NCBI RefSeq assembly: GCF_000016285.1
Contig: NC_011988.1
Location: 866,001-930,000, forward strand
From: Allorhizobium ampelinum S4
Lineage (GTDB): Bacteria; Pseudomonadota; Alphaproteobacteria; Rhizobiales; Rhizobiaceae
Direction: 5' to 3'
Length of the DNA stretch: 64,000 nucleotides
Shown one piece after another: positions 1-64,000 of the stretch. Under the pieces are notes generated by a model. The model had not been told where the DNA came from. It ran no database searches and was given only the letters and a program-made list of their open reading frames with translations. A program made the translations under genes and the position numbers. The stretch's first letter is position 1; each line of letters begins with the position of its first letter.

Positions 1-456
1 CAGGCCGTGGCGCTCAGCAAAGGCAATCACCTCCTCGGCGGTGTCCACCGGCCCATCGCTGCCCGCCACCAGTGGCGCGCCGACGCTGGTGGCAATCCGC
101 CGCGCCTCAACCTTGTCGCCTAGCGCTTCGATGACTTGCGGATCAGGGCCGATCCAGGTCAGACCGGCATCGATCACCGCACGCGCAAATTCGGAGCGCT
201 CCGACAGAAAGCCGTAGCCGGGATGGACGGCGTCCGCGCCGGATCGTTTGGCAATGTCGATCAGCTTGGCGATATCGAGATAGGTCTCCGACGGCTTGGC
301 ACCGGACAGCCCATAGGCTTCATCGGCAAGCTGCACGAACAGCGCGTCGATATCCGGATCGGCATAGACCGCGACGGATTGCAGCCCGTAATCGCGACAG
401 GCGCGGATGATGCGAACGGCGATTTCGCCCCGGTTGGCGATCAGCACTTTCTTCAT
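1..456 (-). CDS. accC: biotin carboxylase (AccC-like), 5' part only
   Basis: The reverse strand from 456 reads [17 protein letters not shown] and continues with the [10 protein letters not shown] segment, the usual N-terminal biotin carboxylase domain (ATP-dependent carboxylation of biotin on a carrier protein). Only the first 152 codons are inside the window; the ATP-grasp and C-terminal parts lie beyond position 1. It starts 20 bases after the PxpB-PxpC fusion gene on the same strand, so it is probably the same operon. Its partner carrier protein, if encoded here, would be further left. In this setting it more likely serves a PxpBC-type carboxyltransferase than fatty acid synthesis. Family assignment is firm; the pathway role is inferred. 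Confidence 0.9.
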
Positions 457-476
457 CGGTGTCTCCTCTTTTATCA

Positions 477-2102
477 CTATGCGTTCGCGGCTGGGGCATC
501 GACAGGGGTGATGTCTGCGAAAGGGGCAATGGGCCGGAAGCGGATGCGGGCGTTGATCGGGATCTGTCCCGCAAGATCCAGATGATATTCGGCAACCGTG
601 CCGATGACGGGATAGCCACCGGTCAGCGGATGGTCTGCCAGAAACAGCACCGGCTGGCCGCTATGCGGCACCTGAATGGCACCGGTGGCGGTGCCTTCGC
701 TTGGCAGTTCGGCGCTGTCGATCCGCTCCAGCGGCACGTCGCCCGCAAGCCGGATACCGACGCGGCTGGATTGCGGCGTCACCTGCCAAAGCTGGTCCGT
801 CAGCGTCGCCAGACCTTTTTCGGTGAACCAATCGGTGCGCGGCCCAAGCACGACGTCCAGCGTGACGATATCGCCTGCGCTCGGCAGATCTTGCGGTGGA
901 GATTCATGCAGGGAAACGGCGGCGAGACCCTCGCTGTTGCCCTTCAGCGTCAGAACCGTGCCTGCCGTCACCGGCTCAGGTCCGACCACGGCCAGCGTAT
1001 CGGTGGCATAGCTGCCCAGCACCGGCTGGACCGCAAAACCACCGCGCACGGCAAGATAGCTGCGCATGCCCTGTGGAGGCTGGCCAAGGCTGACGATATC
1101 GCCGGGTTCCAGCGCAATCGGCTGATAGGTTTCAGCTTGCATCACCCGACCCGAGGCATCCCGAATAGCGACCGGGCAGGGCGCACCGGTCAGCGCGATG
1201 ACGGCGCGGCTATCGCTTTCAAAAGAAAAGCCACCAAGGGTGATTTCCAGACAGGGGAGGCCCGATGGATTGCCCACCACGCGATTGGCTGCCTTCAAGG
1301 CTCCCTGGTCCAGAGCACCGGAGGCGGAAACGCCCTGGCCGGTCTGGCCGAGACGGCCAAGGTCCTGGAACACCGCAGGCATGGGGGCGGCAAGCACGGT
1401 CAAATGCCCCGCGCCATTCGTCTCGGAAAGCCCATCAGCCGGATTGCTAGGGGCTTCATCGCTTGCAGGAATAACAACCGGATGGACCGCTTTTGCCATA
1501 TCGGTGAAGCGCACCTGATAGCCGGGCTGAAACAGTGCTGGCGGATCGCGGCTGAGATCCCACATTTTCTCCGGTGTCACGCCGATGATTTGCCAACCGC
1601 CGGGGCTGGCCTGCGGATAGACACCGCTGAAGGCACCTGCCAGTGCCACGGCGCCAGCGGGAATGCGGGTGCGCGGGCTTTTGCGGCGCGGCACATGCAA
1701 GGCCGGGTCGCCGCCGACGAGATAGCCGAAGCCCGGCGCAAAGCCACAAAAAGCAACCGTAAACGTGCTTTCCGTATGGCGGCGGATAACCTCTTCCACG
1801 GCAAGCCCGGTCAGTTCCGCCACGTCGGCCAGATCTTCGCCGTCATAGTCTACGGGTATTTCGACCAGATGATCGGATGGGGCCAGTTTGGCGGACAGGT
1901 CGCGGGTGCTAACCTCAGCCGCCAGGGCTTGCGCGCTGATGGTCTGCGGGCGAAACCGGATCATCAAGGTCCGAGCGGCGGGTACCATTTCATCGATGCC
2001 GGGGATGGGGCTTGCCTGAAGCGAGGCGAACAGAGCCAAGGTCTCATCGAGATTGGCAAGCTCGACCAGCATCGTCGTCAGGCTGACGGGGAGAAAGCGC
2101 AT
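477..2102 (-). CDS. fused 5-oxoprolinase subunits B and C (KipI-KipA type)
   Basis: A 541-residue protein. The N-terminal third is PxpB/KipI-like, with the canonical GFAPGFGYL and PGGWQIIG segments. The remainder is PxpC/KipA-like, with QDLGRLG, GALD and [10 protein letters not shown]. Together these subunits act with PxpA in ATP-dependent opening of 5-oxoproline, and they are homologous to the carboxyltransferase region of urea carboxylase. In many bacteria they are two genes; here they are one. The start at 2102 (MRFLPVS) is chosen over an upstream in-frame ATG because it lies just after the stop of the YcsI gene (7-base gap) and begins the conserved domain. Downstream is a biotin carboxylase gene. 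Confidence in the family is high; the true substrate is not proven. Confidence 0.9.
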
Positions 2103-2109
2103 CGGAACC

Positions 2110-2916
2110 TCAGGCGTGATAGGCGGAATCGAGAATATCGGTGATGAACATATGGCCGGGCGCATGGGTGATGGCAAAGGGGACGCCCGACGCCATTACA
2201 GCTGCTTGCGGCGTGACGCCACAGGCCCAGAATACCGGCACTTCGCCCGGCTCGATGCGGACGGGATCGCCGAATTGCGGCTTGGCCAGATCGACAATGC
2301 CGATCTGTTCCGGCGCGCCGACATGAACCGGTGCGCCATGCACAGCCGGGAACCGCCCGGAAATCGTCGCAGCATCGGCCACCCGCGAGGCAGGAATTGG
2401 CCGCATCGACACCACCATATTGCCATGCAACCGGCCTGCCGGGCGGCAGGGTTGATTGGTCAGATACATCGGCACATTGCTTTTATCTGTCATGTGGCGG
2501 ATCTCGATGCCGGCCTCCACCATCGGCGTCTCAAAGGTGAAGCTGCATCCGATCAGAAAACTGACGAGATCGGGATGCTCTGCCCAGGCGGCGGTAGCGT
2601 CGGGTGTTTCCTCCGCCAGCTTGCCATCGCGCCAGATCCGGTAGAGCGGCAGATCGGTGCGCAGATCGGCACCTTTGGCCAGTTCCGTCAGATGCGAGCC
2701 GGGATCGGAAACATCAAGGACCGGGCAGGCCTTGGGATTGCGTTGCGCATAGAGCAGGAAGTCAAAGGCCCAGTCGCGCGGCAGGACGATCATATTGGCC
2801 TGGGTGAAGCCAGGGGCGACGCCAGATGTAGGTTCCACGTCTCCACTGCGATAACGGGCGCGGGCGGCACGCGCCGGTTCGACATCCCAATGCGCCAGAT
2901 GCTTCAAGGCAATCAT
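2110..2916 (-). CDS. YcsI/DUF1445 family putative hydro-lyase (D-glutamate cyclase-like)
   Basis: A 268-residue protein of the YcsI (UPF0317, DUF1445) family, at its usual length. The start at 2916 (MIALKHLAH) has a GGGAGAG ribosome site just upstream; the longer reading frame upstream runs into an intergenic repeat and is rejected. The eukaryotic D-glutamate cyclase contains a domain of this family, so a role with 5-oxo-D-proline or D-glutamate is plausible beside PxpABC, but the bacterial activity is not established. In Bacillus subtilis ycsI sits in the same kind of operon (ycsF-ycsG-ycsI-kipI-kipA). The upstream neighbour PxpA is separated by a hairpin that may attenuate transcription. 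Confidence 0.85.
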
Positions 2917-2930
2917 CGTCTCTCTCCCTA

Positions 2931-2984
2931 GAGCATGTCGCGCAAAAGTGTGCAGCGGTTTTGCGGTAACGACATGCGTAAAAC
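2931..2984. repeat. rhizobial palindromic intergenic repeat, copy 1
   Basis: A nested dyad. The outer arms GCATGTCG (2933-2940) and CGACATGC (2970-2977) enclose inner arms CGCAAAA (2941-2947) and TTTTGCG (2959-2965). A related element in reverse orientation is at 51486-51533, and a partial one at 47710-47793. Elements of this look are common between genes in Rhizobiaceae (recalled, not searched). The outer arm differs between copies but stays base-paired. Confidence 0.7.
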
Positions 2985-2990
2985 AAAAAC

Positions 2991-3034
2991 TTAAAGCGTG
3001 TTGCTTGAGGCTGATAAGCCGCAACACGCTTTAA
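2991..3034 (-). terminator. terminator-like hairpin between pxpA and ycsI
   Basis: Perfect 14-base inverted arms TTAAAGCGTGTTGC (2991-3004) and GCAACACGCTTTAA (3021-3034). Read on the minus strand, the stem is followed at once by GTTTTTGTTT. It overlaps the stop codon of pxpA (3031-3033). It looks like a Rho-independent terminator inside the operon and would lower expression of the genes after pxpA, unless a second promoter lies in the repeat next to it. Confidence 0.65.
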
Positions 3035-3795
3035 GCAGTTACAAATGGCTGGACGGCAATGCCCTCAGCCTCGAAACGCCTGCGGATTTCCTGGGCAATG
3101 GCGACCGCGCCGGGGCTGTCGCCATGCACGCAGATTGATTGCGCTTCCACCTTGATCACGCTGCCATCGATGGCTTCCAGCGTGCCTTGGCGGGCAAGCT
3201 GCACCATGCGACTGGCGATCTTTTTCGCGTCATGCAGCACCGCGCCCGCTTCCCGGCGCGAGACAAGCTGGCCTTGCGGCGTATAGGCGCGGTCGGCAAA
3301 GGCCTCCGCCACGGTGCTCAAGCCGGACGTGCGGGCGAGATCCAGAATAGGAGCGCCTGCGAGACCCATCAGCACCAACGAGGAATCGATGGCTTTGACG
3401 GCATCGATCACCGCCTGGCCCTGACGGGCATCATTGGCGATCCGGTTATAGAGCGCCCCATGCGGCTTGACGTAGGTGACGCGGGTGTTGGCCGCCGCCG
3501 CCATGCCTTTCAGGGCGCCGATCTGGTAGATCACGTCGGCGGTCAGCTCTTCACTGGTCACGTCCATGTCGCGGCGGCCAAAGCCGACGCGATCAGGATA
3601 GGAGACATGCGCGCCGATTGACACGCCATTTTCAGCGGCGGCCTTGACGGTTTTCCAGATGCCGGACGGGTCGCCCGCATGAAAACCGCAGGCGATATTG
3701 GCGCTGGAGACCACGGCCAGCATGGCGCTATCGTCGCCCATGCTCCATGCGCCGTAGCTTTCCCCAAGGTCGCTGTTGAGATCGATGGCAGCCAT
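3031..3795 (-). CDS. pxpA: 5-oxoprolinase subunit A (LamB/YcsF family)
   Basis: A 254-residue protein with the family signatures [12 protein letters not shown] at the N-terminus, [20 protein letters not shown] and CVHGDSPGA near the C-terminus. PxpA works with PxpB and PxpC to hydrolyse 5-oxoproline to glutamate using ATP. The start at 3795 is preceded by an AAGGAAGG ribosome site. The gene follows the NRAMP-like transporter and precedes YcsI and PxpBC on the same strand, the gene set of the Bacillus ycs-kip operon. All canonical motifs are kept, unlike the second PxpA at 13364, so this is the better candidate for true 5-oxoprolinase. Confidence 0.92.
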
Positions 3796-3829
3796 GTGCG
3801 TTCCTTCCTTATCTATCGAGAACCAGCTG

Positions 3830-5131
3830 TTACAGGCCAAGCAGGGCAAAGATTGGCCCGACCGATTTATAGGCCATGTACCATGTCAGCGCGCAGGTGA
3901 GGACGCCGAGGATCAAAAGCCAGCGCGGATAACGATAGCCGCCCATCAGGTCGGAGCGCGCCCAGGCGGCATAGATGAAGATCGACAGGCCGATAGGCAG
4001 GACGAGACCGTTCAGGCCGCCAACGAAGACCAGCATGGCCGCGGGCGGGGTGGTGATCAGCATGTAGCTTATCAGTGAGAAGGCGATGAAGCCGACAGTG
4101 GCAAAATTGCGCTGACGCTCTGTCATGTCCTTCTTGAAGGCAGTTAGAAATGACACGGATGTATAGGCTGCACCGATAATGCTGGTCATGGCCGATGCCA
4201 GCAGCACCGCGCCGAACAGACGAAAGCCGATATTGCCGGCAGCCGCATGGAAGGCCTGGCCTGCCGGATTGGCAGCCTTACCAGACAGGTCGATGACCGT
4301 GCCGCTGGCGACAACGCCGAGAATGGCGAGAAACAGGATGTAACGTAGCACGCCGGTAATGGCGATGCCGCTGAACGCCGCGCGGTTGACGGCACCGATA
4401 TTCTCAACGCCGCCCATGCCTTTGTCGAGCAGGCGGTGGGCACCAGCATAGGTAATATAGCCGCCGACGGTGCCGCCGACGATAGTGGTGATGGTGGCGA
4501 AATCAATCGTGTCGGGCAAAATGGTCTGGCGCAGCGCTTCGGCAACCGGCGGGCCGGAGACGATTGCTGCATAGAGAATGAGGGCGAGTTTGACGAAAGC
4601 CGCGACAAAGACCACCCGGTCCATGGCGACACCTGCCCGGCGAGACAGGAAAATACCGATGGCCGCAAGTGCGCCGATGGCACCGCCGATCTTCGGATCG
4701 AGATCGATCATGGCGTTAAAACCCAGACCCGCGCCGCCGATATTGCCGATATTGAAGAACAACCCGCCAATGATGACCAGCACGGCCAGCACGTAGCCTG
4801 AGCCGGGAATGGCGCTGTTGGCAATGGCCGGGGCGCGCATGCGGGTGACTGTGACGAGCCGCCAGATGTTCGCCTGGACGATGAAATCGATAATAATGGA
4901 AACGAAGATGCCGAAGGCAAAAGCTGCACCGAGCTTGACGGTGAAAGTGGCTGTCTGAGTAATGAAACCTGGGCCAACAGCCGACATCGACATCAGGAAC
5001 ATGGCCGATAGCAAGGCGTAACGCTTTGCCTTGGCCGATTTTGGCGTTCCCGGATCGCCGTTGGCTTCTAAATTCGTGTCTGCGGTGGCGAGCTTATTTT
5101 GCCCCATGGATTTGCTCCGTTTTATCGTCAT
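3830..5131 (-). CDS. NRAMP-related membrane transporter (YcsG-like)
   Basis: About 433 residues with roughly 11 hydrophobic segments, starting around residue 35 ([19 protein letters not shown]). It resembles the NRAMP family and corresponds to YcsG in the Bacillus operon. The metal-binding DPGN of transmembrane helix 1 is absent (the stretch after GPGF reads ITQTATF), and the helix 6 Met-Pro-His is replaced by AGAH. It is therefore unlikely to be a classical Mn/Fe importer. With PxpABC downstream, uptake of 5-oxoproline or a similar compound is one possibility (inference). Two starts are credible: 5131 (GAGGGG upstream) or 5107 (CGGAGC upstream). Confidence 0.82.
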
Positions 5132-5392
5132 CCGCCCCTCTGCGGATGATCCATGCAGGCAGTCTGCCACGTTTCACAATTCCGTCAATATTGTTGAACA
5201 ATTTTATTTGATCGTTCTATCATTCTGTTTATTTCCTGAGCGGCTTGCCTGCGATATCGGCAGGTCATGCCAATGGTGTGGGCAAGTCTGCGCTGCTTTC
5301 CGCGCTGCCTTGCTCTGCCGGAGGGCATCGGCAATAGTCCCGGCGAAGGATGGCCGCCGCTGAACATGTTCGCGGTTGGACAAGAGGGACCT

Positions 5393-6058
5393 ATGGCAGA
5401 CGAGGATGAAAGCCTTTCGTTGGCGGAGCGACTGGTAACAAAAATCCGCGATCAACTGATCGCCGGGGAGTTGAAGCCGGGCCAGCGGCTGTCGGAGGCA
5501 GCACTCAGCACCCGGCTCGACGTGTCGCGCAATTCGCTGCGGGAAGCCTTTCGGCTGCTGACCAAGGATGGCTTGCTGCGCCACGAGGCCAATCGCGGTG
5601 TGTTTGTCGCCACTCCCAGCATGGCCTCGATCATCGATATCTACAGGGTGCGACGGCTGGTGGAGTGCAAGGCGCTGGAGCAGGCGTTTTCCGGACATCC
5701 TGCCGTCCGGCGGATGCGGTTGGCGGTGGAAACCGCACGGGCCTGTCGCAATAGCCGTGACTGGCTGGGGGTCGGCAGCGCCAATATGCAGTTTCATGCC
5801 GCTATCGTCGATCTCGCCGACAGCAGCCGTCTCAGCGACTTCTATACGCGAATCGCTGCGGAACTACGATTGAGCTTCGGCCTGCTGGACGATCCTGAAC
5901 TGCTGCACGCGCCCTTCGTGGAGCTGAATGGCGAAATCCTCGGCCTGCTGGAAGCCGACAAGGCGAAAGAGGCGGCTGCCGCTCTCGATTCTTATCTGGT
6001 CCGCTCGGAGCGCACGGTGTTGGCAGCATTTGCCCGCGCCACGGCGGATGCTGGCTAA
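5393..6058 (+). CDS. GntR family regulator, FCD type
   Basis: A 221-residue protein: a winged helix domain in the first 75 residues (RLSEAALSTRLDVSRNSLREAFRLL), then an all-helical FCD ligand domain. It is divergent from the NRAMP-PxpA operon, with about 260 bases between them, and is the likely regulator of that operon. The start at 5393 follows a GAGGG site; an in-frame ATG at 5366 is possible. Its stop codon abuts the stop of the convergent Lrp gene with no gap. In Bacillus the equivalent regulator KipR is of the IclR family, so the regulator type has been swapped. The ligand is unknown. Confidence 0.88.
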   Translation: MADEDESLSLAERLVTKIRDQLIAGELKPGQRLSEAALSTRLDVSRNSLREAFRLLTKDGLLRHEANRGVFVATPSMASIIDIYRVRRLVECKALEQAFSGHPAVRRMRLAVETARACRNSRDWLGVGSANMQFHAAIVDLADSSRLSDFYTRIAAELRLSFGLLDDPELLHAPFVELNGEILGLLEADKAKEAAAALDSYLVRSERTVLAAFARATADAG

Positions 6059-6523
6059 TCAGAATTCCAGCGCCCGGTTATCGACCACTTCCTTCATCAC
6101 GAAGAAGGTTCGGGTTTGCCGCACGCCGGGCAGGGCGATCAGCTGGCTGCCATGAATCCGGTTGAAATCGGCCATGTCGCCGACCCGAATTTTCAGGAAA
6201 TAATCGAAATCGCCGGCCACCAGATGGCAATCGAGCACGAAATTCAGCTTGGCGACCGCCGCTTCAAACGCGGCAAAACTGTCCGGTGTTGACCGGTCCA
6301 GCACCACGCCAACCATGACCAGAGCCGCCCGGTTGACCTTGGCGGGTGCCACCATGGCCCGCACACCGGTGATATAGCCCTGCGCAAACAGTTTTTGGGT
6401 ACGCCTATGGCAGGTGGCCGGGCTGATCGAGACCTGTTCGGCCAGTTCGGCATTGGTCAGACGACCGTTTTTCTGCAACAGGCGGATCATTTTCAGATCG
6501 ATGCGATCCAGCGATTCACTCAT
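6059..6523 (-). CDS. acdR: Lrp/AsnC family regulator, probable AcdR
   Basis: A 154-residue Lrp-type protein: an N-terminal helix-turn-helix (LTNAELAEQVSISPATCHRRTQKL) and a C-terminal ligand/oligomerisation domain of the RAM type. It is divergent from the ACC deaminase gene, with a 162-base AT-rich gap, which is the standard acdR-acdS arrangement in rhizobia, agrobacteria and pseudomonads. In those systems the Lrp protein activates acdS in response to the substrate. The start at 6523 is the first ATG that gives the whole domain. Confidence 0.88.
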   Translation of the reverse strand: MSESLDRIDLKMIRLLQKNGRLTNAELAEQVSISPATCHRRTQKLFAQGYITGVRAMVAPAKVNRAALVMVGVVLDRSTPDSFAAFEAAVAKLNFVLDCHLVAGDFDYFLKIRVGDMADFNRIHGSQLIALPGVRQTRTFFVMKEVVDNRALEF

Positions 6524-6685
6524 GGAAGAAGCTTTCGTTTATATGGATAAAATGGCAGAGTCTGCATCATATTCTTCGAAAAAAATGAATTATGAGGCGC
6601 TTTATATTGTAAATTAGAAAGCACCTTTCACATCCAAAAGTCTAGCATCTGGCCATTATCAACCCCCATTTTCAATGAGGATTCC
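6524..6685. promoter_or_regulatory. acdR-acdS divergent control region
   Basis: A 162-base AT-rich gap between the two divergent genes. It holds a TTCGAA core (about 6574-6579) flanked by CATATTC and GAATTATG, an imperfect dyad typical in style of Lrp-type operators. No convincing sigma-70 -35/-10 pair was settled by eye. Control by AcdR is inferred from the gene arrangement. Confidence 0.45.
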
Positions 6686-7699
6686 ATGCTCGACGCTTTT
6701 GACCGTTACCCCCTGACCTTCGGCCCAACACCAATCGAAAAACTGGAGCGGCTGACCGATCATCTCGGTGGCAAGGTGCAGCTTTACGCCAAGCGGGAGG
6801 ATTGCAATTCGGGTCTGGCCTTTGGCGGCAACAAGCTGCGCAAGCTGGAATATATCATCCCTGACGCCATTGCCTCCGGTGCCGATACGCTGGTGTCGAT
6901 TGGCGGTGTCCAGTCCAATCATACCCGTATGGTGGCGGCTGTCGCGGCCAAGATCGGCTTCAAATGCCGTCTCGTACAGGAAGCCTGGGTGCCGCATGAA
7001 GACGCGGTTTACGACCGGGTTGGCAATATCATGCTGTCACGCATCATGGGTGCGGATGTTCGGCTGGTCGATGACGGGTTCGATATCGGCATCCGCCGCA
7101 GCTGGGAAGAGGCGATTGAGGAGGTAAAGGCGGCGGGCGGCAAGCCCTATGCTATCCCGGCTGGCGCTTCCGTGCATAAATATGGTGGGCTGGGCTATGT
7201 CGGTTTTGCCGAGGAAGTGCGGGCGCAGGAAGCGGCTTTGGGATTTGCATTCGATTACATCGTCGTCTGCACCGTCACCGGCTCCAGCCATGCGGGCATG
7301 GCGGTTGGCTTTGCCAAGGATGGCCGCGCCGACCATGTTATCGGCATCGATGCCTCCTTCACCCCGGATCAAACCCGCGCCCAGGTGCTGGAGATTGCCC
7401 AGCGCACAGCGGATCTGGTCAAGCTTGGCCGTGAGATGCGCCCGGAGGATATCGTCCTGGTCGAGGATTATGCCTATCCGGTTTACGGCGTCCCTTCGGA
7501 AGAAACCAAGGATGCCATTCGTCTTGTGGGCCGTCTGGAAGGAATGATCACCGATCCCGTCTATGAGGGGAAATCCATGCAGGGCATGATTGATCTGGTG
7601 AAGAAGGGATATTTCCCGGAAGGCTCGAAAGTGCTCTACGCCCATTTGGGCGGTGCGCCAGCCCTGAACGGCTATGGGTATGCGTTCCGCAACGGCTGA
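6686..7699 (+). CDS. acdS: 1-aminocyclopropane-1-carboxylate deaminase
   Basis: A 337-residue PLP enzyme that splits the plant ethylene precursor ACC into 2-oxobutyrate and ammonia. The cofactor lysine is in GGNKLRK (about residue 50). The Glu of YEGKSMQG and the Leu of [14 protein letters not shown] near the C-terminus match the two residues (Glu295 and Leu322 in Pseudomonas numbering) that separate true ACC deaminases from D-cysteine desulfhydrases. Length is normal. In plant-associated bacteria this enzyme lowers host ethylene, which fits a rhizosphere or plant-colonising lifestyle. Confidence 0.95.
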
Positions 7700-7714
7700 A
7701 ACCATCAGGTAGAC

Positions 7715-7737
7715 GACCGGCCCGAAAAGGGCCGGTC
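7715..7737. terminator. strong hairpin between convergent acdS and an unknown gene
   Basis: Perfect 9-base arms GACCGGCCC and GGGCCGGTC with a GAAAA loop, 15 bases after the acdS stop and 10 bases before the end of the convergent minus-strand gene. There is no clear T-run on either side, so it may be a weak or bidirectional terminator or a transcript-end stabiliser. Confidence 0.6.
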
Positions 7738-7747
7738 CGTAAACATG

Positions 7748-8230
7748 TTAGCCGCGAACGCCAGCCTTCTTGGGGGCAAATGTCGCGCGGGTCGTGGTGG
7801 TCGCTGTGGTCGCAGCGGGCATCCGATCCACCGGGCGGCGGTTGCTGTTGGCAGAGACGGTGCGCATGCCGACCGGGCGGATGATGGTCTTGGCCGCGGC
7901 GGGACGGGCGACCGGAGTAGGGGCCGGTGCGGGCGCAGCCTTGGCCTTCTGGGCCAGCGTGACCCAGCGCATGATGGCTTCAAAAGCATGGCGGCCTTCG
8001 CGGCGCGCGGTGGCGAGGCCCTCTTCACTGAGCAGACAGGTGGCGCCGATTTCTTTCCAGTTCGGACGGCCGCCATGCAAAGGCGGGGTGGCCTGACGAA
8101 CGATCAGCCCGAGCATATAGCTGCGCAAATTTTGGTAATCGGATTTGGCAAGTGCCGGCGCAAGCCGCACTTCGCAAAAGGTTTCGATTTTCCGATGAAA
8201 TACCGGAGCGGAAGGGGTCAATCTTGGCAT
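7748..8230 (-). CDS. hypothetical protein with Ala/Pro- and Thr-rich tail
   Basis: A 160-residue open frame that I do not recognise. Residues 1-95 look like a folded, mostly helical domain (HRKIETFCEVRLAPAL, then LRSYMLGLIVRQ). The remainder is low-complexity: a run rich in Ala and Pro (about 96-112), then a Thr/Ala-rich tail. There is no signal peptide or membrane segment. It is not part of a clear operon: acdS is convergent downstream and the GNAT gene lies 270 bases upstream on the same strand. Codon usage is GC-rich like the neighbours. The ribosome site before 8230 is weak. It is probably a real gene. Confidence 0.55.
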   Translation of the reverse strand: MPRLTPSAPVFHRKIETFCEVRLAPALAKSDYQNLRSYMLGLIVRQATPPLHGGRPNWKEIGATCLLSEEGLATARREGRHAFEAIMRWVTLAQKAKAAPAPAPTPVARPAAAKTIIRPVGMRTVSANSNRRPVDRMPAATTATTTTRATFAPKKAGVRG

Positions 8231-8429
8231 AATACTCGCAACTCATGAATGGCCCGGCGGTGAGATGCCGGGGTGGCGCTGCTACAGCATAATCGGCCCA
8301 ACCGCAACCGGTCAGGTTGAAAATTATGCAGTATATTGAATATGTTACAGCGTAACGCAGATGTCGTCGCCGACGCATCGCGCTGTAAGACATGGATGTT
8401 AAAAAAGTCTTGCATCAGCCTAAGGGAGA

Positions 8430-8447
8430 GACCGCGAAGCAGCGGTC
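8430..8447. other. hairpin in the 8231-8502 gap
   Basis: GACCGC and GCGGTC arms with a GAAGCA loop, within 272 bases that hold no gene. The flanks (GGGAGA before and ACCTTCGAACC after) superficially suggest a structured RNA, but I could not match a tRNA, glycine riboswitch or other known class. Confidence 0.3.
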
Positions 8448-8502
8448 AATCACCTTCGAACCGATAGGGGAGCGCCGCTTTACGACTGTCCGGGTGTCTT
8501 AG

Positions 8503-9441
8503 TCAACCCAGTGCTTGGCTCGCCAATCCATAAGTTATGGCATGGGGCTCTGAGTGGCCCTTGCCATCGGTGTCGCGTTCCCGTTTTGGCCCGACCGGCC
8601 ACGGTGCTCGCAGTGACATGGTGGTGACGGTATCGAACAGGGAAAGCCCGGATTCCAGCAGAAACTCCGCAAAGGCACCGGAGCTATGCCGCGTATCCAG
8701 CCGCAGGAACCGCCCCTGATGGCGTGCGACATGAGGTCGCGTCACGGCGATGGCATCTTCATCGCTTGCGGCGACCACCGGGCCGATGACATGACCGCGC
8801 CCGAAGGGCCGCGACAGCGCGAAAGCGACGATTTTACCGGCGCGCAGCAGTGCCACGCCTTCGGACAGGGGCAGGAGGTTGGCAAGCCAGCGCTGGCGAT
8901 TTGCACCGAAGGCAATTTCATCCAGCGCAGCGACATCCGGTAAATCCTCTGGTGTTATCGCGCGCAGCTGTGCGCCATCGGGGGGCTTTGTGGTTTCCGG
9001 CGGCAGCCTTGCCTCGGATAGCCTTGCCTCGCCTTGGCACTGAAAGACCGGAGCTTCGATGGCAAAGCCGATACTGCGATAGAGGCGTCTTGCCGCACGG
9101 GTAGAGTTCAGCCCCAGCCGTGCGAAGGGGATGCTGGCGAGGATATGCTCCATCAGCCAGCGGCCTGTTCCCTGCGTTTGCAGGCGTGGCGAGGTAATCA
9201 CCATGCCGATGGTGGCGAAATTTTCGTCCATGGGAAACCACATTGCCGAGCCCAGCACCCGGTCAATAGGGTCAATGGCCGCGACGCCCTGGCCATTTGC
9301 CAGCAGAAAAGCCCAATCCTCAGTCCGGTGCGGCCAGCCGACAGCGACGGAAAGACCATGCAGGCGGTCGATGCCGACGTCATGAATGTCTGTTAACGTC
9401 AGTTCAAAGGATTCCACCTGGATCGACGTTTTCACCGTCAC
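8503..9441 (-). CDS. GNAT family acetyltransferase, probably two GNAT-like halves
   Basis: A 312-residue protein. Residues 40-135 carry a GNAT core with an acetyl-CoA loop (SPRLQTQGTGRWLM, a degenerate R/QxxGxG/A), followed by the typical RRLYRSIGF helix. The second half (about 165-295) looks like the auxiliary GNAT-like domain found in two-domain members. The start is a GTG at 9441 with AAGGAAG about six bases upstream; the ATG two bases before it is out of frame and hits a stop at once. The substrate is unknown and no operon partner is visible. Confidence 0.82.
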   Translation of the reverse strand: MTVKTSIQVESFELTLTDIHDVGIDRLHGLSVAVGWPHRTEDWAFLLANGQGVAAIDPIDRVLGSAMWFPMDENFATIGMVITSPRLQTQGTGRWLMEHILASIPFARLGLNSTRAARRLYRSIGFAIEAPVFQCQGEARLSEARLPPETTKPPDGAQLRAITPEDLPDVAALDEIAFGANRQRWLANLLPLSEGVALLRAGKIVAFALSRPFGRGHVIGPVVAASDEDAIAVTRPHVARHQGRFLRLDTRHSSGAFAEFLLESGLSLFDTVTTMSLRAPWPVGPKRERDTDGKGHSEPHAITYGLASQALG

Positions 9442-9678
9442 ATTGTCTTCCTTGCATTGGGTCGGTTTGCAGAGGATGCCGCCGATCCTTATCTAAAACC
9501 GTCCAAGGCAATAGATTCCACTGAAACCGCATGAATTTCCAGCAGGTTTTATCGAAAAAACTGCCAAGAGCGACACTTAGCCTGATGAAAGCGCGTTACG
9601 TTCACCTCCAACTCTCATTTTTTGTCGCATCGGCCTCGTCAATGACGCCGGATGGGACCGTCCAGCTCTAGGATAATC

Positions 9679-10602
9679 ATGGCCTTTCTCTTCAACTCAG
9701 ATCCGGTGCGTGGCGCGGTCTTCGCGCAGGCCTTCGCGCGCGACATGCCCGATGTGGATTTTTATGTCGCGCCATCGCCGGTTGATCCCAAACATGTCCG
9801 CTACTTGATGACCTGGGCAATGCCGCAGGAGATCGAGCGTTATGCCAATCTCGAAGTGCTGTTTTGCATCGGCGCCGGTGTTGATCAGTTCGATCCCGGC
9901 CGGCTGCCCGATACCGTCAAGCTGGTGCGGATGGTGGAGGATGGAATCGTTCGGATGATGCAGGAATATATCACCCTTGCCGTGCTTTCCGTTCATCGCA
10001 AGCTGCCAGCCTATCTTCGCCAGCAGCAGCAAGGTGAATGGCAGTCTTTGCCGATATCTCAGGCGCCTGCTCAACGGGTGACGGTGCTGGGCCTTGGCCT
10101 GCTGGGGCAGGCGGCGCTGGAGCGGTTGAAACCGTTCGGCTTTCAGCTGTCAGGCTGGAGCCGTTCGCCGCGTGAAATCGATGATGTCACCTGTCATGCC
10201 GGAATAGAAGTGCTGCCGGATCTGCTGGAGCAGACCGATATTCTCGTCTGTCTTTTGCCCCTGACAGCAGAGACCCGGCATTTCCTCAATGCCGAACTGT
10301 TTGCCCGCCTGCCGCGCGGAGCATCGCTCGTTCACGCCGGGCGTGGTGCGCAACTGGATCAGGCGGCGTTGCTGGCTGCGCTCGAGAGCGGCCAGCTCGC
10401 CAGCGCTTTTCTCGACGTCACCGATCCCGAACCGCTGCCATCGGACCATCCTTTATGGCGGCAGGCGAATGTGATCATCACGCCCCATATTGCCAGCGTC
10501 ACCCAGCCGGAGACTGCCGCCATAGCGGTGATCGACAATATCCGTCGTCATCGCGCTGGTGAAGAGATGATTGGCCTTGTTGATCGTGAGCGCGGATATT
10601 AA
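9679..10602 (+). CDS. 2-hydroxyacid dehydrogenase, glyoxylate/hydroxypyruvate reductase A-like
   Basis: A 307-residue D-2-hydroxyacid dehydrogenase closest in style to Ghr[12 protein letters not shown] in the substrate domain, the Rossmann motif [12 protein letters not shown] near residue 145, an arginine in [10 protein letters not shown], and the catalytic His in [11 protein letters not shown] near the end. It would reduce glyoxylate or hydroxypyruvate with NADPH. The start at 9679 (MAFLFNS) is preceded by TAGGAT. It is followed after 94 bases by the aldehyde dehydrogenase gene in the same direction; a shared transcript is possible. Confidence 0.88.
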
Positions 10603-10696
10603 AGATTTTCCAATTCCAACGGTGCCAGCGGCGGCATCACTACCTATGTTTCAACGGCAGGACGGACCTTTCGTCTCACTCAATTGAGGACTTCCT

Positions 10697-12154
10697 ATGC
10701 ATAATCTCAAAGACAAGACCTTGCTGCGCCAGCAGGGCCTGATTGGCGGCGAATGGGTCGGTGCGGCCTCCAACAAGGTGATCGACGTTATCGACCCGGC
10801 CACGCAAACGGTGATCGGCACGGTGCCGGATATGGGCACCGATGACACGAGCGCTGCCATCAAGGCTGCCGAAAAGGCCTTCAAGCTCTGGAAGAAAAAG
10901 ACCCATGCCGAGCGCGCCGGGCTGCTGGAAGCCTGGTACGGCCTGATGATCGAGCATGTCGAGGATCTGGCGCTGATTCTGACAATGGAACAGGGCAAGC
11001 CGCTGGATGAGGCGCGCGGCGAAATCCGCTACGGTGCCTCCTTTGTCAAATGGTTTGCGGAAGAGGCCCGCCGCATCGGTGGCCATACCATTCCCTCGCC
11101 AACCACCGACCGCCGCATCGTTGTGCTGAAGGAGCCGGTTGGTGTCTGCGGCATCATCACGCCCTGGAATTTCCCCAATGCGATGATTACCCGCAAAGTG
11201 GCCCCAGCCTTGGCGGCGGGCTGCACCGTGGTCATCAAGCCCTCGGATTTCACGCCCTATTCGGCGCTAGCGCTGGGTGTGCTGGCTGAGCGCGCCGGTA
11301 TTCCGGCGGGTGTCATCAATATCGTCACCGGCATGCCGACCGAGATTGGCAATGAAATCATGGCCAATGACGTCGTGCGCAAGATTTCCTTCACCGGCTC
11401 GACCCGGGTCGGGTCGCTGCTGATGCGCGGTGCCGCCGATACGATCAAGAAGCTCAGCCTGGAGCTTGGCGGCAATGCGCCGTTCATCGTGTTCGACGAT
11501 GCCGATCTTGATCTGGCGGTTGAAGGTGCGATCCTCTGCAAATTCCGCAATGGCGGCCAGACCTGCGTTTGCGCCAACCGCATCCTGGTTCAATCAGGTG
11601 TCTACGATGCCTTCGCGGCCAAGCTGACGGCCCGGGTCAATGCCATGAAGGTTGGCCCCGGAACCGAGCAAGGCGTTTCCATCGGGCCGATGATCAACGA
11701 AGCCGCGATTGGCAAGATTCGTCAGCATGTCGAGGATGCCGTTTCCAAGGGCGCGAAGATCGTCACCGATGCCCACAGATTGCCGCAGGGTGCGCAGTTT
11801 ACGGCACCGGTGGTCTTGACCGGTGCGACAACCGATATGCTGCTGGCCAGCGAGGAGACTTTCGGCCCGGTCGCGCCGCTGTTCAAGTTCGAAACCGAGG
11901 AAGAAGCGCTGGAGATTGCCAATGGCACGCCCTTCGGTCTGGCTGCCTATTTCTACACCGAAAGCCTGAAGCGCTCCTGGCGGGTGGCCGAGGCGCTGGA
12001 AGCAGGCATGATCGGCCTGAATACCGGGGCGATTTCCACGGAAGTGGCACCTTTCGGTGGCGTCAAGCAATCCGGCCTTGGGCGCGAAGGCGCGCAGATC
12101 GGCATCGAGGAATATCTGGAAATGAAGACCTTCCATATCGGCGGTCTGGCCTGA
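10697..12154 (+). CDS. gabD: NAD(P)-dependent succinate-semialdehyde dehydrogenase-like
   Basis: A 485-residue aldehyde dehydrogenase of GabD length and style. It has TMEQGKPLDEARGEI, ITPWNFPNAMITRK, the general-base segment LELGGNAPFIVFDDAD (about residues 254-269) and the catalytic cysteine in NGGQTCVCANR (about 285-295). GabD oxidises succinate semialdehyde to succinate, the last step of GABA breakdown. A related role on glutarate semialdehyde cannot be excluded. It lies beside the second PxpA/carboxylase operon, whose lactam-type product could feed such a step (speculative). Confidence 0.88.
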   Translation: MHNLKDKTLLRQQGLIGGEWVGAASNKVIDVIDPATQTVIGTVPDMGTDDTSAAIKAAEKAFKLWKKKTHAERAGLLEAWYGLMIEHVEDLALILTMEQGKPLDEARGEIRYGASFVKWFAEEARRIGGHTIPSPTTDRRIVVLKEPVGVCGIITPWNFPNAMITRKVAPALAAGCTVVIKPSDFTPYSALALGVLAERAGIPAGVINIVTGMPTEIGNEIMANDVVRKISFTGSTRVGSLLMRGAADTIKKLSLELGGNAPFIVFDDADLDLAVEGAILCKFRNGGQTCVCANRILVQSGVYDAFAAKLTARVNAMKVGPGTEQGVSIGPMINEAAIGKIRQHVEDAVSKGAKIVTDAHRLPQGAQFTAPVVLTGATTDMLLASEETFGPVAPLFKFETEEEALEIANGTPFGLAAYFYTESLKRSWRVAEALEAGMIGLNTGAISTEVAPFGGVKQSGLGREGAQIGIEEYLEMKTFHIGGLA

Positions 12155-12167
12155 TATTCGCTTATGG

Positions 12168-12195
12168 TTCCGGGGCAGGGAAACCTACCCCGGAA
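12168..12195. terminator. bidirectional terminator-like hairpin
   Basis: Arms TTCCGGGG (12168-12175) and CCCCGGAA (12188-12195), sitting between the end of the aldehyde dehydrogenase gene and the end of the convergent LysR gene, whose last codons it overlaps. It has no T-run longer than two. Confidence 0.55.
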
Positions 12196-13084
12196 TATGA
12201 AAGGCCCGTCGGAAATAGGCGCGGAACGCCTCCATGGCCGGGCTGAAGTCCGCATTGCGTCGCCAGGCAAGGCCAACATCCATGGATGGTACCGGATCGG
12301 TCAGCGTGACCGTCTCGATTCGCCTGCCCTCCAGTGACCATGGCCGATGCACCATATCGGAGAGAATGGCGACGCCCTGGCCATTGGCGACCAGCGAGCG
12401 CACGGCTTCGACCGAGGATGTCCGCAGCGTGACTTTCGGCTGGTAGGGCGTCGGGCTCCAGTATTTCAGCGTGGTATGCGACGCTTCATCCACCGTCAGC
12501 ATGATATAGTTTTCCTCCGCCACGTCCTTTAGCCCGACCGAGGGACGGGTCAGTAGCGGATGGCGGGCAGGGAGCCAAAGCCGCCGCTGCGAATTCAGCA
12601 GGGTTTCGGTGGTCAGTTCCGGGTTGAGAATGTTTGAGGTCAGCAGCACCGCGACATCATAGCGATTGGCAAGCAGGCCTTCCTCGACGCTTTCCCGGTT
12701 GAGTTCGAACAGCTGGATATCGACGCCCGGAAACTGCCGTTTCAACCGCTCGATATGCAGCGGCAGAAAATAACCGATCACCGTATAGCTGGCAGCGACG
12801 CTGAGTTTCCCCTGCACCTTGCCGGTGACGGGATTGAGCGTGGTGATGTCGTCAACCTTCCGCAGAATATCATAGGCCTGAGACAGCAGCAGGCGCCCGG
12901 CTTCCGTCAGATCCATGCCATGCGGCGTGCGCTCGAACAGCGGCGCACCGACAATGGTTTCAAGCTCCTTGATCGCCGTGGTCACTGCCGATTGCGAGAT
13001 GGCGAGGTTGACGGCGGCCTGCGAGACCTGCCCGGATTCGGCGGTTGCCACGAAATAGCGGATCTGGCGTAGACTAAGCGACAT
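12185..13084 (-). CDS. LysR family regulator
   Basis: A 299-residue LysR protein: the N-terminal helix-turn-helix (GQVSQAAVNLAISQSAVTTAIKELE) lies in residues 17-45, followed by a substrate-binding domain. The start at 13084 has GGGAGTT upstream. It is divergent from the second PxpA/AccBC/PxpBC operon (279-base gap), so it most likely controls that operon. The gap carries a TCTGAAAATCAGA dyad that fits the LysR T-N11-A rule, plus two related copies. The effector is unknown. Confidence 0.88.
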   Translation of the reverse strand: MSLSLRQIRYFVATAESGQVSQAAVNLAISQSAVTTAIKELETIVGAPLFERTPHGMDLTEAGRLLLSQAYDILRKVDDITTLNPVTGKVQGKLSVAASYTVIGYFLPLHIERLKRQFPGVDIQLFELNRESVEEGLLANRYDVAVLLTSNILNPELTTETLLNSQRRLWLPARHPLLTRPSVGLKDVAEENYIMLTVDEASHTTLKYWSPTPYQPKVTLRTSSVEAVRSLVANGQGVAILSDMVHRPWSLEGRRIETVTLTDPVPSMDVGLAWRRNADFSPAMEAFRAYFRRAFHIPG

Positions 13085-13119
13085 GACGCGAACTCCCATC
13101 GTTATTTTTGATAGTGCCA

Positions 13120-13268
13120 TCTGAAAATCAGAATGAATCATCTTTTGGTTGTAGTATCTGGAAAATTCACCTGAATTATGCGGTCTACGGTCTGAAAATC
13201 ACTCAAATTTTTCCTCTGGCCTTCAAGGCTTGCCCCATCAGTAAATCAGATAATGGCTTTCTGAAAAT
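13120..13268. promoter_or_regulatory. three TCTGAAAAT boxes, candidate LysR operators
   Basis: TCTGAAAATCAGA at 13120-13132 is a perfect dyad (TCTGA-AAA-TCAGA) matching T-N11-A. TCTGAAAATCACT at 13191 and TCTGAAAATACCA at 13260 are partial copies. Spacings are 71 and 69 bases. They fill the gap between the LysR gene and the divergent PxpA-like gene. Function is inferred from position and symmetry. Confidence 0.5.
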
Positions 13269-13363
13269 ACCATTTTTCAAATGACGATTTTCTGCCTAGC
13301 TTTTCCTGACGAAAATGATGGCACTTGAGTTTTTTGCATAAAAATAAAGCATAGAGGTTCCCT

Positions 13364-14140
13364 GTGGCGCTTGAATCTGTCGATATCAATTGTGATCTGG
13401 GCGAGGCCTTTGGCCGCTGGCGGGTCGGCGATACCGCCGATCAGGCTTTGATGGGGCTGATCAGTTCCGCCAATATCGCCACCGGCTTTCATGCTGGCGA
13501 CCCCAACCTGATGGATGAGACCGTGCGGCTGGCGGTGGAGCATGGTGTCGGTATCGGCGCTCATCCCGGTTATGATGATCTCCAGGGGTTTGGCCGCCGC
13601 AAGATCAATGGTACGCCGCGCGAATTGGTCAATGATATCGTCTACCAGGTGGGAGCGCTGAAGGAATTCGTGCGCCGTCACGGCGCAAGTCTGCAACATG
13701 TGAAGCCGCACGGAGCGCTTTATATGGAAATGGCTGTTAATTCCGAACTGGCGCAGCTGTTCGTACACTATATGCGCACCGCCAATCCCAATGCCTATGT
13801 GCTGTGCATGGCGGGTTCGGCCACCGAAATTGCCGCGCGCGAGGCGGGACAGCCGGTGGCGCGGGAATTCTACGCTGACCGCGATTATGACGAAAGCGGC
13901 TCTATCGTCTTTACCCGCGATGTCGGGCGTCCCGATCCTGCCACCATTGCCCGAAAAGTGCTGCGTGCCTGTCTGGAGGGCAAGGTCACGGCGGTAACGG
14001 GCAAGGATATCGAGGTGCCATTCGAGACCATCTGCTTCCATTCCGACACGCTGGGCGCTTTCGATATCGTCCGCCATATGCGCGACGCCCTGGTCGCTGA
14101 GGGCATTCGCATTTCGCCTCTTTCAGACATTCTCAAATAA
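13364..14140 (+). CDS. second LamB/YcsF (PxpA-like) protein, divergent
   Basis: A 258-residue LamB/YcsF protein. It begins [14 protein letters not shown] and has GFHAGDPN and VKPHGALYM. Two signatures differ from the canonical PxpA at 3031: [11 protein letters not shown] reads [11 protein letters not shown], and the C-terminal HGD segment reads HSDTLGA. The start is GTG at 13364, with AGAGGTT upstream. It heads an operon with a biotin carrier protein, biotin carboxylase and PxpB/PxpC-like subunits. Ring opening of a lactam-type substrate is likely by family, but the altered motifs suggest a substrate other than 5-oxoproline (inference). Confidence 0.88.
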
Positions 14141-14152
14141 CCGGAGACAGCC

Positions 14153-14395
14153 ATGAGCACCCACGAGATCAGATCGCCCCTGCCTGGCACATTCTACCGC
14201 AAGCCGTCTCCCGATGCCCCGAGCTTCAAAAATGACGGAGACGCGGTGGCTGAAGGAGATGTTATCGGCCTGATTGAGGTGATGAAGACCTTTCATGAAG
14301 TGCATGCGGATGCCTCCGGCACCGGTCTGGTGTTCGTGGCGGAAGACAATGAGCCGATCATGGCCGGTCAGGTGATCGCGCAGGTGCAGGCATGA
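14153..14395 (+). CDS. accB: biotin carboxyl carrier protein, short form
   Basis: An 80-residue biotinyl domain standing alone, with the biotinylation motif EVMKTF (Lys about residue 45) instead of the usual AMKM. It lacks the Ala/Pro-rich N-terminal linker of housekeeping AccB. It sits between PxpA-like and biotin carboxylase genes and overlaps the latter by four bases (ATGA). It probably carries the carboxyl group from that biotin carboxylase to the PxpB/PxpC-like carboxyltransferase. Confidence 0.92.
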   Translation: MSTHEIRSPLPGTFYRKPSPDAPSFKNDGDAVAEGDVIGLIEVMKTFHEVHADASGTGLVFVAEDNEPIMAGQVIAQVQA

Positions 14396-15780
14396 GTATT
14401 TCGTCGCTGATGGTGGCCAACAGGGGGGAGATTGCCGTTCGGATCATCCAGGCGGCCAAGGCGCTCGGCATTCGCACCGTGCAGGTTCATTCCGCCGCAG
14501 ACCGTGACATGCTGGCGGTGAAACTGGCCGATCAGGCGGTGGAGATTGGCCCGCCATCGGCGGCCAAATCCTACCTGAATATCGAGGCCGTGCTGAAAGC
14601 GGCACTGGAAACCGGCGTTGATGCGGTGCATCCGGGCTATGGATTCCTCTCCGAAAATGCCGCTTTCGCCAAGGCTGTCACCGATGCCGGGCTGATTTTC
14701 ATTGGTCCGAGCCATGAAGCCATCAGCCTGCTTGGCGACAAGGTCGAGGCCCGCAAGGTGGCGATGCAGGCCGGTGTGCCGACTGTGCCGGGCTCGAATG
14801 GCCGGGTGGATGATCTGGATGCAGGTCGTGCGATTGTCGAGACGATCGGCTTTCCTGTGATGATCAAGGCCGCTGCGGGCGGCGGCGGTCGAGGCATTCG
14901 GATCGCCGAGACCATGGAGGATTTCGAACGGCATTTCCCGCAAGCGTCCTCCGAAGCGCTGGCTGCCTTTGGCGATGGCGGGCTTTATATCGAGAAGGTC
15001 ATTACCCGCGCGCGCCATGTCGAAGTGCAGATCCTCGGTGATGGAGAAAATGCCATTCATTGCTTTGAGCGGGAATGTTCGCTGCAACGCCGCCGCCAGA
15101 AGGTCTGGGAAGAAGGCCCATCCGTGCGCCTGCCTGATGATGTGCGAAAAGCCCTGTGCGATAGCGCGGTGGCGCTGGCGCGGTCGGTTCACTATCGCGG
15201 CGCGGGCACGGTTGAATATCTCTATGATGAGCAGAGCGGCGAATTTTACTTTATCGAGGTCAATACCCGCATCCAGGTCGAGCATCCGGTGACGGAAATG
15301 ATTACCGGTATCGATCTGGTGCAGGAAATGATCCGCATTGCCGGTGGCGCGTCTTTGTCGCTGCGTCAGGAGGATGTGGTGCTCTCCGGCCACGCTATCG
15401 AATGCCGGATCAATGCCGAGGACCCGGCGCGGGGTTTCTTGCCCGGTCCCGGCACGGTCTCAACCCTGCACATTCCCGAGGGCAACGGCATCCGCTTCGA
15501 TACCATGCTCTATGAAGGCTATCAGGTGCCGCCCTTCTACGATTCCCTGCTCGGCAAGCTGATCGTCTGGGCGGAAACCCGTGAAGCCTGCCTGGAAAAG
15601 CTTGGCGCGGCGCTGGAGCATTTCGAGATCGGCGGTCTTGCCACCACCATTCCGCTGCACAAAAAGCTGGTGGCTGATCCCTCCGTGCGAAGCGCCGATG
15701 TCCATACCCGGTTTCTGGAGCCGTGGCTGGAAACAGCCTTTCCGCCTGCCCAATCTGTTCCCCTGAAGGAGACTGTCTGA
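14392..15780 (+). CDS. accC: biotin carboxylase
   Basis: A 462-residue biotin carboxylase: [13 protein letters not shown] at the N-terminus, [15 protein letters not shown], the ATP-grasp glycine loop KAAAGGGGRGIRIA, EVNTRIQVEHPVTE in the active site, and GHAIECRINAEDP. It carboxylates carrier biotin using ATP and bicarbonate. Translationally coupled at both ends: ATGA with the carrier gene and TGATG with the PxpB-like gene. A second biotin carboxylase begins at the left edge of the window beside the other PxpABC set, so both sets carry one. Unlikely to be the housekeeping fatty-acid enzyme. Confidence 0.93.
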   Translation: MSISSLMVANRGEIAVRIIQAAKALGIRTVQVHSAADRDMLAVKLADQAVEIGPPSAAKSYLNIEAVLKAALETGVDAVHPGYGFLSENAAFAKAVTDAGLIFIGPSHEAISLLGDKVEARKVAMQAGVPTVPGSNGRVDDLDAGRAIVETIGFPVMIKAAAGGGGRGIRIAETMEDFERHFPQASSEALAAFGDGGLYIEKVITRARHVEVQILGDGENAIHCFERECSLQRRRQKVWEEGPSVRLPDDVRKALCDSAVALARSVHYRGAGTVEYLYDEQSGEFYFIEVNTRIQVEHPVTEMITGIDLVQEMIRIAGGASLSLRQEDVVLSGHAIECRINAEDPARGFLPGPGTVSTLHIPEGNGIRFDTMLYEGYQVPPFYDSLLGKLIVWAETREACLEKLGAALEHFEIGGLATTIPLHKKLVADPSVRSADVHTRFLEPWLETAFPPAQSVPLKETV

Positions 15781-16655
15781 TGGCGATGCGCTATACATTC
15801 GGCGGTGATGAGCATCTGTTCGTGGAATGCAGCGAGGCGATGTCGCTGGAGGCTTTCTTCACCTCGCTGTCGATGACCAACGGCATTTCACAAGCCCGGA
15901 TCAAGGGCGTCACCGAAATCTGCCCGGCCAATGCCTCCTTCCAGGTCAAGTTCAACCCTGATGTCATTCATCCCGACGACATCCTGAAGGAAATCCAGGC
16001 CATTGAGGTGGCGGCGGCGAAAAGCGATCCGGTGATTGCCACGCGGATTGTTGAAATCCCGGTGTTCTACAACGATCCCTGGACCCATGAGACGCTGATG
16101 CGGTTTCGCGAACGCCATCAGGAGCCTGATGGTACCGATCTCGATTATGCCGCCAAGATCAACAATTACCCAAGTGTTGCGGACTTCATTGCCGCTCATT
16201 CCGGTTCGCCCTGGTTTGTCTCCATGGTCGGCTTCGTGTCTGGTCTGCCTTTCATGTATCAGATGGTCGAGCGGCAGCGGCAGATCGAAGTGCCGAAATA
16301 TCTGCGGCCCCGCACGGATACGCCGAGGCTGACGGTCGGCCACGGCGGCTGTTTCGGCTGCATCTATTCGGTGCGCGGTGCCGGTGGCTACCAGATGTTC
16401 GGCATTACCCCGATGCCGATCTACGATCCGACCCAGACCACCTCTTACCTGCGCGACTTCATGGTGTTCTTCAAACCGGGCGATATCGTCAAGTTCAAGC
16501 CGGTGGATAGAGACGGTTACGATCAGGCGGTGGGAGAGGTGGACAAGGGCATATTCGTGCCGCCGATCCGCGAGGTGCGCTTTGATCTCTCGGAATTCCA
16601 GAAAGACATCAGCGGCTACAACGCCAGGCTGGAGGGCCTTCTCCATGGTCATTAA
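15780..16655 (+). CDS. PxpB/KipI-like carboxyltransferase subunit, divergent
   Basis: A 291-residue member of the PxpB/KipI (allophanate hydrolase subunit 1) family, longer than typical and with altered signatures. The usual GFxPGFxYL is GFVSGLPFMYQ, and the PGGW segment reads GAGGYQMFG. The start at 15780 overlaps the biotin carboxylase stop (TGATG); longer upstream frames run into that gene. It overlaps the next gene by 11 bases. It probably pairs with the PxpC-like protein as a carboxyltransferase or hydrolase half. Family confident, substrate unknown. Confidence 0.85.
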   Translation: MAMRYTFGGDEHLFVECSEAMSLEAFFTSLSMTNGISQARIKGVTEICPANASFQVKFNPDVIHPDDILKEIQAIEVAAAKSDPVIATRIVEIPVFYNDPWTHETLMRFRERHQEPDGTDLDYAAKINNYPSVADFIAAHSGSPWFVSMVGFVSGLPFMYQMVERQRQIEVPKYLRPRTDTPRLTVGHGGCFGCIYSVRGAGGYQMFGITPMPIYDPTQTTSYLRDFMVFFKPGDIVKFKPVDRDGYDQAVGEVDKGIFVPPIREVRFDLSEFQKDISGYNARLEGLLHGH

Positions 16656-17622
16656 GGTTTTGCATCAAGGGCTTGCCACCACGGTTCAGGATTTGGGCCG
16701 TCCCGGCTATTTTCACCTCGGCATTCCCCAGGGCGGGGCTATGGATCGGCTGGCGCTGAAGGCCGCCAATCTGCTCGTCGGCAATGACGAAGGGGCGGCG
16801 GGGCTGGAGGCGGTGTTCATCGGGCCAAAGCTGGAATTTGCCGCCGACACCATGGTCGCCGTCACGGGAGCCGAGATGCCGATCCGGCTGGACGGCGAGG
16901 AGCAGCCCGGCTGGACCGCCTTCAAGGTGCGGGCAGGTCAGGTGCTGAGTTTCGATTTCCTGAAGGCGGGGGCGCGGATCTATATTGCCGTTGCTGGTGG
17001 TATCGATGTTCCGCTGGCGCTCGGATCACGCTCCACCTACGCCATAGGCGCGCTTGGTGGCTTTCAGGGGCGTGCGATTGCTGCTGGAGATCAATTGCCG
17101 GTCGGGCAGGCGAAGCCTGTATCGGAAGGCCGGATCATTCCGCAGGCGCTGCGCCGCCGTCCGGGCGCACCTGCCGAACTGCGGGTGTTGCCCGGTCTCT
17201 ATTGGGATCGGTTGACGGAAGAGGCAAAAGGCAATTTCTTTGAAGACGAATGGAAGGTGGCACCGGAAGCCGACCGGATGGGCTACCGGTTTCGCGGTGG
17301 GCGCAAGCTGGACTTCGTGCCCCGCACCCCGCCGTTTGGGGCGGGTTCCGACCCATCCAATATTGTCGATAGCTGCTATCCCTATGGCTCGATCCAGGTG
17401 CCGGGCGGCAGCGAGCCGATCGTCTTGCACCGTGACGCCGTTTCCGGCGGCGGCTATTTCATGGTCGGCACGGTGATTTCAGCGGATATGGACCTGATCG
17501 GCCAATTGCAGCCTCATACGCCAACGCGGTTCGTCAAGGTGGATATGGAACAGGCATTGGCGGCGCGTCGTGAGCGGCAGGCGATGATCCGTGACATCAG
17601 CGCCTCTCTGTCAAACGTGTAG
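16645..17622 (+). CDS. PxpC/KipA-like carboxyltransferase subunit
   Basis: A 325-residue PxpC/KipA (allophanate hydrolase subunit 2) protein with TTVQDLGRPGYFHLGIPQGGAMD at the N-terminus (split in the family as QDLGR and GAMD), VTGAEMP, AVAGGIDVP and, near the C-terminus, GGGYFMVGTVISADMD. The start at 16645 lies inside the PxpB-like gene (11-base overlap), suggesting coupled translation. It is the last gene of the operon; the next gene is convergent after 32 bases. This family also forms the carboxyltransferase domain of urea carboxylase, which also uses a biotin carboxylase and a carrier. Confidence 0.88.
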   Translation: MVIKVLHQGLATTVQDLGRPGYFHLGIPQGGAMDRLALKAANLLVGNDEGAAGLEAVFIGPKLEFAADTMVAVTGAEMPIRLDGEEQPGWTAFKVRAGQVLSFDFLKAGARIYIAVAGGIDVPLALGSRSTYAIGALGGFQGRAIAAGDQLPVGQAKPVSEGRIIPQALRRRPGAPAELRVLPGLYWDRLTEEAKGNFFEDEWKVAPEADRMGYRFRGGRKLDFVPRTPPFGAGSDPSNIVDSCYPYGSIQVPGGSEPIVLHRDAVSGGGYFMVGTVISADMDLIGQLQPHTPTRFVKVDMEQALAARRERQAMIRDISASLSNV

Positions 17623-17654
17623 GAGGGCAGGTCATGACGGGGTCGGCGTCACGC

Positions 17655-18653
17655 TCATTCCTGAACGCGGGTCAGATAGGCCGCCGTGGCGCCGGGATCG
17701 GGAATGATCGCGACGATCTTCATCTGGGCGATGGTCCGGTTCAGGGCAGCGTCCAGATGGGTGCCATGCATGGCCGCCGCCGCTGTGGTCGCCCCACGGG
17801 CCAGCAACTCGACGATCAGCCTAAATTCGGTAATCGTCGTCAGGTCGCCTGGCAGGCCGAGGCGGGCCAGCAGGCTGGTCGCCGCCGTCACTGGCAGAAG
17901 ATTGTTGCGGATCAATTCGCGCAGCTTCTCATTGGGCGTGGCGAGAATGCAGATGTCGATGAAGCCTTGCTGCATCTCCATGACATCTCTGAGGCCATCC
18001 CCGGCATGATCCCTCTCCAACTGCCGAAGCCGTTCCAGCAGGCAAAGCAGCGCCTCACTGTCGATATGGGGGGCAGCCGTCGTCAATGCCTGCGGCTCCA
18101 GCATGGCGCGCAGCCCGAAATGGTCCTTGATGGTCTGGGCGGTCAACGGGCCAGCGATCCAATGGGAGCTTTGGTTCTTGCGCACCAGTCCTCGTTCGCT
18201 CAGCCGCGCCAGCACATCGCGCACCACCGTGCGGCTGACATTGAAATGGCTGGCAAGTTCGGTCTCAATGATCCGGTAGCGACCAAACACCACGCATCCG
18301 GCCACATCGCGCTCAACGGTGTCGTAAATCCGCTCCCAGGAGGACCGGTTCTGCAAAGCGTCGTCGGCATGTTTGGCGACGGTCAGGCCAATGCTGCGGA
18401 TATCGGTTCTCAACGGCTCTATGCCAAACCCTGTCGGGCCGACGAGATAGCCGCGCCCGTGAAACCTATGCACCAGCCCGTCTGCCTCCAGCGCCTGCAA
18501 GGCGCGCTGTACCGGTGCGCGGGACGTTTGCAGGATCTCGGCGATATGGCCTTCCAACAGCACAAGCCCTTGAGGCAACAGGCCTTCGGCGATGTTGGAG
18601 CGCAGCACCGCCTCGGCAATTTCATAGCGGCGTTGGCCGGTTTGTGTCGTCAT
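17655..18653 (-). CDS. GntR family regulator with two winged-helix domains and FCD
   Basis: A 332-residue protein. Residues 8-72 form one GntR-like winged helix (LLEGHIAEILQTSRAPVQRA, then LEADGLVHRF). Residues 107-170 form a second (IIETELASHFNVSRTVVRDV, then LSERGLVRK). An FCD-type helical ligand domain fills residues about 180-315. Ordinary FCD regulators are near 220-240 residues with one winged helix. Convergent with the PxpA-like operon and divergent from the ABC transporter genes across 530 bases, which it most likely controls. Confidence 0.85.
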   Translation of the reverse strand: MTTQTGQRRYEIAEAVLRSNIAEGLLPQGLVLLEGHIAEILQTSRAPVQRALQALEADGLVHRFHGRGYLVGPTGFGIEPLRTDIRSIGLTVAKHADDALQNRSSWERIYDTVERDVAGCVVFGRYRIIETELASHFNVSRTVVRDVLARLSERGLVRKNQSSHWIAGPLTAQTIKDHFGLRAMLEPQALTTAAPHIDSEALLCLLERLRQLERDHAGDGLRDVMEMQQGFIDICILATPNEKLRELIRNNLLPVTAATSLLARLGLPGDLTTITEFRLIVELLARGATTAAAAMHGTHLDAALNRTIAQMKIVAIIPDPGATAAYLTRVQE

Positions 18654-19183
18654 GGCGCAGGCTGTTCCCGTTGGTCTGCTATCTCTGTAAGGCGAAAACC
18701 GCTTTCGAGACTAGAGGTATAAAAATCAGAATGCGCATGAAGCATCTAATTTTTGGATATCGTGTGCAATAGTCATTTTTAAACGCATGTCTGGGTTGGC
18801 CAAAGTGTGAGCCTTCCAGATGCCATTGAAGGCGTCCAATTGAAAAGAATCCGAAAAATCGGCAGGTAATGTCGGTTTTTGCAGACCGGCCTGCGCTTTT
18901 TTGTTGAGATTTGTAGGGTGTACGCTAGTGGAATCCTTGGTGTTTTACCCTAAAAATCAACTGAATTTAAAAATCATAAAAAAGTATATTGAATACAAAA
19001 ATCATCCATGCCATGCTTCGTCTGTATCGTGCCAATAGAAGCACGGACAAGCGGAACGAATAGAAAAATGCCCGATTGCCGATTCCTGTGATGCGCCTTT
19101 GCTGAAGGGCGCAAGCGCTCTTCCTGTGTTTACCGGGAGGGTGTTCGGGTGCGGCTGGCTGGGCGCAACTGGCGAGAACCGAC
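18654..19183. promoter_or_regulatory. 530-base control region with four AAAAATCA boxes
   Basis: There is no credible gene here. AAAAATCA occurs at 18721, 18952, 18969 and 18997; the last three lie within 53 bases. The first is next to the GntR gene start and the others face the ABC operon, so they are candidate operators for the two-domain regulator. The stretch is AT-rich relative to its flanks. Confidence 0.4.
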
Positions 19184-20257
19184 GTGACATCCGTGCTCGA
19201 GCTACATAATCTGGTCAAGACCTATGGCGACACACGCGCCCTGGATGGCTTGAGCCTTTCGCTGCCCGACAATCATTATATTTCTCTACTTGGCCCAAGC
19301 GGATCGGGAAAGACAACACTGCTCCGGGTGATTGCCGGTTTCGAGCGCTGCGAGGGCGGTTCTATCCGCTTTGCCGGACAGTCGATGCAGGACGTGGCGC
19401 CGCATCGCCGTGGCATCGGCTTCGTCTTTCAGAATTTCGCGCTGTTTCCACATCTGAGTGTGCGGGAAAATATCGCCTTCGGCCTTGCCAATCGTGAGGT
19501 GGCACCGGTGACCAATGCTGGCGAAGTGGCCGACAGGGTGCGTGACATCATCGCGCTTGTTGGCTTGCAGGGCTTGGAAACCCGCGCCGTTACCCAGATT
19601 TCCGGTGGCCAGAAACAGCGTGTTGCCTTGGCCCGCACCCTGGTTACAGAGCCGAAAATGGTGCTGCTGGACGAACCGCTTGGCGCACTGGACGCCAATC
19701 TGCGCGCCCGGATGCGCAATGAGTTGCGCGACATCCGCGAGCGCTGCGGCGTTACCTTCCTGCATGTTACCGGCAGCGAGAGCGAGGCGCTGGCCATGGG
19801 CGACATGGTTCTGGTGCTGGATCGTGGGCGGACTGCCCAGACCGGCAGTTCGGACACGATCTATAACCGTCCCATTTCCGCCGATGTGGCGCGCTTCCTG
19901 AATTGCTACAATCTGTTTTCCGGCGCTGTGGATGGCAACAGTTTCGTTGCCCCAGCAGGCCGCCTGCCGCTCGGCGGTTTCAGGCAATCCGCTTCGACAC
20001 CCGCCTACGCCATTCGCCATGACCGCATCTCCATCCGTCCTGTTATCGCCGAGCGCGGCAGTGATGAAGTGGCTATCGAAGCCAGCTTTCTGGCTGAGGA
20101 ATATACCGGTTCGGCGGTCTATTCGTTTTTCTCGGCCGATGACGGCTCTGTCTTCGAAGTGGAAACCCATTTGAGCAAGGACGCCCGCCCGATCCTCGAA
20201 CCGCAGACCCGCTACGCGCTGGTCTGGAACAAGGAGCACGCCCTTGTCTATGCATAA
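19184..20257 (+). CDS. ABC transporter ATPase, polyamine type, lacking the switch histidine
   Basis: A 357-residue PotA/UgpC-type ATPase with a C-terminal TOBE-like region. Walker A is GPSGSGKT (37-44), the signature is ISGGQ (139-143) and Walker B is LLDEP (161-165). The H-loop normally reads VTHDQxEA; here it is VTGSESEA, so the switch histidine is glycine (about residue 197). The start is GTG at 19184. It is the first gene of a long plus-strand run and overlaps the first permease by 8 bases. A second ATPase with an intact histidine is encoded at 25039. Confidence 0.9.
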   Translation: MTSVLELHNLVKTYGDTRALDGLSLSLPDNHYISLLGPSGSGKTTLLRVIAGFERCEGGSIRFAGQSMQDVAPHRRGIGFVFQNFALFPHLSVRENIAFGLANREVAPVTNAGEVADRVRDIIALVGLQGLETRAVTQISGGQKQRVALARTLVTEPKMVLLDEPLGALDANLRARMRNELRDIRERCGVTFLHVTGSESEALAMGDMVLVLDRGRTAQTGSSDTIYNRPISADVARFLNCYNLFSGAVDGNSFVAPAGRLPLGGFRQSASTPAYAIRHDRISIRPVIAERGSDEVAIEASFLAEEYTGSAVYSFFSADDGSVFEVETHLSKDARPILEPQTRYALVWNKEHALVYA

Positions 20258-21149
20258 TCAAGCCCTTAGCGAAACCGTCGTCGCAACAGCGGAACCTGCC
20301 GCCAAGCCGTCGCGCATCTCCTTCTGGCTGGTGCTGCCGGGTGTCATCTGGATGCTGCTGTTCCTGGTGCTGCCGATGTTGATGATGGTCTATGTGTCCT
20401 TCTGGACGCAGACCACCTTCACCATCAAGCCGGTGTTGACGCTGCAAAGCTGGATCACCTTCTTTTCCAGCGATACCTATCTGGGCGCGCTCTGGACCAC
20501 GGTCAGGATCTGGCTGCTGGTGCTGGTAGCGACCTTGGCTGTCGGCTATCCGGCGGCGCTGTTTGTCGGGCTGTTCGTCAAAAACAAGACGTTGCAAACC
20601 GTGCTTCTGGTGCTCTGCGTCATTCCGTTCTGGACCTCTTTCCTGATCCGCGTCCTCGCCTGGCGGCCAATGCTTGGCAAAGAAGGGGCGATCAACATGA
20701 TCCTGATGAAGCTTGGCATTGTCAGCCATCCCATCGAAGTCCTGCTGTTTTCCGAACTGTCTGTGATCATCGGCATGACGCAGATCTATTGCGTGTTCAT
20801 GGTCGGTCCCATCGCCTTCATGCTGGGACGGATCGAGCCGGCAATCATCGAGGCGGCGCAGGATCTCGGGGCCGGTTTCTGGCGGATCTTCCGCACCATC
20901 ATCCTGCCGATGTCGATGCCGGGCGTGGTGGTGGGCGCGATCTTTGTCTCGGTCATGGTTCTCGGTGAATTCGCCACCTCGGCGGCACTGTCGGGCCGCA
21001 AGGTCAATCTGCTCGGCAATATCATTGTTACCCAGGTGGGCTCTTTGAAATGGGCTTTCGCGGCGGTGGCGGGCGTTGTGCTGACCCTGCTGATGGGGCT
21101 GGTTGTCGCGGCGCTGCTGCGGGTCGTCGATCTCAGGAAGGAGTTGTAG
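20250..21149 (+). CDS. ABC transporter permease, PotB-like
   Basis: A 299-residue inner-membrane permease with about six membrane segments; the first is near residue 25 (LVLPGVIWMLLFLVLPML). The permease loop EAAQDLGAGFWRIFRTIILP (EAA motif) is near residue 210. Start ATG at 20250 is preferred over a TTG six bases before; it overlaps the ATPase gene. Together with the next permease it should form the membrane channel of a polyamine/opine-type importer. The substrate cannot be read from the sequence. Confidence 0.9.
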   Translation: MHNQALSETVVATAEPAAKPSRISFWLVLPGVIWMLLFLVLPMLMMVYVSFWTQTTFTIKPVLTLQSWITFFSSDTYLGALWTTVRIWLLVLVATLAVGYPAALFVGLFVKNKTLQTVLLVLCVIPFWTSFLIRVLAWRPMLGKEGAINMILMKLGIVSHPIEVLLFSELSVIIGMTQIYCVFMVGPIAFMLGRIEPAIIEAAQDLGAGFWRIFRTIILPMSMPGVVVGAIFVSVMVLGEFATSAALSGRKVNLLGNIIVTQVGSLKWAFAAVAGVVLTLLMGLVVAALLRVVDLRKEL

Positions 21150-21150
21150 G

Positions 21151-21996
21151 ATGAATTCCGGAGCGGTCAAACTGGGACTTTGCGTCTATACCACGCTGTT
21201 TCTGGTGTTTCTCTACGGGCCTTTGGTGGTTCTCGCCATCCTGTCCTTCCAGACGGGACCGGAAGGCGGTCCGCAATTTCCGATCATCGAATGGTCGGTC
21301 TATTGGTACAAGCACCTGTTCGGCCTGACGCCGCCCTCGCGCATTGCGCCACTGCCGATCAACGATGCCTTGGTGCGGTCCATGGGGCTGGCGGTGATGA
21401 CGATGATCGTCTCCACCGTGCTGGGGGTTATTTCGGCGCAGGCCTTTCGCAGCCGGTTCAAAGGCTCCGGCCTGGTCTTCTACCTGATCGTGCTGGGTAT
21501 GATGGTGCCGGGTGTGCTGGTCGGGCTTGGCATGGCGCTGGTTGCCAATACACTGGGCATCGACCGGCACTGGTGGGGTACCGCCTTCGTGCTGCATGTG
21601 GTCTATACCTTCCCCTTTGCCTTCCTGGTGATGCTGGCGATTTTCAATCGCTTCGACCCAAGCGTCGAGGAAGCGGCCTGGTCGCTTGGCGTCAGCCCGA
21701 TGCGGACGTTTCGCAAGATCACCTTTCCACTGATCTTTCCGGGCGTGCTGTCGGCCATGCTGTTTGCCTTCACGCTGTCCTATGACGAGTTTTCCCGCAC
21801 GCTGTTTGCCTCTGGCCGCGATCTCACTTTGCCGCTGGCGATCTATGGAACGTTTTCGGTGGAAGTCCATCCGAATGTCTTTGCCTTCGGCGTGCTGACC
21901 ACGCTGTTTTCCTTCGCGCTGCTTGGCACTTACGCCGTGCTGATGGGGCTTTCAGTGCGCCGCGCCCGGCGCATCGCCGTGCAGGAGGATGCATGA
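21151..21996 (+). CDS. ABC transporter permease, PotC-like
   Basis: A 281-residue permease with about six membrane segments and the EAA loop EEAAWSLGVSPMRTFRKITFP near residue 175 (first motif residues EEAAWSLG). Start at 21151 follows an AGGAG site and is one base after the previous stop. Partner of the PotB-like protein. The gene overlaps the next dehydrogenase gene (ATGATG at 21993), indicating one operon. Confidence 0.9.
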   Translation: MNSGAVKLGLCVYTTLFLVFLYGPLVVLAILSFQTGPEGGPQFPIIEWSVYWYKHLFGLTPPSRIAPLPINDALVRSMGLAVMTMIVSTVLGVISAQAFRSRFKGSGLVFYLIVLGMMVPGVLVGLGMALVANTLGIDRHWWGTAFVLHVVYTFPFAFLVMLAIFNRFDPSVEEAAWSLGVSPMRTFRKITFPLIFPGVLSAMLFAFTLSYDEFSRTLFASGRDLTLPLAIYGTFSVEVHPNVFAFGVLTTLFSFALLGTYAVLMGLSVRRARRIAVQEDA

Positions 21997-22742
21997 TGGA
22001 AAAGTCTGCTTTCCCTTCTGCTATTGTCACCGGAGCGGGTTCCGGCATCGGGCGAGCCATTGCACTCCGGCTGGCAAAAGACGGGTATGGCGTGTTGGTC
22101 AACGATCTTGCCATCGACCGTGCGAACGCTGTCGCCGATGAGATTGTGGCGTCGGGCGGCAAGGCCTCGGCCTATGCCGGTGACGTCTCCCACGAGACAG
22201 AAGCGGCCGCCATTTGCGCTGCCGCTGTCGTCGCCCATGGGCCGGTGGCGCTGTTGGTCAACAATGCGGGGATCGCCCATCAATCGCTGTTTGAGCATCT
22301 TGAAGTCGCTGATTTCGACCGGATGTTTGCAGTGCATGTGCGCGGTAATTTCCTGATGACCCGCGCCGTGTTACCTCCGATGCTGGAGCGGGGAGACGGC
22401 GTGATCGTCAATATTGCCTCGCAGCTTGGCCAGATCGGTGGCGTCGAACTGGTGCATTATTCCGGCGCAAAGGCAGCCATTATCGGCATGACCAAGGCAC
22501 TTGCCCGTGAAGTCTCCTCCCGTGGCGTGCGTGTCAATGCGGTTGCTCCCGGCCCAATCAATACGCCGCTGGTCATGGGCCTTTCGGAAGACTGGCGGAA
22601 TGCCAAGCGAGCCCAATTGCCGCTTGGCCGGTTCGGCGAACCGGAGGAAGTGGCCGCCGCCGTCTCCTTCCTTGCCTCCCCGGATGCCGCCCTGTTCGTC
22701 GGCCAGACACTGGGGCCGAATTCCGGCGATGTGATGCTTTGA
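21993..22742 (+). CDS. SDR family oxidoreductase 1
   Basis: A 249-residue classical short-chain dehydrogenase: the cofactor motif TGAGSGIG near residue 12, NNAG near residue 88, and the catalytic YSGAK (Tyr and Lys) near residue 155. It should oxidise a hydroxyl or reduce a carbonyl with NAD(P). Its start overlaps the permease stop, so it is co-expressed with the transporter and probably acts on the imported compound. It is one of two SDR genes in tandem; they are different enough not to be a recent duplication. Confidence 0.9.
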   Translation: MMEKSAFPSAIVTGAGSGIGRAIALRLAKDGYGVLVNDLAIDRANAVADEIVASGGKASAYAGDVSHETEAAAICAAAVVAHGPVALLVNNAGIAHQSLFEHLEVADFDRMFAVHVRGNFLMTRAVLPPMLERGDGVIVNIASQLGQIGGVELVHYSGAKAAIIGMTKALAREVSSRGVRVNAVAPGPINTPLVMGLSEDWRNAKRAQLPLGRFGEPEEVAAAVSFLASPDAALFVGQTLGPNSGDVML

Positions 22743-22761
22743 ACCCTGAAGGAAGAGACAG

Positions 22762-23529
22762 ATGAGCAACCAGAACCAGCGGATCGTCATCATAACTGGA
22801 GCCGGGATCGGCATCGGCGCTGCCGCGGCTAAAGCCTTTGGTGCGCTCGGCGATCATGTCGTCGTCACCGATATTTTGGACGCCGAAGGCGAGGCGGTGG
22901 CGCAGGCCATTCGCGCTGCTGGCGGCTCGGCAGAGTTTCATCATTATGACGTGCGCTCGACACCAGCAGCCGATGCGCTGGTCGCCGATATCGAGGCACG
23001 GCTTGGCCGGATCGATGTGGTGGTCGCCAATGCAGGCATTGCGCATCGCGTGCCGCTGAAAGAGCTGACCGATGAAAAATGGGACCTGACCTTCGATATT
23101 GATCTCAAGGGTATCTTCCGCCTCGTGCGGGCGGCTACGCCTGGGATGCGCACCCGCAAAAGCGGGGCGATTGTCGCGCTGTCGTCGATCATGGGCATCG
23201 CCTATGGCTGGGATGAGCATGTGCATTATTCCGCTGCAAAATCCGGGGTGATCGGACTGGTGCGCGGTCTGTCCGTCGAGCTTGCCCGCGAAGGGGTGCG
23301 GGTCAACGGCATTGCCCCGGGCTATATCCGCACCGCGCAATTGCTGTCGGAGGAAAACTCGCTGGGGCCGGTGGGAGCGGAAAAAGCCGCCGAAATCATC
23401 CCGATGGGCCGTCTCGGAACACCCGACGATATTGCCGATGTCATCACTTTCCTTGCCTCCAATGCGGCTCGCTACATGACCGGCCAGGTGCTGGTCGTCG
23501 ATGGAGGACTGCTGGTTGGGCGCTACTGA
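22762..23529 (+). CDS. SDR family oxidoreductase 2
   Basis: A 255-residue classical SDR: TGAGIGIGAAAA at residue 12 (a TGxxxGIG cofactor loop), ANAGIAH near residue 92, active-site YSAAKSG near residue 158. It lies 19 bases after SDR 1 with a GGAAGAG ribosome site, and 67 bases before the binding-protein gene. It probably catalyses a redox step in the same pathway as its neighbours. The substrate is not evident. Confidence 0.9.
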   Translation: MSNQNQRIVIITGAGIGIGAAAAKAFGALGDHVVVTDILDAEGEAVAQAIRAAGGSAEFHHYDVRSTPAADALVADIEARLGRIDVVVANAGIAHRVPLKELTDEKWDLTFDIDLKGIFRLVRAATPGMRTRKSGAIVALSSIMGIAYGWDEHVHYSAAKSGVIGLVRGLSVELAREGVRVNGIAPGYIRTAQLLSEENSLGPVGAEKAAEIIPMGRLGTPDDIADVITFLASNAARYMTGQVLVVDGGLLVGRY

Positions 23530-23596
23530 CAGGAACAATCAACAACAACAAAAACCGGCAAAGCCGGATCGGGAACTCAAAAACTGGAGAACTGCC

Positions 23597-24829
23597 ATGT
23601 CATTACTCGAATTAAACCGCAGATCGCTTCTCAAACGCTCCACCGGCATGATGGCGCTGGCCATGGGGGCGGGGACACCCTTCCTCTCGTCGCGGGCGGC
23701 CTATGCCCAGGCAACCAGCCTTGCCAGCCAGCAGCTCCGCACCATCGGCCTTTCGGTGACGGTGCAGGAACGCATTCTCAATGACTTCAAGAAAGCCTCC
23801 GGCGTCGGTGGCACATCCGGCACGGCGGCAACCTTCCCGGATGCGCAGACCAAGATCCTGTCTGGCTCGAAAGATTACGATTGCTGGGAAATCATCGCCG
23901 AGCGCCTGCCTGCCATCGTCATGACCAACAATGTCGAGCCCGTACCGGCCTCCGGCTTGAAAAATTGGGCGAATATCCGCGACACCTTCACCAAGCCATC
24001 CGACAAATGGGACTTGAAGGCGCAGATCGTTGGACAGATCTGGGCTGATGAAGGACAGACGACACTGAACATGGTGCCAGCCGTCTATAACTACGATTCC
24101 ATCGGTTATAACCCGGATGTTGTCTCCGCCGAAGAGGCCAATAGCTGGGCGGCGATTTTCGACAAGAAGTGGAAGGGCAAGTCCGGCCTCAACACCGATC
24201 CGCTGATTGCCTTTGGTCAGGCGATCATGGCGATGAACACGCTTGGCCTGCTCAACGTCAAGAACCCCGGCAATCCAAGCGCCAAGGAAATCGACGAGGC
24301 CGCCGCCTTCCTGGTGTCGAAGAAGAAAGAAGGTCAGTTCCGGGCACTGTGGGGTGATTTCGGCGAACTGGTCAACCTGATGGCCTCAGGCGAAATGGTG
24401 GTTTGCGATGCCTGGCAGCCTGCGGTCATGGCGGTGAAGGCGCAGGGCAAGTCTTGCAAATATGCGGTGCCGAAGGAAGGCTACCGCGCCTGGGCCATCG
24501 GGCCGTCGATGATTGCAGGCACCACCAACAAGGAAGCCGTCACCGCCTATGCCGATTACTGGCTGTCTGGCGAGCCGGGCATTGCCGTGTCGGAGCAGGG
24601 CTATTACTCGCCCTCCACCAATATCAAAAGCGTCATGGCACCGGAAAAATATGCCTTCTGGTACGAGGGCAAGCCTTGGACCGGCGCGCCGGAGCGCGGC
24701 ATCAAGGAAGGCGACCTGCGCGATGGCGGCTCGCTGGAAGAGCGCGCCAAAAACGTCGCTTATTGGCATCAATGGCCGGATGAATACGACCATCTGGTGC
24801 AGAAGTGGGACGAGTTCCTGAACGCCTGA
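23597..24829 (+). CDS. ABC transporter substrate-binding protein, exported
   Basis: A 410-residue PotD-like binding protein. The N-terminus carries a twin-arginine style signal (RRSLLKRSTG, then a hydrophobic stretch, cleavage probably after AYAQ near residue 37). It is the only exported binding protein of this transporter. A homologous protein without any signal peptide is encoded at 28547; they share segments such as GYRAW and QGYY. Start 23597 (MSLLELN) has CTGGAGA upstream. The ligand is unknown; the fold is shared with polyamine, Fe and opine binders. Confidence 0.9.
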   Translation: MSLLELNRRSLLKRSTGMMALAMGAGTPFLSSRAAYAQATSLASQQLRTIGLSVTVQERILNDFKKASGVGGTSGTAATFPDAQTKILSGSKDYDCWEIIAERLPAIVMTNNVEPVPASGLKNWANIRDTFTKPSDKWDLKAQIVGQIWADEGQTTLNMVPAVYNYDSIGYNPDVVSAEEANSWAAIFDKKWKGKSGLNTDPLIAFGQAIMAMNTLGLLNVKNPGNPSAKEIDEAAAFLVSKKKEGQFRALWGDFGELVNLMASGEMVVCDAWQPAVMAVKAQGKSCKYAVPKEGYRAWAIGPSMIAGTTNKEAVTAYADYWLSGEPGIAVSEQGYYSPSTNIKSVMAPEKYAFWYEGKPWTGAPERGIKEGDLRDGGSLEERAKNVAYWHQWPDEYDHLVQKWDEFLNA

Positions 24830-24870
24830 CGAGACCGCCGTAGATCGGTTACTCGGTCTGCGTTCACCCA

Positions 24871-24978
24871 CCGTCACCCTCGGGCTTGTCCCGAGGGTCT
24901 ACTGCCGAGGGCCAAGCCATGATCGTCACCTGCATATCGCATCACGGCAGATGCTCGGCACAAGGCCGAGCATGACGG
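24871..24978. repeat. 108-base double-palindrome intergenic element (RIME1-like)
   Basis: Bounded by CCGTCA (24871) and TGACGG (ending 24978). It contains two hairpins: CCCTCGGG/CCCGAGGG (about 24878-24898) and ATGCTCGG/CCGAGCAT (about 24951-24973). The length and two-palindrome layout match the rhizobial RIME1 class as I recall it; identity was not checked. It separates the binding-protein gene from the second ATPase gene. Confidence 0.6.
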
Positions 24979-25038
24979 CACGTTGTGTGACGGACGTGGC
25001 ATCTGATCGCCCAAGAGGGCACCGCCTGGAGATTTAGG

Positions 25039-26148
25039 ATGATTTACGACCTGGAACTAATCGATGTGGGCAAGGTCTATGACAATGGCACCACGGCTGT
25101 CAGTGCCTTCAGCCTGGCGGTGAAAAAGGGTGAGTTCATCGCTTTTCTCGGCCCATCCGGCTGCGGCAAGACCACGACGCTGAGGATGATTGCCGGGTTC
25201 GAGGGGATTTCTTCCGGCGATATGATGATCAAGGGCGTGCGGATGAACGACGTGCCGCCCCAGATGCGTCCGACCGCGACGATCTTTCAGAATTACGCGC
25301 TGTTTCCTCATATGAGCGTGCGCCGCAACGTCGCCTATGGTCTTGAAGTCAAAGGCATGGCCAAGGCCGAGCGCGACCGCAAAGTGGAGCGGATCATTGC
25401 AACGCTGGGGCTTGAAGACATAGCCGAGCGCAAGCCGGAAAAGCTTTCCGGCGGCCAGCGCCAGCGGGTGGCCTTGGCGCGGGGATTGGTGATCGAGCCT
25501 GACATTCTGCTTCTGGATGAGCCGCTTGGCGCGCTTGACGCCAATCTGCGCAAGGCGATCCAGAACGAGCTGAAAATCCTGCAACGGACGCTGGGCGTCA
25601 CCTTCATCTTCGTTACCCATGCGCAATCGGAGGCGCTGGCGCTGTCCGACCGGGTGGTGGTGATGAATCAGGGCCGAGTCGAGCAGGTCAGCCCGCCGCA
25701 TCAGCTCTATACCCGGCCCGCCACGCCCTTTGTGGCGCAATTCATTGGCCGAAACGCGATTTTTAAAGGGCATGCCCGCGCCGATGGCACAGGCGACTTA
25801 CGGGTCGAGACCCCGGAGGGATTGCTTGCAGGCCTGGTCAATGGCCCGGTATCCGACGGTGGCCTCGCCAATCTCGTCGTTCCCGCCGAGGCCATTCAGG
25901 TTCATCATGGAAACCGCGAGCCGCTTGAGCGGGTGGCTGTGGCCCATGGTGGCAACGCGGTGCATGCCCGCATTCAACGTGCCGACGTCGTCGGTCATGT
26001 CTCGCATATCTCAGCGGTGCTGGCGGATGGGCGGTCTCTGTCTCTCGAAGCTCATGTCGAGAAATATCGCCCGGATGAGTTTCCGGTCGGCTCCGACGTG
26101 TTTCTGTCGTGGAAGCCTTCGGATGCCACCATTATCGCCGCACACTGA
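25039..26148 (+). CDS. ABC transporter ATPase, second copy, intact H-loop
   Basis: A 369-residue PotA/UgpC-type ATPase: Walker A GPSGCGKT (38-45), signature LSGGQ (136-140), Walker B LLLDEP, switch His in VTHAQSEA (about residue 194), and a C-terminal TOBE-like domain. There is no extra permease gene next to it, so it may share the permeases at 20250 and 21151 with the first ATPase, or replace it. The preceding 209 bases contain a palindromic repeat, so it may have its own promoter. Confidence 0.9.
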
Positions 26149-26195
26149 CAGTTCCACACCTGATCAAAAAGTCTTTATCAAAAGGAGAAAACACC

Positions 26196-27077
26196 ATGGC
26201 AAAGGAAATCTTTTGCAGCTTCGGCATCGATGTGGATGCGGTGGCCGGCTGGCTCGGCTCTTACGGCGGCGAGGATTCGCCTGACGATATTTCCCGTGGT
26301 CTGTTTGCCGGTGAGGTCGGCGCACCGCGCCTGCTGAAATTGTTCGAACGCTTCGGTATCAAGACCACCTGGTTCATTCCCGGCCATTCCATCGAGACCT
26401 TCCCGGAACAGATGCAGGCTGTGGCCGATGCAGGCCATGAAATCGGCATTCATGGCTATACCCATGAAAACCCGATTGCCATGACCCGCGAACAGGAAAC
26501 CGAGGTGCTGGACAAGTGCATCGAGCTGGTCACAAGGCTGTCGGGCAAGCGCCCGACCGGCTATGTCGCGCCCTGGTGGGAATTTTCCAATGTCACCAAT
26601 GAATTGCTGCTGGAGCGGGGCATCAAATACGACCACTCGCTGATGCATAATGATTTTACGCCCTATTATGTGCGCGTTGGCGATAGCTGGACCAAGATTG
26701 ACTATTCCAAGAAGCCCTCCGACTGGATGGTGCCTTTGAAGCGTGGCCACGAGACCGACCTGATCGAAATTCCGGCCTCCTGGTATCTCGATGACCTGCC
26801 GCCGATGATGTTCATCAAGAAATCACCCAACAGCCACGGCTTCGTCAATCCGCATGATATCGAGCAGATCTGGCGCGACCAGTTCGATTGGGTCTATCGT
26901 GAAATGGATTATGCGGTTTTCCCGATCACCATTCACCCTGACGTTGCCGGACGCCCGCAGGTGTTGATGATGCTGGAGCGGTTGTTTGCCCATATGAGCA
27001 AGCATCCGGGGGTGAAATTCGTGACCATGAACGAGATCGCCGACGATTTCGCAAAGCGCTTTCCGCGCAAGAAGTAA
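26196..27077 (+). CDS. polysaccharide deacetylase family hydrolase (PuuE/PgdA-like)
   Basis: A 293-residue NodB-fold protein without a signal peptide. The metal Asp is in [12 protein letters not shown] near residue 12, and the HxxxH-type motif is in [11 protein letters not shown] near residues 85-95. This branch includes PuuE allantoinase and the Helicobacter PgdA, so it can hydrolyse C-N bonds of small molecules. Being cytosolic and beside a transporter, an amidase and a CobW metal chaperone, it more likely acts on an imported amide or cyclic amide than on cell wall. Start at 26196 follows AAAGGAG. Confidence 0.85.
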
Positions 27078-27131
27078 CAAGACGGGGAGGGGCGGCGCGA
27101 TGCCGTCCCTTGGCCGTAAAAGGAGAGTGTC

Positions 27132-27464
27132 ATGTGTTCGCTTTGCGGTGTGATCGGCGGCAATGAACATTGGGCCGATGCCGTGGCCCGACCCGGAGTC
27201 TACACCCGCAATGGCGAGCGGGTGGACCGCCGCCGTGAACGGATGAACCGTGTGAACACTGCCAACCGGGTGCTGAAGGCTTATGGCCTGTCGCTCTCCG
27301 ACTGGCAGGGCTCATCCTATCTCCTATCCAGCCTGACGGGAAAGACCGAGATCATCGAGGATCTCGGCCATCTCTGGTCGGTTGCTGAGAAAATGTCCGG
27401 TCGGGCCTGCGATCCGCTTGATCCGGTGCTTATCATACGGATGGAAATGGCCCGTAATGGCTGA
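27132..27464 (+). CDS. small conserved-looking protein with N-terminal CxxC
   Basis: A 110-residue protein that I do not recognise. It begins MCSLCGVIGG with a CxxC pair and a nearby His (NEHW), followed by a basic helical stretch (RVDRRRERMNRVNTANRVL). No signal peptide or membrane segment. The start at 27132 follows AAGGAGAG. The stop overlaps the start of the CobW gene by eight bases, so the two are translated together. The cysteines suggest it binds a metal or is a client or partner of CobW (inference). Confidence 0.75.
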   Translation: MCSLCGVIGGNEHWADAVARPGVYTRNGERVDRRRERMNRVNTANRVLKAYGLSLSDWQGSSYLLSSLTGKTEIIEDLGHLWSVAEKMSGRACDPLDPVLIIRMEMARNG

Positions 27465-28473
27465 TGCAAAGGGTGCTATTCCCCAGTTCACCCCGGTCAA
27501 TTTGCTGACCGGCTTTCTCGGCTCCGGCAAGACGACGTTGCTGAAGCGTCTGCTATCAGACCCCGCCCTTGCCGATACGGCGGTGCTGATCAATGAATTC
27601 GGCGAAATCGGCCTCGATCACGACCTGGTGGAAACGGTCGATGGCGATACGGTGCTTTTGCAATCCGGCTGTGTTTGCTGCACCATTCGCGGCGATCTAG
27701 CTGAAGCCGTGCGGACCTTGCATGACCGCCGGGAGCGTGGCGAAATCGCGCCTTTTCGTCGGGTGATGATTGAAAGCACCGGGCTTGCCGATCCGTTTCC
27801 GATCTTATCGACGCTGAAAGCCGATCCTGTCCTGCGCCATCATTTCCGCCACGGCAATGTCATCACCACGGTTGATGCCATTAATGGGTTGGGGCAACTG
27901 GACGCTTATGGCGAATCGGCCCGGCAAGTGGCGATTGCCGACCGGTTGGTGATCACCAAAACCGATATGACTGAAGCCCTTGAACAGACTGAATTGACCG
28001 GACGGTTGATGGCCCGGATCGCGTCGATCAATCCGGATGCAGCGATAATTGCCGCCGCGGCCCCGGATTTTTCAGCTGCCAGCCTGCTGGATGACGATGC
28101 CAGCCTGCACAGTTCCACTCTGCAATCGGCCAGCGGTTTTTACTGCGAAGCGCCAGCAGATGCTGGCCATAGCGGCGATTTTCGTTCCTTCGTGGTGACG
28201 GTTGACGCGCCGATCGACTGGACCGCCTTCGGCATCTGGTTGACCATGCTGCTTAACCGCCATGGCGCCAGGGTTATCCGGGTGAAGGGCATTTTGAACA
28301 TCGCGGGTGAGGACCGGCCCGTTGCCATTCATGGGGTCCAGCATCTTGTGCATCCGCCCGTCCATATGGGCGGCTGGCCATCGGCGGATCGACGCTCCAG
28401 GCTGGTTTTCATTGTCGATGGATTGGAGACGGCGCTGATCAGGCGGTCTTTCGAGGCCTTTGCGATAAAGTGA
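27457..28473 (+). CDS. CobW/P47K family GTPase, putative metal chaperone
   Basis: A 338-residue CobW (COG0523) protein: Walker A GFLGSGKT (residues 19-26), the metal-binding GCVCCTIRGD (Cys at about 72, 74 and 75), ESTGLADP and a NKxD-like ITKTD, then a C-terminal CobW domain ending near HMGGW. Such GTPases load zinc or other metals into enzymes. Coupled to the CxxC protein just before it, and in the same run as a metal-dependent deacetylase-type hydrolase, a likely client. Start 27457 is inside the previous gene. Confidence 0.9.
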   Translation: MADAKGAIPQFTPVNLLTGFLGSGKTTLLKRLLSDPALADTAVLINEFGEIGLDHDLVETVDGDTVLLQSGCVCCTIRGDLAEAVRTLHDRRERGEIAPFRRVMIESTGLADPFPILSTLKADPVLRHHFRHGNVITTVDAINGLGQLDAYGESARQVAIADRLVITKTDMTEALEQTELTGRLMARIASINPDAAIIAAAAPDFSAASLLDDDASLHSSTLQSASGFYCEAPADAGHSGDFRSFVVTVDAPIDWTAFGIWLTMLLNRHGARVIRVKGILNIAGEDRPVAIHGVQHLVHPPVHMGGWPSADRRSRLVFIVDGLETALIRRSFEAFAIK

Positions 28474-28546
28474 GAGGCATGGATGGTGGCAGAGGCTCTA
28501 TGGTTTTACGATAGCTTTATAAGTGAGTCAGGAATGTCAAACGCCA

Positions 28547-29764
28547 ATGAACACCCATAACCCACCGGCTTCTTTTCCTGCGCCCGCCCTTCATACGCAA
28601 GGCAAACCGCGTCTTCGGGTGCTCGGCACGGCGATTTCCTTGCTGGAACCGTTGCGCGTTCAAGCGCAGCAGGATCTTGGCATCGAGGTCGTGTTCGACA
28701 ACAATGATTTCCTGACCACCCAGCACAAGGCGGCGCAGGCGCCGGATAGTTACGACATCTACGATCAGTGCTTTCATAACCTGGACATCGTCTGGTATTG
28801 GCGCGCCATCCAGCCGATAGAACTGAAGCGGATCGACCTCTGGAACGAGATTTCCGATCTCACCAAGACCGGACGACTGGAGTCGAGTGCCCAACTGGGT
28901 AAGGGCGATGCACCTGTCAAGAAACTGTTCGTTCAGCCGGACCTGTCGCTGGGCGATAATCCGACCGGCCATATTTCCATGTTGCCCACCACCCATAATT
29001 TCGACAGTTTTGCCTATCGCAGCGATCTGGTGAAAAGCCCCAGGTCCGTGTCCAGTTGGGCAAGTCTGTTGGACGAGACCTGGGCGGGCCGGGTGGCCCT
29101 GATTGACGAGCCCGCCATCGGTATTTTCGATGCAGCTCTTGCTGCCGAGGCGGCTGGCCTGATGCGGTTCGAGAATATCGGCAATATGACCGTGGCTGAG
29201 ATCGACCGGCTGATCGCCATTCTGACCGAGAAGAAAAAGTCCGGATTTTTCAGGGACTTCTGGCGCACCGCCGAGGATGCCGCGGCCCTGATGGTCCGGG
29301 GCCGTACCGATATCCAGAGCATGTGGTCCACAGGCATTACCATCTTGAGCGGTCAGGGCATGGCCGTGGAGCAGGCGGTGCCGGTCGAAGGCTACAGGGC
29401 CTGGCATGGCGGGCTTTGCCTGTCGCGTGGCCTTGAAGGCCGGATGCTGGATGTGGCCTATGACTATCTTAACTGGTGGATTTCCGGGTTGCCAGGTGCT
29501 GTCGTTGCGCGGCAAGGCTATTACATCTCCACGCCGCAGCGCTCAAAGGCGTATCTGAGCAAGGCGGAATGGGATTATTGGTATGGCGGCCTGCCCGCCG
29601 CGCAGGACTTGCCCGGACCCGATGGCGCAATGCGGATCAAGGCTGGCGAAAGCCGCAGCGGCGGGTCCTACTGGCAGCGTGCCAACCGCATCGCGGTGTG
29701 GAACACCACCATGGACGAGCATAATTATCTGGTGCGTCGCTGGCTTCAGCTGATGGCGGCGTAA
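28547..29764 (+). CDS. ABC binding-protein homologue with no signal peptide
   Basis: A 405-residue homologue of the exported binding protein at 23597 (shared segments include EGYRAW, QGYY and a C-terminal NYLVRRWLQ-like end). The N-terminus (MNTHNPPASFPAPALHTQ) has no hydrophobic or twin-arginine signal. An in-frame stop at 28520-28522 excludes a longer form beyond a possible GTG at 28523. It is therefore predicted cytosolic. It could be a ligand sensor, as NasS is relative to NrtA, or a binding enzyme. Start is uncertain between 28523 and 28547. Followed after 22 bases by the amidase gene. Confidence 0.8.
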   Translation: MNTHNPPASFPAPALHTQGKPRLRVLGTAISLLEPLRVQAQQDLGIEVVFDNNDFLTTQHKAAQAPDSYDIYDQCFHNLDIVWYWRAIQPIELKRIDLWNEISDLTKTGRLESSAQLGKGDAPVKKLFVQPDLSLGDNPTGHISMLPTTHNFDSFAYRSDLVKSPRSVSSWASLLDETWAGRVALIDEPAIGIFDAALAAEAAGLMRFENIGNMTVAEIDRLIAILTEKKKSGFFRDFWRTAEDAAALMVRGRTDIQSMWSTGITILSGQGMAVEQAVPVEGYRAWHGGLCLSRGLEGRMLDVAYDYLNWWISGLPGAVVARQGYYISTPQRSKAYLSKAEWDYWYGGLPAAQDLPGPDGAMRIKAGESRSGGSYWQRANRIAVWNTTMDEHNYLVRRWLQLMAA

Positions 29765-29786
29765 TATTGTATTGAAGGAGTAACCG

Positions 29787-31166
29787 ATGACCCCAAACTT
29801 TTCAGGCCAAGGCCTTTCAGGCAAAAGCATTGCCCAGCTTGCTGTCTTGATCCAGTCCGGCGCGCTTGATCCGCAGGATCTGGCCCATCAGACGTTGGGG
29901 GCTATCAGGGATTACGCGGATCAGACAATTTTCACCCGGCTAACGCCGGAGCGGGCGATGCAAGAGGCTCAGGCTTCGGCATTGCGCATCCGGGCCGGTT
30001 GTTCGCTTGGCCCTCTGGACGGGATACCGATTGCCTGGAAGGATCTCTTTGATCTCAAGGGCGTAACAACCACCGCTGGCTCCGTGGTGCTGGACGATCA
30101 GCCACCGGCATCGCGCGATGCGGATGTGGTCGCGGCTCTGGCAAGTGCTGGAATGGTGTCCATCGGTCAGGTCAATATGAGCGAGTTCGCCTTCTCCGGT
30201 CTTGGGGTCAATCCGCATTACGGCACACCGCGCAATCCGCACGGCGTGGGTGAGGCGCGGGTTCCCGGCGGCTCGTCCTCAGGCTCGGCTGTAGCGGTGG
30301 CTGCCGGGCTGGTGCCGGTGTCGATTGGTACGGATACGGGCGGATCTGTCCGCATTCCCTCCGCCTTTAATGGCATTGTCGGCTATAAGGCGACCCGTGG
30401 CCGCTACTCCATGCGTGGTGTCTTCCCCCTGTCAAAAAGTTTGGATTCCCTTGGGCCACTCTGCCGCACCGTGCAGGATGCGGTTTGGGTGGATGCTGCG
30501 ATGCGCGGGCTGACGCATCCGCAGGTGACCCGTGCCGCCTTGGCTGGACGCCGTTTCGTCGTACCGGAAACAGTGTTTTTCGACGGTGCCGAGGATGGTG
30601 TGGTTCAAGCATTTGAGGCTGCGATACGCCGTCTGGAACAGGCGGGCGCCGTGGTGCGCCGTCAGGCCTTCCCGATCATGCAGCAGATCCTCGATGCACT
30701 CGCCAAGCATGGCCCGCTGGTGACGGCGGAAGCCTATGTTCTGCATCGCCACCGTCTGCATGGACCGGATGCAGCCCGCATGGATCACCGCGTTGCGACC
30801 CGCGCACGGCTCGGCGAAAACATCAGCCTTGCCAACTATGTCGAGCTTGTTGAGCGGCGTGAGCAATTGATTTCGGAATTTACCAGCCAGATCGGAGCGG
30901 ATGAATTCATCCTGACACCAACCGTTGCGCATGTCGCACCGCTGACCGCGCGGCTTGTGGCTGACGATGACCTGTTCGTGGCCATCAACGGCAAGACATT
31001 GCGCAACACGATGCTCGGCAATTTTCTCGATTGGTGCGCGGTCTCGCTGCCGTGCGGCACGGGGGATGCCAATATGCCGGTTGGTCTGCAAGTGTCCGGG
31101 CCTGCACGGTCCGATGAGGCCCTGCTTGGTCTGGCGCTTTCGGTGGAAGCGGTGGTTTGCGGCTAA
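29787..31166 (+). CDS. amidase signature family hydrolase
   Basis: A 459-residue amidase signature enzyme with the Ser-cisSer-Lys triad visible: Lys in IAWKDLFD (about 85), GGSSSGSA (161-168, cis-Ser about 163) and GTDTGGS (181-187, nucleophile Ser about 187). It hydrolyses an amide to acid and ammonia in the cytosol. Start 29787 follows a GAAGGAG site. It closes the plus-strand run and ends six bases before the convergent Lrp gene. The substrate is probably a compound brought in by the upstream transporter (inference). Confidence 0.9.
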   Translation: MTPNFSGQGLSGKSIAQLAVLIQSGALDPQDLAHQTLGAIRDYADQTIFTRLTPERAMQEAQASALRIRAGCSLGPLDGIPIAWKDLFDLKGVTTTAGSVVLDDQPPASRDADVVAALASAGMVSIGQVNMSEFAFSGLGVNPHYGTPRNPHGVGEARVPGGSSSGSAVAVAAGLVPVSIGTDTGGSVRIPSAFNGIVGYKATRGRYSMRGVFPLSKSLDSLGPLCRTVQDAVWVDAAMRGLTHPQVTRAALAGRRFVVPETVFFDGAEDGVVQAFEAAIRRLEQAGAVVRRQAFPIMQQILDALAKHGPLVTAEAYVLHRHRLHGPDAARMDHRVATRARLGENISLANYVELVERREQLISEFTSQIGADEFILTPTVAHVAPLTARLVADDDLFVAINGKTLRNTMLGNFLDWCAVSLPCGTGDANMPVGLQVSGPARSDEALLGLALSVEAVVCG

Positions 31167-31172
31167 ATGAGC

Positions 31173-31649
31173 CTATACTGGAAACAGGCTGGTGAGGGGC
31201 ATATGCGATTTGACGATTGGTGATTTCAGCACCACGAAGCTGAAATATTTGTCGATACCGATATCCATGTCGGTCAGCCGCTCCATGATCGACTGATATT
31301 CGCCAATCCCCGATGTGACGAATTTCAGCATGTAATCATAGCCGCCGGAGACCAGGTGACATTCGATCACCTGGTCAACTTTTTCAACCGCGGCGAGGAA
31401 CCGGGCGAAATCGATCTGCCTGTGGTTCTTCAAGGTGATTTCGGTAAACACGGTCAGCGTCTGGCCAAGCTTGCTGACATTGATCTGGGCGGAATAGCCC
31501 TCGATATAGCCATCGGCCTGAAGTTTCTTTACCCGCATCAGGCAGGGGCTGGGGGAGAGATTGACCAGTTCGGCCAGTTCCACATTGGTGATCCGACCAT
31601 TCTTTTGCAGTTCATAGAGAATCTTGATGTCGATCCTGTCGAGCTTCAC
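31173..31649 (-). CDS. Lrp/AsnC family regulator
   Basis: A 158-residue Lrp-type protein: helix-turn-helix NGRITNVELAELVNLSPSPC in residues 15-40 and a RAM-type ligand domain in the C-terminal half (VIECHLVSGGYDYMLKFV). The start is GTG at 31649 (VKLDRIDIKIL) with AAGGGAA upstream; longer frames have no homology-like sequence. It is divergent from the FAD-dependent oxidase gene at 31873, a usual layout for amino-acid-responsive control, so that oxidase is its likely target. Confidence 0.87.
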   Translation of the reverse strand: MKLDRIDIKILYELQKNGRITNVELAELVNLSPSPCLMRVKKLQADGYIEGYSAQINVSKLGQTLTVFTEITLKNHRQIDFARFLAAVEKVDQVIECHLVSGGYDYMLKFVTSGIGEYQSIMERLTDMDIGIDKYFSFVVLKSPIVKSHMPLTSLFPV

Positions 31650-31872
31650 GCTGCTGTTTCCCTTAATGCCTGTTGGCCAGCATATTATGCTTCGAAAGCT
31701 AAAGTGCAAGCGTTCATCATCAGGAAAGCACGCTGGAAAGCTTTGAAAAACCTTATGCAACACAGGGATTGTTTGGGTTTCTAAAAACGGAAGGAAATGC
31801 TGAATCTGGCGCAATCGCGGTGCTTTTCACTGATGGAAATGCTTATGCTGATCAGCAATCAAGGAGCTTTTC

Positions 31873-33210
31873 ATGCGTGTACCCCTGTTGCGAGTAGAGA
31901 CCCACACCACTTTGCCTGAGGCAGCGGATGTCGTGGTGATTGGCGGCGGTATCGTCGGGACCTGCACCGCCTATTTCCTGGCAAAGCGCGGCGTCAAAGT
32001 CGTGCTGCTGGAAAAGGGGTTGATCGGGGCGGAGCAGTCCAGCCGCAATTGGGGTTGGTGCCGCCAGCAGAACCGCGATGCCCGCGAATTGCCGATGGCG
32101 ACGAAAAGCCTGGATCTGTGGGAAAGTTTTGCCAGCGACATTGGCGAGGATGTCGGGTTTCGCCGCTGCGGCCTGCTTTACCTGAGCAATAGCGAGGCGG
32201 AAATCGCCACCTGGGCCAAATGGCGTGACTTTGCCAAAATAGTCGGTGTCACCACGCACATGCTTTCGGGCAAGGAAGCAGCCGAAAAAGGCAGAGCGAC
32301 GCGAAAGCCGTGGCTTGGCGGGGTGTTTTCGCCCAGCGATGGCATAGCGGTCCCCGAAAGGGCTGCCCCTGTCATTGCGCGCGGCGTGATGAAATTTGGC
32401 GGAACCGTTATGCAGCATTGCGCGGCCCGTGGGCTGGAAACCGAGGCTGGCCGGGTCAGTGCCGTGGTGACGGAAAAGGGGACGATCCGCACGGGAACCG
32501 TGGTGATGGCGGGCGGCGCGTGGGCGTCTTCCTTCTGCAATCAGTTGAACATTCGCTTTCCGCAGGCGTCTATCCGGTCCTCTATCCTTTCTGTCGGTCC
32601 TCTTGACGGATTAGGTGCCGAAGCGTTGCCAGACGCCCTGCATACGGCGCGGGTTTCCGTGACCCGCCGGGGCGATGGCGGCTATACCTTGGCGATCAGC
32701 GGCCGTGCCAGCGTCGATCTGACCCCCCAGCAAATTCGCTATGGCAAGGCTTTCCTGCCAATGTTCCAGCGGCGGTGGAGAAGCCTGAAGCCGGGTACGA
32801 TCGAAGGTCTGCGCAATGGCCATGAGACACTGGCGAAATGGGCGTTGGACAAGGCGACGCCGATGGAGCGTAACCGTATTCTCGACCCGATACCGGATCG
32901 CAAACTGATCGCCGAAACCTATCGCCGTGCCGGCGAATTGCTGCCTGCTTTGGCTGGCGCAAAGATTTCGGCCAGTTGGGCTGGCTATATCGACAGCACT
33001 CCAGATGGTGTGCCCGCCATCGGTGAGGTTCCATCTCTGCCGGGCTTTATCCTGGCGGCCGGATTCAGTGGCCATGGCTTTGGCATTGGGCCGGGGGCAG
33101 GGCATCTGATCGCCGACATCATCACCGGTTCCGAACCGATTGTCGATCCCAAAGACTATCGGCCCGAGCGGCTGGCTCATTCTGCCTGGGGCAAGGTCGC
33201 GGGCTTCTGA
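31873..33210 (+). CDS. FAD-dependent amino acid/amine oxidoreductase (DAO family)
   Basis: A 445-residue DadA/DAO-type flavoprotein: the FAD motif [21 protein letters not shown] near residues 19-39 (core GGGIVG), [20 protein letters not shown] near residue 52, and the C-terminal [15 protein letters not shown] that closes the FAD site. The [11 protein letters not shown] stretch is typical of opine- or D-amino-acid-oxidising members. It probably oxidises an amino acid or secondary amine in the cytosol. The divergent Lrp regulator supports an amino acid inducer. Substrate not determined. Confidence 0.88.
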
Positions 33211-33427
33211 CCCCCGCTTCTTCCTGGCCAGTGTGGGTACGGGATTGCAAAGACAGGTGCTTTCTGCGTATAGAAAGCCATGAACCACGGACCCGGTGAA
33301 ATTCCGGGTGGCTATTCTGGCCGCCAATCCGCCAGACAACGCACGACATTTCTGAAACGTGATGATCCGTTTATTCGGCAAGATCTGAGCGTTTGTGAAA
33401 AATCTTCCCCGTTGCGAAACAATCTCC

Positions 33428-34909
33428 ATGAAAAAAATTGAACGATACCAGCGAGACTGGTTCTCGAATATCCGTGGCGATGTCCTGTCGGGCATTGTCG
33501 TGGCCCTCGCCCTTATTCCCGAAGCTATCGGCTTCTCGGTGATTGCCGGGGTCGATCCGAAGATCGGGCTGTTTGCCTCGGTTATCATCGCTTGTGTATC
33601 CGCCTTCTGCGGTGGGCGTCCGGGCATGATTTCCGCTGCCACCGCCGCAACCGCTGTATTGATCGGTGGATTGGTCAAGGATCACGGCATTCAATATTTG
33701 TTTGCCGCAACGGTGCTGATGGGCCTGCTGCAAATTCTGGCGGGCTTCCTGAAGCTGGGGCGGTTGATGCGCTTCGTATCGCGTTCGGTGATGACGGGCT
33801 TCGTCAATGCGCTGGCGATCCTGATCTTCATGGCGCAATTGCCGGAATTGCTTGGTCGTCCACCATCGACGTTCGTGATGATCGGTGTGGCGCTTGCCAT
33901 CATTTATCTCTTCCCGCGCCTCACCAAGGTGGTGCCGTCACCGCTGGTGGCTATCGCCGTTCTGACGGCTGCGACCTGGTGGTTCGGGTGGGATGTCCGC
34001 AGCGTCAGCGATCTCGGCGAATTGCCATCCAGCCTGCCATTGTTCGGTTGGCCGCAGGTGCCGCTGACCTTCGAGACGTTGCAGATCATTTTCCCTTATT
34101 CCATCGCGCTCGCCGCTGTCGGCCTGCTGGAATCGCTGCTGACAGCGCAGATCGTCGATGACATGACGGATACGCAAAGCAACAAGAGCCAGGAATGCAT
34201 CGGCCAGGGCGCAAGCAATATCGCTTCCGGCCTGTTCGGTGGCATGGGCGGCTGCGCCATGATCGGCCAGTCGGTCATCAATGTCTCGTCCGGTGGGCGA
34301 GGGCGCCTTTCGACCTTTGTCGCGGGTGCATTCCTGCTGGTCCTGCTGCTGGTCTTGGACGATATCCTGCGCGTTGTGCCGATGGCGGCTCTGGTGGCGA
34401 TCATGATCATGGTGTCGATTGGCACCTTTTCATGGCGGTCTATCCTCGATCTGCGCCGCAATCCTCCGTCCTCCTCGCTGGTCATGCTGGTGACAGTGGT
34501 GACCGTGGTTGCAACCCATGACCTGTCCAAGGGCGTGCTGGCCGGTGTGCTGCTGTCGGGGGTGTTCTTTGCCGGCAAAGTGGCGCGGATGGTGCATGTG
34601 AAGGCGGAAGACCAAGAGGATGGGTCGAGGCTTTACCGGGTCGATGGCCAGATCTTCTTTGCCTCCGCCGATGCCTTCATTGCCGCCTTCGATTTCGATG
34701 ATGACGTGAAGGCGATTACCATCGACGTCACCCAGGCGCATTTCTGGGACATTACCGCTGTTGGTGCCCTGGATAAGATCGTGCTGAAGTTTCGCGCCAA
34801 GGGGGCCGAGGTCGATGTTAAGGGCATGAACATCGCCAGTGCGCATATGATGGACCGGTTTGCTGTTCACCGCGATCCGCAGGCCGTTCTGTACGCAGGG
34901 GGGCATTGA
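33428..34909 (+). CDS. SulP family anion transporter with STAS domain
   Basis: A 493-residue inner-membrane protein. Residues about 20-385 contain 10 or more hydrophobic segments, with the SulP feature [20 protein letters not shown] near the N-terminus (core [11 protein letters not shown]). Residues about 405-493 form a cytosolic STAS domain. Family members carry sulfate, bicarbonate or dicarboxylates. The start at 33428 (MKKIERYQ) lacks an obvious strong ribosome site. No sulfur genes are adjacent; the structured RNA at about 34998 follows. Confidence 0.88.
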
Positions 34910-34997
34910 CGGTTCGAGCAATTCGCTACGCGCATAGCGCATGGCTGGCGTGCGAAAAACTGCCTCGAAAATGTGCGAAAATCAGGTATAACTCTTT

Positions 34998-35163
34998 TCA
35001 TCGAAGCGATGCATCCTCCTCCCGCTGAGCTTCGATACACCGGGCCAGCTTCTCCTCCTCCCAGAGCGGCCCGTCGGAATGACGGAACTCCTCCTCCCAG
35101 CCGTCGTTCGGTTCTTTTCGAAAAGCCTGCCGCACCTCCTCCCGCGGCAGGCTTTTCGTTTTT
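34998..35163 (+). ncRNA. cuckoo-type RNA with four CCUCCUCCC hairpins
   Basis: Four hairpins in a row, each presenting CCTCCTCCC in its loop. Stem 1 is TCGAAGC/GCTTCGA (35001-35035, motif 35015-35023). Stem 2 is CGGGCC/GGCCCG (35041-35073, motif 35054-35062). Stem 3 is AATGACGG/CCGTCGTT with one G-U pair (35078-35108, motif 35090-35098). Stem 4 has perfect 15-base arms (35119-35158, motif 35135-35143). The last stem is followed by TTTTT (35159-35163) and works as a terminator. This matches the anti-Shine-Dalgarno 'cuckoo' family (CcsR1-4 of Rhodobacter, related rhizobial RNAs). A TATAAC at 34987-34992 could be the -10 element. Ends are approximate. Confidence 0.85.
35144..35163 (+). terminator. 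Rho-independent terminator formed by cuckoo hairpin 4
   Basis: The 3' arm of the fourth hairpin (35144-35158, 15 paired bases with 35119-35133) is followed by TTTTT. It ends the RNA 14 bases before the end of the convergent cysG gene and may also insulate the two transcripts. Confidence 0.75.
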
Positions 35164-35177
35164 GGAGGTGTTTTCTT

Positions 35178-36659
35178 TCAATAGGCCGCCAATTGCTGTT
35201 CTGCCTGTTGGGGATAAGCACAGGGCATCGCTGTGCCTGGCTGGGCAAAGGCGGTGCCGACGCCGATGAGGATCGGGTTGCTGACGCCAAGTATAGCGAC
35301 CGCATCGGCCAGTTCGCCGACCGTTCCCCGCCAACTCGTCTGTTGCGCACGGCTGATTGAGGTCATCGCCACCGCTTGCGTGTTGGAAGCCATGCCTGCG
35401 GCCATCAGATTGTCGGCAATCCGGCCTGCCATCCGACCACCCATGTAGAAGATTGTCGTGACGGATGGATCGGCCATATCGCGCCAGTTGAGGCTTTCCG
35501 GCAGGTCGCCATGCCGGGAATGGCCCGTCACCAATCGCAGCGATTGAGCGTGATCGCGGTGGGTGAGTGAAATACCAAGCGCCGCCGCCATGGCGCTGGC
35601 TGAGGTGATGCCGGGTACGACATCCACGGCAATGCCCTCATCCGCTAGCCGGGAGATTTCCTCGCCTGCTCGCCCGAAAATCATCGGATCGCCGGATTTC
35701 AGCCGCACCACACGTTTTCCAGCCTTGGCAAACCGCACCATCATCTCATTGATATCGTCCTGCTTACAGCTTTCCCGCCCGCCACGCTTGCCAACCAGCA
35801 TGCGTTTGGCTTCACGGCGGGCAAGTTCGAGAACGTCAGGGGAGACGAGATCGTCAAACAGGATGACATCGGCGGCTTGCAGCGCCCGTACGGCTTTCAG
35901 GGTCAATAGTTCCGCATCGCCCGGCCCCGCGCCGACCAGTGTGACCCGCCCCAGTGCCGGGGCGTTTGCGAGCCTGGCGGTCTCGTTCAGCAGCAAATCC
36001 TCCTCATTGTCCTGCGGCGGTGCATTGCCAGCGAAGGCGCGGTCCACGAAGCGCTCCCAAAAGGCGCGGCGCGGTGCGCCGGGTGCCAGCTTCTCATTGA
36101 TCCGGCCACGGATCGCTTGCGCCAGTTCTGCCCATGGTTTGAGCGCTGGCGGCAGCAGCGTTTCAATCCGCCGCCGGATCGCCTGCCCGAGGATTGGTGC
36201 CGCGCCATCGGTGGAAATCGCCACCACGACCGGCGAGCGGTTGACGATGGAGCCGAACTGGAATTGGCAATAGGCGGGCTTGTCGATGACATTGACCGGG
36301 ACGCCCGCAGCTTTCGCCGCGCAATAAAACGCCTTGGCCTCGTCCTCCGTCTCGCAATCGGCAAGCGCCAAAGCGGCGTTTTCAAAAATGCCGATATGCC
36401 AGCAATGGGGATGAAGGACCATGCGGTCCGGCTCTTCAAGGAGGGTGCGGAAGGTATCGGACAATTCGTCCTCGGCGCAGAACACCTCGACATCAGCGCC
36501 GCAGGCAGCCAGCAATTCCGCCTTCCAGGCTGCCCCATCCGAACCACCGGCGACGATGACGCGCTTGCCCTCCAGCGCCCAGAACACCGGCAGTTTTGCG
36601 AGCGGCGCGACCCGTTCCGGGCGGCGGGAGTTATTCTGCGGCAAGGATTTGAACGGCAT
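35178..36659 (-). CDS. cysG: siroheme synthase (CysG)
   Basis: A 493-residue multifunctional enzyme. The N-terminal half is the precorrin-2 dehydrogenase/ferrochelatase part (KRVIVAGGSDGAAWKAELL, near residue 33). The C-terminal half is uroporphyrinogen-III methyltransferase: LVGAGPGDAELLTLKA near 240, GKRGGRESCKQ, and KSGDPMIFGRAGEE. It makes siroheme, the cofactor of the nitrite reductase encoded upstream in the same operon. Start 36659 is chosen at the conserved N-terminus; it overlaps the nitrate reductase gene by 29 bases. The frame upstream of that is a shadow. Confidence 0.93.
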   Translation of the reverse strand: MPFKSLPQNNSRRPERVAPLAKLPVFWALEGKRVIVAGGSDGAAWKAELLAACGADVEVFCAEDELSDTFRTLLEEPDRMVLHPHCWHIGIFENAALALADCETEDEAKAFYCAAKAAGVPVNVIDKPAYCQFQFGSIVNRSPVVVAISTDGAAPILGQAIRRRIETLLPPALKPWAELAQAIRGRINEKLAPGAPRRAFWERFVDRAFAGNAPPQDNEEDLLLNETARLANAPALGRVTLVGAGPGDAELLTLKAVRALQAADVILFDDLVSPDVLELARREAKRMLVGKRGGRESCKQDDINEMMVRFAKAGKRVVRLKSGDPMIFGRAGEEISRLADEGIAVDVVPGITSASAMAAALGISLTHRDHAQSLRLVTGHSRHGDLPESLNWRDMADPSVTTIFYMGGRMAGRIADNLMAAGMASNTQAVAMTSISRAQQTSWRGTVGELADAVAILGVSNPILIGVGTAFAQPGTAMPCAYPQQAEQQLAAY

Positions 36660-39288
36660 CGATAATCCTCCTGATTTCGGCGCGGCAGGAGCCGCAATTG
36701 GTTCCGGCTGACAGGGTCTGACCGACGGCTTCGACCGAGCCGCAGCCGCCCCTGACAGCACTGGTGATCTGGTTGATCCCCACGGAGAAACACGAACAGA
36801 CAATTGCCCCCGGATCGATCTGGCCAGCGCCGGGCCGCCCGGCAATCAGCGCCAGCCGGGTGCGGCGATCGGTAAAGTCGTCGTCAAGCCGGGCGCTGGC
36901 CCAATTGCGCGACACCGCAACCGGTTGGCTTGCCATGAACAGCGCGGCGCAAAGCCTGCCTGCGTCAAAAAATGCCAGCCGGACATCGCCACTGGCATGG
37001 TCGCTATAGCCGATCATCTCTGCGGTGGCGGGTACGGCAAGCGCGGTTCTCGCCCAGTTTTCCCAATCCTGGCCATTTTCGAAAGCCAGCTCCAGCCGCC
37101 AGCCATGCTCGGCCTTGGCCAAAGCCCAATAGGATGCGTCCAGCGCCTGCGGCTTATGAGCTGAGACGGCAAAACCATAGGCGATTGCCGCATAGGGCTT
37201 TGCCGCAACACCCACATGTTTCAGCGCTGGTTGGCCGGAAACCGGGTCCACCCGCGAGGGTACGAGGCTATCGATGCGGGCCAGTGAGGCGGTTTCGCCG
37301 GTCCAGTGCATTGGCACGAAAATGGCGCCACGGCTCTGGCGGCTGGTCAAAAGGGCGCGAACGATCACCCGGCTGCCGGTCTGGCTGGAAATCTCCACCA
37401 GTTCCGCATCGGCAATGCCGAGATTGGCGGCGTCCAGCGGGTGGATTTCCGCGAAGGGTTCGGCCAGATGCGCTGACAGCCTCGCGCTTTTTGCCGTCCG
37501 TGTCATCGTATGCCAATGATCGCGCACCCGCCCGGTATTGAGCGTGAGGGGAAAGTCCTGGCTTGCCCTATCCGGTATTGCAGTTTCGCAAGCAATGAAA
37601 CGCGCTTTGCCATCGGGATGATAAAAGCCGCCATTGGCGAAAAACCGGCTGTCCGCCGCTGGCTCGCCCTGTCTCTGTGGCCATTGGAAGGGGGCAAGCG
37701 CCTGATAGTCTGTTTCCGTGATCGCGCCGTAAGCGCCGATATTGAAATCGCGGGTGCCAGTATTTTCAAAACCCGATAGGGCGGCATGTTCAGCAAAGAT
37801 GTCGGCGGGTGACTGATAGCGAAAGGCCTTGCCAAAGCCCATGCGGCGGCCAATTTCCGCCATCTGCCACCAGTCTGCCCTGGCCTCGCCGGGGGCCGGT
37901 TTGAAGGCTCGCTGGCGGGAAATCCGCCGCTCGGAATTGGTAACGGTGCCGGATTTTTCACCCCAGCCAGCCGCTGGCAGCAGCACATGCGCCAGCTTTG
38001 CCGTATCGGTATCGGCCTGCATGTCGGAGACGACAACAAAGGGGCAGGCGGCAATCGCCGCCTTGACGGCATCGGCATCGGGCATGGAGACAACAGGATT
38101 GGTGGACATGATCCACAGCGCCTTGATCTTGCCATCGGCCACCGCCTTGAACATGTCCACGGCCTTCAGGCCCGGCTTGTCGGCCATGGTGGGGGAGGCC
38201 CAGAATCGCTGCACGCGATCCCGATCCCTGGGATTGCCCAGTTCCATATGGGCGGCCAGCATGTTGGCGAGGCCACCAACCTCGCGTCCGCCCATGGCAT
38301 TCGGCTGGCCAGTCAGCGAAAACGGTCCCATGCCGGGCCTGCCGATTCGGCCTGTGGCCAGATGGCAATTGATGATCGCATTGACTTTGTCCGTGCCAAG
38401 CGATGACTGGTTGACGCCCTGGCTATAGCAGGTCACGGTTTTTTCCGTTGCGGCAAACAGCTGGAAAAACTGCCGCAACTGCATGGCGGGCAGGCCGGTC
38501 TTCTCCATCAAATCGCCAAGCGATTGACCGGCAGCGGCGGCAAACGCGTCCGCAAAGCCGTTTGTATGGGCGGCAATATAGGATTGGTCGATGCTGCGGT
38601 TTTCGACCAGATGCGCCAGCAAACCGTTGAACAGTGCCACATCGCCATCCGGACGGATGGAAAGATGCAGGTCGGCAATGTCTGAGGTTGCGGTGCGGCG
38701 CGGATCGATCACCACCACTTTCAGGCCGGGGCGCTTGGCCTTTTCCGCAGCAATCCGCTGATAAAGCACCGGATGGCACCAGCCCATATTGGATCCCACA
38801 AGCACGATGAGATCGGCCAGTTCCAGGTCGCGGTAGGTGCCGGGAACGGTATCGGAGCCGAAGGCCCGCTTATGGCCTGCGACCGAAGACGCCATGCAGA
38901 GACGGGAATTGGTATCGATATTGGCCGAGCCGATAAACCCTTTCATCAGCTTGTTGGCGACGTAATAATCCTCGGTCAGCAATTGGCCGGAGAGATAGAA
39001 GGCGACCGAATCCGGGCCATGCTCGGCAATACTGCGGGAAAACCTATCGGCAACGAGATCGAGCGCCATATCCCAACTTTGGCGCTCGCCGTAAACGGTC
39101 GGAGTGAGCGCCCGGCCATCCAGATCCAGCGTTTCACCCAGCGCCGAGCCCTTGGAACAGAGCCGGCCAAAATTGGCCGGATGATCCGGGTCGCCCTTGA
39201 TGCTGACGGTACCATTTTCCTCGACCTTGGCAATCACGCCGCAGCCGACGCCGCAATAGGGGCAGGTGGTTTTCGTCTCGCCGGACAT
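36631..39288 (-). CDS. nasA: assimilatory nitrate reductase catalytic subunit
   Basis: An 885-residue molybdopterin enzyme of the NasA/NarB type, reducing nitrate to nitrite in the cytosol. The N-terminal [4Fe-4S] site is in TTCPYCGVGCGV. The C-terminal extension carries a BFD-like [2Fe-2S] site, CSCFSVGI with a later CGSC, typical of NasA with an added electron-entry domain. The start at 39288 (MSGETK) has GGAG about eight bases upstream; a GTG at 39297 overlapping the nirD stop is the alternative. Followed by cysG with a 29-base overlap. Confidence 0.94.
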   Translation of the reverse strand: MSGETKTTCPYCGVGCGVIAKVEENGTVSIKGDPDHPANFGRLCSKGSALGETLDLDGRALTPTVYGERQSWDMALDLVADRFSRSIAEHGPDSVAFYLSGQLLTEDYYVANKLMKGFIGSANIDTNSRLCMASSVAGHKRAFGSDTVPGTYRDLELADLIVLVGSNMGWCHPVLYQRIAAEKAKRPGLKVVVIDPRRTATSDIADLHLSIRPDGDVALFNGLLAHLVENRSIDQSYIAAHTNGFADAFAAAAGQSLGDLMEKTGLPAMQLRQFFQLFAATEKTVTCYSQGVNQSSLGTDKVNAIINCHLATGRIGRPGMGPFSLTGQPNAMGGREVGGLANMLAAHMELGNPRDRDRVQRFWASPTMADKPGLKAVDMFKAVADGKIKALWIMSTNPVVSMPDADAVKAAIAACPFVVVSDMQADTDTAKLAHVLLPAAGWGEKSGTVTNSERRISRQRAFKPAPGEARADWWQMAEIGRRMGFGKAFRYQSPADIFAEHAALSGFENTGTRDFNIGAYGAITETDYQALAPFQWPQRQGEPAADSRFFANGGFYHPDGKARFIACETAIPDRASQDFPLTLNTGRVRDHWHTMTRTAKSARLSAHLAEPFAEIHPLDAANLGIADAELVEISSQTGSRVIVRALLTSRQSRGAIFVPMHWTGETASLARIDSLVPSRVDPVSGQPALKHVGVAAKPYAAIAYGFAVSAHKPQALDASYWALAKAEHGWRLELAFENGQDWENWARTALAVPATAEMIGYSDHASGDVRLAFFDAGRLCAALFMASQPVAVSRNWASARLDDDFTDRRTRLALIAGRPGAGQIDPGAIVCSCFSVGINQITSAVRGGCGSVEAVGQTLSAGTNCGSCRAEIRRIIDAVQILAAE

Positions 39289-39293
39289 GATGC

Positions 39294-39629
39294 TCACTCC
39301 GCCGCCTGCAACAGGCTTTCCGTGGCTATGGAGAGCATGCCTTCGACATTGCGCACCGCAATCGTGCGCACGGCCCCTTCATCGGCACCCAGCGCCTTGC
39401 CGCTTTCCAGTGAGATCACCCAATTGTGCAGCGGGCAGGTGACCGCCTTGCCGTGGACGATGCCCTGGCTAAGCGGTCCACCCTTGTGCGGGCAATGGTC
39501 CTCGATGGCGAAGACCTCGTTTTCGGCAGTGCGAAACACCGCGATCTTGCCCTGAGGAGTTTTTACGCAGCGCGCGCCGCGCAGCGGAATGTCGTCGATA
39601 TGGCCGATTGAGGTCCAGTTCTGATTCAT
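39294..39629 (-). CDS. nirD: nitrite reductase small subunit
   Basis: A 111-residue Rieske-like NirD protein: CPHKGGPLSQGIVHG and CPLHNW contain the C-x-H and C-x2-H pairs (about residues 44-46 and 62-65). It partners NirB in NAD(P)H-dependent reduction of nitrite to ammonium. Start 39629 is four bases after the nirB stop, showing coupling. The longer open frame upstream overlaps nirB and is a shadow. Confidence 0.93.
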   Translation of the reverse strand: MNQNWTSIGHIDDIPLRGARCVKTPQGKIAVFRTAENEVFAIEDHCPHKGGPLSQGIVHGKAVTCPLHNWVISLESGKALGADEGAVRTIAVRNVEGMLSIATESLLQAAE

Positions 39630-39633
39630 GATC

Positions 39634-42081
39634 TCACTCCGCTGCCTGGGTGTAACCGATGGTCGCCATCGGCTTGAACTCATGCTTGTCCTTGCCGGAG
39701 ACCCGCTCCGACCAGGGATCGACCTGGGCAAACTTCTGGCTGAAAACGAAGCGGTCGAAATAAGCCTTGCGCTTGGTTTCATCCTCCATGATCTGGCGGC
39801 GGACTTCATCATGGCCAATGCGTTTTGCCCATTTGTAGATCCGCTCCAGATAGCGGCCCTGTTCGCGGTACATCTGCGTCAGCGCAACGATATGCTCCAG
39901 CGCTTCTTCTTCTGTTTTGACCAGGCCCAGAACATCGGTACCCTTGATGTCGAGACCGGCGGCACCTGCGAAATGGATCTCAAACCCGGAATCCACACAG
40001 ATGACGCCGATATCCTTGCATGTCGCCTCAGCGCAGTTGCGCGGACAGCCGGAGACGGCCAATTTCAACTTGGCGGGCGTCCAGGAGCCCCACATGAATT
40101 TTTCAAGCTTGATGCCAAACCCGGTGGAATCCTGCGTGCCGAACCGGCACCAGTCGGAGCCGACGCAGGTCTTTACGGTGCGCAGACCCTTGGCATAGGC
40201 CTGGCCGGAGACAAAGCCTGCCTTGCCAAGATCGGCCCAGACGGCGGGCAGGTCTTCCTTTTCGATGCCCAGCAGGTCGATGCGCTGGCCGCCGGTGACC
40301 TTGACCATGGGGATTTCGAACTTGTCGACCACATCGGCAATGGCCCTGAGTTCGGCAGCATTGGTGACGCCGCCCCACATGCGCGGCACGACCGAATAGG
40401 TGCCGTCCTTCTGGATATTGGCGTGGACGCGCTCATTGATGAAGCGTGACTGATAGTCATCGGCATATTCATCCGGCCAATCGCAGACGAGGTAATAGTT
40501 GAGCGCCGGGCGGCATTTGGCGCAGCCGCAGGAACTCTTCCATTCCAGTTCCTGCATGACGGCGGGGATGGTCTTCAGGCCCTTGGCCTTGATCAGCCGG
40601 CGCACGTCATCGTGACCAAGGTCGGTGCAGGCGCAAATCGGCGTGACGGCCTTTGGGTTATAGGCATCACCCAGCGTCAGCGCCATGACCTGCTCGACAA
40701 GGCCGGTGCAATTGCCGCAGGAGGCGGAGGCTTTCGTATGGGCGCGAACCTCATCCAGCGAGGTCAGGCCTTTGCCTGTAATGGTCGAGACGATCTTGCC
40801 CTTGCAGACGCCGTTGCAGCCGCAGATTTCCGCATCATCCGGCAAGGCTGCAACGGCCACCATAGGGTCCAGCGGAGTCCCCCCCTGGTAGGACTGGCCG
40901 AAAATAAGCGTGTCGCGCATCTGCGAAATGTCGGTGCCGCGCTTCATCAGATCGAAGAACCACGAGCCATCGCCGGTTTCGCCGTAAAGCACGGCGCCGA
41001 TAATGCGATTATCCTTCAGCACCAGCCGCTTGTAGATGCCGGATGAGGCATCGCGCAGCACGATTTCTTCGCGGTCCGGGGCTTCTGCAAAGTCACCAGC
41101 TGAAAACAGGTTGATGCCTGTGACCTTCAGCTTGGTATTGACGACGGAGCCGTGATATTCGGCATGGCCGCCGGTCAGCCTATCGGCCAGCACCCGGGCG
41201 CTTTCATAGAGCGGCGCGACCAGACCGTAGCACATGCCGCGATGTTCAGCGCATTCGCCAAGTGCAAAGATCGAAGCGTCCGACGTCTGCATGCCGTCAT
41301 CGACAACAATGCCACGATTGACGGCAAGACCGGCATCCTTGGCCAGCTGTGAAGCCGGACGGATACCAACCGCCATCACCACCATGTCGCCTGCAATCAC
41401 CCGACCGTCTTCCAGCTCAATGCCTTCGACTTTTTCTGTGCCGAGGATCGCCTTGGTATTGGCCTTGGTGATGATTTCGATACCCCGCTCGCTCAGTGCC
41501 TTTTCCAGAAGATAGGCGGCGGCGGGGTCGAGCTGGCGTTCCATAATGGTCGGCATCAAATGAATGACGGTGACCTCCATGCCCTGACGCTTCAAGCCAT
41601 AGGCGGCTTCAAGCCCCAGCAGCCCTGCGCCGATGATGATGGCCCGGCCCTGGCCCTTGCTGATCTCCAGCATTTTTTCGACATCATCGAGATCGCGATA
41701 GGCGAGCACGCCGGGCAATTGATGGCCGGGGACCGGGATGATGAAGGGCAGGGAGCCGGTGGCGATCACCAGCTTGTCATAGGCGGCGGTGATGCCGTTT
41801 TCCGAGGTCACGGTTTTTGCCTGCCGGTCGATGCCGGAGACTTTCGCACCGCGATGCAGGGTCACGCCATGGGTTTCATACCATTGATCGTTGTGGATGA
41901 TGATGTCTTCATAGGCCTTTTCGCCCGACAGCACCGGCGAGAGCATGATGCGGTCGTAATTGACGCGCGGCTCGGCATTGAAAACGGTGACATCATAAAG
42001 GCCGGGCGCTTTTTCGAACAGCTCTTCCAGCATCCGTCCCGGCGCCATGCCATTGCCGATGATGACAAGTTTTTCCAGCAT
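39634..42081 (-). CDS. nirB: nitrite reductase large subunit
   Basis: An 815-residue NAD(P)H-dependent siroheme nitrite reductase. The order is an FAD/NAD(P)H domain (LVIIGNGMAPGRMLEEL at the start), a BFD-like [2Fe-2S] domain (CGCNGVCKGKIV, about 415-430, with a later CGNC), then sulfite/nitrite reductase halves with the siroheme/[4Fe-4S] cysteines in CVGSDWCRFG and CPRNCAEATCK. It converts nitrite to ammonium in the cytosol. Five bases after the transporter ATPase gene and four before nirD. Confidence 0.95.
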   Translation of the reverse strand: MLEKLVIIGNGMAPGRMLEELFEKAPGLYDVTVFNAEPRVNYDRIMLSPVLSGEKAYEDIIIHNDQWYETHGVTLHRGAKVSGIDRQAKTVTSENGITAAYDKLVIATGSLPFIIPVPGHQLPGVLAYRDLDDVEKMLEISKGQGRAIIIGAGLLGLEAAYGLKRQGMEVTVIHLMPTIMERQLDPAAAYLLEKALSERGIEIITKANTKAILGTEKVEGIELEDGRVIAGDMVVMAVGIRPASQLAKDAGLAVNRGIVVDDGMQTSDASIFALGECAEHRGMCYGLVAPLYESARVLADRLTGGHAEYHGSVVNTKLKVTGINLFSAGDFAEAPDREEIVLRDASSGIYKRLVLKDNRIIGAVLYGETGDGSWFFDLMKRGTDISQMRDTLIFGQSYQGGTPLDPMVAVAALPDDAEICGCNGVCKGKIVSTITGKGLTSLDEVRAHTKASASCGNCTGLVEQVMALTLGDAYNPKAVTPICACTDLGHDDVRRLIKAKGLKTIPAVMQELEWKSSCGCAKCRPALNYYLVCDWPDEYADDYQSRFINERVHANIQKDGTYSVVPRMWGGVTNAAELRAIADVVDKFEIPMVKVTGGQRIDLLGIEKEDLPAVWADLGKAGFVSGQAYAKGLRTVKTCVGSDWCRFGTQDSTGFGIKLEKFMWGSWTPAKLKLAVSGCPRNCAEATCKDIGVICVDSGFEIHFAGAAGLDIKGTDVLGLVKTEEEALEHIVALTQMYREQGRYLERIYKWAKRIGHDEVRRQIMEDETKRKAYFDRFVFSQKFAQVDPWSERVSGKDKHEFKPMATIGYTQAAE

Positions 42082-42086
42082 GGGGG

Positions 42087-42884
42087 TTACTCCGCGGCTT
42101 CGACGAAGCGGTGACGTTCGTAAAGGAACTTCAGCACGGCTTCGCGGGATTTGAGATAGGTCCGGTCTCCGGCCAATGCGATGCGGTCACGGACGCGTGG
42201 GATCGGTACATCAAGCACTTCACCGATCTTTGCGGCGGGGCCGTTGGTCATCATCACGATCCGGTCGGAGAGCAGCACGGCCTCATCGACGTCGTGGGTG
42301 ATCATGATCATCGTATTGCCGAGGCGCGCATGGATTTCCATCACGGCGTCTTGCAAATGGGCACGGGTCAGCGCGTCCAATGCCCCGAACGGCTCGTCCA
42401 GCAGCAGGATTTTCGGCTCCATGGCCAGCGCCCGGGCAATGCCGACCCGCTGTTTCATGCCGCCGGAAATTTCCGCGGGACGCTTGTCCTTGGCATGGCC
42501 CATCTGCACGAGATCGAGATTGCGCATCACCCAGTCATGCTTTTCCGCCTTGGTCTTGCGGCCCGCAAACACCTTGGAGACGGCGAGATTGACGTTTTCA
42601 TACACCGTCAGCCACGGCAGCAGCGAATGGTTCTGAAACACCACGGCCCGTTCCGGCCCCGGTGCGTTGACCTCGGTGTTTTCCAGCAGGATCGCGCCTG
42701 CGGTCACGCGGGTCAGTCCGGCAATCAGGTTCAGCAGCGTGGACTTGCCGCAGCCGGAGTGGCCGATGATCGAGACGAACTCGCCCTTGCCGATGGACAG
42801 CGAGACATCCTTCAAGACCTCGGTCTTTGTGCCTGATCGTTCGAAGCTTTTGTCGATATGGTCGATTTTGAGATAGGCATTCAT
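42087..42884 (-). CDS. nrtD: nitrate ABC transporter ATPase
   Basis: A 265-residue ATPase of the nitrate/taurine/bicarbonate class: Walker A GHSGCGKS near residue 43, signature EISGGMKQRVGIARA near 140, LLLDEPFGALDALTRA, and an intact H-loop in ITHDVDEA. It drives nitrate import with NrtB and NrtA. The start at 42884 (MNAYLKI) has a GGGAGG site upstream. It lacks the fused binding-protein domain of cyanobacterial NrtC. Confidence 0.93.
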   Translation of the reverse strand: MNAYLKIDHIDKSFERSGTKTEVLKDVSLSIGKGEFVSIIGHSGCGKSTLLNLIAGLTRVTAGAILLENTEVNAPGPERAVVFQNHSLLPWLTVYENVNLAVSKVFAGRKTKAEKHDWVMRNLDLVQMGHAKDKRPAEISGGMKQRVGIARALAMEPKILLLDEPFGALDALTRAHLQDAVMEIHARLGNTMIMITHDVDEAVLLSDRIVMMTNGPAAKIGEVLDVPIPRVRDRIALAGDRTYLKSREAVLKFLYERHRFVEAAE

Positions 42885-42898
42885 TAGCAGGCCTCCCT

Positions 42899-43792
42899 TT
42901 AGTTCTTCGCGGTGCCACGGGTGATGACACTGCCAAGGAGAGCGACGAGCTTGTCGAGGACAAAGCCGGTCACGCCGATATAGGCAAGCGCCACAATGAT
43001 GTCGGAGAGCCGCGAGGAGTTCCACGCATCCCAGATGAAGAAGCCGATGCCGACGCCGCCGGTCAGCATTTCAGCGGCAACGATGGCCAGCCATGACAGG
43101 CCGACGCCGATGCGAAGCCCGGTAAAGATGTAAGGGGCGGCGGCAGGCACCATGATGCGGATGAAGAATTCCAGCGGGTTGAGCCGCAGCACCCGGGCAA
43201 CATTGCGGTAATCGTCGGGAATATTGCGCACACCGACGGCGGTGTTGATGATCACCGGCCAGATCGAGGTGATGAAGATCACGAAAATTGCCGACGGATT
43301 GGAATTCTGGAAGGCCGCGAGTGACAGAGGCAACCAGGCAAGCGGCGGCACGGTGCGCAAGATCTGGAAGATCGGGTCAAGGCCCCGCATTGCCCAGATG
43401 CTCTGGCCGACCACCGCACCGAGAAAGACGCCGACAATCGCCGCCAGCCCGAAGCCGATTGCCACCCGCTCCAGCGACACCAGAACGCGCAGGCCAAGGC
43501 CGATATCCTGCGGCCCATTGTTGAAGAAGGGGGCCGTGATCAGGTCATGGGCTTCTTCCCAGACCTGGCTTGGCGGCGGCAAGGTCGCGCCAGCATGGGA
43601 ACAGGCGATCTGCCAGATGCCCAGCAGGATGGCGAGAACGACGAATGGTGGCACGACATTGCGCAGCACATTTGCGCCGATGCGCTGGCTGTTGAACCTG
43701 CGAGTGGGGCGGCGTGCCATGGCAACCACCGTTCCAGCTGATTGAGGGGCGGTGATGGTTGCGGGTTCTGCTTTGCGAAGACTTGCGGACAT
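42899..43792 (-). CDS. nrtB: nitrate ABC transporter permease
   Basis: A 297-residue permease of the nitrate/taurine class with about six membrane segments; the first is near residue 50 (VVPPFVVLAILLGIWQI). The permease loop is in the region of residues 190-215 (NVARVLRLNPLEFFIRI). A polar N-terminal tail of about 40 residues precedes it. The start at 43792 has AGGAG eight bases upstream. It forms the channel for the nitrate importer with NrtA and NrtD. Confidence 0.92.
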   Translation of the reverse strand: MSASLRKAEPATITAPQSAGTVVAMARRPTRRFNSQRIGANVLRNVVPPFVVLAILLGIWQIACSHAGATLPPPSQVWEEAHDLITAPFFNNGPQDIGLGLRVLVSLERVAIGFGLAAIVGVFLGAVVGQSIWAMRGLDPIFQILRTVPPLAWLPLSLAAFQNSNPSAIFVIFITSIWPVIINTAVGVRNIPDDYRNVARVLRLNPLEFFIRIMVPAAAPYIFTGLRIGVGLSWLAIVAAEMLTGGVGIGFFIWDAWNSSRLSDIIVALAYIGVTGFVLDKLVALLGSVITRGTAKN

Positions 43793-43815
43793 GAGTTTTC
43801 TCCTGTTGCGCGCGG

Positions 43816-45114
43816 TCACGCCGCAGCCTTGATGGTCAGGCTGTCGAGATAGGCCTTGGGGTTTTCAGGGTCGAAGACCTTGCCGTCAAAGAAGGTTTCC
43901 TTGCCGCGCGAGGTCGATGCCGGAATATCGGCGCTGGCGACCGACAGATCCTTGGCGGCAGCCCGCCAGATGTCTTCACGGTTGACCTTGTCGACCAGTG
44001 CATTCATGTCGAGATCGGCGGCAAACTTGCCCCAGCGGATATTTTCGGTGAGGAACCACAGGTCATGGCTCTTGAACGGGTAGGAGGCATGGTCCTGCCA
44101 GAATTTCATCTGCAAGCCGGTGTTTTCCACCACGCGGCCATTGCCGTAATTGATATTGCCCTTCAGGCGGCCAAGCACATCCTTGGGCGGCACGTTAAAC
44201 CATTGGCGCTTGCCGAGAATATCGGCCATTTCGGCCTTGTTTTCCATGCTGTCGCACCAGATTTGCGCTTCCATGATCGCCATCATCAGCGCCTTGGTGG
44301 CGTTGGGGTTCTTTTCCACCCATTCGGTGCGCATCGAGAAGGCCTTTTCAGGATGGCCCTTCCAAAGCTCGCCGGTGGTACAGGCGGTAAAGCCGATGCC
44401 CTGGTTGACCAATTGCTCGTTCCAGGGTTCGCCGACGCAGAAGGCGTCCATGGAGCCGACTTTCATATTGGCGACCATCTGCGGTGGCGGCACGACGATG
44501 GTTGAGACGTCCTTGTCGGGATTGATGCCGCCAGCGGCAAGCCAGTAGCGAATCCACAGATCATGGGTGCCACCCGGAAAGGTCATCGCCACCTTGACTT
44601 CGCCGGTCTTGGCTTTCTTGGCGGCAAAGGCGTCCTTCAGCTTGGCGGCGTCAAGGGCGACGCCGGTTTCTGCATATTCCTTGGCGACTGAAATGCCCTG
44701 GCTGTCGAGATTGAGGCGTGCAAGGATGGACATAGGCACCGGCACATTGTTCTGCGTGACTTTGCCGGTTTGCATCAGGTAGGGCATTGGCGTGAGGATA
44801 TGTGCGCCGTCAATGCCATTGGATGCGCCGCCCAGCACCAGGTTGTCGCGGGTCGCACCCCAGGAGGCCTGCTTCGACACGTCCACGCCGGTCATCCCAT
44901 ATTTGGCAAACAGGCCTTTTTCCTGCGCGATGATCAAGGGTGCGGCATCCGTCAGGGCGATGAAGCCAAGTTTGGCGCTCGTCACTTCCGGTGTGGCGGT
45001 GGCGGCCAGCGCGCCTGATGGCAACAGGATGCGGGCGGCGGCAAGCGTGGCAACAGCACCTGTTGCCTTGAGAATGGAACGGCGATTGATAGCGTGATGG
45101 GCGATGCGGGTCAT
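43816..45114 (-). CDS. nrtA: nitrate-binding protein, exported
   Basis: A 432-residue CmpA/NrtA-type binding protein. The N-terminus has a twin-arginine signal (NRRSILKATG, then a hydrophobic stretch to about residue 37, ALAATA). It captures nitrate/nitrite in the periplasm for NrtB/NrtD. Start 45114 is at the signal peptide and has CAGGAG upstream. It is the first gene after the sigma-54 promoter and attenuator-like leader. The cytosolic paralogue NasS is encoded at 45524. Confidence 0.92.
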   Translation of the reverse strand: MTRIAHHAINRRSILKATGAVATLAAARILLPSGALAATATPEVTSAKLGFIALTDAAPLIIAQEKGLFAKYGMTGVDVSKQASWGATRDNLVLGGASNGIDGAHILTPMPYLMQTGKVTQNNVPVPMSILARLNLDSQGISVAKEYAETGVALDAAKLKDAFAAKKAKTGEVKVAMTFPGGTHDLWIRYWLAAGGINPDKDVSTIVVPPPQMVANMKVGSMDAFCVGEPWNEQLVNQGIGFTACTTGELWKGHPEKAFSMRTEWVEKNPNATKALMMAIMEAQIWCDSMENKAEMADILGKRQWFNVPPKDVLGRLKGNINYGNGRVVENTGLQMKFWQDHASYPFKSHDLWFLTENIRWGKFAADLDMNALVDKVNREDIWRAAAKDLSVASADIPASTSRGKETFFDGKVFDPENPKAYLDSLTIKAAA

Positions 45115-45151
45115 GACGGGCTCCTGTCGGGCGGGCAAAAGGGCAAAACGC

Positions 45152-45197
45152 AAAAAAAACGCCGCGAAGATTCCTGCGCGGACCGGGAGGTGTCCGC
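45152..45197 (-). terminator. attenuator: antiterminator and terminator hairpins before nrtA
   Basis: On the minus strand, GCGGAC (45197-45192) pairs with GTCCGC (45183-45178). CCGCG (45181-45177) pairs with CGCGG (45166-45162), and eight Ts follow at 45159-45152. The two stems share bases 45178-45181, so only one can form. This is the arrangement of a transcription attenuator controlling nrtA and all downstream genes. Confidence 0.75.
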
Positions 45198-45230
45198 TCA
45201 AAAACCTTGCGACGTCGATGTCTCAGGGAA

Positions 45231-45275
45231 AGCGCAGCGTCTGCGCTATTTCGCGTTGGTCGCCGTTGACCACGC
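45231..45275 (-). promoter_or_regulatory. probable NasT (ANTAR) binding hairpins in the nrtA leader
   Basis: Hairpin 1 (45275-45253) has a GGTC/GACC stem with a bulged lower stem and a six-base loop AACGGC (45267-45262), fitting the AnnGnn loop bound by ANTAR proteins. Hairpin 2 (45247-45231) is AGCGCAG/CTGCGCT with a short loop that does not show the hexaloop rule. They start right at the predicted transcript start and lie before the attenuator. NasT is encoded nearby. Confidence 0.65.
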
Positions 45276-45286
45276 AAATCTATAGA

Positions 45287-45302
45287 AGCAAAGCCCGTGC
45301 CA
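45287..45302 (-). promoter_or_regulatory. sigma-54 promoter of the nitrate operon
   Basis: The minus strand reads TGGCACGGGCTTTGCT, matching the sigma-54 consensus TGGCACG-N4-TTGCW at every fixed position, with GG and GC ten bases apart. The predicted start of transcription is near 45276, giving a leader of about 160 bases before nrtA. It implies nitrogen control through NtrC. I did not find an unambiguous NtrC site in the AT-rich upstream 45303-45523, which otherwise holds nothing I can name. Confidence 0.85.
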
Positions 45303-45523
45303 GTTTTGTAAAATTCCGGCGAATGCCGCGTGTTTTTCTAGCGAGAGGTGAGTTTTTAAACGTTAAGTTGATGAAATTGAATGCATAAAAATAAAAGTGA
45401 AATGTATCGCATTTTTTCGAATTGCCGGCGGATCAGCTGAGGGCGCTCGAAAATCAGCCGAGGTACTCGTCTAATTATTGCGCAGTGCTTATTTACGTGG
45501 CGAAAAAATTGCCCGAAATCCGT

Positions 45524-46795
45524 TCAAATTTCTTCTGGTCTCGCAGATGTTGCAAGATGGGCGCGCACCGGGAATTGCCCGGCATAGGAGGCGAGTTTGG
45601 CAGGATCGAAGACAAAACCATCGATGAAACGGTCCCCCTCGCGCAGTCCTTCTACCCGTAAATCGTCTTCTGCCAACTGATCGGGCAGCCCAAGGGCGGC
45701 GCGGTAGATATCCGGGCGAAACGCGCTGGCTGCTTTTTCCACATCGGCTTCGTCGTAGCGCGCCTGTCCCCAGCGGATCATCTGGCTATAGATCCACAAG
45801 GCCTGGCTTGGGCGAGGGTAATTTGCGTGCTCGGCATGGAAGCGGAAATAGTCGTCGATGACCCGGCGATTGCCTTTGGCATCCAGATGGAAGACACCAC
45901 CCAGCACATGGCGGATGATGTCGCCAGGCGCGCCGATATAGCGCGGTGCGGAGAGCATTTCGGCCAGCGCATCGCGGTTGTCGGGTGCGTCGCACCAGCG
46001 GGCAGCCTCATCGAGAGCCGTGATCAACCTGTTAACAGTCTCCTGGTTTTCCGCCGCCCAATCCGGGCGCATGCCCAGCACTTTTTCAGGGGCCGACGGC
46101 CAGATGTCCTGCTTGGCAGCAACGATCCGGCCAACGCCGCGCTCTGACGCCACCATGTTCCAAGGCGCGCCGACGCAAAAGCCATCGATGGCGCCTGCGG
46201 CCAGGGCATCGGAGGTGAGCGGCGGCGGTACCACGACCAGCTTCACATCGCGGTCCGGATCGATGCCGCCAGCGGCCAGCCAATAACGAAATTCGTAATT
46301 ATGCGAGGAAAACGGATAGGTCATGCCCAAGGTCGGCATGGGCTCACCGCGTTCGCGCATGGTCTCCAGCACACGGGCCAGCGCCCGGACATTGTCCAGC
46401 GCGCTTGCCTGCGCTGCAACCAACCCGGTTTCTTCCATCCGCTGAAACAACCGGATCGACAGTGTGATGGCATTGCCACCCTGTCCCAGCGAGAACGCCG
46501 TAATCGTTGGGGAGGGGTTGGAGCCAAGGCCGAGCATGGAAGCGACAGGCATTGGCGACAACATGTGGGCGACATCGAATTGCTGGAAAGCCAGACGGTC
46601 ACGCAGATTGGCCCAGGACACGTCCTTCACCAGCTCCAGCGTCAGACCATGGCGCGCCGCAAAGCCGAATTCAACGGCTGCGATCAGCACTGAGGCATCG
46701 ACCAGCGGAATGAAGCCAACGCGCAGGTGACGGGTTTCCGTCCGGCCTGCGACCGCTGCGGAAAGAATGGTCGTCTGTGTGGCGGCCTCGGTCAT
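45524..46795 (-). CDS. nasS: NasS-type cytosolic nitrate/nitrite sensor
   Basis: A 423-residue NrtA/CmpA-fold protein (HLRVGFIPLVDASVLIAA near residue 23) with no signal peptide. It has the usual ligand segments HNYEFRYWLAAGGIDPD and FCVGAPWN. It is directly after nasT (12-base gap) and before the nitrate operon. In known NasS-NasT pairs, NasS holds the RNA-binding antiterminator NasT inactive until nitrate or nitrite binds. Start 46795 is an ATG. Lack of a signal distinguishes it from NrtA at 43816. Confidence 0.9.
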   Translation of the reverse strand: MTEAATQTTILSAAVAGRTETRHLRVGFIPLVDASVLIAAVEFGFAARHGLTLELVKDVSWANLRDRLAFQQFDVAHMLSPMPVASMLGLGSNPSPTITAFSLGQGGNAITLSIRLFQRMEETGLVAAQASALDNVRALARVLETMRERGEPMPTLGMTYPFSSHNYEFRYWLAAGGIDPDRDVKLVVVPPPLTSDALAAGAIDGFCVGAPWNMVASERGVGRIVAAKQDIWPSAPEKVLGMRPDWAAENQETVNRLITALDEAARWCDAPDNRDALAEMLSAPRYIGAPGDIIRHVLGGVFHLDAKGNRRVIDDYFRFHAEHANYPRPSQALWIYSQMIRWGQARYDEADVEKAASAFRPDIYRAALGLPDQLAEDDLRVEGLREGDRFIDGFVFDPAKLASYAGQFPVRAHLATSARPEEI

Positions 46796-46807
46796 GGTCT
46801 GGCGTCC

Positions 46808-47395
46808 TCACATCAAAAGGCTGGCGGCGGTGACAACGCTCTGGGCGATCTCCACCATTTTCTTTTTCTCGTTCATGGCGCTTTGCCGCAGCAGGGCGAA
46901 AGCCTCTTCTTCCGAAAGGCCACGCATTTTCATCAAGATACCCTTGGCCTTCTCGATCACCTTGCGCTCTTCCAGCGCCGTGCGCGCTTGCGTCAATTCG
47001 CGCTGCAATCGCTCAAAGGCCCGGAACCGGATGACGGCCATATCGAGGATCGGCTTGACACGCTCCTTGCGCAACCCATCGACGATATAGGCGGACACTC
47101 CGGCATCGACGGCAGCAGCGATCGATTCCGTATCGGCCCGGTCAACGAACATTGCAATCGGTCGGCTGACGCTGCGGCTCAGTTGAAACAGATGCTCCAG
47201 CATATCGCGATTGGGGCTTTCCAGGTCGATGATGATCACATCTGGCGCCAGCGTTTCGATGCTGCGGGCGATACCCTGGACCTCGTTGATAACAGTGACA
47301 TGCAGATGTCCTGCCTCCCGCAGCCCTTCTTCGATAATCGAGGCGCGGATGGCATTTTCATCGATGACAAGAATGGTCAGGTCGCTGTGGGTCAC
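46808..47395 (-). CDS. nasT: NasT response-regulator-like antiterminator (ANTAR)
   Basis: A 195-residue protein: receiver-like domain in residues 7-120 (ILVIDENAIRASII at the start) and a C-terminal ANTAR RNA-binding domain (VIEKAKGILMKMRGLSEEEAF, residues about 145-165). NasT binds leader RNA hairpins and prevents termination. The start is GTG at 47395 with a poor ribosome site; a nearby ATG is out of frame. It forms an operon with nasS. Target leader: 45114-45276. Confidence 0.92.
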   Translation of the reverse strand: MTHSDLTILVIDENAIRASIIEEGLREAGHLHVTVINEVQGIARSIETLAPDVIIIDLESPNRDMLEHLFQLSRSVSRPIAMFVDRADTESIAAAVDAGVSAYIVDGLRKERVKPILDMAVIRFRAFERLQRELTQARTALEERKVIEKAKGILMKMRGLSEEEAFALLRQSAMNEKKKMVEIAQSVVTAASLLM

Positions 47396-47863
47396 GCATC
47401 AGGCTTACCGCACTGCGAAATACTTGACAATTGCATTGCACACCAATGATCCTGACAAGGTGTCCAAAAGGATCGTCGCTCGGCATGATTTGTGAGCATG
47501 ACAGTTAGTCGGTGTGATGATTTTCTTGATGAGGCAGGGTTTTAGGACTGCGATCAACTGTTTTGGAGAAAAATCGCGCCGGTATAGAGTGATTTAAGCA
47601 GAGACTCCTTGGGTAACCAGGCAAGGTCTGGTTAGATAGGTTGATCGCAGACTTGACGCCTCTATCCTTTCCATATGTGAATGGAGGCTGGAGATACGCA
47701 AAAAACAAGATGCGTAAAAACAAAGGGCTATAGCACGTTAAATTGCTGCATGATTTTCTCCTGACATCAGGTGGGATTTAAGGAATCATGCAGTGGGGGG
47801 AATGCATGGTGACCGTGCGGTCGATTGCTGTGCATGGCCAAAAGGTGAGGTTGGACGAGATCT
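47396..47863. other. 468-base gap between nasT and a pentapeptide protein gene
   Basis: No credible gene. The left part should hold the nasTS promoter but no clear element was identified. The right part contains the repeat copy described at 47710-47793. The remainder has nothing I recognise. Confidence 0.5.
47710..47793. repeat. palindromic intergenic repeat, partial copy
   Basis: It begins ATGCGTAAAAACAAAG, as copy 1 does after its inner dyad (about 2974), and ends with 10-base inverted arms CTGCATGATT (47746-47755) and AATCATGCAG (47784-47793). It looks like the 3' half of the family at 2931. Confidence 0.5.
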
Positions 47864-48589
47864 ATGCAATTCGCTTTGTTCCAGGATGTTAAAAACACTG
47901 CCAGGCTTGCGTCCTGCCTGTTCTCTCTCGTTGTCGTCTCTATGCTCGGAACGAACATTGCCCAGGCAGCCGATTGCCGAAGCGGCCCAGCCAGCAAGGT
48001 GGATTGGTCAGAATGCCGCAAACGGCAGTTGATGCTGGGCGGAAGCGACCTTCGCGGTGCCAATCTCTATGATGCGGACTTGAGTTTTACTGATTTGAGC
48101 AATTCCAGTTTGCAGGCAGCCGATCTGGAAAAGGCGACGTTGATCCGCGCCTCTTTTGCTGGCGCCAATGCCGACGGAGCGAAATTCGACCGTATCGAGT
48201 CCTATCGCGCTGAGATGTCGGCAATGTCTGGAGTGGACGCCAGTTTTGTCTCCGCTGAAATGCAGCGCGTCAATTTAGGTGGCGCCAATCTGGCTGGTGC
48301 AGACTTTACCAAGGCGGAACTCAGCCGGGTCAATTTCGAAAAATCCATCCTGATGGGAGCCAAGTTCACAGTGGCAAACCTGTCCCGCGCCAGTTTCAAT
48401 TTGGCGCGGCTGGATGGTGGAGTCGATTTTGAAGACGCATTCCTGTTTCGCACCCGTATTGAAGGTGTGGACCTGTCGACAGCCAAAGGGCTGAAACAGG
48501 ACCAGGTCAACCTTGCCTGTGGCGATGCAAAGACCAAGCTTCCCGCAGGCCTGACCAATCCGTCCGATTGGCCCTGTCCTGCGGATTAA
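47864..48589 (+). CDS. secreted pentapeptide-repeat protein
   Basis: A 241-residue protein with a signal peptide (hydrophobic residues about 15-35, cleavage near AQAAD at residue 36). It is followed by pentapeptide repeats of the A(D/N)Lxx type from about residue 60 to 200 (for example GANLYDADLSFTDLSNSSL). Cysteines near both ends may form disulfides. Predicted periplasmic beta-helix. The function is unknown. Start 47864 has a weak ribosome site (GACGAGA). No operon partner; the next gene is convergent. Confidence 0.82.
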   Translation: MQFALFQDVKNTARLASCLFSLVVVSMLGTNIAQAADCRSGPASKVDWSECRKRQLMLGGSDLRGANLYDADLSFTDLSNSSLQAADLEKATLIRASFAGANADGAKFDRIESYRAEMSAMSGVDASFVSAEMQRVNLGGANLAGADFTKAELSRVNFEKSILMGAKFTVANLSRASFNLARLDGGVDFEDAFLFRTRIEGVDLSTAKGLKQDQVNLACGDAKTKLPAGLTNPSDWPCPAD

Positions 48590-48608
48590 TAATGTCCTGC
48601 GGATTAAT
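48575..48608. repeat. 16-base direct duplication across the stop codon
   Basis: TGTCCTGCGGATTAAT occurs at 48575-48590 and again at 48593-48608, period 18. The first copy contains the stop of the pentapeptide gene. A recent slippage-type duplication. Confidence 0.75.
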
Positions 48609-48635
48609 GTCGCGTGGATTATTGACTGGCAGCGT

Positions 48636-49595
48636 TCAGCGCAAGATCGGTTCGCCGTGGAAGCGGCGCTTTGACGGTTTGGAAACGCCGAAGCCGACCT
48701 CCATCATCAAGCGTGGCTTAGCCGTTGGCACAGTACCCATATGGAAGCCGAAAGGGTCTTCGACAAAGCCCGATCCTGCTGGTCCGGTAAGTGTGACAGC
48801 GCTGTCCTTGCCGTAATAGTCAAGCACTTCTTCCGCCGGGTGGCCGACCAACAAGGTCAACTGGTGTTTCAGCCGGCGGCGGCGATGGCTACCCTTGACG
48901 TAAATATGCGGCCCTGTCCCCTCATCAACGCTATTGATATTAAAAAAGAATTTCAACATGCGCCAGTCGTCGAGGTCGAAATGAAACTTGTCGAGCGAGG
49001 CCATGCTGCGGTCTTTCTCGGTGGCGGCAGTGGGAAAGCTCCACCAGAGACGGGTGGTGATCAACTGTGCCTGGCCGCCGAGATAGTTTTTGGCGATATC
49101 GATCAGCAACGGATCTCTTTGAATGGCGACAGCCGCTTCGCAATTCAATGTCCGCTCGAACAAGTGACCGCTCAGGATTGGGCGTCCGAATGTCTTCTCG
49201 GCTTCGGCATGATCGCCTGCCTTGAATTCCAGTCGCCGGTCGAAGTTGCCGAAGCAGGGCGTTTTTAACGCATGGTCATGAATGGATTCATGGATGTCGC
49301 TTGGCAATTGCAGGCCGGTGAAAATTCCGTCCTTGCGCAAGGCAAGCGTGGCGGATCCGCTGTCTGCCTTGAACATGCTGGGTTGGGTGTTGGAGCCTGG
49401 TTTGTGCTTGCGAGCTGTCAGCCAATGCAACTGCCGACCCGGCATGGTTCTGGCCAGCATAAACATTGGCAGCCAGGCAGGGTTTTCCTTCACGTCGGCA
49501 ATATATGTCGGAATGCGCACAGCCATGCGTCGAAAGGCACTACCTTTGCGAGCGATGGATTCGAGATCCTGCGGGTTCGATTCAATTGTCTGCAT
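48636..49595 (-). CDS. PhyH-like Fe(II)/2-oxoglutarate oxygenase
   Basis: A 319-residue protein without a signal peptide. A likely iron site is seen: the H-x-D in KFHFDLDDW (about residue 209) and a distal His in FGFHMGT (about residue 289), with a possible 2-oxoglutarate Arg in KPRLMM. VDEGTGPHIYVKGSHRRRR resembles the phytanoyl-CoA dioxygenase segment GxxxVxPGSH. The start at 49595 follows AGGAGA; an upstream ATG (49631) is less likely. It would hydroxylate an unknown small molecule. Monocistronic by layout. Confidence 0.7.
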   Translation of the reverse strand: MQTIESNPQDLESIARKGSAFRRMAVRIPTYIADVKENPAWLPMFMLARTMPGRQLHWLTARKHKPGSNTQPSMFKADSGSATLALRKDGIFTGLQLPSDIHESIHDHALKTPCFGNFDRRLEFKAGDHAEAEKTFGRPILSGHLFERTLNCEAAVAIQRDPLLIDIAKNYLGGQAQLITTRLWWSFPTAATEKDRSMASLDKFHFDLDDWRMLKFFFNINSVDEGTGPHIYVKGSHRRRRLKHQLTLLVGHPAEEVLDYYGKDSAVTLTGPAGSGFVEDPFGFHMGTVPTAKPRLMMEVGFGVSKPSKRRFHGEPILR

Positions 49596-49834
49596 CACTG
49601 AAGTCTCCTGGCGAATGCTGCCAAACAGCACGATTCGATGGATAGGAGTTATGCGTCACCCACGCCTGACACAGAACATTACATTGTGGCGAAATCGTGA
49701 CATTTCTTTTATTTCAATGAGTTAGAGTATTTTCTGGCAAAAAAACGCTTGCTTTCGCAGGTGTGTTTGAGGCAGGAAAATAAACCTTACTATTGTTTGA
49801 GTAACGAGCCCTTGTCACAGGATCATGAACAACC

Positions 49835-50485
49835 ATGCTTGATCGCTTTTTTGGCAGTAACAACCTATCGGGTGTATTTCGCTCGAAAAAAATGGCTATT
49901 GGCGTTATGGCATGGCTTTTTTTAAATGTCGCAAATCCAACATTTGCAGACTGGCAAGCGGTCGAGCAGATTGCGACTTACCCCGTTTCAGGTCAAAGCG
50001 GGCCGCAACTCTATCAATCCATCGGAGAAAAAGGCCCGGTTATCGGCACTGACAAACGGATACATGTCATTGCTCATACCACATTCAAGCTGACATGGAC
50101 ACGCAAATATGTGCCGCATGGCAGCACTTGTGTGCTGGAGACGGCCATTCCCAAATTGACTGTTATCTATACGCTGCCTCGTCCATCCCAGTCGCTTACA
50201 AGTCCGGTTCGGGAAAACTGGGCAAAATTTATCGCCGGGATTGAGACGCACGAGCGTGTCCACGGGCAAAACATCAAGGACATGGTCAAGGCGATCGAGG
50301 CGGCAAGCATCGGTCTGACCGTGCCGGATGATCCCGACTGCAAGAAGATCCGCACGGACCTGACAAAGCGCCTGGGAGAAATCTCCGATCGAAAGCGTGA
50401 GCGGGATCGGATCTTCGAGCAATCCGAAATGGCGCCGGGCGGGCCGATCCAGCAGCTTATTCTGGCGCTGGTCAATGGTGGCTAA
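49835..50485 (+). CDS. secreted DUF922-like putative zinc protease
   Basis: A 216-residue protein with a hydrophobic segment at about residues 20-38 (signal peptide, NPTFADW near the cleavage) and a THERVHG segment near residue 150, an HExxH zinc motif. The layout fits the DUF922 family of putative Zn-dependent proteases. Cys residues around 98 and 176 may pair. The C-terminal 40 residues are charged and helical. It ends just before the convergent LysR gene. Confidence 0.75.
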   Translation: MLDRFFGSNNLSGVFRSKKMAIGVMAWLFLNVANPTFADWQAVEQIATYPVSGQSGPQLYQSIGEKGPVIGTDKRIHVIAHTTFKLTWTRKYVPHGSTCVLETAIPKLTVIYTLPRPSQSLTSPVRENWAKFIAGIETHERVHGQNIKDMVKAIEAASIGLTVPDDPDCKKIRTDLTKRLGEISDRKRERDRIFEQSEMAPGGPIQQLILALVNGG

Positions 50486-50492
50486 AAGCTGA

Positions 50493-51407
50493 TTAGCCTG
50501 CGTCTCTGGTCGTGAATGCCTTTACTTCTTGGAGCAGCCATTGTGAAAAGGCCGCCAGCGGCTTCGATAGCGGCCTGTTGTCGGGTGATACAAGATAATA
50601 ATTGCTCTGGCTGTTGACGCTGTGCTGAGATGCCAGGACAAGCTGACCGCTTTCCAATTCCGGCCCGATCAGAAATAGCGGCATCAGCGCAACGCCAAGC
50701 CCGGCAATGCAGGCTTGGGCCACATTCATGAACTGCTCGAAACTCATGGCGGCGCGCGGCGTGGCGGTGATGCCGAGACTGTCGAACCAATGATCCCAGG
50801 CCAGCGGTCTCGACTTCATCTGGATCAGCGGCAGGTCGGCCAGATCGCTGTCCGCTTTGATATGGTGGCTGACTAGAAAAGCCGGGCTGCACACCGGGGC
50901 AACGGTCTCGTCCATCAGGAAGGTGCAGGTGGCACGCGGCCAGTTCGGCTTGCCGATATGGATGGCAGCATCCAATTGTTCGGCATCGAAATCAAATATG
51001 CCGATGCGGGTTGCGAAATTCAGGTTGATATGCGGATGGGCGGCGACAAAGCTGGAAATACGCGGCAAAAGCCAGCGTGTCCCAAAGGTCGGGAGAATGG
51101 CGATGTTCAGGGCGTTGCCCTGCGAGCCGGTCATGGCTTCCAGGGAAGCATCCTGAATCAGAGACAGTGCGGACTGGACGGCGCGGTGAAAATTCTCGCC
51201 ACGCGGCGTCGGGACCACGCCGCGACCATTGCGCAGGAACAGTTGCGTTCCCAATTGCTCTTCAAGCGTTTGGATCTGCCGGCTGATCGCGCCCTGCGTC
51301 AGGTTCAATTCGCTGGCGGCAGCGGAAAAACTGCCCAGCCTCGCCACGGAGTCCAGGGTGACAAGAGCGCTGGTGGACGGCAGCAGGCGGCGTTGAATGA
51401 GCTTCAT
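50493..51407 (-). CDS. LysR family regulator (GcvA-like)
   Basis: A 304-residue LysR protein with the helix-turn-helix GSFSAAASELNLTQGAISRQ in residues 25-45. It is divergent from the glutaryl-CoA dehydrogenase-like gene, with a 151-base gap that contains a palindromic repeat. It probably regulates that gene and the CoA-transferase after it. The ligand might be glutarate or a related acid (inference). Confidence 0.87.
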   Translation of the reverse strand: MKLIQRRLLPSTSALVTLDSVARLGSFSAAASELNLTQGAISRQIQTLEEQLGTQLFLRNGRGVVPTPRGENFHRAVQSALSLIQDASLEAMTGSQGNALNIAILPTFGTRWLLPRISSFVAAHPHINLNFATRIGIFDFDAEQLDAAIHIGKPNWPRATCTFLMDETVAPVCSPAFLVSHHIKADSDLADLPLIQMKSRPLAWDHWFDSLGITATPRAAMSFEQFMNVAQACIAGLGVALMPLFLIGPELESGQLVLASQHSVNSQSNYYLVSPDNRPLSKPLAAFSQWLLQEVKAFTTRDAG

Positions 51408-51485
51408 CAGCTATGATTATAACTCATATCCCGTTTCGTAAACATTGTTTTGCGATTCCGGTTTGATCTGCGAGACTGAGTTAGA

Positions 51486-51533
51486 ACGCATTTCCGGACG
51501 CAAAACCGCTACACACTTTTGCTGGAAATGCTC
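51486..51533 (-). repeat. rhizobial palindromic intergenic repeat, copy 2
   Basis: Inverse orientation to copy 1 at 2931. Outer arms GCATTTCC (51488-51495) and GGAAATGC (51524-51531); the inner part GCAAAACCGC with CTTTTGC matches copy 1. The outer stem sequence differs from copy 1 but remains paired. It ends about 25 bases before the acyl-CoA dehydrogenase start. Confidence 0.65.
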
Positions 51534-51558
51534 TAAGAATTTTTGATACGAGGATGCC

Positions 51559-52734
51559 ATGAGCTTTGTGTGGGACGATCCCTTTCTGCTGGAAGACCAG
51601 TTGAGCGAAGAAGAGCGGATGATCCGCGATGCGGCGGCGGCGTTTGCCAAGGCTGAACTGAGCCCGCGCGTCGAGGACATGTATCTCAACGAAAAAACCG
51701 AGCGCGGACTGTTTCCACTGATGGGCAAGGCGGGCCTGTTAGGCGTCACCCTACCGGAAAAATATGGCGCGGCGGGTGCCAATTACGTCAGCTACGGGCT
51801 GGTGGCGCGCGAAGTAGAGCGGGTGGATTCCGGCTTCCGGTCGATGATGAGCGTGCAATCCTCTTTGGTGATTCATCCGATCTTTGCCTATGGCTCCGAG
51901 GAGCAAAAAGATAAATATCTGCCGGGTCTGGTGTCCGGTGAGTTGATCGGCTGCTTCGGCCTGACCGAACCCGATGCGGGCTCCGATCCGGGTGGCATGA
52001 AAACCAGAGCCGAAAAGATCGAGGGCGGTTATCGCCTGCGCGGTTCTAAAATGTGGATTTCCAACGCGCCAATCGCGGACGTGTTTGTGGTCTGGGCGAA
52101 ATCCGAGGCGCATGATGGCGCCATTCGCGGCTTCGTGCTGGAGAAGGGCATGAAGGGCCTGTCCGCCCCGAAGATCGGCGGCAAGCTGTCGCTACGCGCT
52201 TCAATTACCGGCGAGATCGTCATGGACGGCGTTGAGGTTGGTGAGGATGCCTTGCTGCCTGGCGTCAGTGGGTTGAAAGGCCCATTCGGCTGCCTGAACC
52301 GGGCGCGCTATGGTATTTCCTGGGGCGTCATGGGCGCTGCCGAAGATTGCTGGGTGCGCTCGCGTCAATATGGTCTCGACCGCCATCAGTTCGGCAAGCC
52401 GTTGGCCGGGATGCAGCTCTATCAAAAGAAGCTCGCCGATATGCAGACCGAAATCGCGCTGGGCTTGCAGGCATCGTTGCGGGTTGGGCGGTTGATGGAT
52501 GAGCATAAGCATGCGCCGGAAATGATTTCCCTCATCAAGCGCAACAATTGCGGCAAGGCGCTGGACATTGCCCGCATGGCCCGCGACATGCACGGCGGCA
52601 ACGGTATCCAGATCGAGTATCACGTCATGCGGCATTCGCAGAACCTGGAAACGGTCAATACCTATGAAGGCACCCATGATGTGCATGCGCTGATCCTGGG
52701 CCGCGCCCAGACCGGTATCCAGGCATTTTTCTGA
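51559..52734 (+). CDS. gcdH: acyl-CoA dehydrogenase, glutaryl-CoA dehydrogenase-like
   Basis: A 391-residue flavoprotein of glutaryl-CoA dehydrogenase length and style: [15 protein letters not shown], a conserved W in [13 protein letters not shown], and the catalytic Glu in [17 protein letters not shown] near residue 367. It would dehydrogenate and decarboxylate glutaryl-CoA to crotonyl-CoA in lysine or glutarate breakdown. A CaiB-type CoA-transferase follows ten bases later, the usual partner that makes the CoA ester. Confidence 0.88.
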
Positions 52735-52744
52735 GGACGGATCG

Positions 52745-53896
52745 ATGTCGAATGCGCCACTTTCGGGATTGAAGGTCATTGAACTGGCCCGGATTCTGGC
52801 CGGTCCCTGGATCGGCCAGACGCTGGCCGACCTCGGCGCTGATGTGATCAAGGTGGAAAGCCCGCAAGGCGACGATACCCGTAGCTGGGGACCGCCGTTC
52901 ATAGACGACGGCGTGGAAAAGGCCGCTGCCTATTTCCATGCCTGCAATCGCGGCAAACGGTCGATCACGGCGGATTTTACCAGGGCTGAAGATATCAAAA
53001 CCCTTCGCGATCTGATTGCCTCCGCCGATGTGGTGATCGAGAATTTCAAGGTTGGCGGTCTTGCCAAATATGGCCTCGATTACGACAGCCTGAAGGAGCT
53101 TAATCCTAGGTTGGTCTATTGCTCCGTCACCGGCTTTGGCCAGGATGGGCCTTATGCGCAACGTGCCGGATATGATTTCATGATCCAGGGCATGAGCGGC
53201 ATCATGGACCTGACCGGAGAGCCAGACGGTGCGCCGCAGAAGATCGGCGTTGCCTTTGCCGATATCTTCACCGGGCTTTACGGGGTCATCGCTATTCAGG
53301 CGGCGCTGGCGCAACGTCTTCAGACCGGGCGCGGTCAGTTCATCGACATGGCACTGTTCGACTGCATGTCGGCGGTATTGGCCAATCAGGCGATGAATTA
53401 CGCAGCGTCAGGCATTGTGCCGAAGCGCATGGGCAATAACCATCCCAATATTGCGCCCTACCAGACCTTTCCGGTTGCCGATGGCCATATCATCATTGCA
53501 TGCGGCAATGATGGCCAATTTGTCCGGCTGTGTGGTGTGCTGGGCCTTTCTGAGCTGGCGACAACACCTGAATTTTCCACCAATTCTGCCCGTGTCGCCC
53601 ATCGGGATCAATTGACCACCGTGATGGAAGACAAGACCCGGCAATTCGAGCGCAACGACCTCTTGGCGCGGCTGGAGGCGGCGACCGTTCCGGCCGGGCC
53701 GATCAACACGGTGGCGGACCTGTTTGCCGATCCGCAATTTGCCTTCCGGCAAATGAAAATCATCCCGGATGGCGTGCCGGGTATCCGAACCCCCATCGTC
53801 TTTTCTGAAGCCGAGCTTGAGACGACGAGGCGCGCACCGCGCCTGGGAGAGCATACGGCTGAGGTGCTTGCGGAGATACGGCACGACAAGGATTGA
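52745..53896 (+). CDS. CaiB/BaiF family CoA-transferase
   Basis: A 383-residue class III CoA-transferase: VIELARILAGPWIGQTLADLGADVIKVE at the N-terminus (core GPWIGQTLADLG) and the catalytic Asp in SGIMDLTGEPDG near residue 160. Ten bases after the glutaryl-CoA dehydrogenase gene, so it is most likely a succinyl-CoA:glutarate CoA-transferase. Other dicarboxylates are possible. Start ATG at 52745 with GAGGAC upstream. Confidence 0.88.
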   Translation: MSNAPLSGLKVIELARILAGPWIGQTLADLGADVIKVESPQGDDTRSWGPPFIDDGVEKAAAYFHACNRGKRSITADFTRAEDIKTLRDLIASADVVIENFKVGGLAKYGLDYDSLKELNPRLVYCSVTGFGQDGPYAQRAGYDFMIQGMSGIMDLTGEPDGAPQKIGVAFADIFTGLYGVIAIQAALAQRLQTGRGQFIDMALFDCMSAVLANQAMNYAASGIVPKRMGNNHPNIAPYQTFPVADGHIIIACGNDGQFVRLCGVLGLSELATTPEFSTNSARVAHRDQLTTVMEDKTRQFERNDLLARLEAATVPAGPINTVADLFADPQFAFRQMKIIPDGVPGIRTPIVFSEAELETTRRAPRLGEHTAEVLAEIRHDKD

Positions 53897-54002
53897 AAGG
53901 GGCTGGTTTCCTTTTGGTTTCTATGGGTTGGAAAACTGCCGTCTTGCATGGGGCGCTGGCGTGTGATCTCAAAGCGTCCATCATTCACTGACGGGATTTG
54001 CC

Positions 54003-54491
54003 ATGAAAATCTTTCTTTCCATCGTCGCGCTGTCGCTCAGCCTCGCCTCGGGCGTTTTTGCACAGGAGCCGGTTCGTGGCGTTGATAATGCCGAAGCGCT
54101 GTTTACCAGCCCCGATCCGGTGCTGAACCGCAACAAGCAGACGACGTATAAGATCCTGAAGGAACTGCTGGAGGCCAACCACTGGGACCGCGCCGATCTC
54201 TATCTGACCGAGCGCTACATTCAGCACAATCCCAATGCGGCCTCGGGCCGTCAGGGCGTGATCGATTATTTCACCAAGGTGCGAAAAGTCACGCCGTCGC
54301 CGATCCCGGAAAAGATGCAGACCAAAGTGGTCTCGGTGGTGGCTGAAGGGGACATTGTCACTGTTGCCTTTCCCCGCGAACTGAAGGATCCGAAAGACCC
54401 GACCAAGACCTATACCACGACCTGGTTCGACAGCTGGCGTTTCGTGGACGGCAAGGCGGACGAACATTGGGATTCGGCGACCAAGCCCTAA
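54003..54491 (+). CDS. exported SnoaL/NTF2-like protein
   Basis: A 162-residue protein with a clear signal peptide (MKIFLSIVALSLSLASGVFAQ, cleavage near residue 20). The mature part resembles SnoaL-like proteins of the NTF2 fold (WDRADLYLTERYIQHNP, and a C-terminal sheet with TWFDSWRF). Members often lack a known reaction. Predicted periplasmic. Followed by a stable hairpin, so probably monocistronic. Confidence 0.78.
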   Translation: MKIFLSIVALSLSLASGVFAQEPVRGVDNAEALFTSPDPVLNRNKQTTYKILKELLEANHWDRADLYLTERYIQHNPNAASGRQGVIDYFTKVRKVTPSPIPEKMQTKVVSVVAEGDIVTVAFPRELKDPKDPTKTYTTTWFDSWRFVDGKADEHWDSATKP

Positions 54492-54569
54492 TATGATCAG
54501 TCGTTGAAGATGCCTGATCATATTCCTTTTGCAAATCTCTCAAGCCCCGGCTGCCTTTGAGAGATTTGC
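54490..54569. terminator. two hairpins after the SnoaL-like gene
   Basis: AATATGATCAG (54490-54500) pairs with CTGATCATATT (54514-54524), starting in the stop codon area and followed by CCTTTT. Then GCAAATCTCTCAA (54531-54543) pairs with TTGAGAGATTTGC (54557-54569). Likely transcript end for the SnoaL-like gene. Confidence 0.6.
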
Positions 54570-54702
54570 AATGTCTTCAAGGCGAGGATGCGTCAGCATC
54601 TTCGAGCCTTTCGACAACATCGTGGATATCCCTAGATTTGCCGTGATATTTGTCAGGGCCGGGCGTAGGGTGCCGCCGATTTGACGGTTGGCGGAGCAGG
54701 AT

Positions 54703-55752
54703 GTGACGGAAAATTCGCGTGCGCGGTTCAGGGAGCTTTGCAGCCCCGTTGGCCATTATCCCGCCGGACCGCTCAACGCCATTACCGATGTCACCGGCGT
54801 TTCGGTTGGTCATATGACCTTGATCGACGGAGATCGGACGCGGACTGGTGCCACTGCTATCCTTCCGCATGGCGGCAATCTGTTTCAGGACAAGGTACCT
54901 GCCGGTTTCGCCGTTTTGAATGGTTACGGAAAATTTGCCGGTAGCACCCAGATCGTCGAGCTTGGCGAGATCGAGACCCCGATTGTGCTGACCAACACGC
55001 TTGCGGTCGGGCGCGCCATCGAGGCGATCAATCTTTATACGCTGGCCCAGAAGGGTAACGAGCGCGTCACCTCGCTCAACGCCGTGGTCGGAGAAACCAA
55101 TGACAGCCGCCTGAATGATATCAGCGCTGCCCGTCCCGATGTCACGGAGATTAGCGCGGCGATTGTGGCGGCACAGCCTTGTCCGGTAGAGGAGGGTGCT
55201 GTTGGCGCTGGCGCGGGAACCGTCGCTTTCGGGTTGAAAGGCGGTATCGGCACCAGCTCGCGGCTGGTTGAGATCGGCAATGCCCGATATACACTCGGCG
55301 TTCTCGTGCAGTCCAACTATGGCGGCCATCTCATCGTTGCGGGCAAGCCCTATCGGTCCGATACGGCTCACGACAGGGATGGCTCCATCGTCATTGTGGT
55401 GGCGACCGATGCGCCGCTTTGCGCGCGCAATCTGACCCGGTTGGCAGAACGCTGCTTTGGCGGCCTTGCCCGCACTGGTGCTGCGCTCAGCAATGGTTCG
55501 GGCGATTATGCACTGGCCTTTTCGACGGCACAGTCGGTCCGGCGCACGCCAGCCCGCCGAAAGGCGATGATGAGCGTTGAACAGCTCTCCAATGACGTTG
55601 TTTCGCCGCTTTTCGAGGCTGTGATCGAGGCAACCGAGGAGGCGATCCTCAATTCACTGACCATGGCCGTTTCCATGACCGGCGTTAATGCCGCGACGGG
55701 AAAGCCTACCGTTGTTTCCGCCATTTCTCTCGACACGATCCGTCGTCTCTGA
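54703..55752 (+). CDS. P1 family peptidase (DmpA/beta-aminopeptidase type)
   Basis: A 349-residue N-terminal-nucleophile hydrolase of the DmpA family (L-aminopeptidase D-Ala-esterase/amidase). The precursor cuts itself before the Ser of LSNGSGDYALAF near residue 260, giving two chains. NAITDVTGVSVGH near the N-terminus and GETNDSRLND are family landmarks. The start GTG at 54703 has GGAG six bases upstream; a TTG at 54688 is possible. It is followed by a D-amino-acid transaminase gene after 27 bases. No signal peptide. Confidence 0.9.
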   Translation: MTENSRARFRELCSPVGHYPAGPLNAITDVTGVSVGHMTLIDGDRTRTGATAILPHGGNLFQDKVPAGFAVLNGYGKFAGSTQIVELGEIETPIVLTNTLAVGRAIEAINLYTLAQKGNERVTSLNAVVGETNDSRLNDISAARPDVTEISAAIVAAQPCPVEEGAVGAGAGTVAFGLKGGIGTSSRLVEIGNARYTLGVLVQSNYGGHLIVAGKPYRSDTAHDRDGSIVIVVATDAPLCARNLTRLAERCFGGLARTGAALSNGSGDYALAFSTAQSVRRTPARRKAMMSVEQLSNDVVSPLFEAVIEATEEAILNSLTMAVSMTGVNAATGKPTVVSAISLDTIRRL

Positions 55753-55779
55753 CGCTTTTACCGCATGACAGGAGTTTGC

Positions 55780-56646
55780 ATGTCCAATCCCGCCCTTCGC
55801 ACCGTTTATCTCAATGGCGCCTTCCTGGCCGAAAACGAAGCGCATATCTCGATTTTTGACCGTGGCTTTCTGTTTGGTGACGGCATCTATGAAGTGACCG
55901 CCGTGCTGGACGGCAAGCTGGTTGACAGCGCCCTGCACATGACCCGGCTGGAGCGCAGCGTCGGCGAAATCGGCGGGCATCTGCCGGTATCGACGGATGA
56001 AATCGTTGAGATTGAGCGGCGGCTTATTGCCGAGAACGGCTTGAAGGAAGGGATGATCTATCTGCAATATACAAGAGGTGCAGAAGATCGCAATTTCCTC
56101 TATTCCGAGGATCTCGCTCCGACCTTGCTGCTGTTTACCCAGTCAAAATCGCTCGACGTTGCCAGCGTTATGGAAAAAGGCCTGAGGGTCAAAACCGTGA
56201 CGGACCAGCGCTGGGCGCGACGCGATATCAAAAGCGTCTGCCTTCTGCCGCAGGTTCTGGCCAAGCGCGCCGCCAAGGCCGAAGCATGTGACGAAGCCTG
56301 GATGGTGGAAGACGGTTTCGTGACCGAAGGCGCGTCCTCGACGGCCTATATCGTCACCGCCGATGACAAGATCATCACCCGCGCCAATAGCAACGCAACA
56401 TTGCCCGGCTGCACCCGGCTGGCGCTGCTGCAATTGGCAAAGGAACATGGGCTTGTTATCGAAGAGCGTCCCTTCAGCGTTGAGGAAGCGCTGGGGGCCC
56501 GCGAAGCGGCATTGACCAGCGCCTCGAATTTCATCGTGCCGATCACCAGCATCGATGGCAAACAGGTTGGCGATGGCAAGCCCGGCCCAGTGGTAACGCG
56601 GCTGCGGGCGCTCTACATGGAAAACGCCCGCAAGACGGCGATTTAA
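55780..56646 (+). CDS. dat: D-amino-acid transaminase
   Basis: A 288-residue class IV PLP aminotransferase: the cofactor Lys in RRDIKSVCLLPQVLAK near residue 150 and EGASSTAYIV near 185, which matches D-alanine aminotransferases (branched-chain enzymes differ here). It interconverts D-amino acids and 2-oxo acids. Start 55780 (MSNPALR) follows ACAGGAG. It is in line with the P1 peptidase gene upstream. Confidence 0.9.
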   Translation: MSNPALRTVYLNGAFLAENEAHISIFDRGFLFGDGIYEVTAVLDGKLVDSALHMTRLERSVGEIGGHLPVSTDEIVEIERRLIAENGLKEGMIYLQYTRGAEDRNFLYSEDLAPTLLLFTQSKSLDVASVMEKGLRVKTVTDQRWARRDIKSVCLLPQVLAKRAAKAEACDEAWMVEDGFVTEGASSTAYIVTADDKIITRANSNATLPGCTRLALLQLAKEHGLVIEERPFSVEEALGAREAALTSASNFIVPITSIDGKQVGDGKPGPVVTRLRALYMENARKTAI

Positions 56647-56660
56647 TCGAACCTAGAGTT

Positions 56661-56695
56661 TGTCAGGGAAAGATGGAGCTTGGGTTTCCCTGACA
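56661..56695 (+). terminator. terminator-like hairpin after dat
   Basis: TGTCAGGGAAA (56661-56671) pairs with TTTCCCTGACA (56685-56695), starting 15 bases after the dat stop. TTTGTCAGGG/CCCTGACAAA outer arms also recur at 56953-56962 before the convergent gene end. No strong T-run. Confidence 0.55.
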
Positions 56696-56719
56696 CGACG
56701 TTATCGTTTCTATTTGGGG

Positions 56720-56909
56720 CTTACCCCCCTCTGCCTTGCCAGGCATCTCCCCCTCAAGGGGGAGATCGACTCGGAGTGAGCGCTTCGCTTCACATTTACA
56801 GTTCACAGTGTCGGAAATCACCATGGTATCCGATAAAATGAATGGCAAAGCCTATCTGATCTCCCCCCAATGAGGGGGAGATGTCCGGCAGGACAGAGGG
56901 GGGGGTAAC
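56720..56909. repeat. pair of inverted about 50-base rhizobial repeats
   Basis: Arm A at about 56720-56768 and arm B, its near reverse complement, at about 56860-56909. Each holds CCCCCCTCTG and a CTCCCCCTC-rich dyad and AGATGCCTGGCA/TGTCCGGCAGG-type core. About 90 bases lie between the arms. Such CT-rich inverted elements are frequent between genes in Agrobacterium and relatives (recalled, not searched). They sit between dat and the convergent D-aminopeptidase gene; the rest of the 318-base gap has nothing else. Confidence 0.65.
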
Positions 56910-56964
56910 GACAAATCAGAGCGTTTGTGTTGTGTAGTATGGTTCACTCCGACCCTGACAAACG

Positions 56965-58473
56965 CTATCCCGCCCGCTGATACTCAATCATTCGGGCGCG
57001 AGCCAGAACCAGTTCAAGGCGGTTTTCACTGAGCATGTTCAGGCAGATCCGCTTGGTCCAGGGACCATCGTGAAGCGTGAAGAGGTAGCGACCGCCACCC
57101 AGCGCTTGCAACGGCATGGACTGGCGGGTTGGGCCGATGCCCATCACCAGCATGGAACCGTGGATTTCAAATCGGGCGCCTTCCGGCGAAAGCCAGGTGC
57201 CGGAAAGCGATGGCGAGATACCATCGTCCTTGGCTGGTCGGTAATGGCGCGGCCCATGGCCGACGTCGCCGATAATATCGTCTCCCTGCATTTTCAGCCG
57301 CAGCGGCGAGGTGGAAGAGCGCGAGGAAACCCAGCCGTCGCCGTCATCATAGGCCGCATCCTCGGCATCGAGTGCAATAATGCTGCTTGCCTTCACTTCA
57401 ATCCAGTTCGGGCCGCTGTCTTCCACGTAAAGCCCGTCTTGGATTGCCCTCGACAAGCGTGGGAGGGGCAGGCCGAACAGCGCGATCATTGCAGACTGGG
57501 CAATTTTGGCGCCGTTAGTGTCCTCCCGGTTGGAAACGACGACGAAACCAACGCCTGTTTCAGGATCAAGCAGAAAATAGGTCTTGTAGCCCGGATGCGA
57601 GCCGCCATGACCAACAAAGTCCTTGTCGCCTAACCGTGTGCGGGCCAGTCCCAGCCCGTAACCGCTTGGCCTGCCATCGGCGAGCGGGCGCAGAGCGGCC
57701 ATGGCTTCGAGCCGCCCGGCCAGCGCGCCTTCTCCCTTCAGCAGGGCTTGCAGCCATAGGGCAAGCGAGCGGGCGCTGCCCGTCATGCTGCCGGAGGCGG
57801 AAATATGCAGGCCAGCTGCGGAAAGCTGCCATTTCTGGCCGTCATGCCAATAACCTGGAGCAAGCCCGGCAACGACATCATTCCAACCCTCTGGCGCATC
57901 GAAAACCGCACCGGTTTCAGCGCCGGCACGCTGGATACAATCGCGGAAATAAATGCCCTTGCGCTCAAGCGCTGCTTCCACCAGCCTGTAGCCGGTATTG
58001 GAATAGGAAACTTCGGAACCTGGGGCAAAGTTAAGCCGGGTCTGTCGGCTGAGAAAGTCCAGCAGCGGCCCGCTTCGGGTTTCCGTATAGACCGACAGTC
58101 CAAGCAGGCTCAGCGCCTCTCGGGTATCCGGCAAGCCGCCACTCATATCCAGGGCGCGGCCGACGGTGACACTGGCGAGTGGTTCTTGCAGTTCCGGCAA
58201 ATGCACGCCCAACCGATCATCAAGGCCGATGAGGTCTGGATGAGACAGAACCAGCGTACAAAATGCATGTTTGGTGACGGAGGCATAGCGAATGACACTA
58301 TCCGGGGTAAAAGACGCCCCCGTGCTCAGGTTTTCAATGCCACCGCTTAACCCAAACCGGATGCCATCTAGGTCAAAACCGATCACCGCCCCACCGGGTC
58401 CGTCCTGCGTCCAAGGTTCAAGAGCGGCGTTGACGGTCCGTTCGGCGTCTTTCCAGTTTAACATCTGTTCCAT
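56965..58473 (-). CDS. D-aminopeptidase (penicillin-binding-protein fold)
   Basis: A 502-residue serine hydrolase with the beta-lactamase/PBP motifs SVTK (65-68), YSN (157-159) and HGG (about 290), and two C-terminal beta domains. Positions and length match the Ochrobactrum anthropi D-aminopeptidase, which releases N-terminal D-amino acids from peptides. No signal peptide. It lies convergent to dat, and next to an M19 dipeptidase. Start 58473 is the first ATG; an ATG three codons later is possible. Confidence 0.87.
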   Translation of the reverse strand: MEQMLNWKDAERTVNAALEPWTQDGPGGAVIGFDLDGIRFGLSGGIENLSTGASFTPDSVIRYASVTKHAFCTLVLSHPDLIGLDDRLGVHLPELQEPLASVTVGRALDMSGGLPDTREALSLLGLSVYTETRSGPLLDFLSRQTRLNFAPGSEVSYSNTGYRLVEAALERKGIYFRDCIQRAGAETGAVFDAPEGWNDVVAGLAPGYWHDGQKWQLSAAGLHISASGSMTGSARSLALWLQALLKGEGALAGRLEAMAALRPLADGRPSGYGLGLARTRLGDKDFVGHGGSHPGYKTYFLLDPETGVGFVVVSNREDTNGAKIAQSAMIALFGLPLPRLSRAIQDGLYVEDSGPNWIEVKASSIIALDAEDAAYDDGDGWVSSRSSTSPLRLKMQGDDIIGDVGHGPRHYRPAKDDGISPSLSGTWLSPEGARFEIHGSMLVMGIGPTRQSMPLQALGGGRYLFTLHDGPWTKRICLNMLSENRLELVLARARMIEYQRAG

Positions 58474-58720
58474 TCAATCTTTTACCGCCGAAATATCCGC
58501 GACAATGATAGCGTTGTCATTTACCGCATCCATTTAGGTTGTATGACAATGCGCTTTGTCGCGCGAGACCGATGACAATACCGTCTTGCATCTGCTTCAA
58601 TGGGTGGCATTTGGGGGTTAAATATGTCAAGCCTTTGATGCATTTGGATATTCACGAATCTTCGATGCGAGGATGTTTCGGCATGGCCGATGCATTTGGA
58701 TGATGTGCAAGGATAGAGCG

Positions 58721-59755
58721 ATGACACAGACCGTTCCCGTTTTCGATGGCCATAATGATGTGCTGCTGCGGCTGCGCCGTTCTGGCCGTCCCCATCCCTA
58801 CCAGGATTTTTTGCAGGGCGGCGAGGCCGGGCATATTGATTTGCCCAAGGCGCGCCAAGGGGGACTGGCCGGTGGACTTTGTGCCGTATTCATTCCCTCG
58901 CCAAGCTTCAAACCTGATGACAACGGGGATTTCCAGGCCCCGGCCCAGCCGGAAGCGCTGAATGAGACGTTGGCCATGGCCCGGCTGCTGTTCGAAATCG
59001 AGGCGAATTCGGCTGGTCGCGTCAAGGTCTGCCGCAGTGCCGCCGATATACGGCATTCTCTCGCCAATGAAATCTTTGCGGCGGTTTTTCACATCGAAGG
59101 CGTTGAGGCCATCGCTGCCGATCTCGATGCCCTTTATGTGCTGCATCAGGCGGGGCTCCGCTCGCTCGGTCCTGTCTGGAGCCGGCCGAATATCTTTGCC
59201 CATGGCGTTCCCTTCCGCTTTCCATCCTCCTCGGATATCGGCCCCGGTCTGACGGATGCTGGCAAGGACCTGATCCGCGCCTGCAATGAGTTGAAGATCA
59301 TGGTCGATCTCTCTCATATGAATGAACAGGGCTTCTGGGATATCGCCGGTCTTTCCAATGCACCACTTGTCGCTTCCCATTCCAACGCCCACGCGCTTTG
59401 CCCTCATAGCCGCAACCTCACCGACAGGCAGTTGGATGCGATCCGTGACAGTGGTGGTTTGGTGGGTATCAATTTCGGGGTGATTTTCCTGCGCGAAGAC
59501 GGTCAGCGCAATCTCGATACACCGCTGGATGTGCTCATCGACCATATCGATTATATCGTGACGCGCATCGGCATCGACCATGTCGCACTCGGCTCAGACT
59601 TCGATGGCACAACCGTTCCCGCCGCCCTCAAGGACGCAACTGGTCTTCCCTTGATCGTCCAGGGGCTGGAAGCGCGGGGCTATGATGCGACCTCGATTGC
59701 CAAGATCTGCCATGGCAATTGGATTTCGGTGCTGGAGCGAACCTGGGGTGCTTAG
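58721..59755 (+). CDS. M19 family (membrane/renal-type) dipeptidase
   Basis: A 344-residue dinuclear zinc peptidase: His11 and Asp13 in FDGHNDV, Glu in FHIEGVEA near residue 120, His in VDLSHMN near 195 and SHSNAHAL near 220, and Asp in LGSDFDG near 290. The family cleaves dipeptides and accepts D residues at the C-terminus. Soluble, no signal seen. Start 58721 (MTQTVPVF) follows AAGGATAG. The D-aminopeptidase and D-transaminase nearby suggest shared use of D-peptides. Confidence 0.9.
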   Translation: MTQTVPVFDGHNDVLLRLRRSGRPHPYQDFLQGGEAGHIDLPKARQGGLAGGLCAVFIPSPSFKPDDNGDFQAPAQPEALNETLAMARLLFEIEANSAGRVKVCRSAADIRHSLANEIFAAVFHIEGVEAIAADLDALYVLHQAGLRSLGPVWSRPNIFAHGVPFRFPSSSDIGPGLTDAGKDLIRACNELKIMVDLSHMNEQGFWDIAGLSNAPLVASHSNAHALCPHSRNLTDRQLDAIRDSGGLVGINFGVIFLREDGQRNLDTPLDVLIDHIDYIVTRIGIDHVALGSDFDGTTVPAALKDATGLPLIVQGLEARGYDATSIAKICHGNWISVLERTWGA

Positions 59756-59828
59756 CCCTCTCTTCGGCGAAATGAGATTTCGCCGGGCATTGACCTTAGT
59801 GCCAGTTCGGCAGTAATCTTCTCTCATT

Positions 59829-59932
59829 CACCAGGGGTGTCCCGCAAGGGGCTGAGATTCCGCTAGGCTTAACAGCAGCGCGGTGACCCGTTGAACCTGA
59901 TCCAGTTCATACTGGCGTAGGGACGGTGCAAG
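59829..59932 (+). ncRNA. TPP riboswitch (THI element)
   Basis: Conserved segments are present in order: CAGGGGTG at about 59832, GGGGCTGAGATT at about 59848, GACCCGTTGAACCTGATC at about 59885, and GCGTAGGGACGG ending at about 59926. It binds thiamine pyrophosphate and controls the thiC operon starting at 60047. No T-run terminator follows, so translation control is likely. An imperfect direct repeat (CCCGTATTGGGTTG and CCCGTTATGGGTTG, about 59949-59981) lies between it and thiC. Confidence 0.93.
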
Positions 59933-60028
59933 CGCTGCAAAACCATGGCCCGTATTGGGTTGGCCCGTTATGGGTTGGTCAGGCGTCTTTCCATCATTCC
60001 GGCTATCATGACTGGGTCTCCAACCTGA

Positions 60029-61879
<1,851 letters not shown>

Positions 61880-61880
61880 C

Positions 61881-62873
61881 ATGTCCATTCTGATCAAGGG
61901 GGCCGGCGTTGCCGGCCTCACATTGGCGTTTGAACTTGTTCAACGCGGTATTAATGTCGCGGTGCGCGATATCAAAACCTCGGTAGGGCAGGGGGCTTCT
62001 CACTATGCAGGCGGCATGCTTGCACCTTATTGTGAGCGGGAAGCCGCCGAAGAGCAGGTTCTGACGCTAGGCCTTGCAGCTGGGGATTGGTGGGAACAGG
62101 CTTTGCCTGGCTCCGTCACGCGCAAGGGGACGCTGGTCCTCACCCCAAACCGCGATATCCAGGACCTGAACCGCTTTGCCAGCCGCACGCGTGGCTACCA
62201 ATGGCTGGACGCCGATGGCATCGCCGCATTGGAACCGGATTTGGCCGGGCGTTTTCGCAAGGGCCTGTTTTTCGCGGATGAAGCCCACCTCGATCCGCGC
62301 CAGGCATTGGACGGTCTTTATCAGGCGTTGGTGCAGCAGGGTGTCTCTTTCTATCTCGGGCCGGATGCCGAGCTTGATACCAGCCGCTTTGACAGCATCG
62401 TCGATTGTAGCGGTGCTGCCGCGATCGATACGATTGAGAACCTGCGCGGGGTGCGCGGCGAAATGATCTATCTGCAAACAGCAGATATAAGCCTGAGCGG
62501 CCCCATCCGGCTGCTGCATTCGCGCCATCCGATCTACATCGTGCCACGCGACAACAATTGCTTTATGGTCGGCGCCACCATGATAGAGGCGCGGGATGAC
62601 GGTCCGATCAGCGCGCGGTCTCTCATGGAATTCCTCAATGCTGCCTACACGTTGAACCCGGCTTTCGGCGAGGCCCGGCTGATCGAGACTGGCGTCGGCA
62701 TTCGCCCGGCTTTTGCCGATAATCTGCCGCGCATTGTCGAGACACCAGATGGCTTCGCAATTGCCGGAATGCACCGTCATGGCTTCCTACTGTCTCCCGC
62801 CATGGCCCGGCAGGCGGCGGACCAGATCGAACACGCGACATCAAATCAACCCACTCGGAGGGCGACCCGATGA
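61881..62873 (+). CDS. thiO: glycine oxidase
   Basis: A 330-residue FAD enzyme: ILIKGAGVAGLTLAFELVQRG at the N-terminus (core GAGVAG), HYAGGMLAPYCE near 47, and FAIAGMHRHGFLLSP near the C-terminus. It oxidises glycine to the imine needed for the thiazole ring. Start 61881 is just after thiC; the longer open frame upstream overlaps thiC. It overlaps thiS by four bases. Confidence 0.92.
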   Translation: MSILIKGAGVAGLTLAFELVQRGINVAVRDIKTSVGQGASHYAGGMLAPYCEREAAEEQVLTLGLAAGDWWEQALPGSVTRKGTLVLTPNRDIQDLNRFASRTRGYQWLDADGIAALEPDLAGRFRKGLFFADEAHLDPRQALDGLYQALVQQGVSFYLGPDAELDTSRFDSIVDCSGAAAIDTIENLRGVRGEMIYLQTADISLSGPIRLLHSRHPIYIVPRDNNCFMVGATMIEARDDGPISARSLMEFLNAAYTLNPAFGEARLIETGVGIRPAFADNLPRIVETPDGFAIAGMHRHGFLLSPAMARQAADQIEHATSNQPTRRATR

Positions 62874-63067
62874 AACTGATCGTCAATGGTGAGCCTTTGG
62901 ACTGCTCAGCCCCCACTCTTTCGGCTCTTCTCAAGCAATTGGACTATGAGGGCGAATGGCTGGCGACAGCGATCAATGGCGATCTCGTCCACGCCGAAGA
63001 CCGGCAGGGCTGCGCTTTGAACGAGGGTGACAGAATTGAAATTCTCTCACCAATGCAGGGAGGCTGA
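62870..63067 (+). CDS. thiS: thiamine biosynthesis sulfur carrier
   Basis: A 65-residue ubiquitin-like ThiS ending in MQGG; the terminal Gly-Gly is thiocarboxylated and donates sulfur to the thiazole. Start overlaps the thiO stop (ATGA), and the stop is one base before thiG. The separate ThiO and ThiG genes on each side confirm the assignment. Confidence 0.95.
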
Positions 63068-63068
63068 C

Positions 63069-63842
63069 ATGCTGACACTCTACGGAACCGAACTTTCATC
63101 TCGCCTGTTGCTCGGTACGGCCCGCTATCCGTCGCCCGCCATTCTCGCCGAGGCCGTGCGCCGCTCTAAAACCGAGATCGTGACCGTCTCCCTGCGTCGG
63201 GAAACCGCTGGTGGCAAAGCGGGCGGTGCCTTCTTCGAGTTGATCCGGGACTTGGGCGTGCGGGTTCTGCCGAATACCGCCGGATGCCACAGCGTCAAGG
63301 AAGCGGCGCTGACGGCTAAAATGGCGCGGGAGGTATTTCGCACCAACTGGATCAAGCTGGAACTGATCGGCCACCAGGACACTCTGCAACCGGATGTGTT
63401 TCAACTGGTCGAGGCCGCCCGCATACTGACGGAAGATGGTTTCGAAGTCTTTCCTTATACCACTGAGGATCTGGTGGTCGGTGAGCATCTCTTGGGCGCT
63501 GGCTGCAAAGTGTTGATGCCGTGGTGCGCACCAATCGGCAGTGCCATGGGGCCGCAAAATATCCCCGGTCTTCGTGCGATGCGGGCTGAATTTCCAGATC
63601 TTCCATTGATTGTCGATGCCGGCATCGGCCGGCCATCCCATGCCGCCACGGTGATGGAGCTGGGCTTCGATGCTGTACTGCTGAATACAGCGGTGGCCTC
63701 CGCTGCGGACCCAGCCGCCATGGCCGAAGCCTTTGCAAACGCCATTGACGCAGGTCACGGTGGCTATCTGGCGGGATTGCTGGAGCCGAGAGACATGGCC
63801 GTTCCATCGACGCCGGTTATTGGCAAGGGAGTTTTTGCATGA
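63069..63842 (+). CDS. thiG: thiazole synthase
   Basis: A 257-residue TIM-barrel Thi[15 protein letters not shown] at the N-terminus, the Schiff-base Lys in [10 protein letters not shown] near residue 97, and [14 protein letters not shown] near 181. It condenses DXP, the ThiO product and ThiS thiocarboxylate. Start at 63069 (MLTLYGT) lies one base after the thiS stop; an upstream frame overlaps thiS. It overlaps thiE by four bases. Confidence 0.95.
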
Positions 63843-64000
63843 AGCTCGATCCATTTTACCTGATTGTCGATAGCGCCGACTGGATCGAGCGCTTGATTCC
63901 TCTTGGCGTAAAACTCGTGCAGTTACGTATGAAGGATATCGTCGAAAGCGATCTGCGCGCCCACATTCGAACTGCGAAAGCCATCTGCCAAGTCCATGAC
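63839..64000 (+). CDS. thiE: thiamine phosphate synthase, 5' part only
   Basis: The first 54 codons ([15 protein letters not shown], then [11 protein letters not shown]) match ThiE, which joins the thiazole and pyrimidine phosphates. QLRMKD is the family's phosphate-site region (canonical QLRxK). The start overlaps the thiG stop by four bases (ATGA). The gene runs off the right edge. Confidence 0.93.

Follow-up and report, generated by a model that had tools for sequence, protein, structure and literature searches.

A four-hairpin ar14/cuckoo-type small RNA gene of Allorhizobium ampelinum S4 with a conserved, putatively LsrB/VtlR-dependent promoter

The 64-kb stretch of the A. ampelinum S4 genome analysed here (the window) bears on its plus strand, at 34999–35163, a gene for a small RNA with four hairpins (S4 RNA), recognised by its fold and by the Rfam family ar14, its two ends being placed by reference to SmelA099 of S. 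meliloti. S4 RNA is a real and well-conserved member of a known family (ar14/cuckoo, SmelA099 type) from root-associated bacteria. With a probability of about three in four, we read it as a trans-acting RNA that has a promoter of its own, probably activated by LsrB/VtlR, and whose loops would block the Shine-Dalgarno sites of several mRNAs.

The motif CCTCCTCCC has exactly four copies in the window, always on the plus strand and within 129 bases (at 35015, 35054, 35090 and 35135); in shuffled sequences the mean count was 0.65, and four copies, with no clustering demanded, were reached in 1 of 100. Region 34996–35164 is predicted to fold into four hairpins (−70.1 kcal/mol, z −6.2), and none of 200 shuffled sequences folded as well. 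In this fold all four motifs remain unpaired, one in each loop of hairpins H1 (35000–35036), H2 (35041–35073), H3 (35077–35109) and H4 (35119–35158, or to 35163 with the U run), and the four stems differ from one another. This agrees with an earlier sequence-only reading of the region, which had described four hairpins exposing a common anti-Shine-Dalgarno motif. The same reading took the last stem for a terminator. H4 does possess a 15-bp stem followed by UUUUU, but the terminator scan, which permits loops of 3–8 only, listed nothing at H4 with its loop of 10, so that we regard it as a probable terminator.

Conservation was studied in 16 copies of the S4 RNA locus, comprising the window, 13 further genomes in which the RNA is linked to a gene for a SulP-type permease, one genome where the locus is split between contigs (G004) and one where it occurs without SulP (G007). 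In these copies 93.8% of the 704 stem cells pair, and two-sided changes are present at 15 of the 44 pairs, a number reached by none of 500 shuffles; slid structures gave at most 8, a control that is tilted in favour of the structure, since the latter was derived from the window sequence. In 32 selected four-hairpin loci, pairing was 90.7% and two-sided changes affected 22 of 44 pairs (0 of 500 shuffles). Every cell of H3 pairs in the 16 copies, with compensation at 4 of its 9 pairs, while H4 varies little. The helices of H2 are the least well paired (90.0% and 72.5% in the 16 copies, 75.7% in the 32-locus set), which is perhaps partly an alignment effect. The four loops are conserved and the stems change in a compensatory manner, thus bearing out the earlier proposal that selection acts on the loop and the fold; a loop motif kept with compensatory stem changes in relatives is just what was looked for and found. 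An open reading frame running through the hairpins on the plus strand was rejected as a real gene; the stems covary instead.

The covariance model of ar14 (RF02344) matches 35035–35159 with 96.3 bits against a gathering cut-off of 58.8, thereby covering H2–H4 and leaving H1 outside the match. When the whole S4 genome was searched (6,320,946 bases, 7 contigs), six ar14 loci, including S4 RNA, exceeded the cut-off, and none did so among 14 control genomes. Cuckoo RNAs were reportedly defined in 2015 as two to four adjacent hairpins with CCUCCUCCC in each loop and variable stems. S4 RNA has all of these: adjacent hairpins, CCUCCUCCC in each of the loops and stems of varying sequence, and the loop motif and the range of 2–4 hairpin modules are described for cuckoo-type RNAs in the literature (PMC3927594).

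A search of plasmid records with 34910–35178 as a query returned pSymA of S. meliloti 1021 (1328169–1328415, query positions 6–256, 75.4% identity). There are plasmid records with higher scores, such as Pararhizobium with 79.9%, but to our knowledge none of these relatives has a mapped transcript. On pSymA, published tables place SmelA099, also called smrA6 (SMa6570), at 1328175–1328334 on the minus strand as a 160-nt transcript detected by deep sequencing, and it is reported to form four hairpins that carry CCUCCUCCC in their loops (PMC3927594). It thus resembles S4 RNA in its four CCUCCUCCC-loop hairpins and is 75% identical to it over the matched stretch, and the homology extends through the promoter, where the two loci have the same regulatory box and the same 48-nt spacing. 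Judged by these alignments, SmelA099 is the nearest mapped relative of S4 RNA. The surroundings are different: no SulP gene was recognised near SmelA099, and the large opposite-strand ORF downstream of it is a different gene from that in S4. As a separate observation, two loci of one relative (G015, contig C1 at about 1485966 and contig C4 at about 232392) lie on two replicons, are identical over the stretch compared and have three motifs only; there, hairpin 2 contributes its 5′ arm and hairpin 3, directly after it, its 3′ arm, as though one unit had been lost by recombination between the repeated loops.

Two other groups of RNAs deserve comparison. NfeR1 (Smr14C2) and the ar14 family (RF02344) have the loop motif and the covariance model in common with S4 RNA, but NfeR1 forms three hairpins and is reported to carry an NtrC site and a different LsrB box, TGCA-N6-GCAT; like the activation proposed here, its own is attributed to LsrB (PMC10746234). 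CcsR1–4 of Rhodobacter sphaeroides, encoded with CcaF1 at the CIN1 locus, are tandem anti-Shine-Dalgarno hairpins as well; RS0680a is described as a two-hairpin RNA of this kind (PMC3927594), and the CcsR RNAs are reported to share with a DUF1127 gene a transcript that starts at an RpoHI/RpoHII promoter and is processed into separate RNAs by RNase E (PMC10253847). S4 RNA departs from them in having no DUF1127 gene beside it and, probably, another type of promoter. The assignment to a "cuckoo/CcsR type" made from the sequence stands in its first half, a cuckoo/ar14 RNA with four anti-Shine-Dalgarno loops, while the nearest relatives are the rhizobial four-hairpin RNAs of the SmelA099 type.

The lack of an adjacent DUF1127 gene, which had been pointed out from the sequence, was confirmed: the S4 genome encodes six DUF1127 domains, three of which are found some 270 bases or less from one of the other ar14 matches, and S4 RNA has none nearby. 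Around the related loci, a similarity search with three of the S4 domains detected a DUF1127-like gene within 1 kb at 20 of the 36 four-hairpin loci outside the SulP-linked set, 0 of the 16 within it, 31 of the 67 three-hairpin loci and 2 of the 6 others. Since such a gene is also missing within 1 kb at 16 of those 36 four-hairpin loci, its absence at S4 RNA is not unusual.

As a promoter, the sequence-only reading had proposed CTCGAA (34964–34969, plus strand) and TATAAC (34987–34992, the −10 box); the spacer between the two measures 17 nt. The alignment of the 16 copies showed an unalignable spacer behind SulP; then conservation begins abruptly at ATTCGCTACGCGCATAGCGCATGGCTG and extends up to the TATA, which is present in 16 of 16 copies. 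The −10 part of the proposal was therefore upheld. CTCGAA, present in only 9 of the 16 copies and replaced in the other seven by CTGTTA, CTTTCT or CTCGTT, was rejected as a conserved −35 element. What is conserved instead is an upstream box, GCAT-N3-TG-N3-T, which at 34939–34951 on the plus strand has a perfect match (GCATGGCTGGCGT) starting 48 nt ahead of the −10 box; 15 of the 16 copies have the perfect box (the exception is G011). These data bear directly on the view that S4 RNA is a CcsR-like stress RNA made from an RpoH-type promoter. CTCGAA, the 17-nt spacer and TATAAC are indeed there, and the Rhodobacter RNAs are reported to use promoters of this class (PMC10253847), but the divergence of the −35 in seven copies, set against the box in 15 of 16, makes this explanation quite improbable.

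The box corresponds to that proposed for VtlR in Brucella abortus and A. tumefaciens (PMC7486931), and the same box is reported at −61 to −49 in the LsrB-dependent abcR1 promoter (PMC8844928). In S4 RNA it spans about −60 to −48 and represents a predicted LsrB/VtlR site. In SmelA099, whose sequenced 5′ end corresponds to position 3082 of locus L339, the box starts at 3023, i.e., at −59 to −47. In G049, another genome with the S4 RNA locus, the first motif is at chromid position 913,529, and a start 15–16 nt ahead of it would fall at about 913,513–913,514 on the plus strand. For Allorhizobium vitis T60/94, dRNA-seq has been published (PMC10469942). AbcR1 and VrsA, other RNAs activated by LsrB/VtlR, have the consensus box in common with S4 RNA, whereas the RNAs themselves are different, and binding to their boxes is reported to have been demonstrated by EMSA, as against the predicted binding for S4 RNA.

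The box was also looked for in the wider family. From 133 loci found with ar14 and BLAST we obtained 125 distinct motif clusters, all in genomes of the same genus, the others being duplicates or having no qualifying cluster. A perfect box lies 74–77 nt ahead of the first motif in 61 of the 125, the reversed box at that distance in none, and the background is 0.37 boxes per kb on both strands. When the seven fixed letters were permuted in 419 ways and scored on the 124 loci with a long enough upstream region, no permutation reached 61, the maximum being 19. These loci are related and thus not independent of one another; when the upstream sequences were grouped at 70% identity, the box was present in 19 of 47 groups. 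By class, it was found at 49 of the 52 loci with four hairpins, at 11 of the 67 with three and at 1 of the 6 remaining loci; as the classes were assigned from motif spacing, an extra downstream motif may misplace a locus. At 53 of the 61 box-bearing loci, a distance of exactly 48 nt separates the start of the box from the TAT of the −10 box, and box and spacing alike recur in four plasmid-borne relatives (from S. meliloti, Pararhizobium, Shinella and Rhizobium). In all 61 loci the box is directly followed by GC (offsets 13–14), with a T at offset 26; these positions beyond the published seven letters perhaps belong to a longer LsrB site. We did not find the LsrB box of the four-hairpin class described in the literature searched; a 2021 paper on LsrB and sRNAs of A. 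tumefaciens may cover it.

In the S4 genome, a LysR gene adjoins a tandem pair of ar15 (AbcR) RNAs, as lsrB does in S. meliloti. Because none of the 25 NCBIfam models listed for this gene reached its cut-off, it is synteny that points to its being lsrB. There are five ar15 copies (G000:C2:52289-52397, C1:198928-199036, C3:122627-122736, C6:2608532-2608837), three of the five outside the two largest contigs; contig C2, with one copy, is presumably the Ti plasmid.

The sequence-only reading had placed the RNA after an anion transporter gene, and this is true in the window. The SulP-type sulfate permease gene (33428–34909, plus strand; PF00916, PF01740) is preceded by a sul1 RNA (33286–33341, plus strand; RF03058, 75.1 bits), and the convergent neighbour behind S4 RNA is the siroheme synthase gene cysG (35178–36845, minus strand; NF007922 over cut-off). 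A second sul1 RNA of the S4 genome (G000:C5:58257-58309) is found some 1.6 kb upstream of another SulP gene, and sul1 is also present ahead of SulP in 18 of the 20 loci scanned from relatives; the window also has a TPP riboswitch at 59823–59941 (RF00059, 69.3 bits).

Synteny was followed in 63 same-genus genomes, 39 of which gave SulP matches with E ≤ 1e-170, the loci being taken from the best 30 matches. Among these, a motif cluster directly follows SulP in 14 of 14 loci with full flanks and 78–100% SulP identity, but lies within 1.5 kb in 0 of 15 with 72–77% identity; the thirtieth locus (G004) is cut by a contig end, its RNA standing behind a SulP fragment on another contig. In G007, where no SulP match was found, the box, the −10 and four hairpins are kept directly behind a gene for an FAD oxidoreductase, the gene that precedes SulP in the window. 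Among 80 SulP loci in named records, some of which end soon after SulP (e.g., L074), a cluster lies directly downstream only in Rhizobium paknamense (L075), and a motif pair occurs elsewhere in three distant loci. The SulP adjacency is thus a lineage-specific, local position and looks incidental, and a SulP-coupled RNA was rejected.

The same comparison weighs on the possibility that S4 RNA derives from the 3′UTR of the SulP mRNA, being co-transcribed under sul1, released by an RNase and feeding back on sulfur/nitrate metabolism. Its position directly behind SulP on the same strand with no terminator listed between them, the complete linkage in the close clade and the sul1 RNA in front of SulP would all suit such an origin. 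It is nevertheless unlikely: the RNA and its box persist in G007, 15 genomes have SulP (72–77% identity) without the RNA in the adjoining 1.5 kb, the spacer is unalignable whereas the box and the −10 are conserved, and the SulP start region contains no Shine-Dalgarno-like target stretch, so that SulP was also rejected as a target. Read-through from SulP may be a second source of S4 RNA.

A further view holds that the main role of the locus is to end transcription between SulP and the convergent gene, with the RNA as a silent duplicate. H4 does lie between convergent genes, and in S. meliloti a single copy of NfeR1 out of six was detected by Northern blot under the conditions tested (PMC7143759), for which reason S4 RNA could be weakly expressed or silent. 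For termination, however, one hairpin would suffice, yet conservation extends to all four loops, to the covarying stems and to the box, and the RNA stays while the downstream gene varies (cysG or a nasA-like gene, where recognised). We consider this very improbable.

As for candidate targets, GGGAGGAG-N3-10-ATG occurs 43 times in the S4 genome versus 6 for the reversed pattern, an excess that mainly consists of ordinary Shine-Dalgarno sites; at least one of the hits (C6:2043927, minus strand) comes from a cuckoo locus read on its opposite strand. In the first 30 of the 43 places, 7 frames are shorter than 150 aa, and the other 23 include 11 parts of ABC transporters by Pfam; a control with another Shine-Dalgarno pattern gave 1 ABC part among 7 distinct ORFs of at least 150 aa, a sample too small to settle enrichment. 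In S. meliloti, NfeR1 is reported to silence ntrB and two transporter mRNAs and to need LsrB (PMC10746234, PMC8844928); its loops were reportedly mutated in a two-plasmid reporter assay (PMC10746234).

Taken together, these data allow us to suggest how S4 RNA would work. LsrB/VtlR, a LysR-type regulator, would activate the RNA's own promoter to give a transcript of about 160–165 nt ended by H4. The four CCUCCUCCC loops would serve as interchangeable seeds pairing with GGGAGGAGG-like Shine-Dalgarno sequences, and such pairing would block ribosome loading on several mRNAs, most plausibly those for solute uptake. As far as alignment can tell, the box, the promoter and the RNA behave as one cassette while the neighbouring genes change. 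It appears somewhat favoured that the whole four-hairpin cuckoo branch forms one redox-linked LsrB/VtlR regulon with a fixed distance of 48 nt from the box to the −10; the cassette would have settled beside DUF1127, SulP and other genes, and one LysR regulator would then drive several equivalent anti-Shine-Dalgarno RNAs at once. With six ar14-type anti-Shine-Dalgarno RNAs in the genome, three of which, including S4 RNA, have a predicted LsrB/VtlR box, this makes a testable circuit, and the shared promoter box is the part most worth following up. In S. meliloti, LsrB is reported to be responsive to reactive oxygen species (PMC8844928). If it drives these RNAs, oxidative signals would be tied to the silencing of nutrient-uptake genes via redundant loops, and such wiring, if true, would be part of the reason why several copies of the family are retained.
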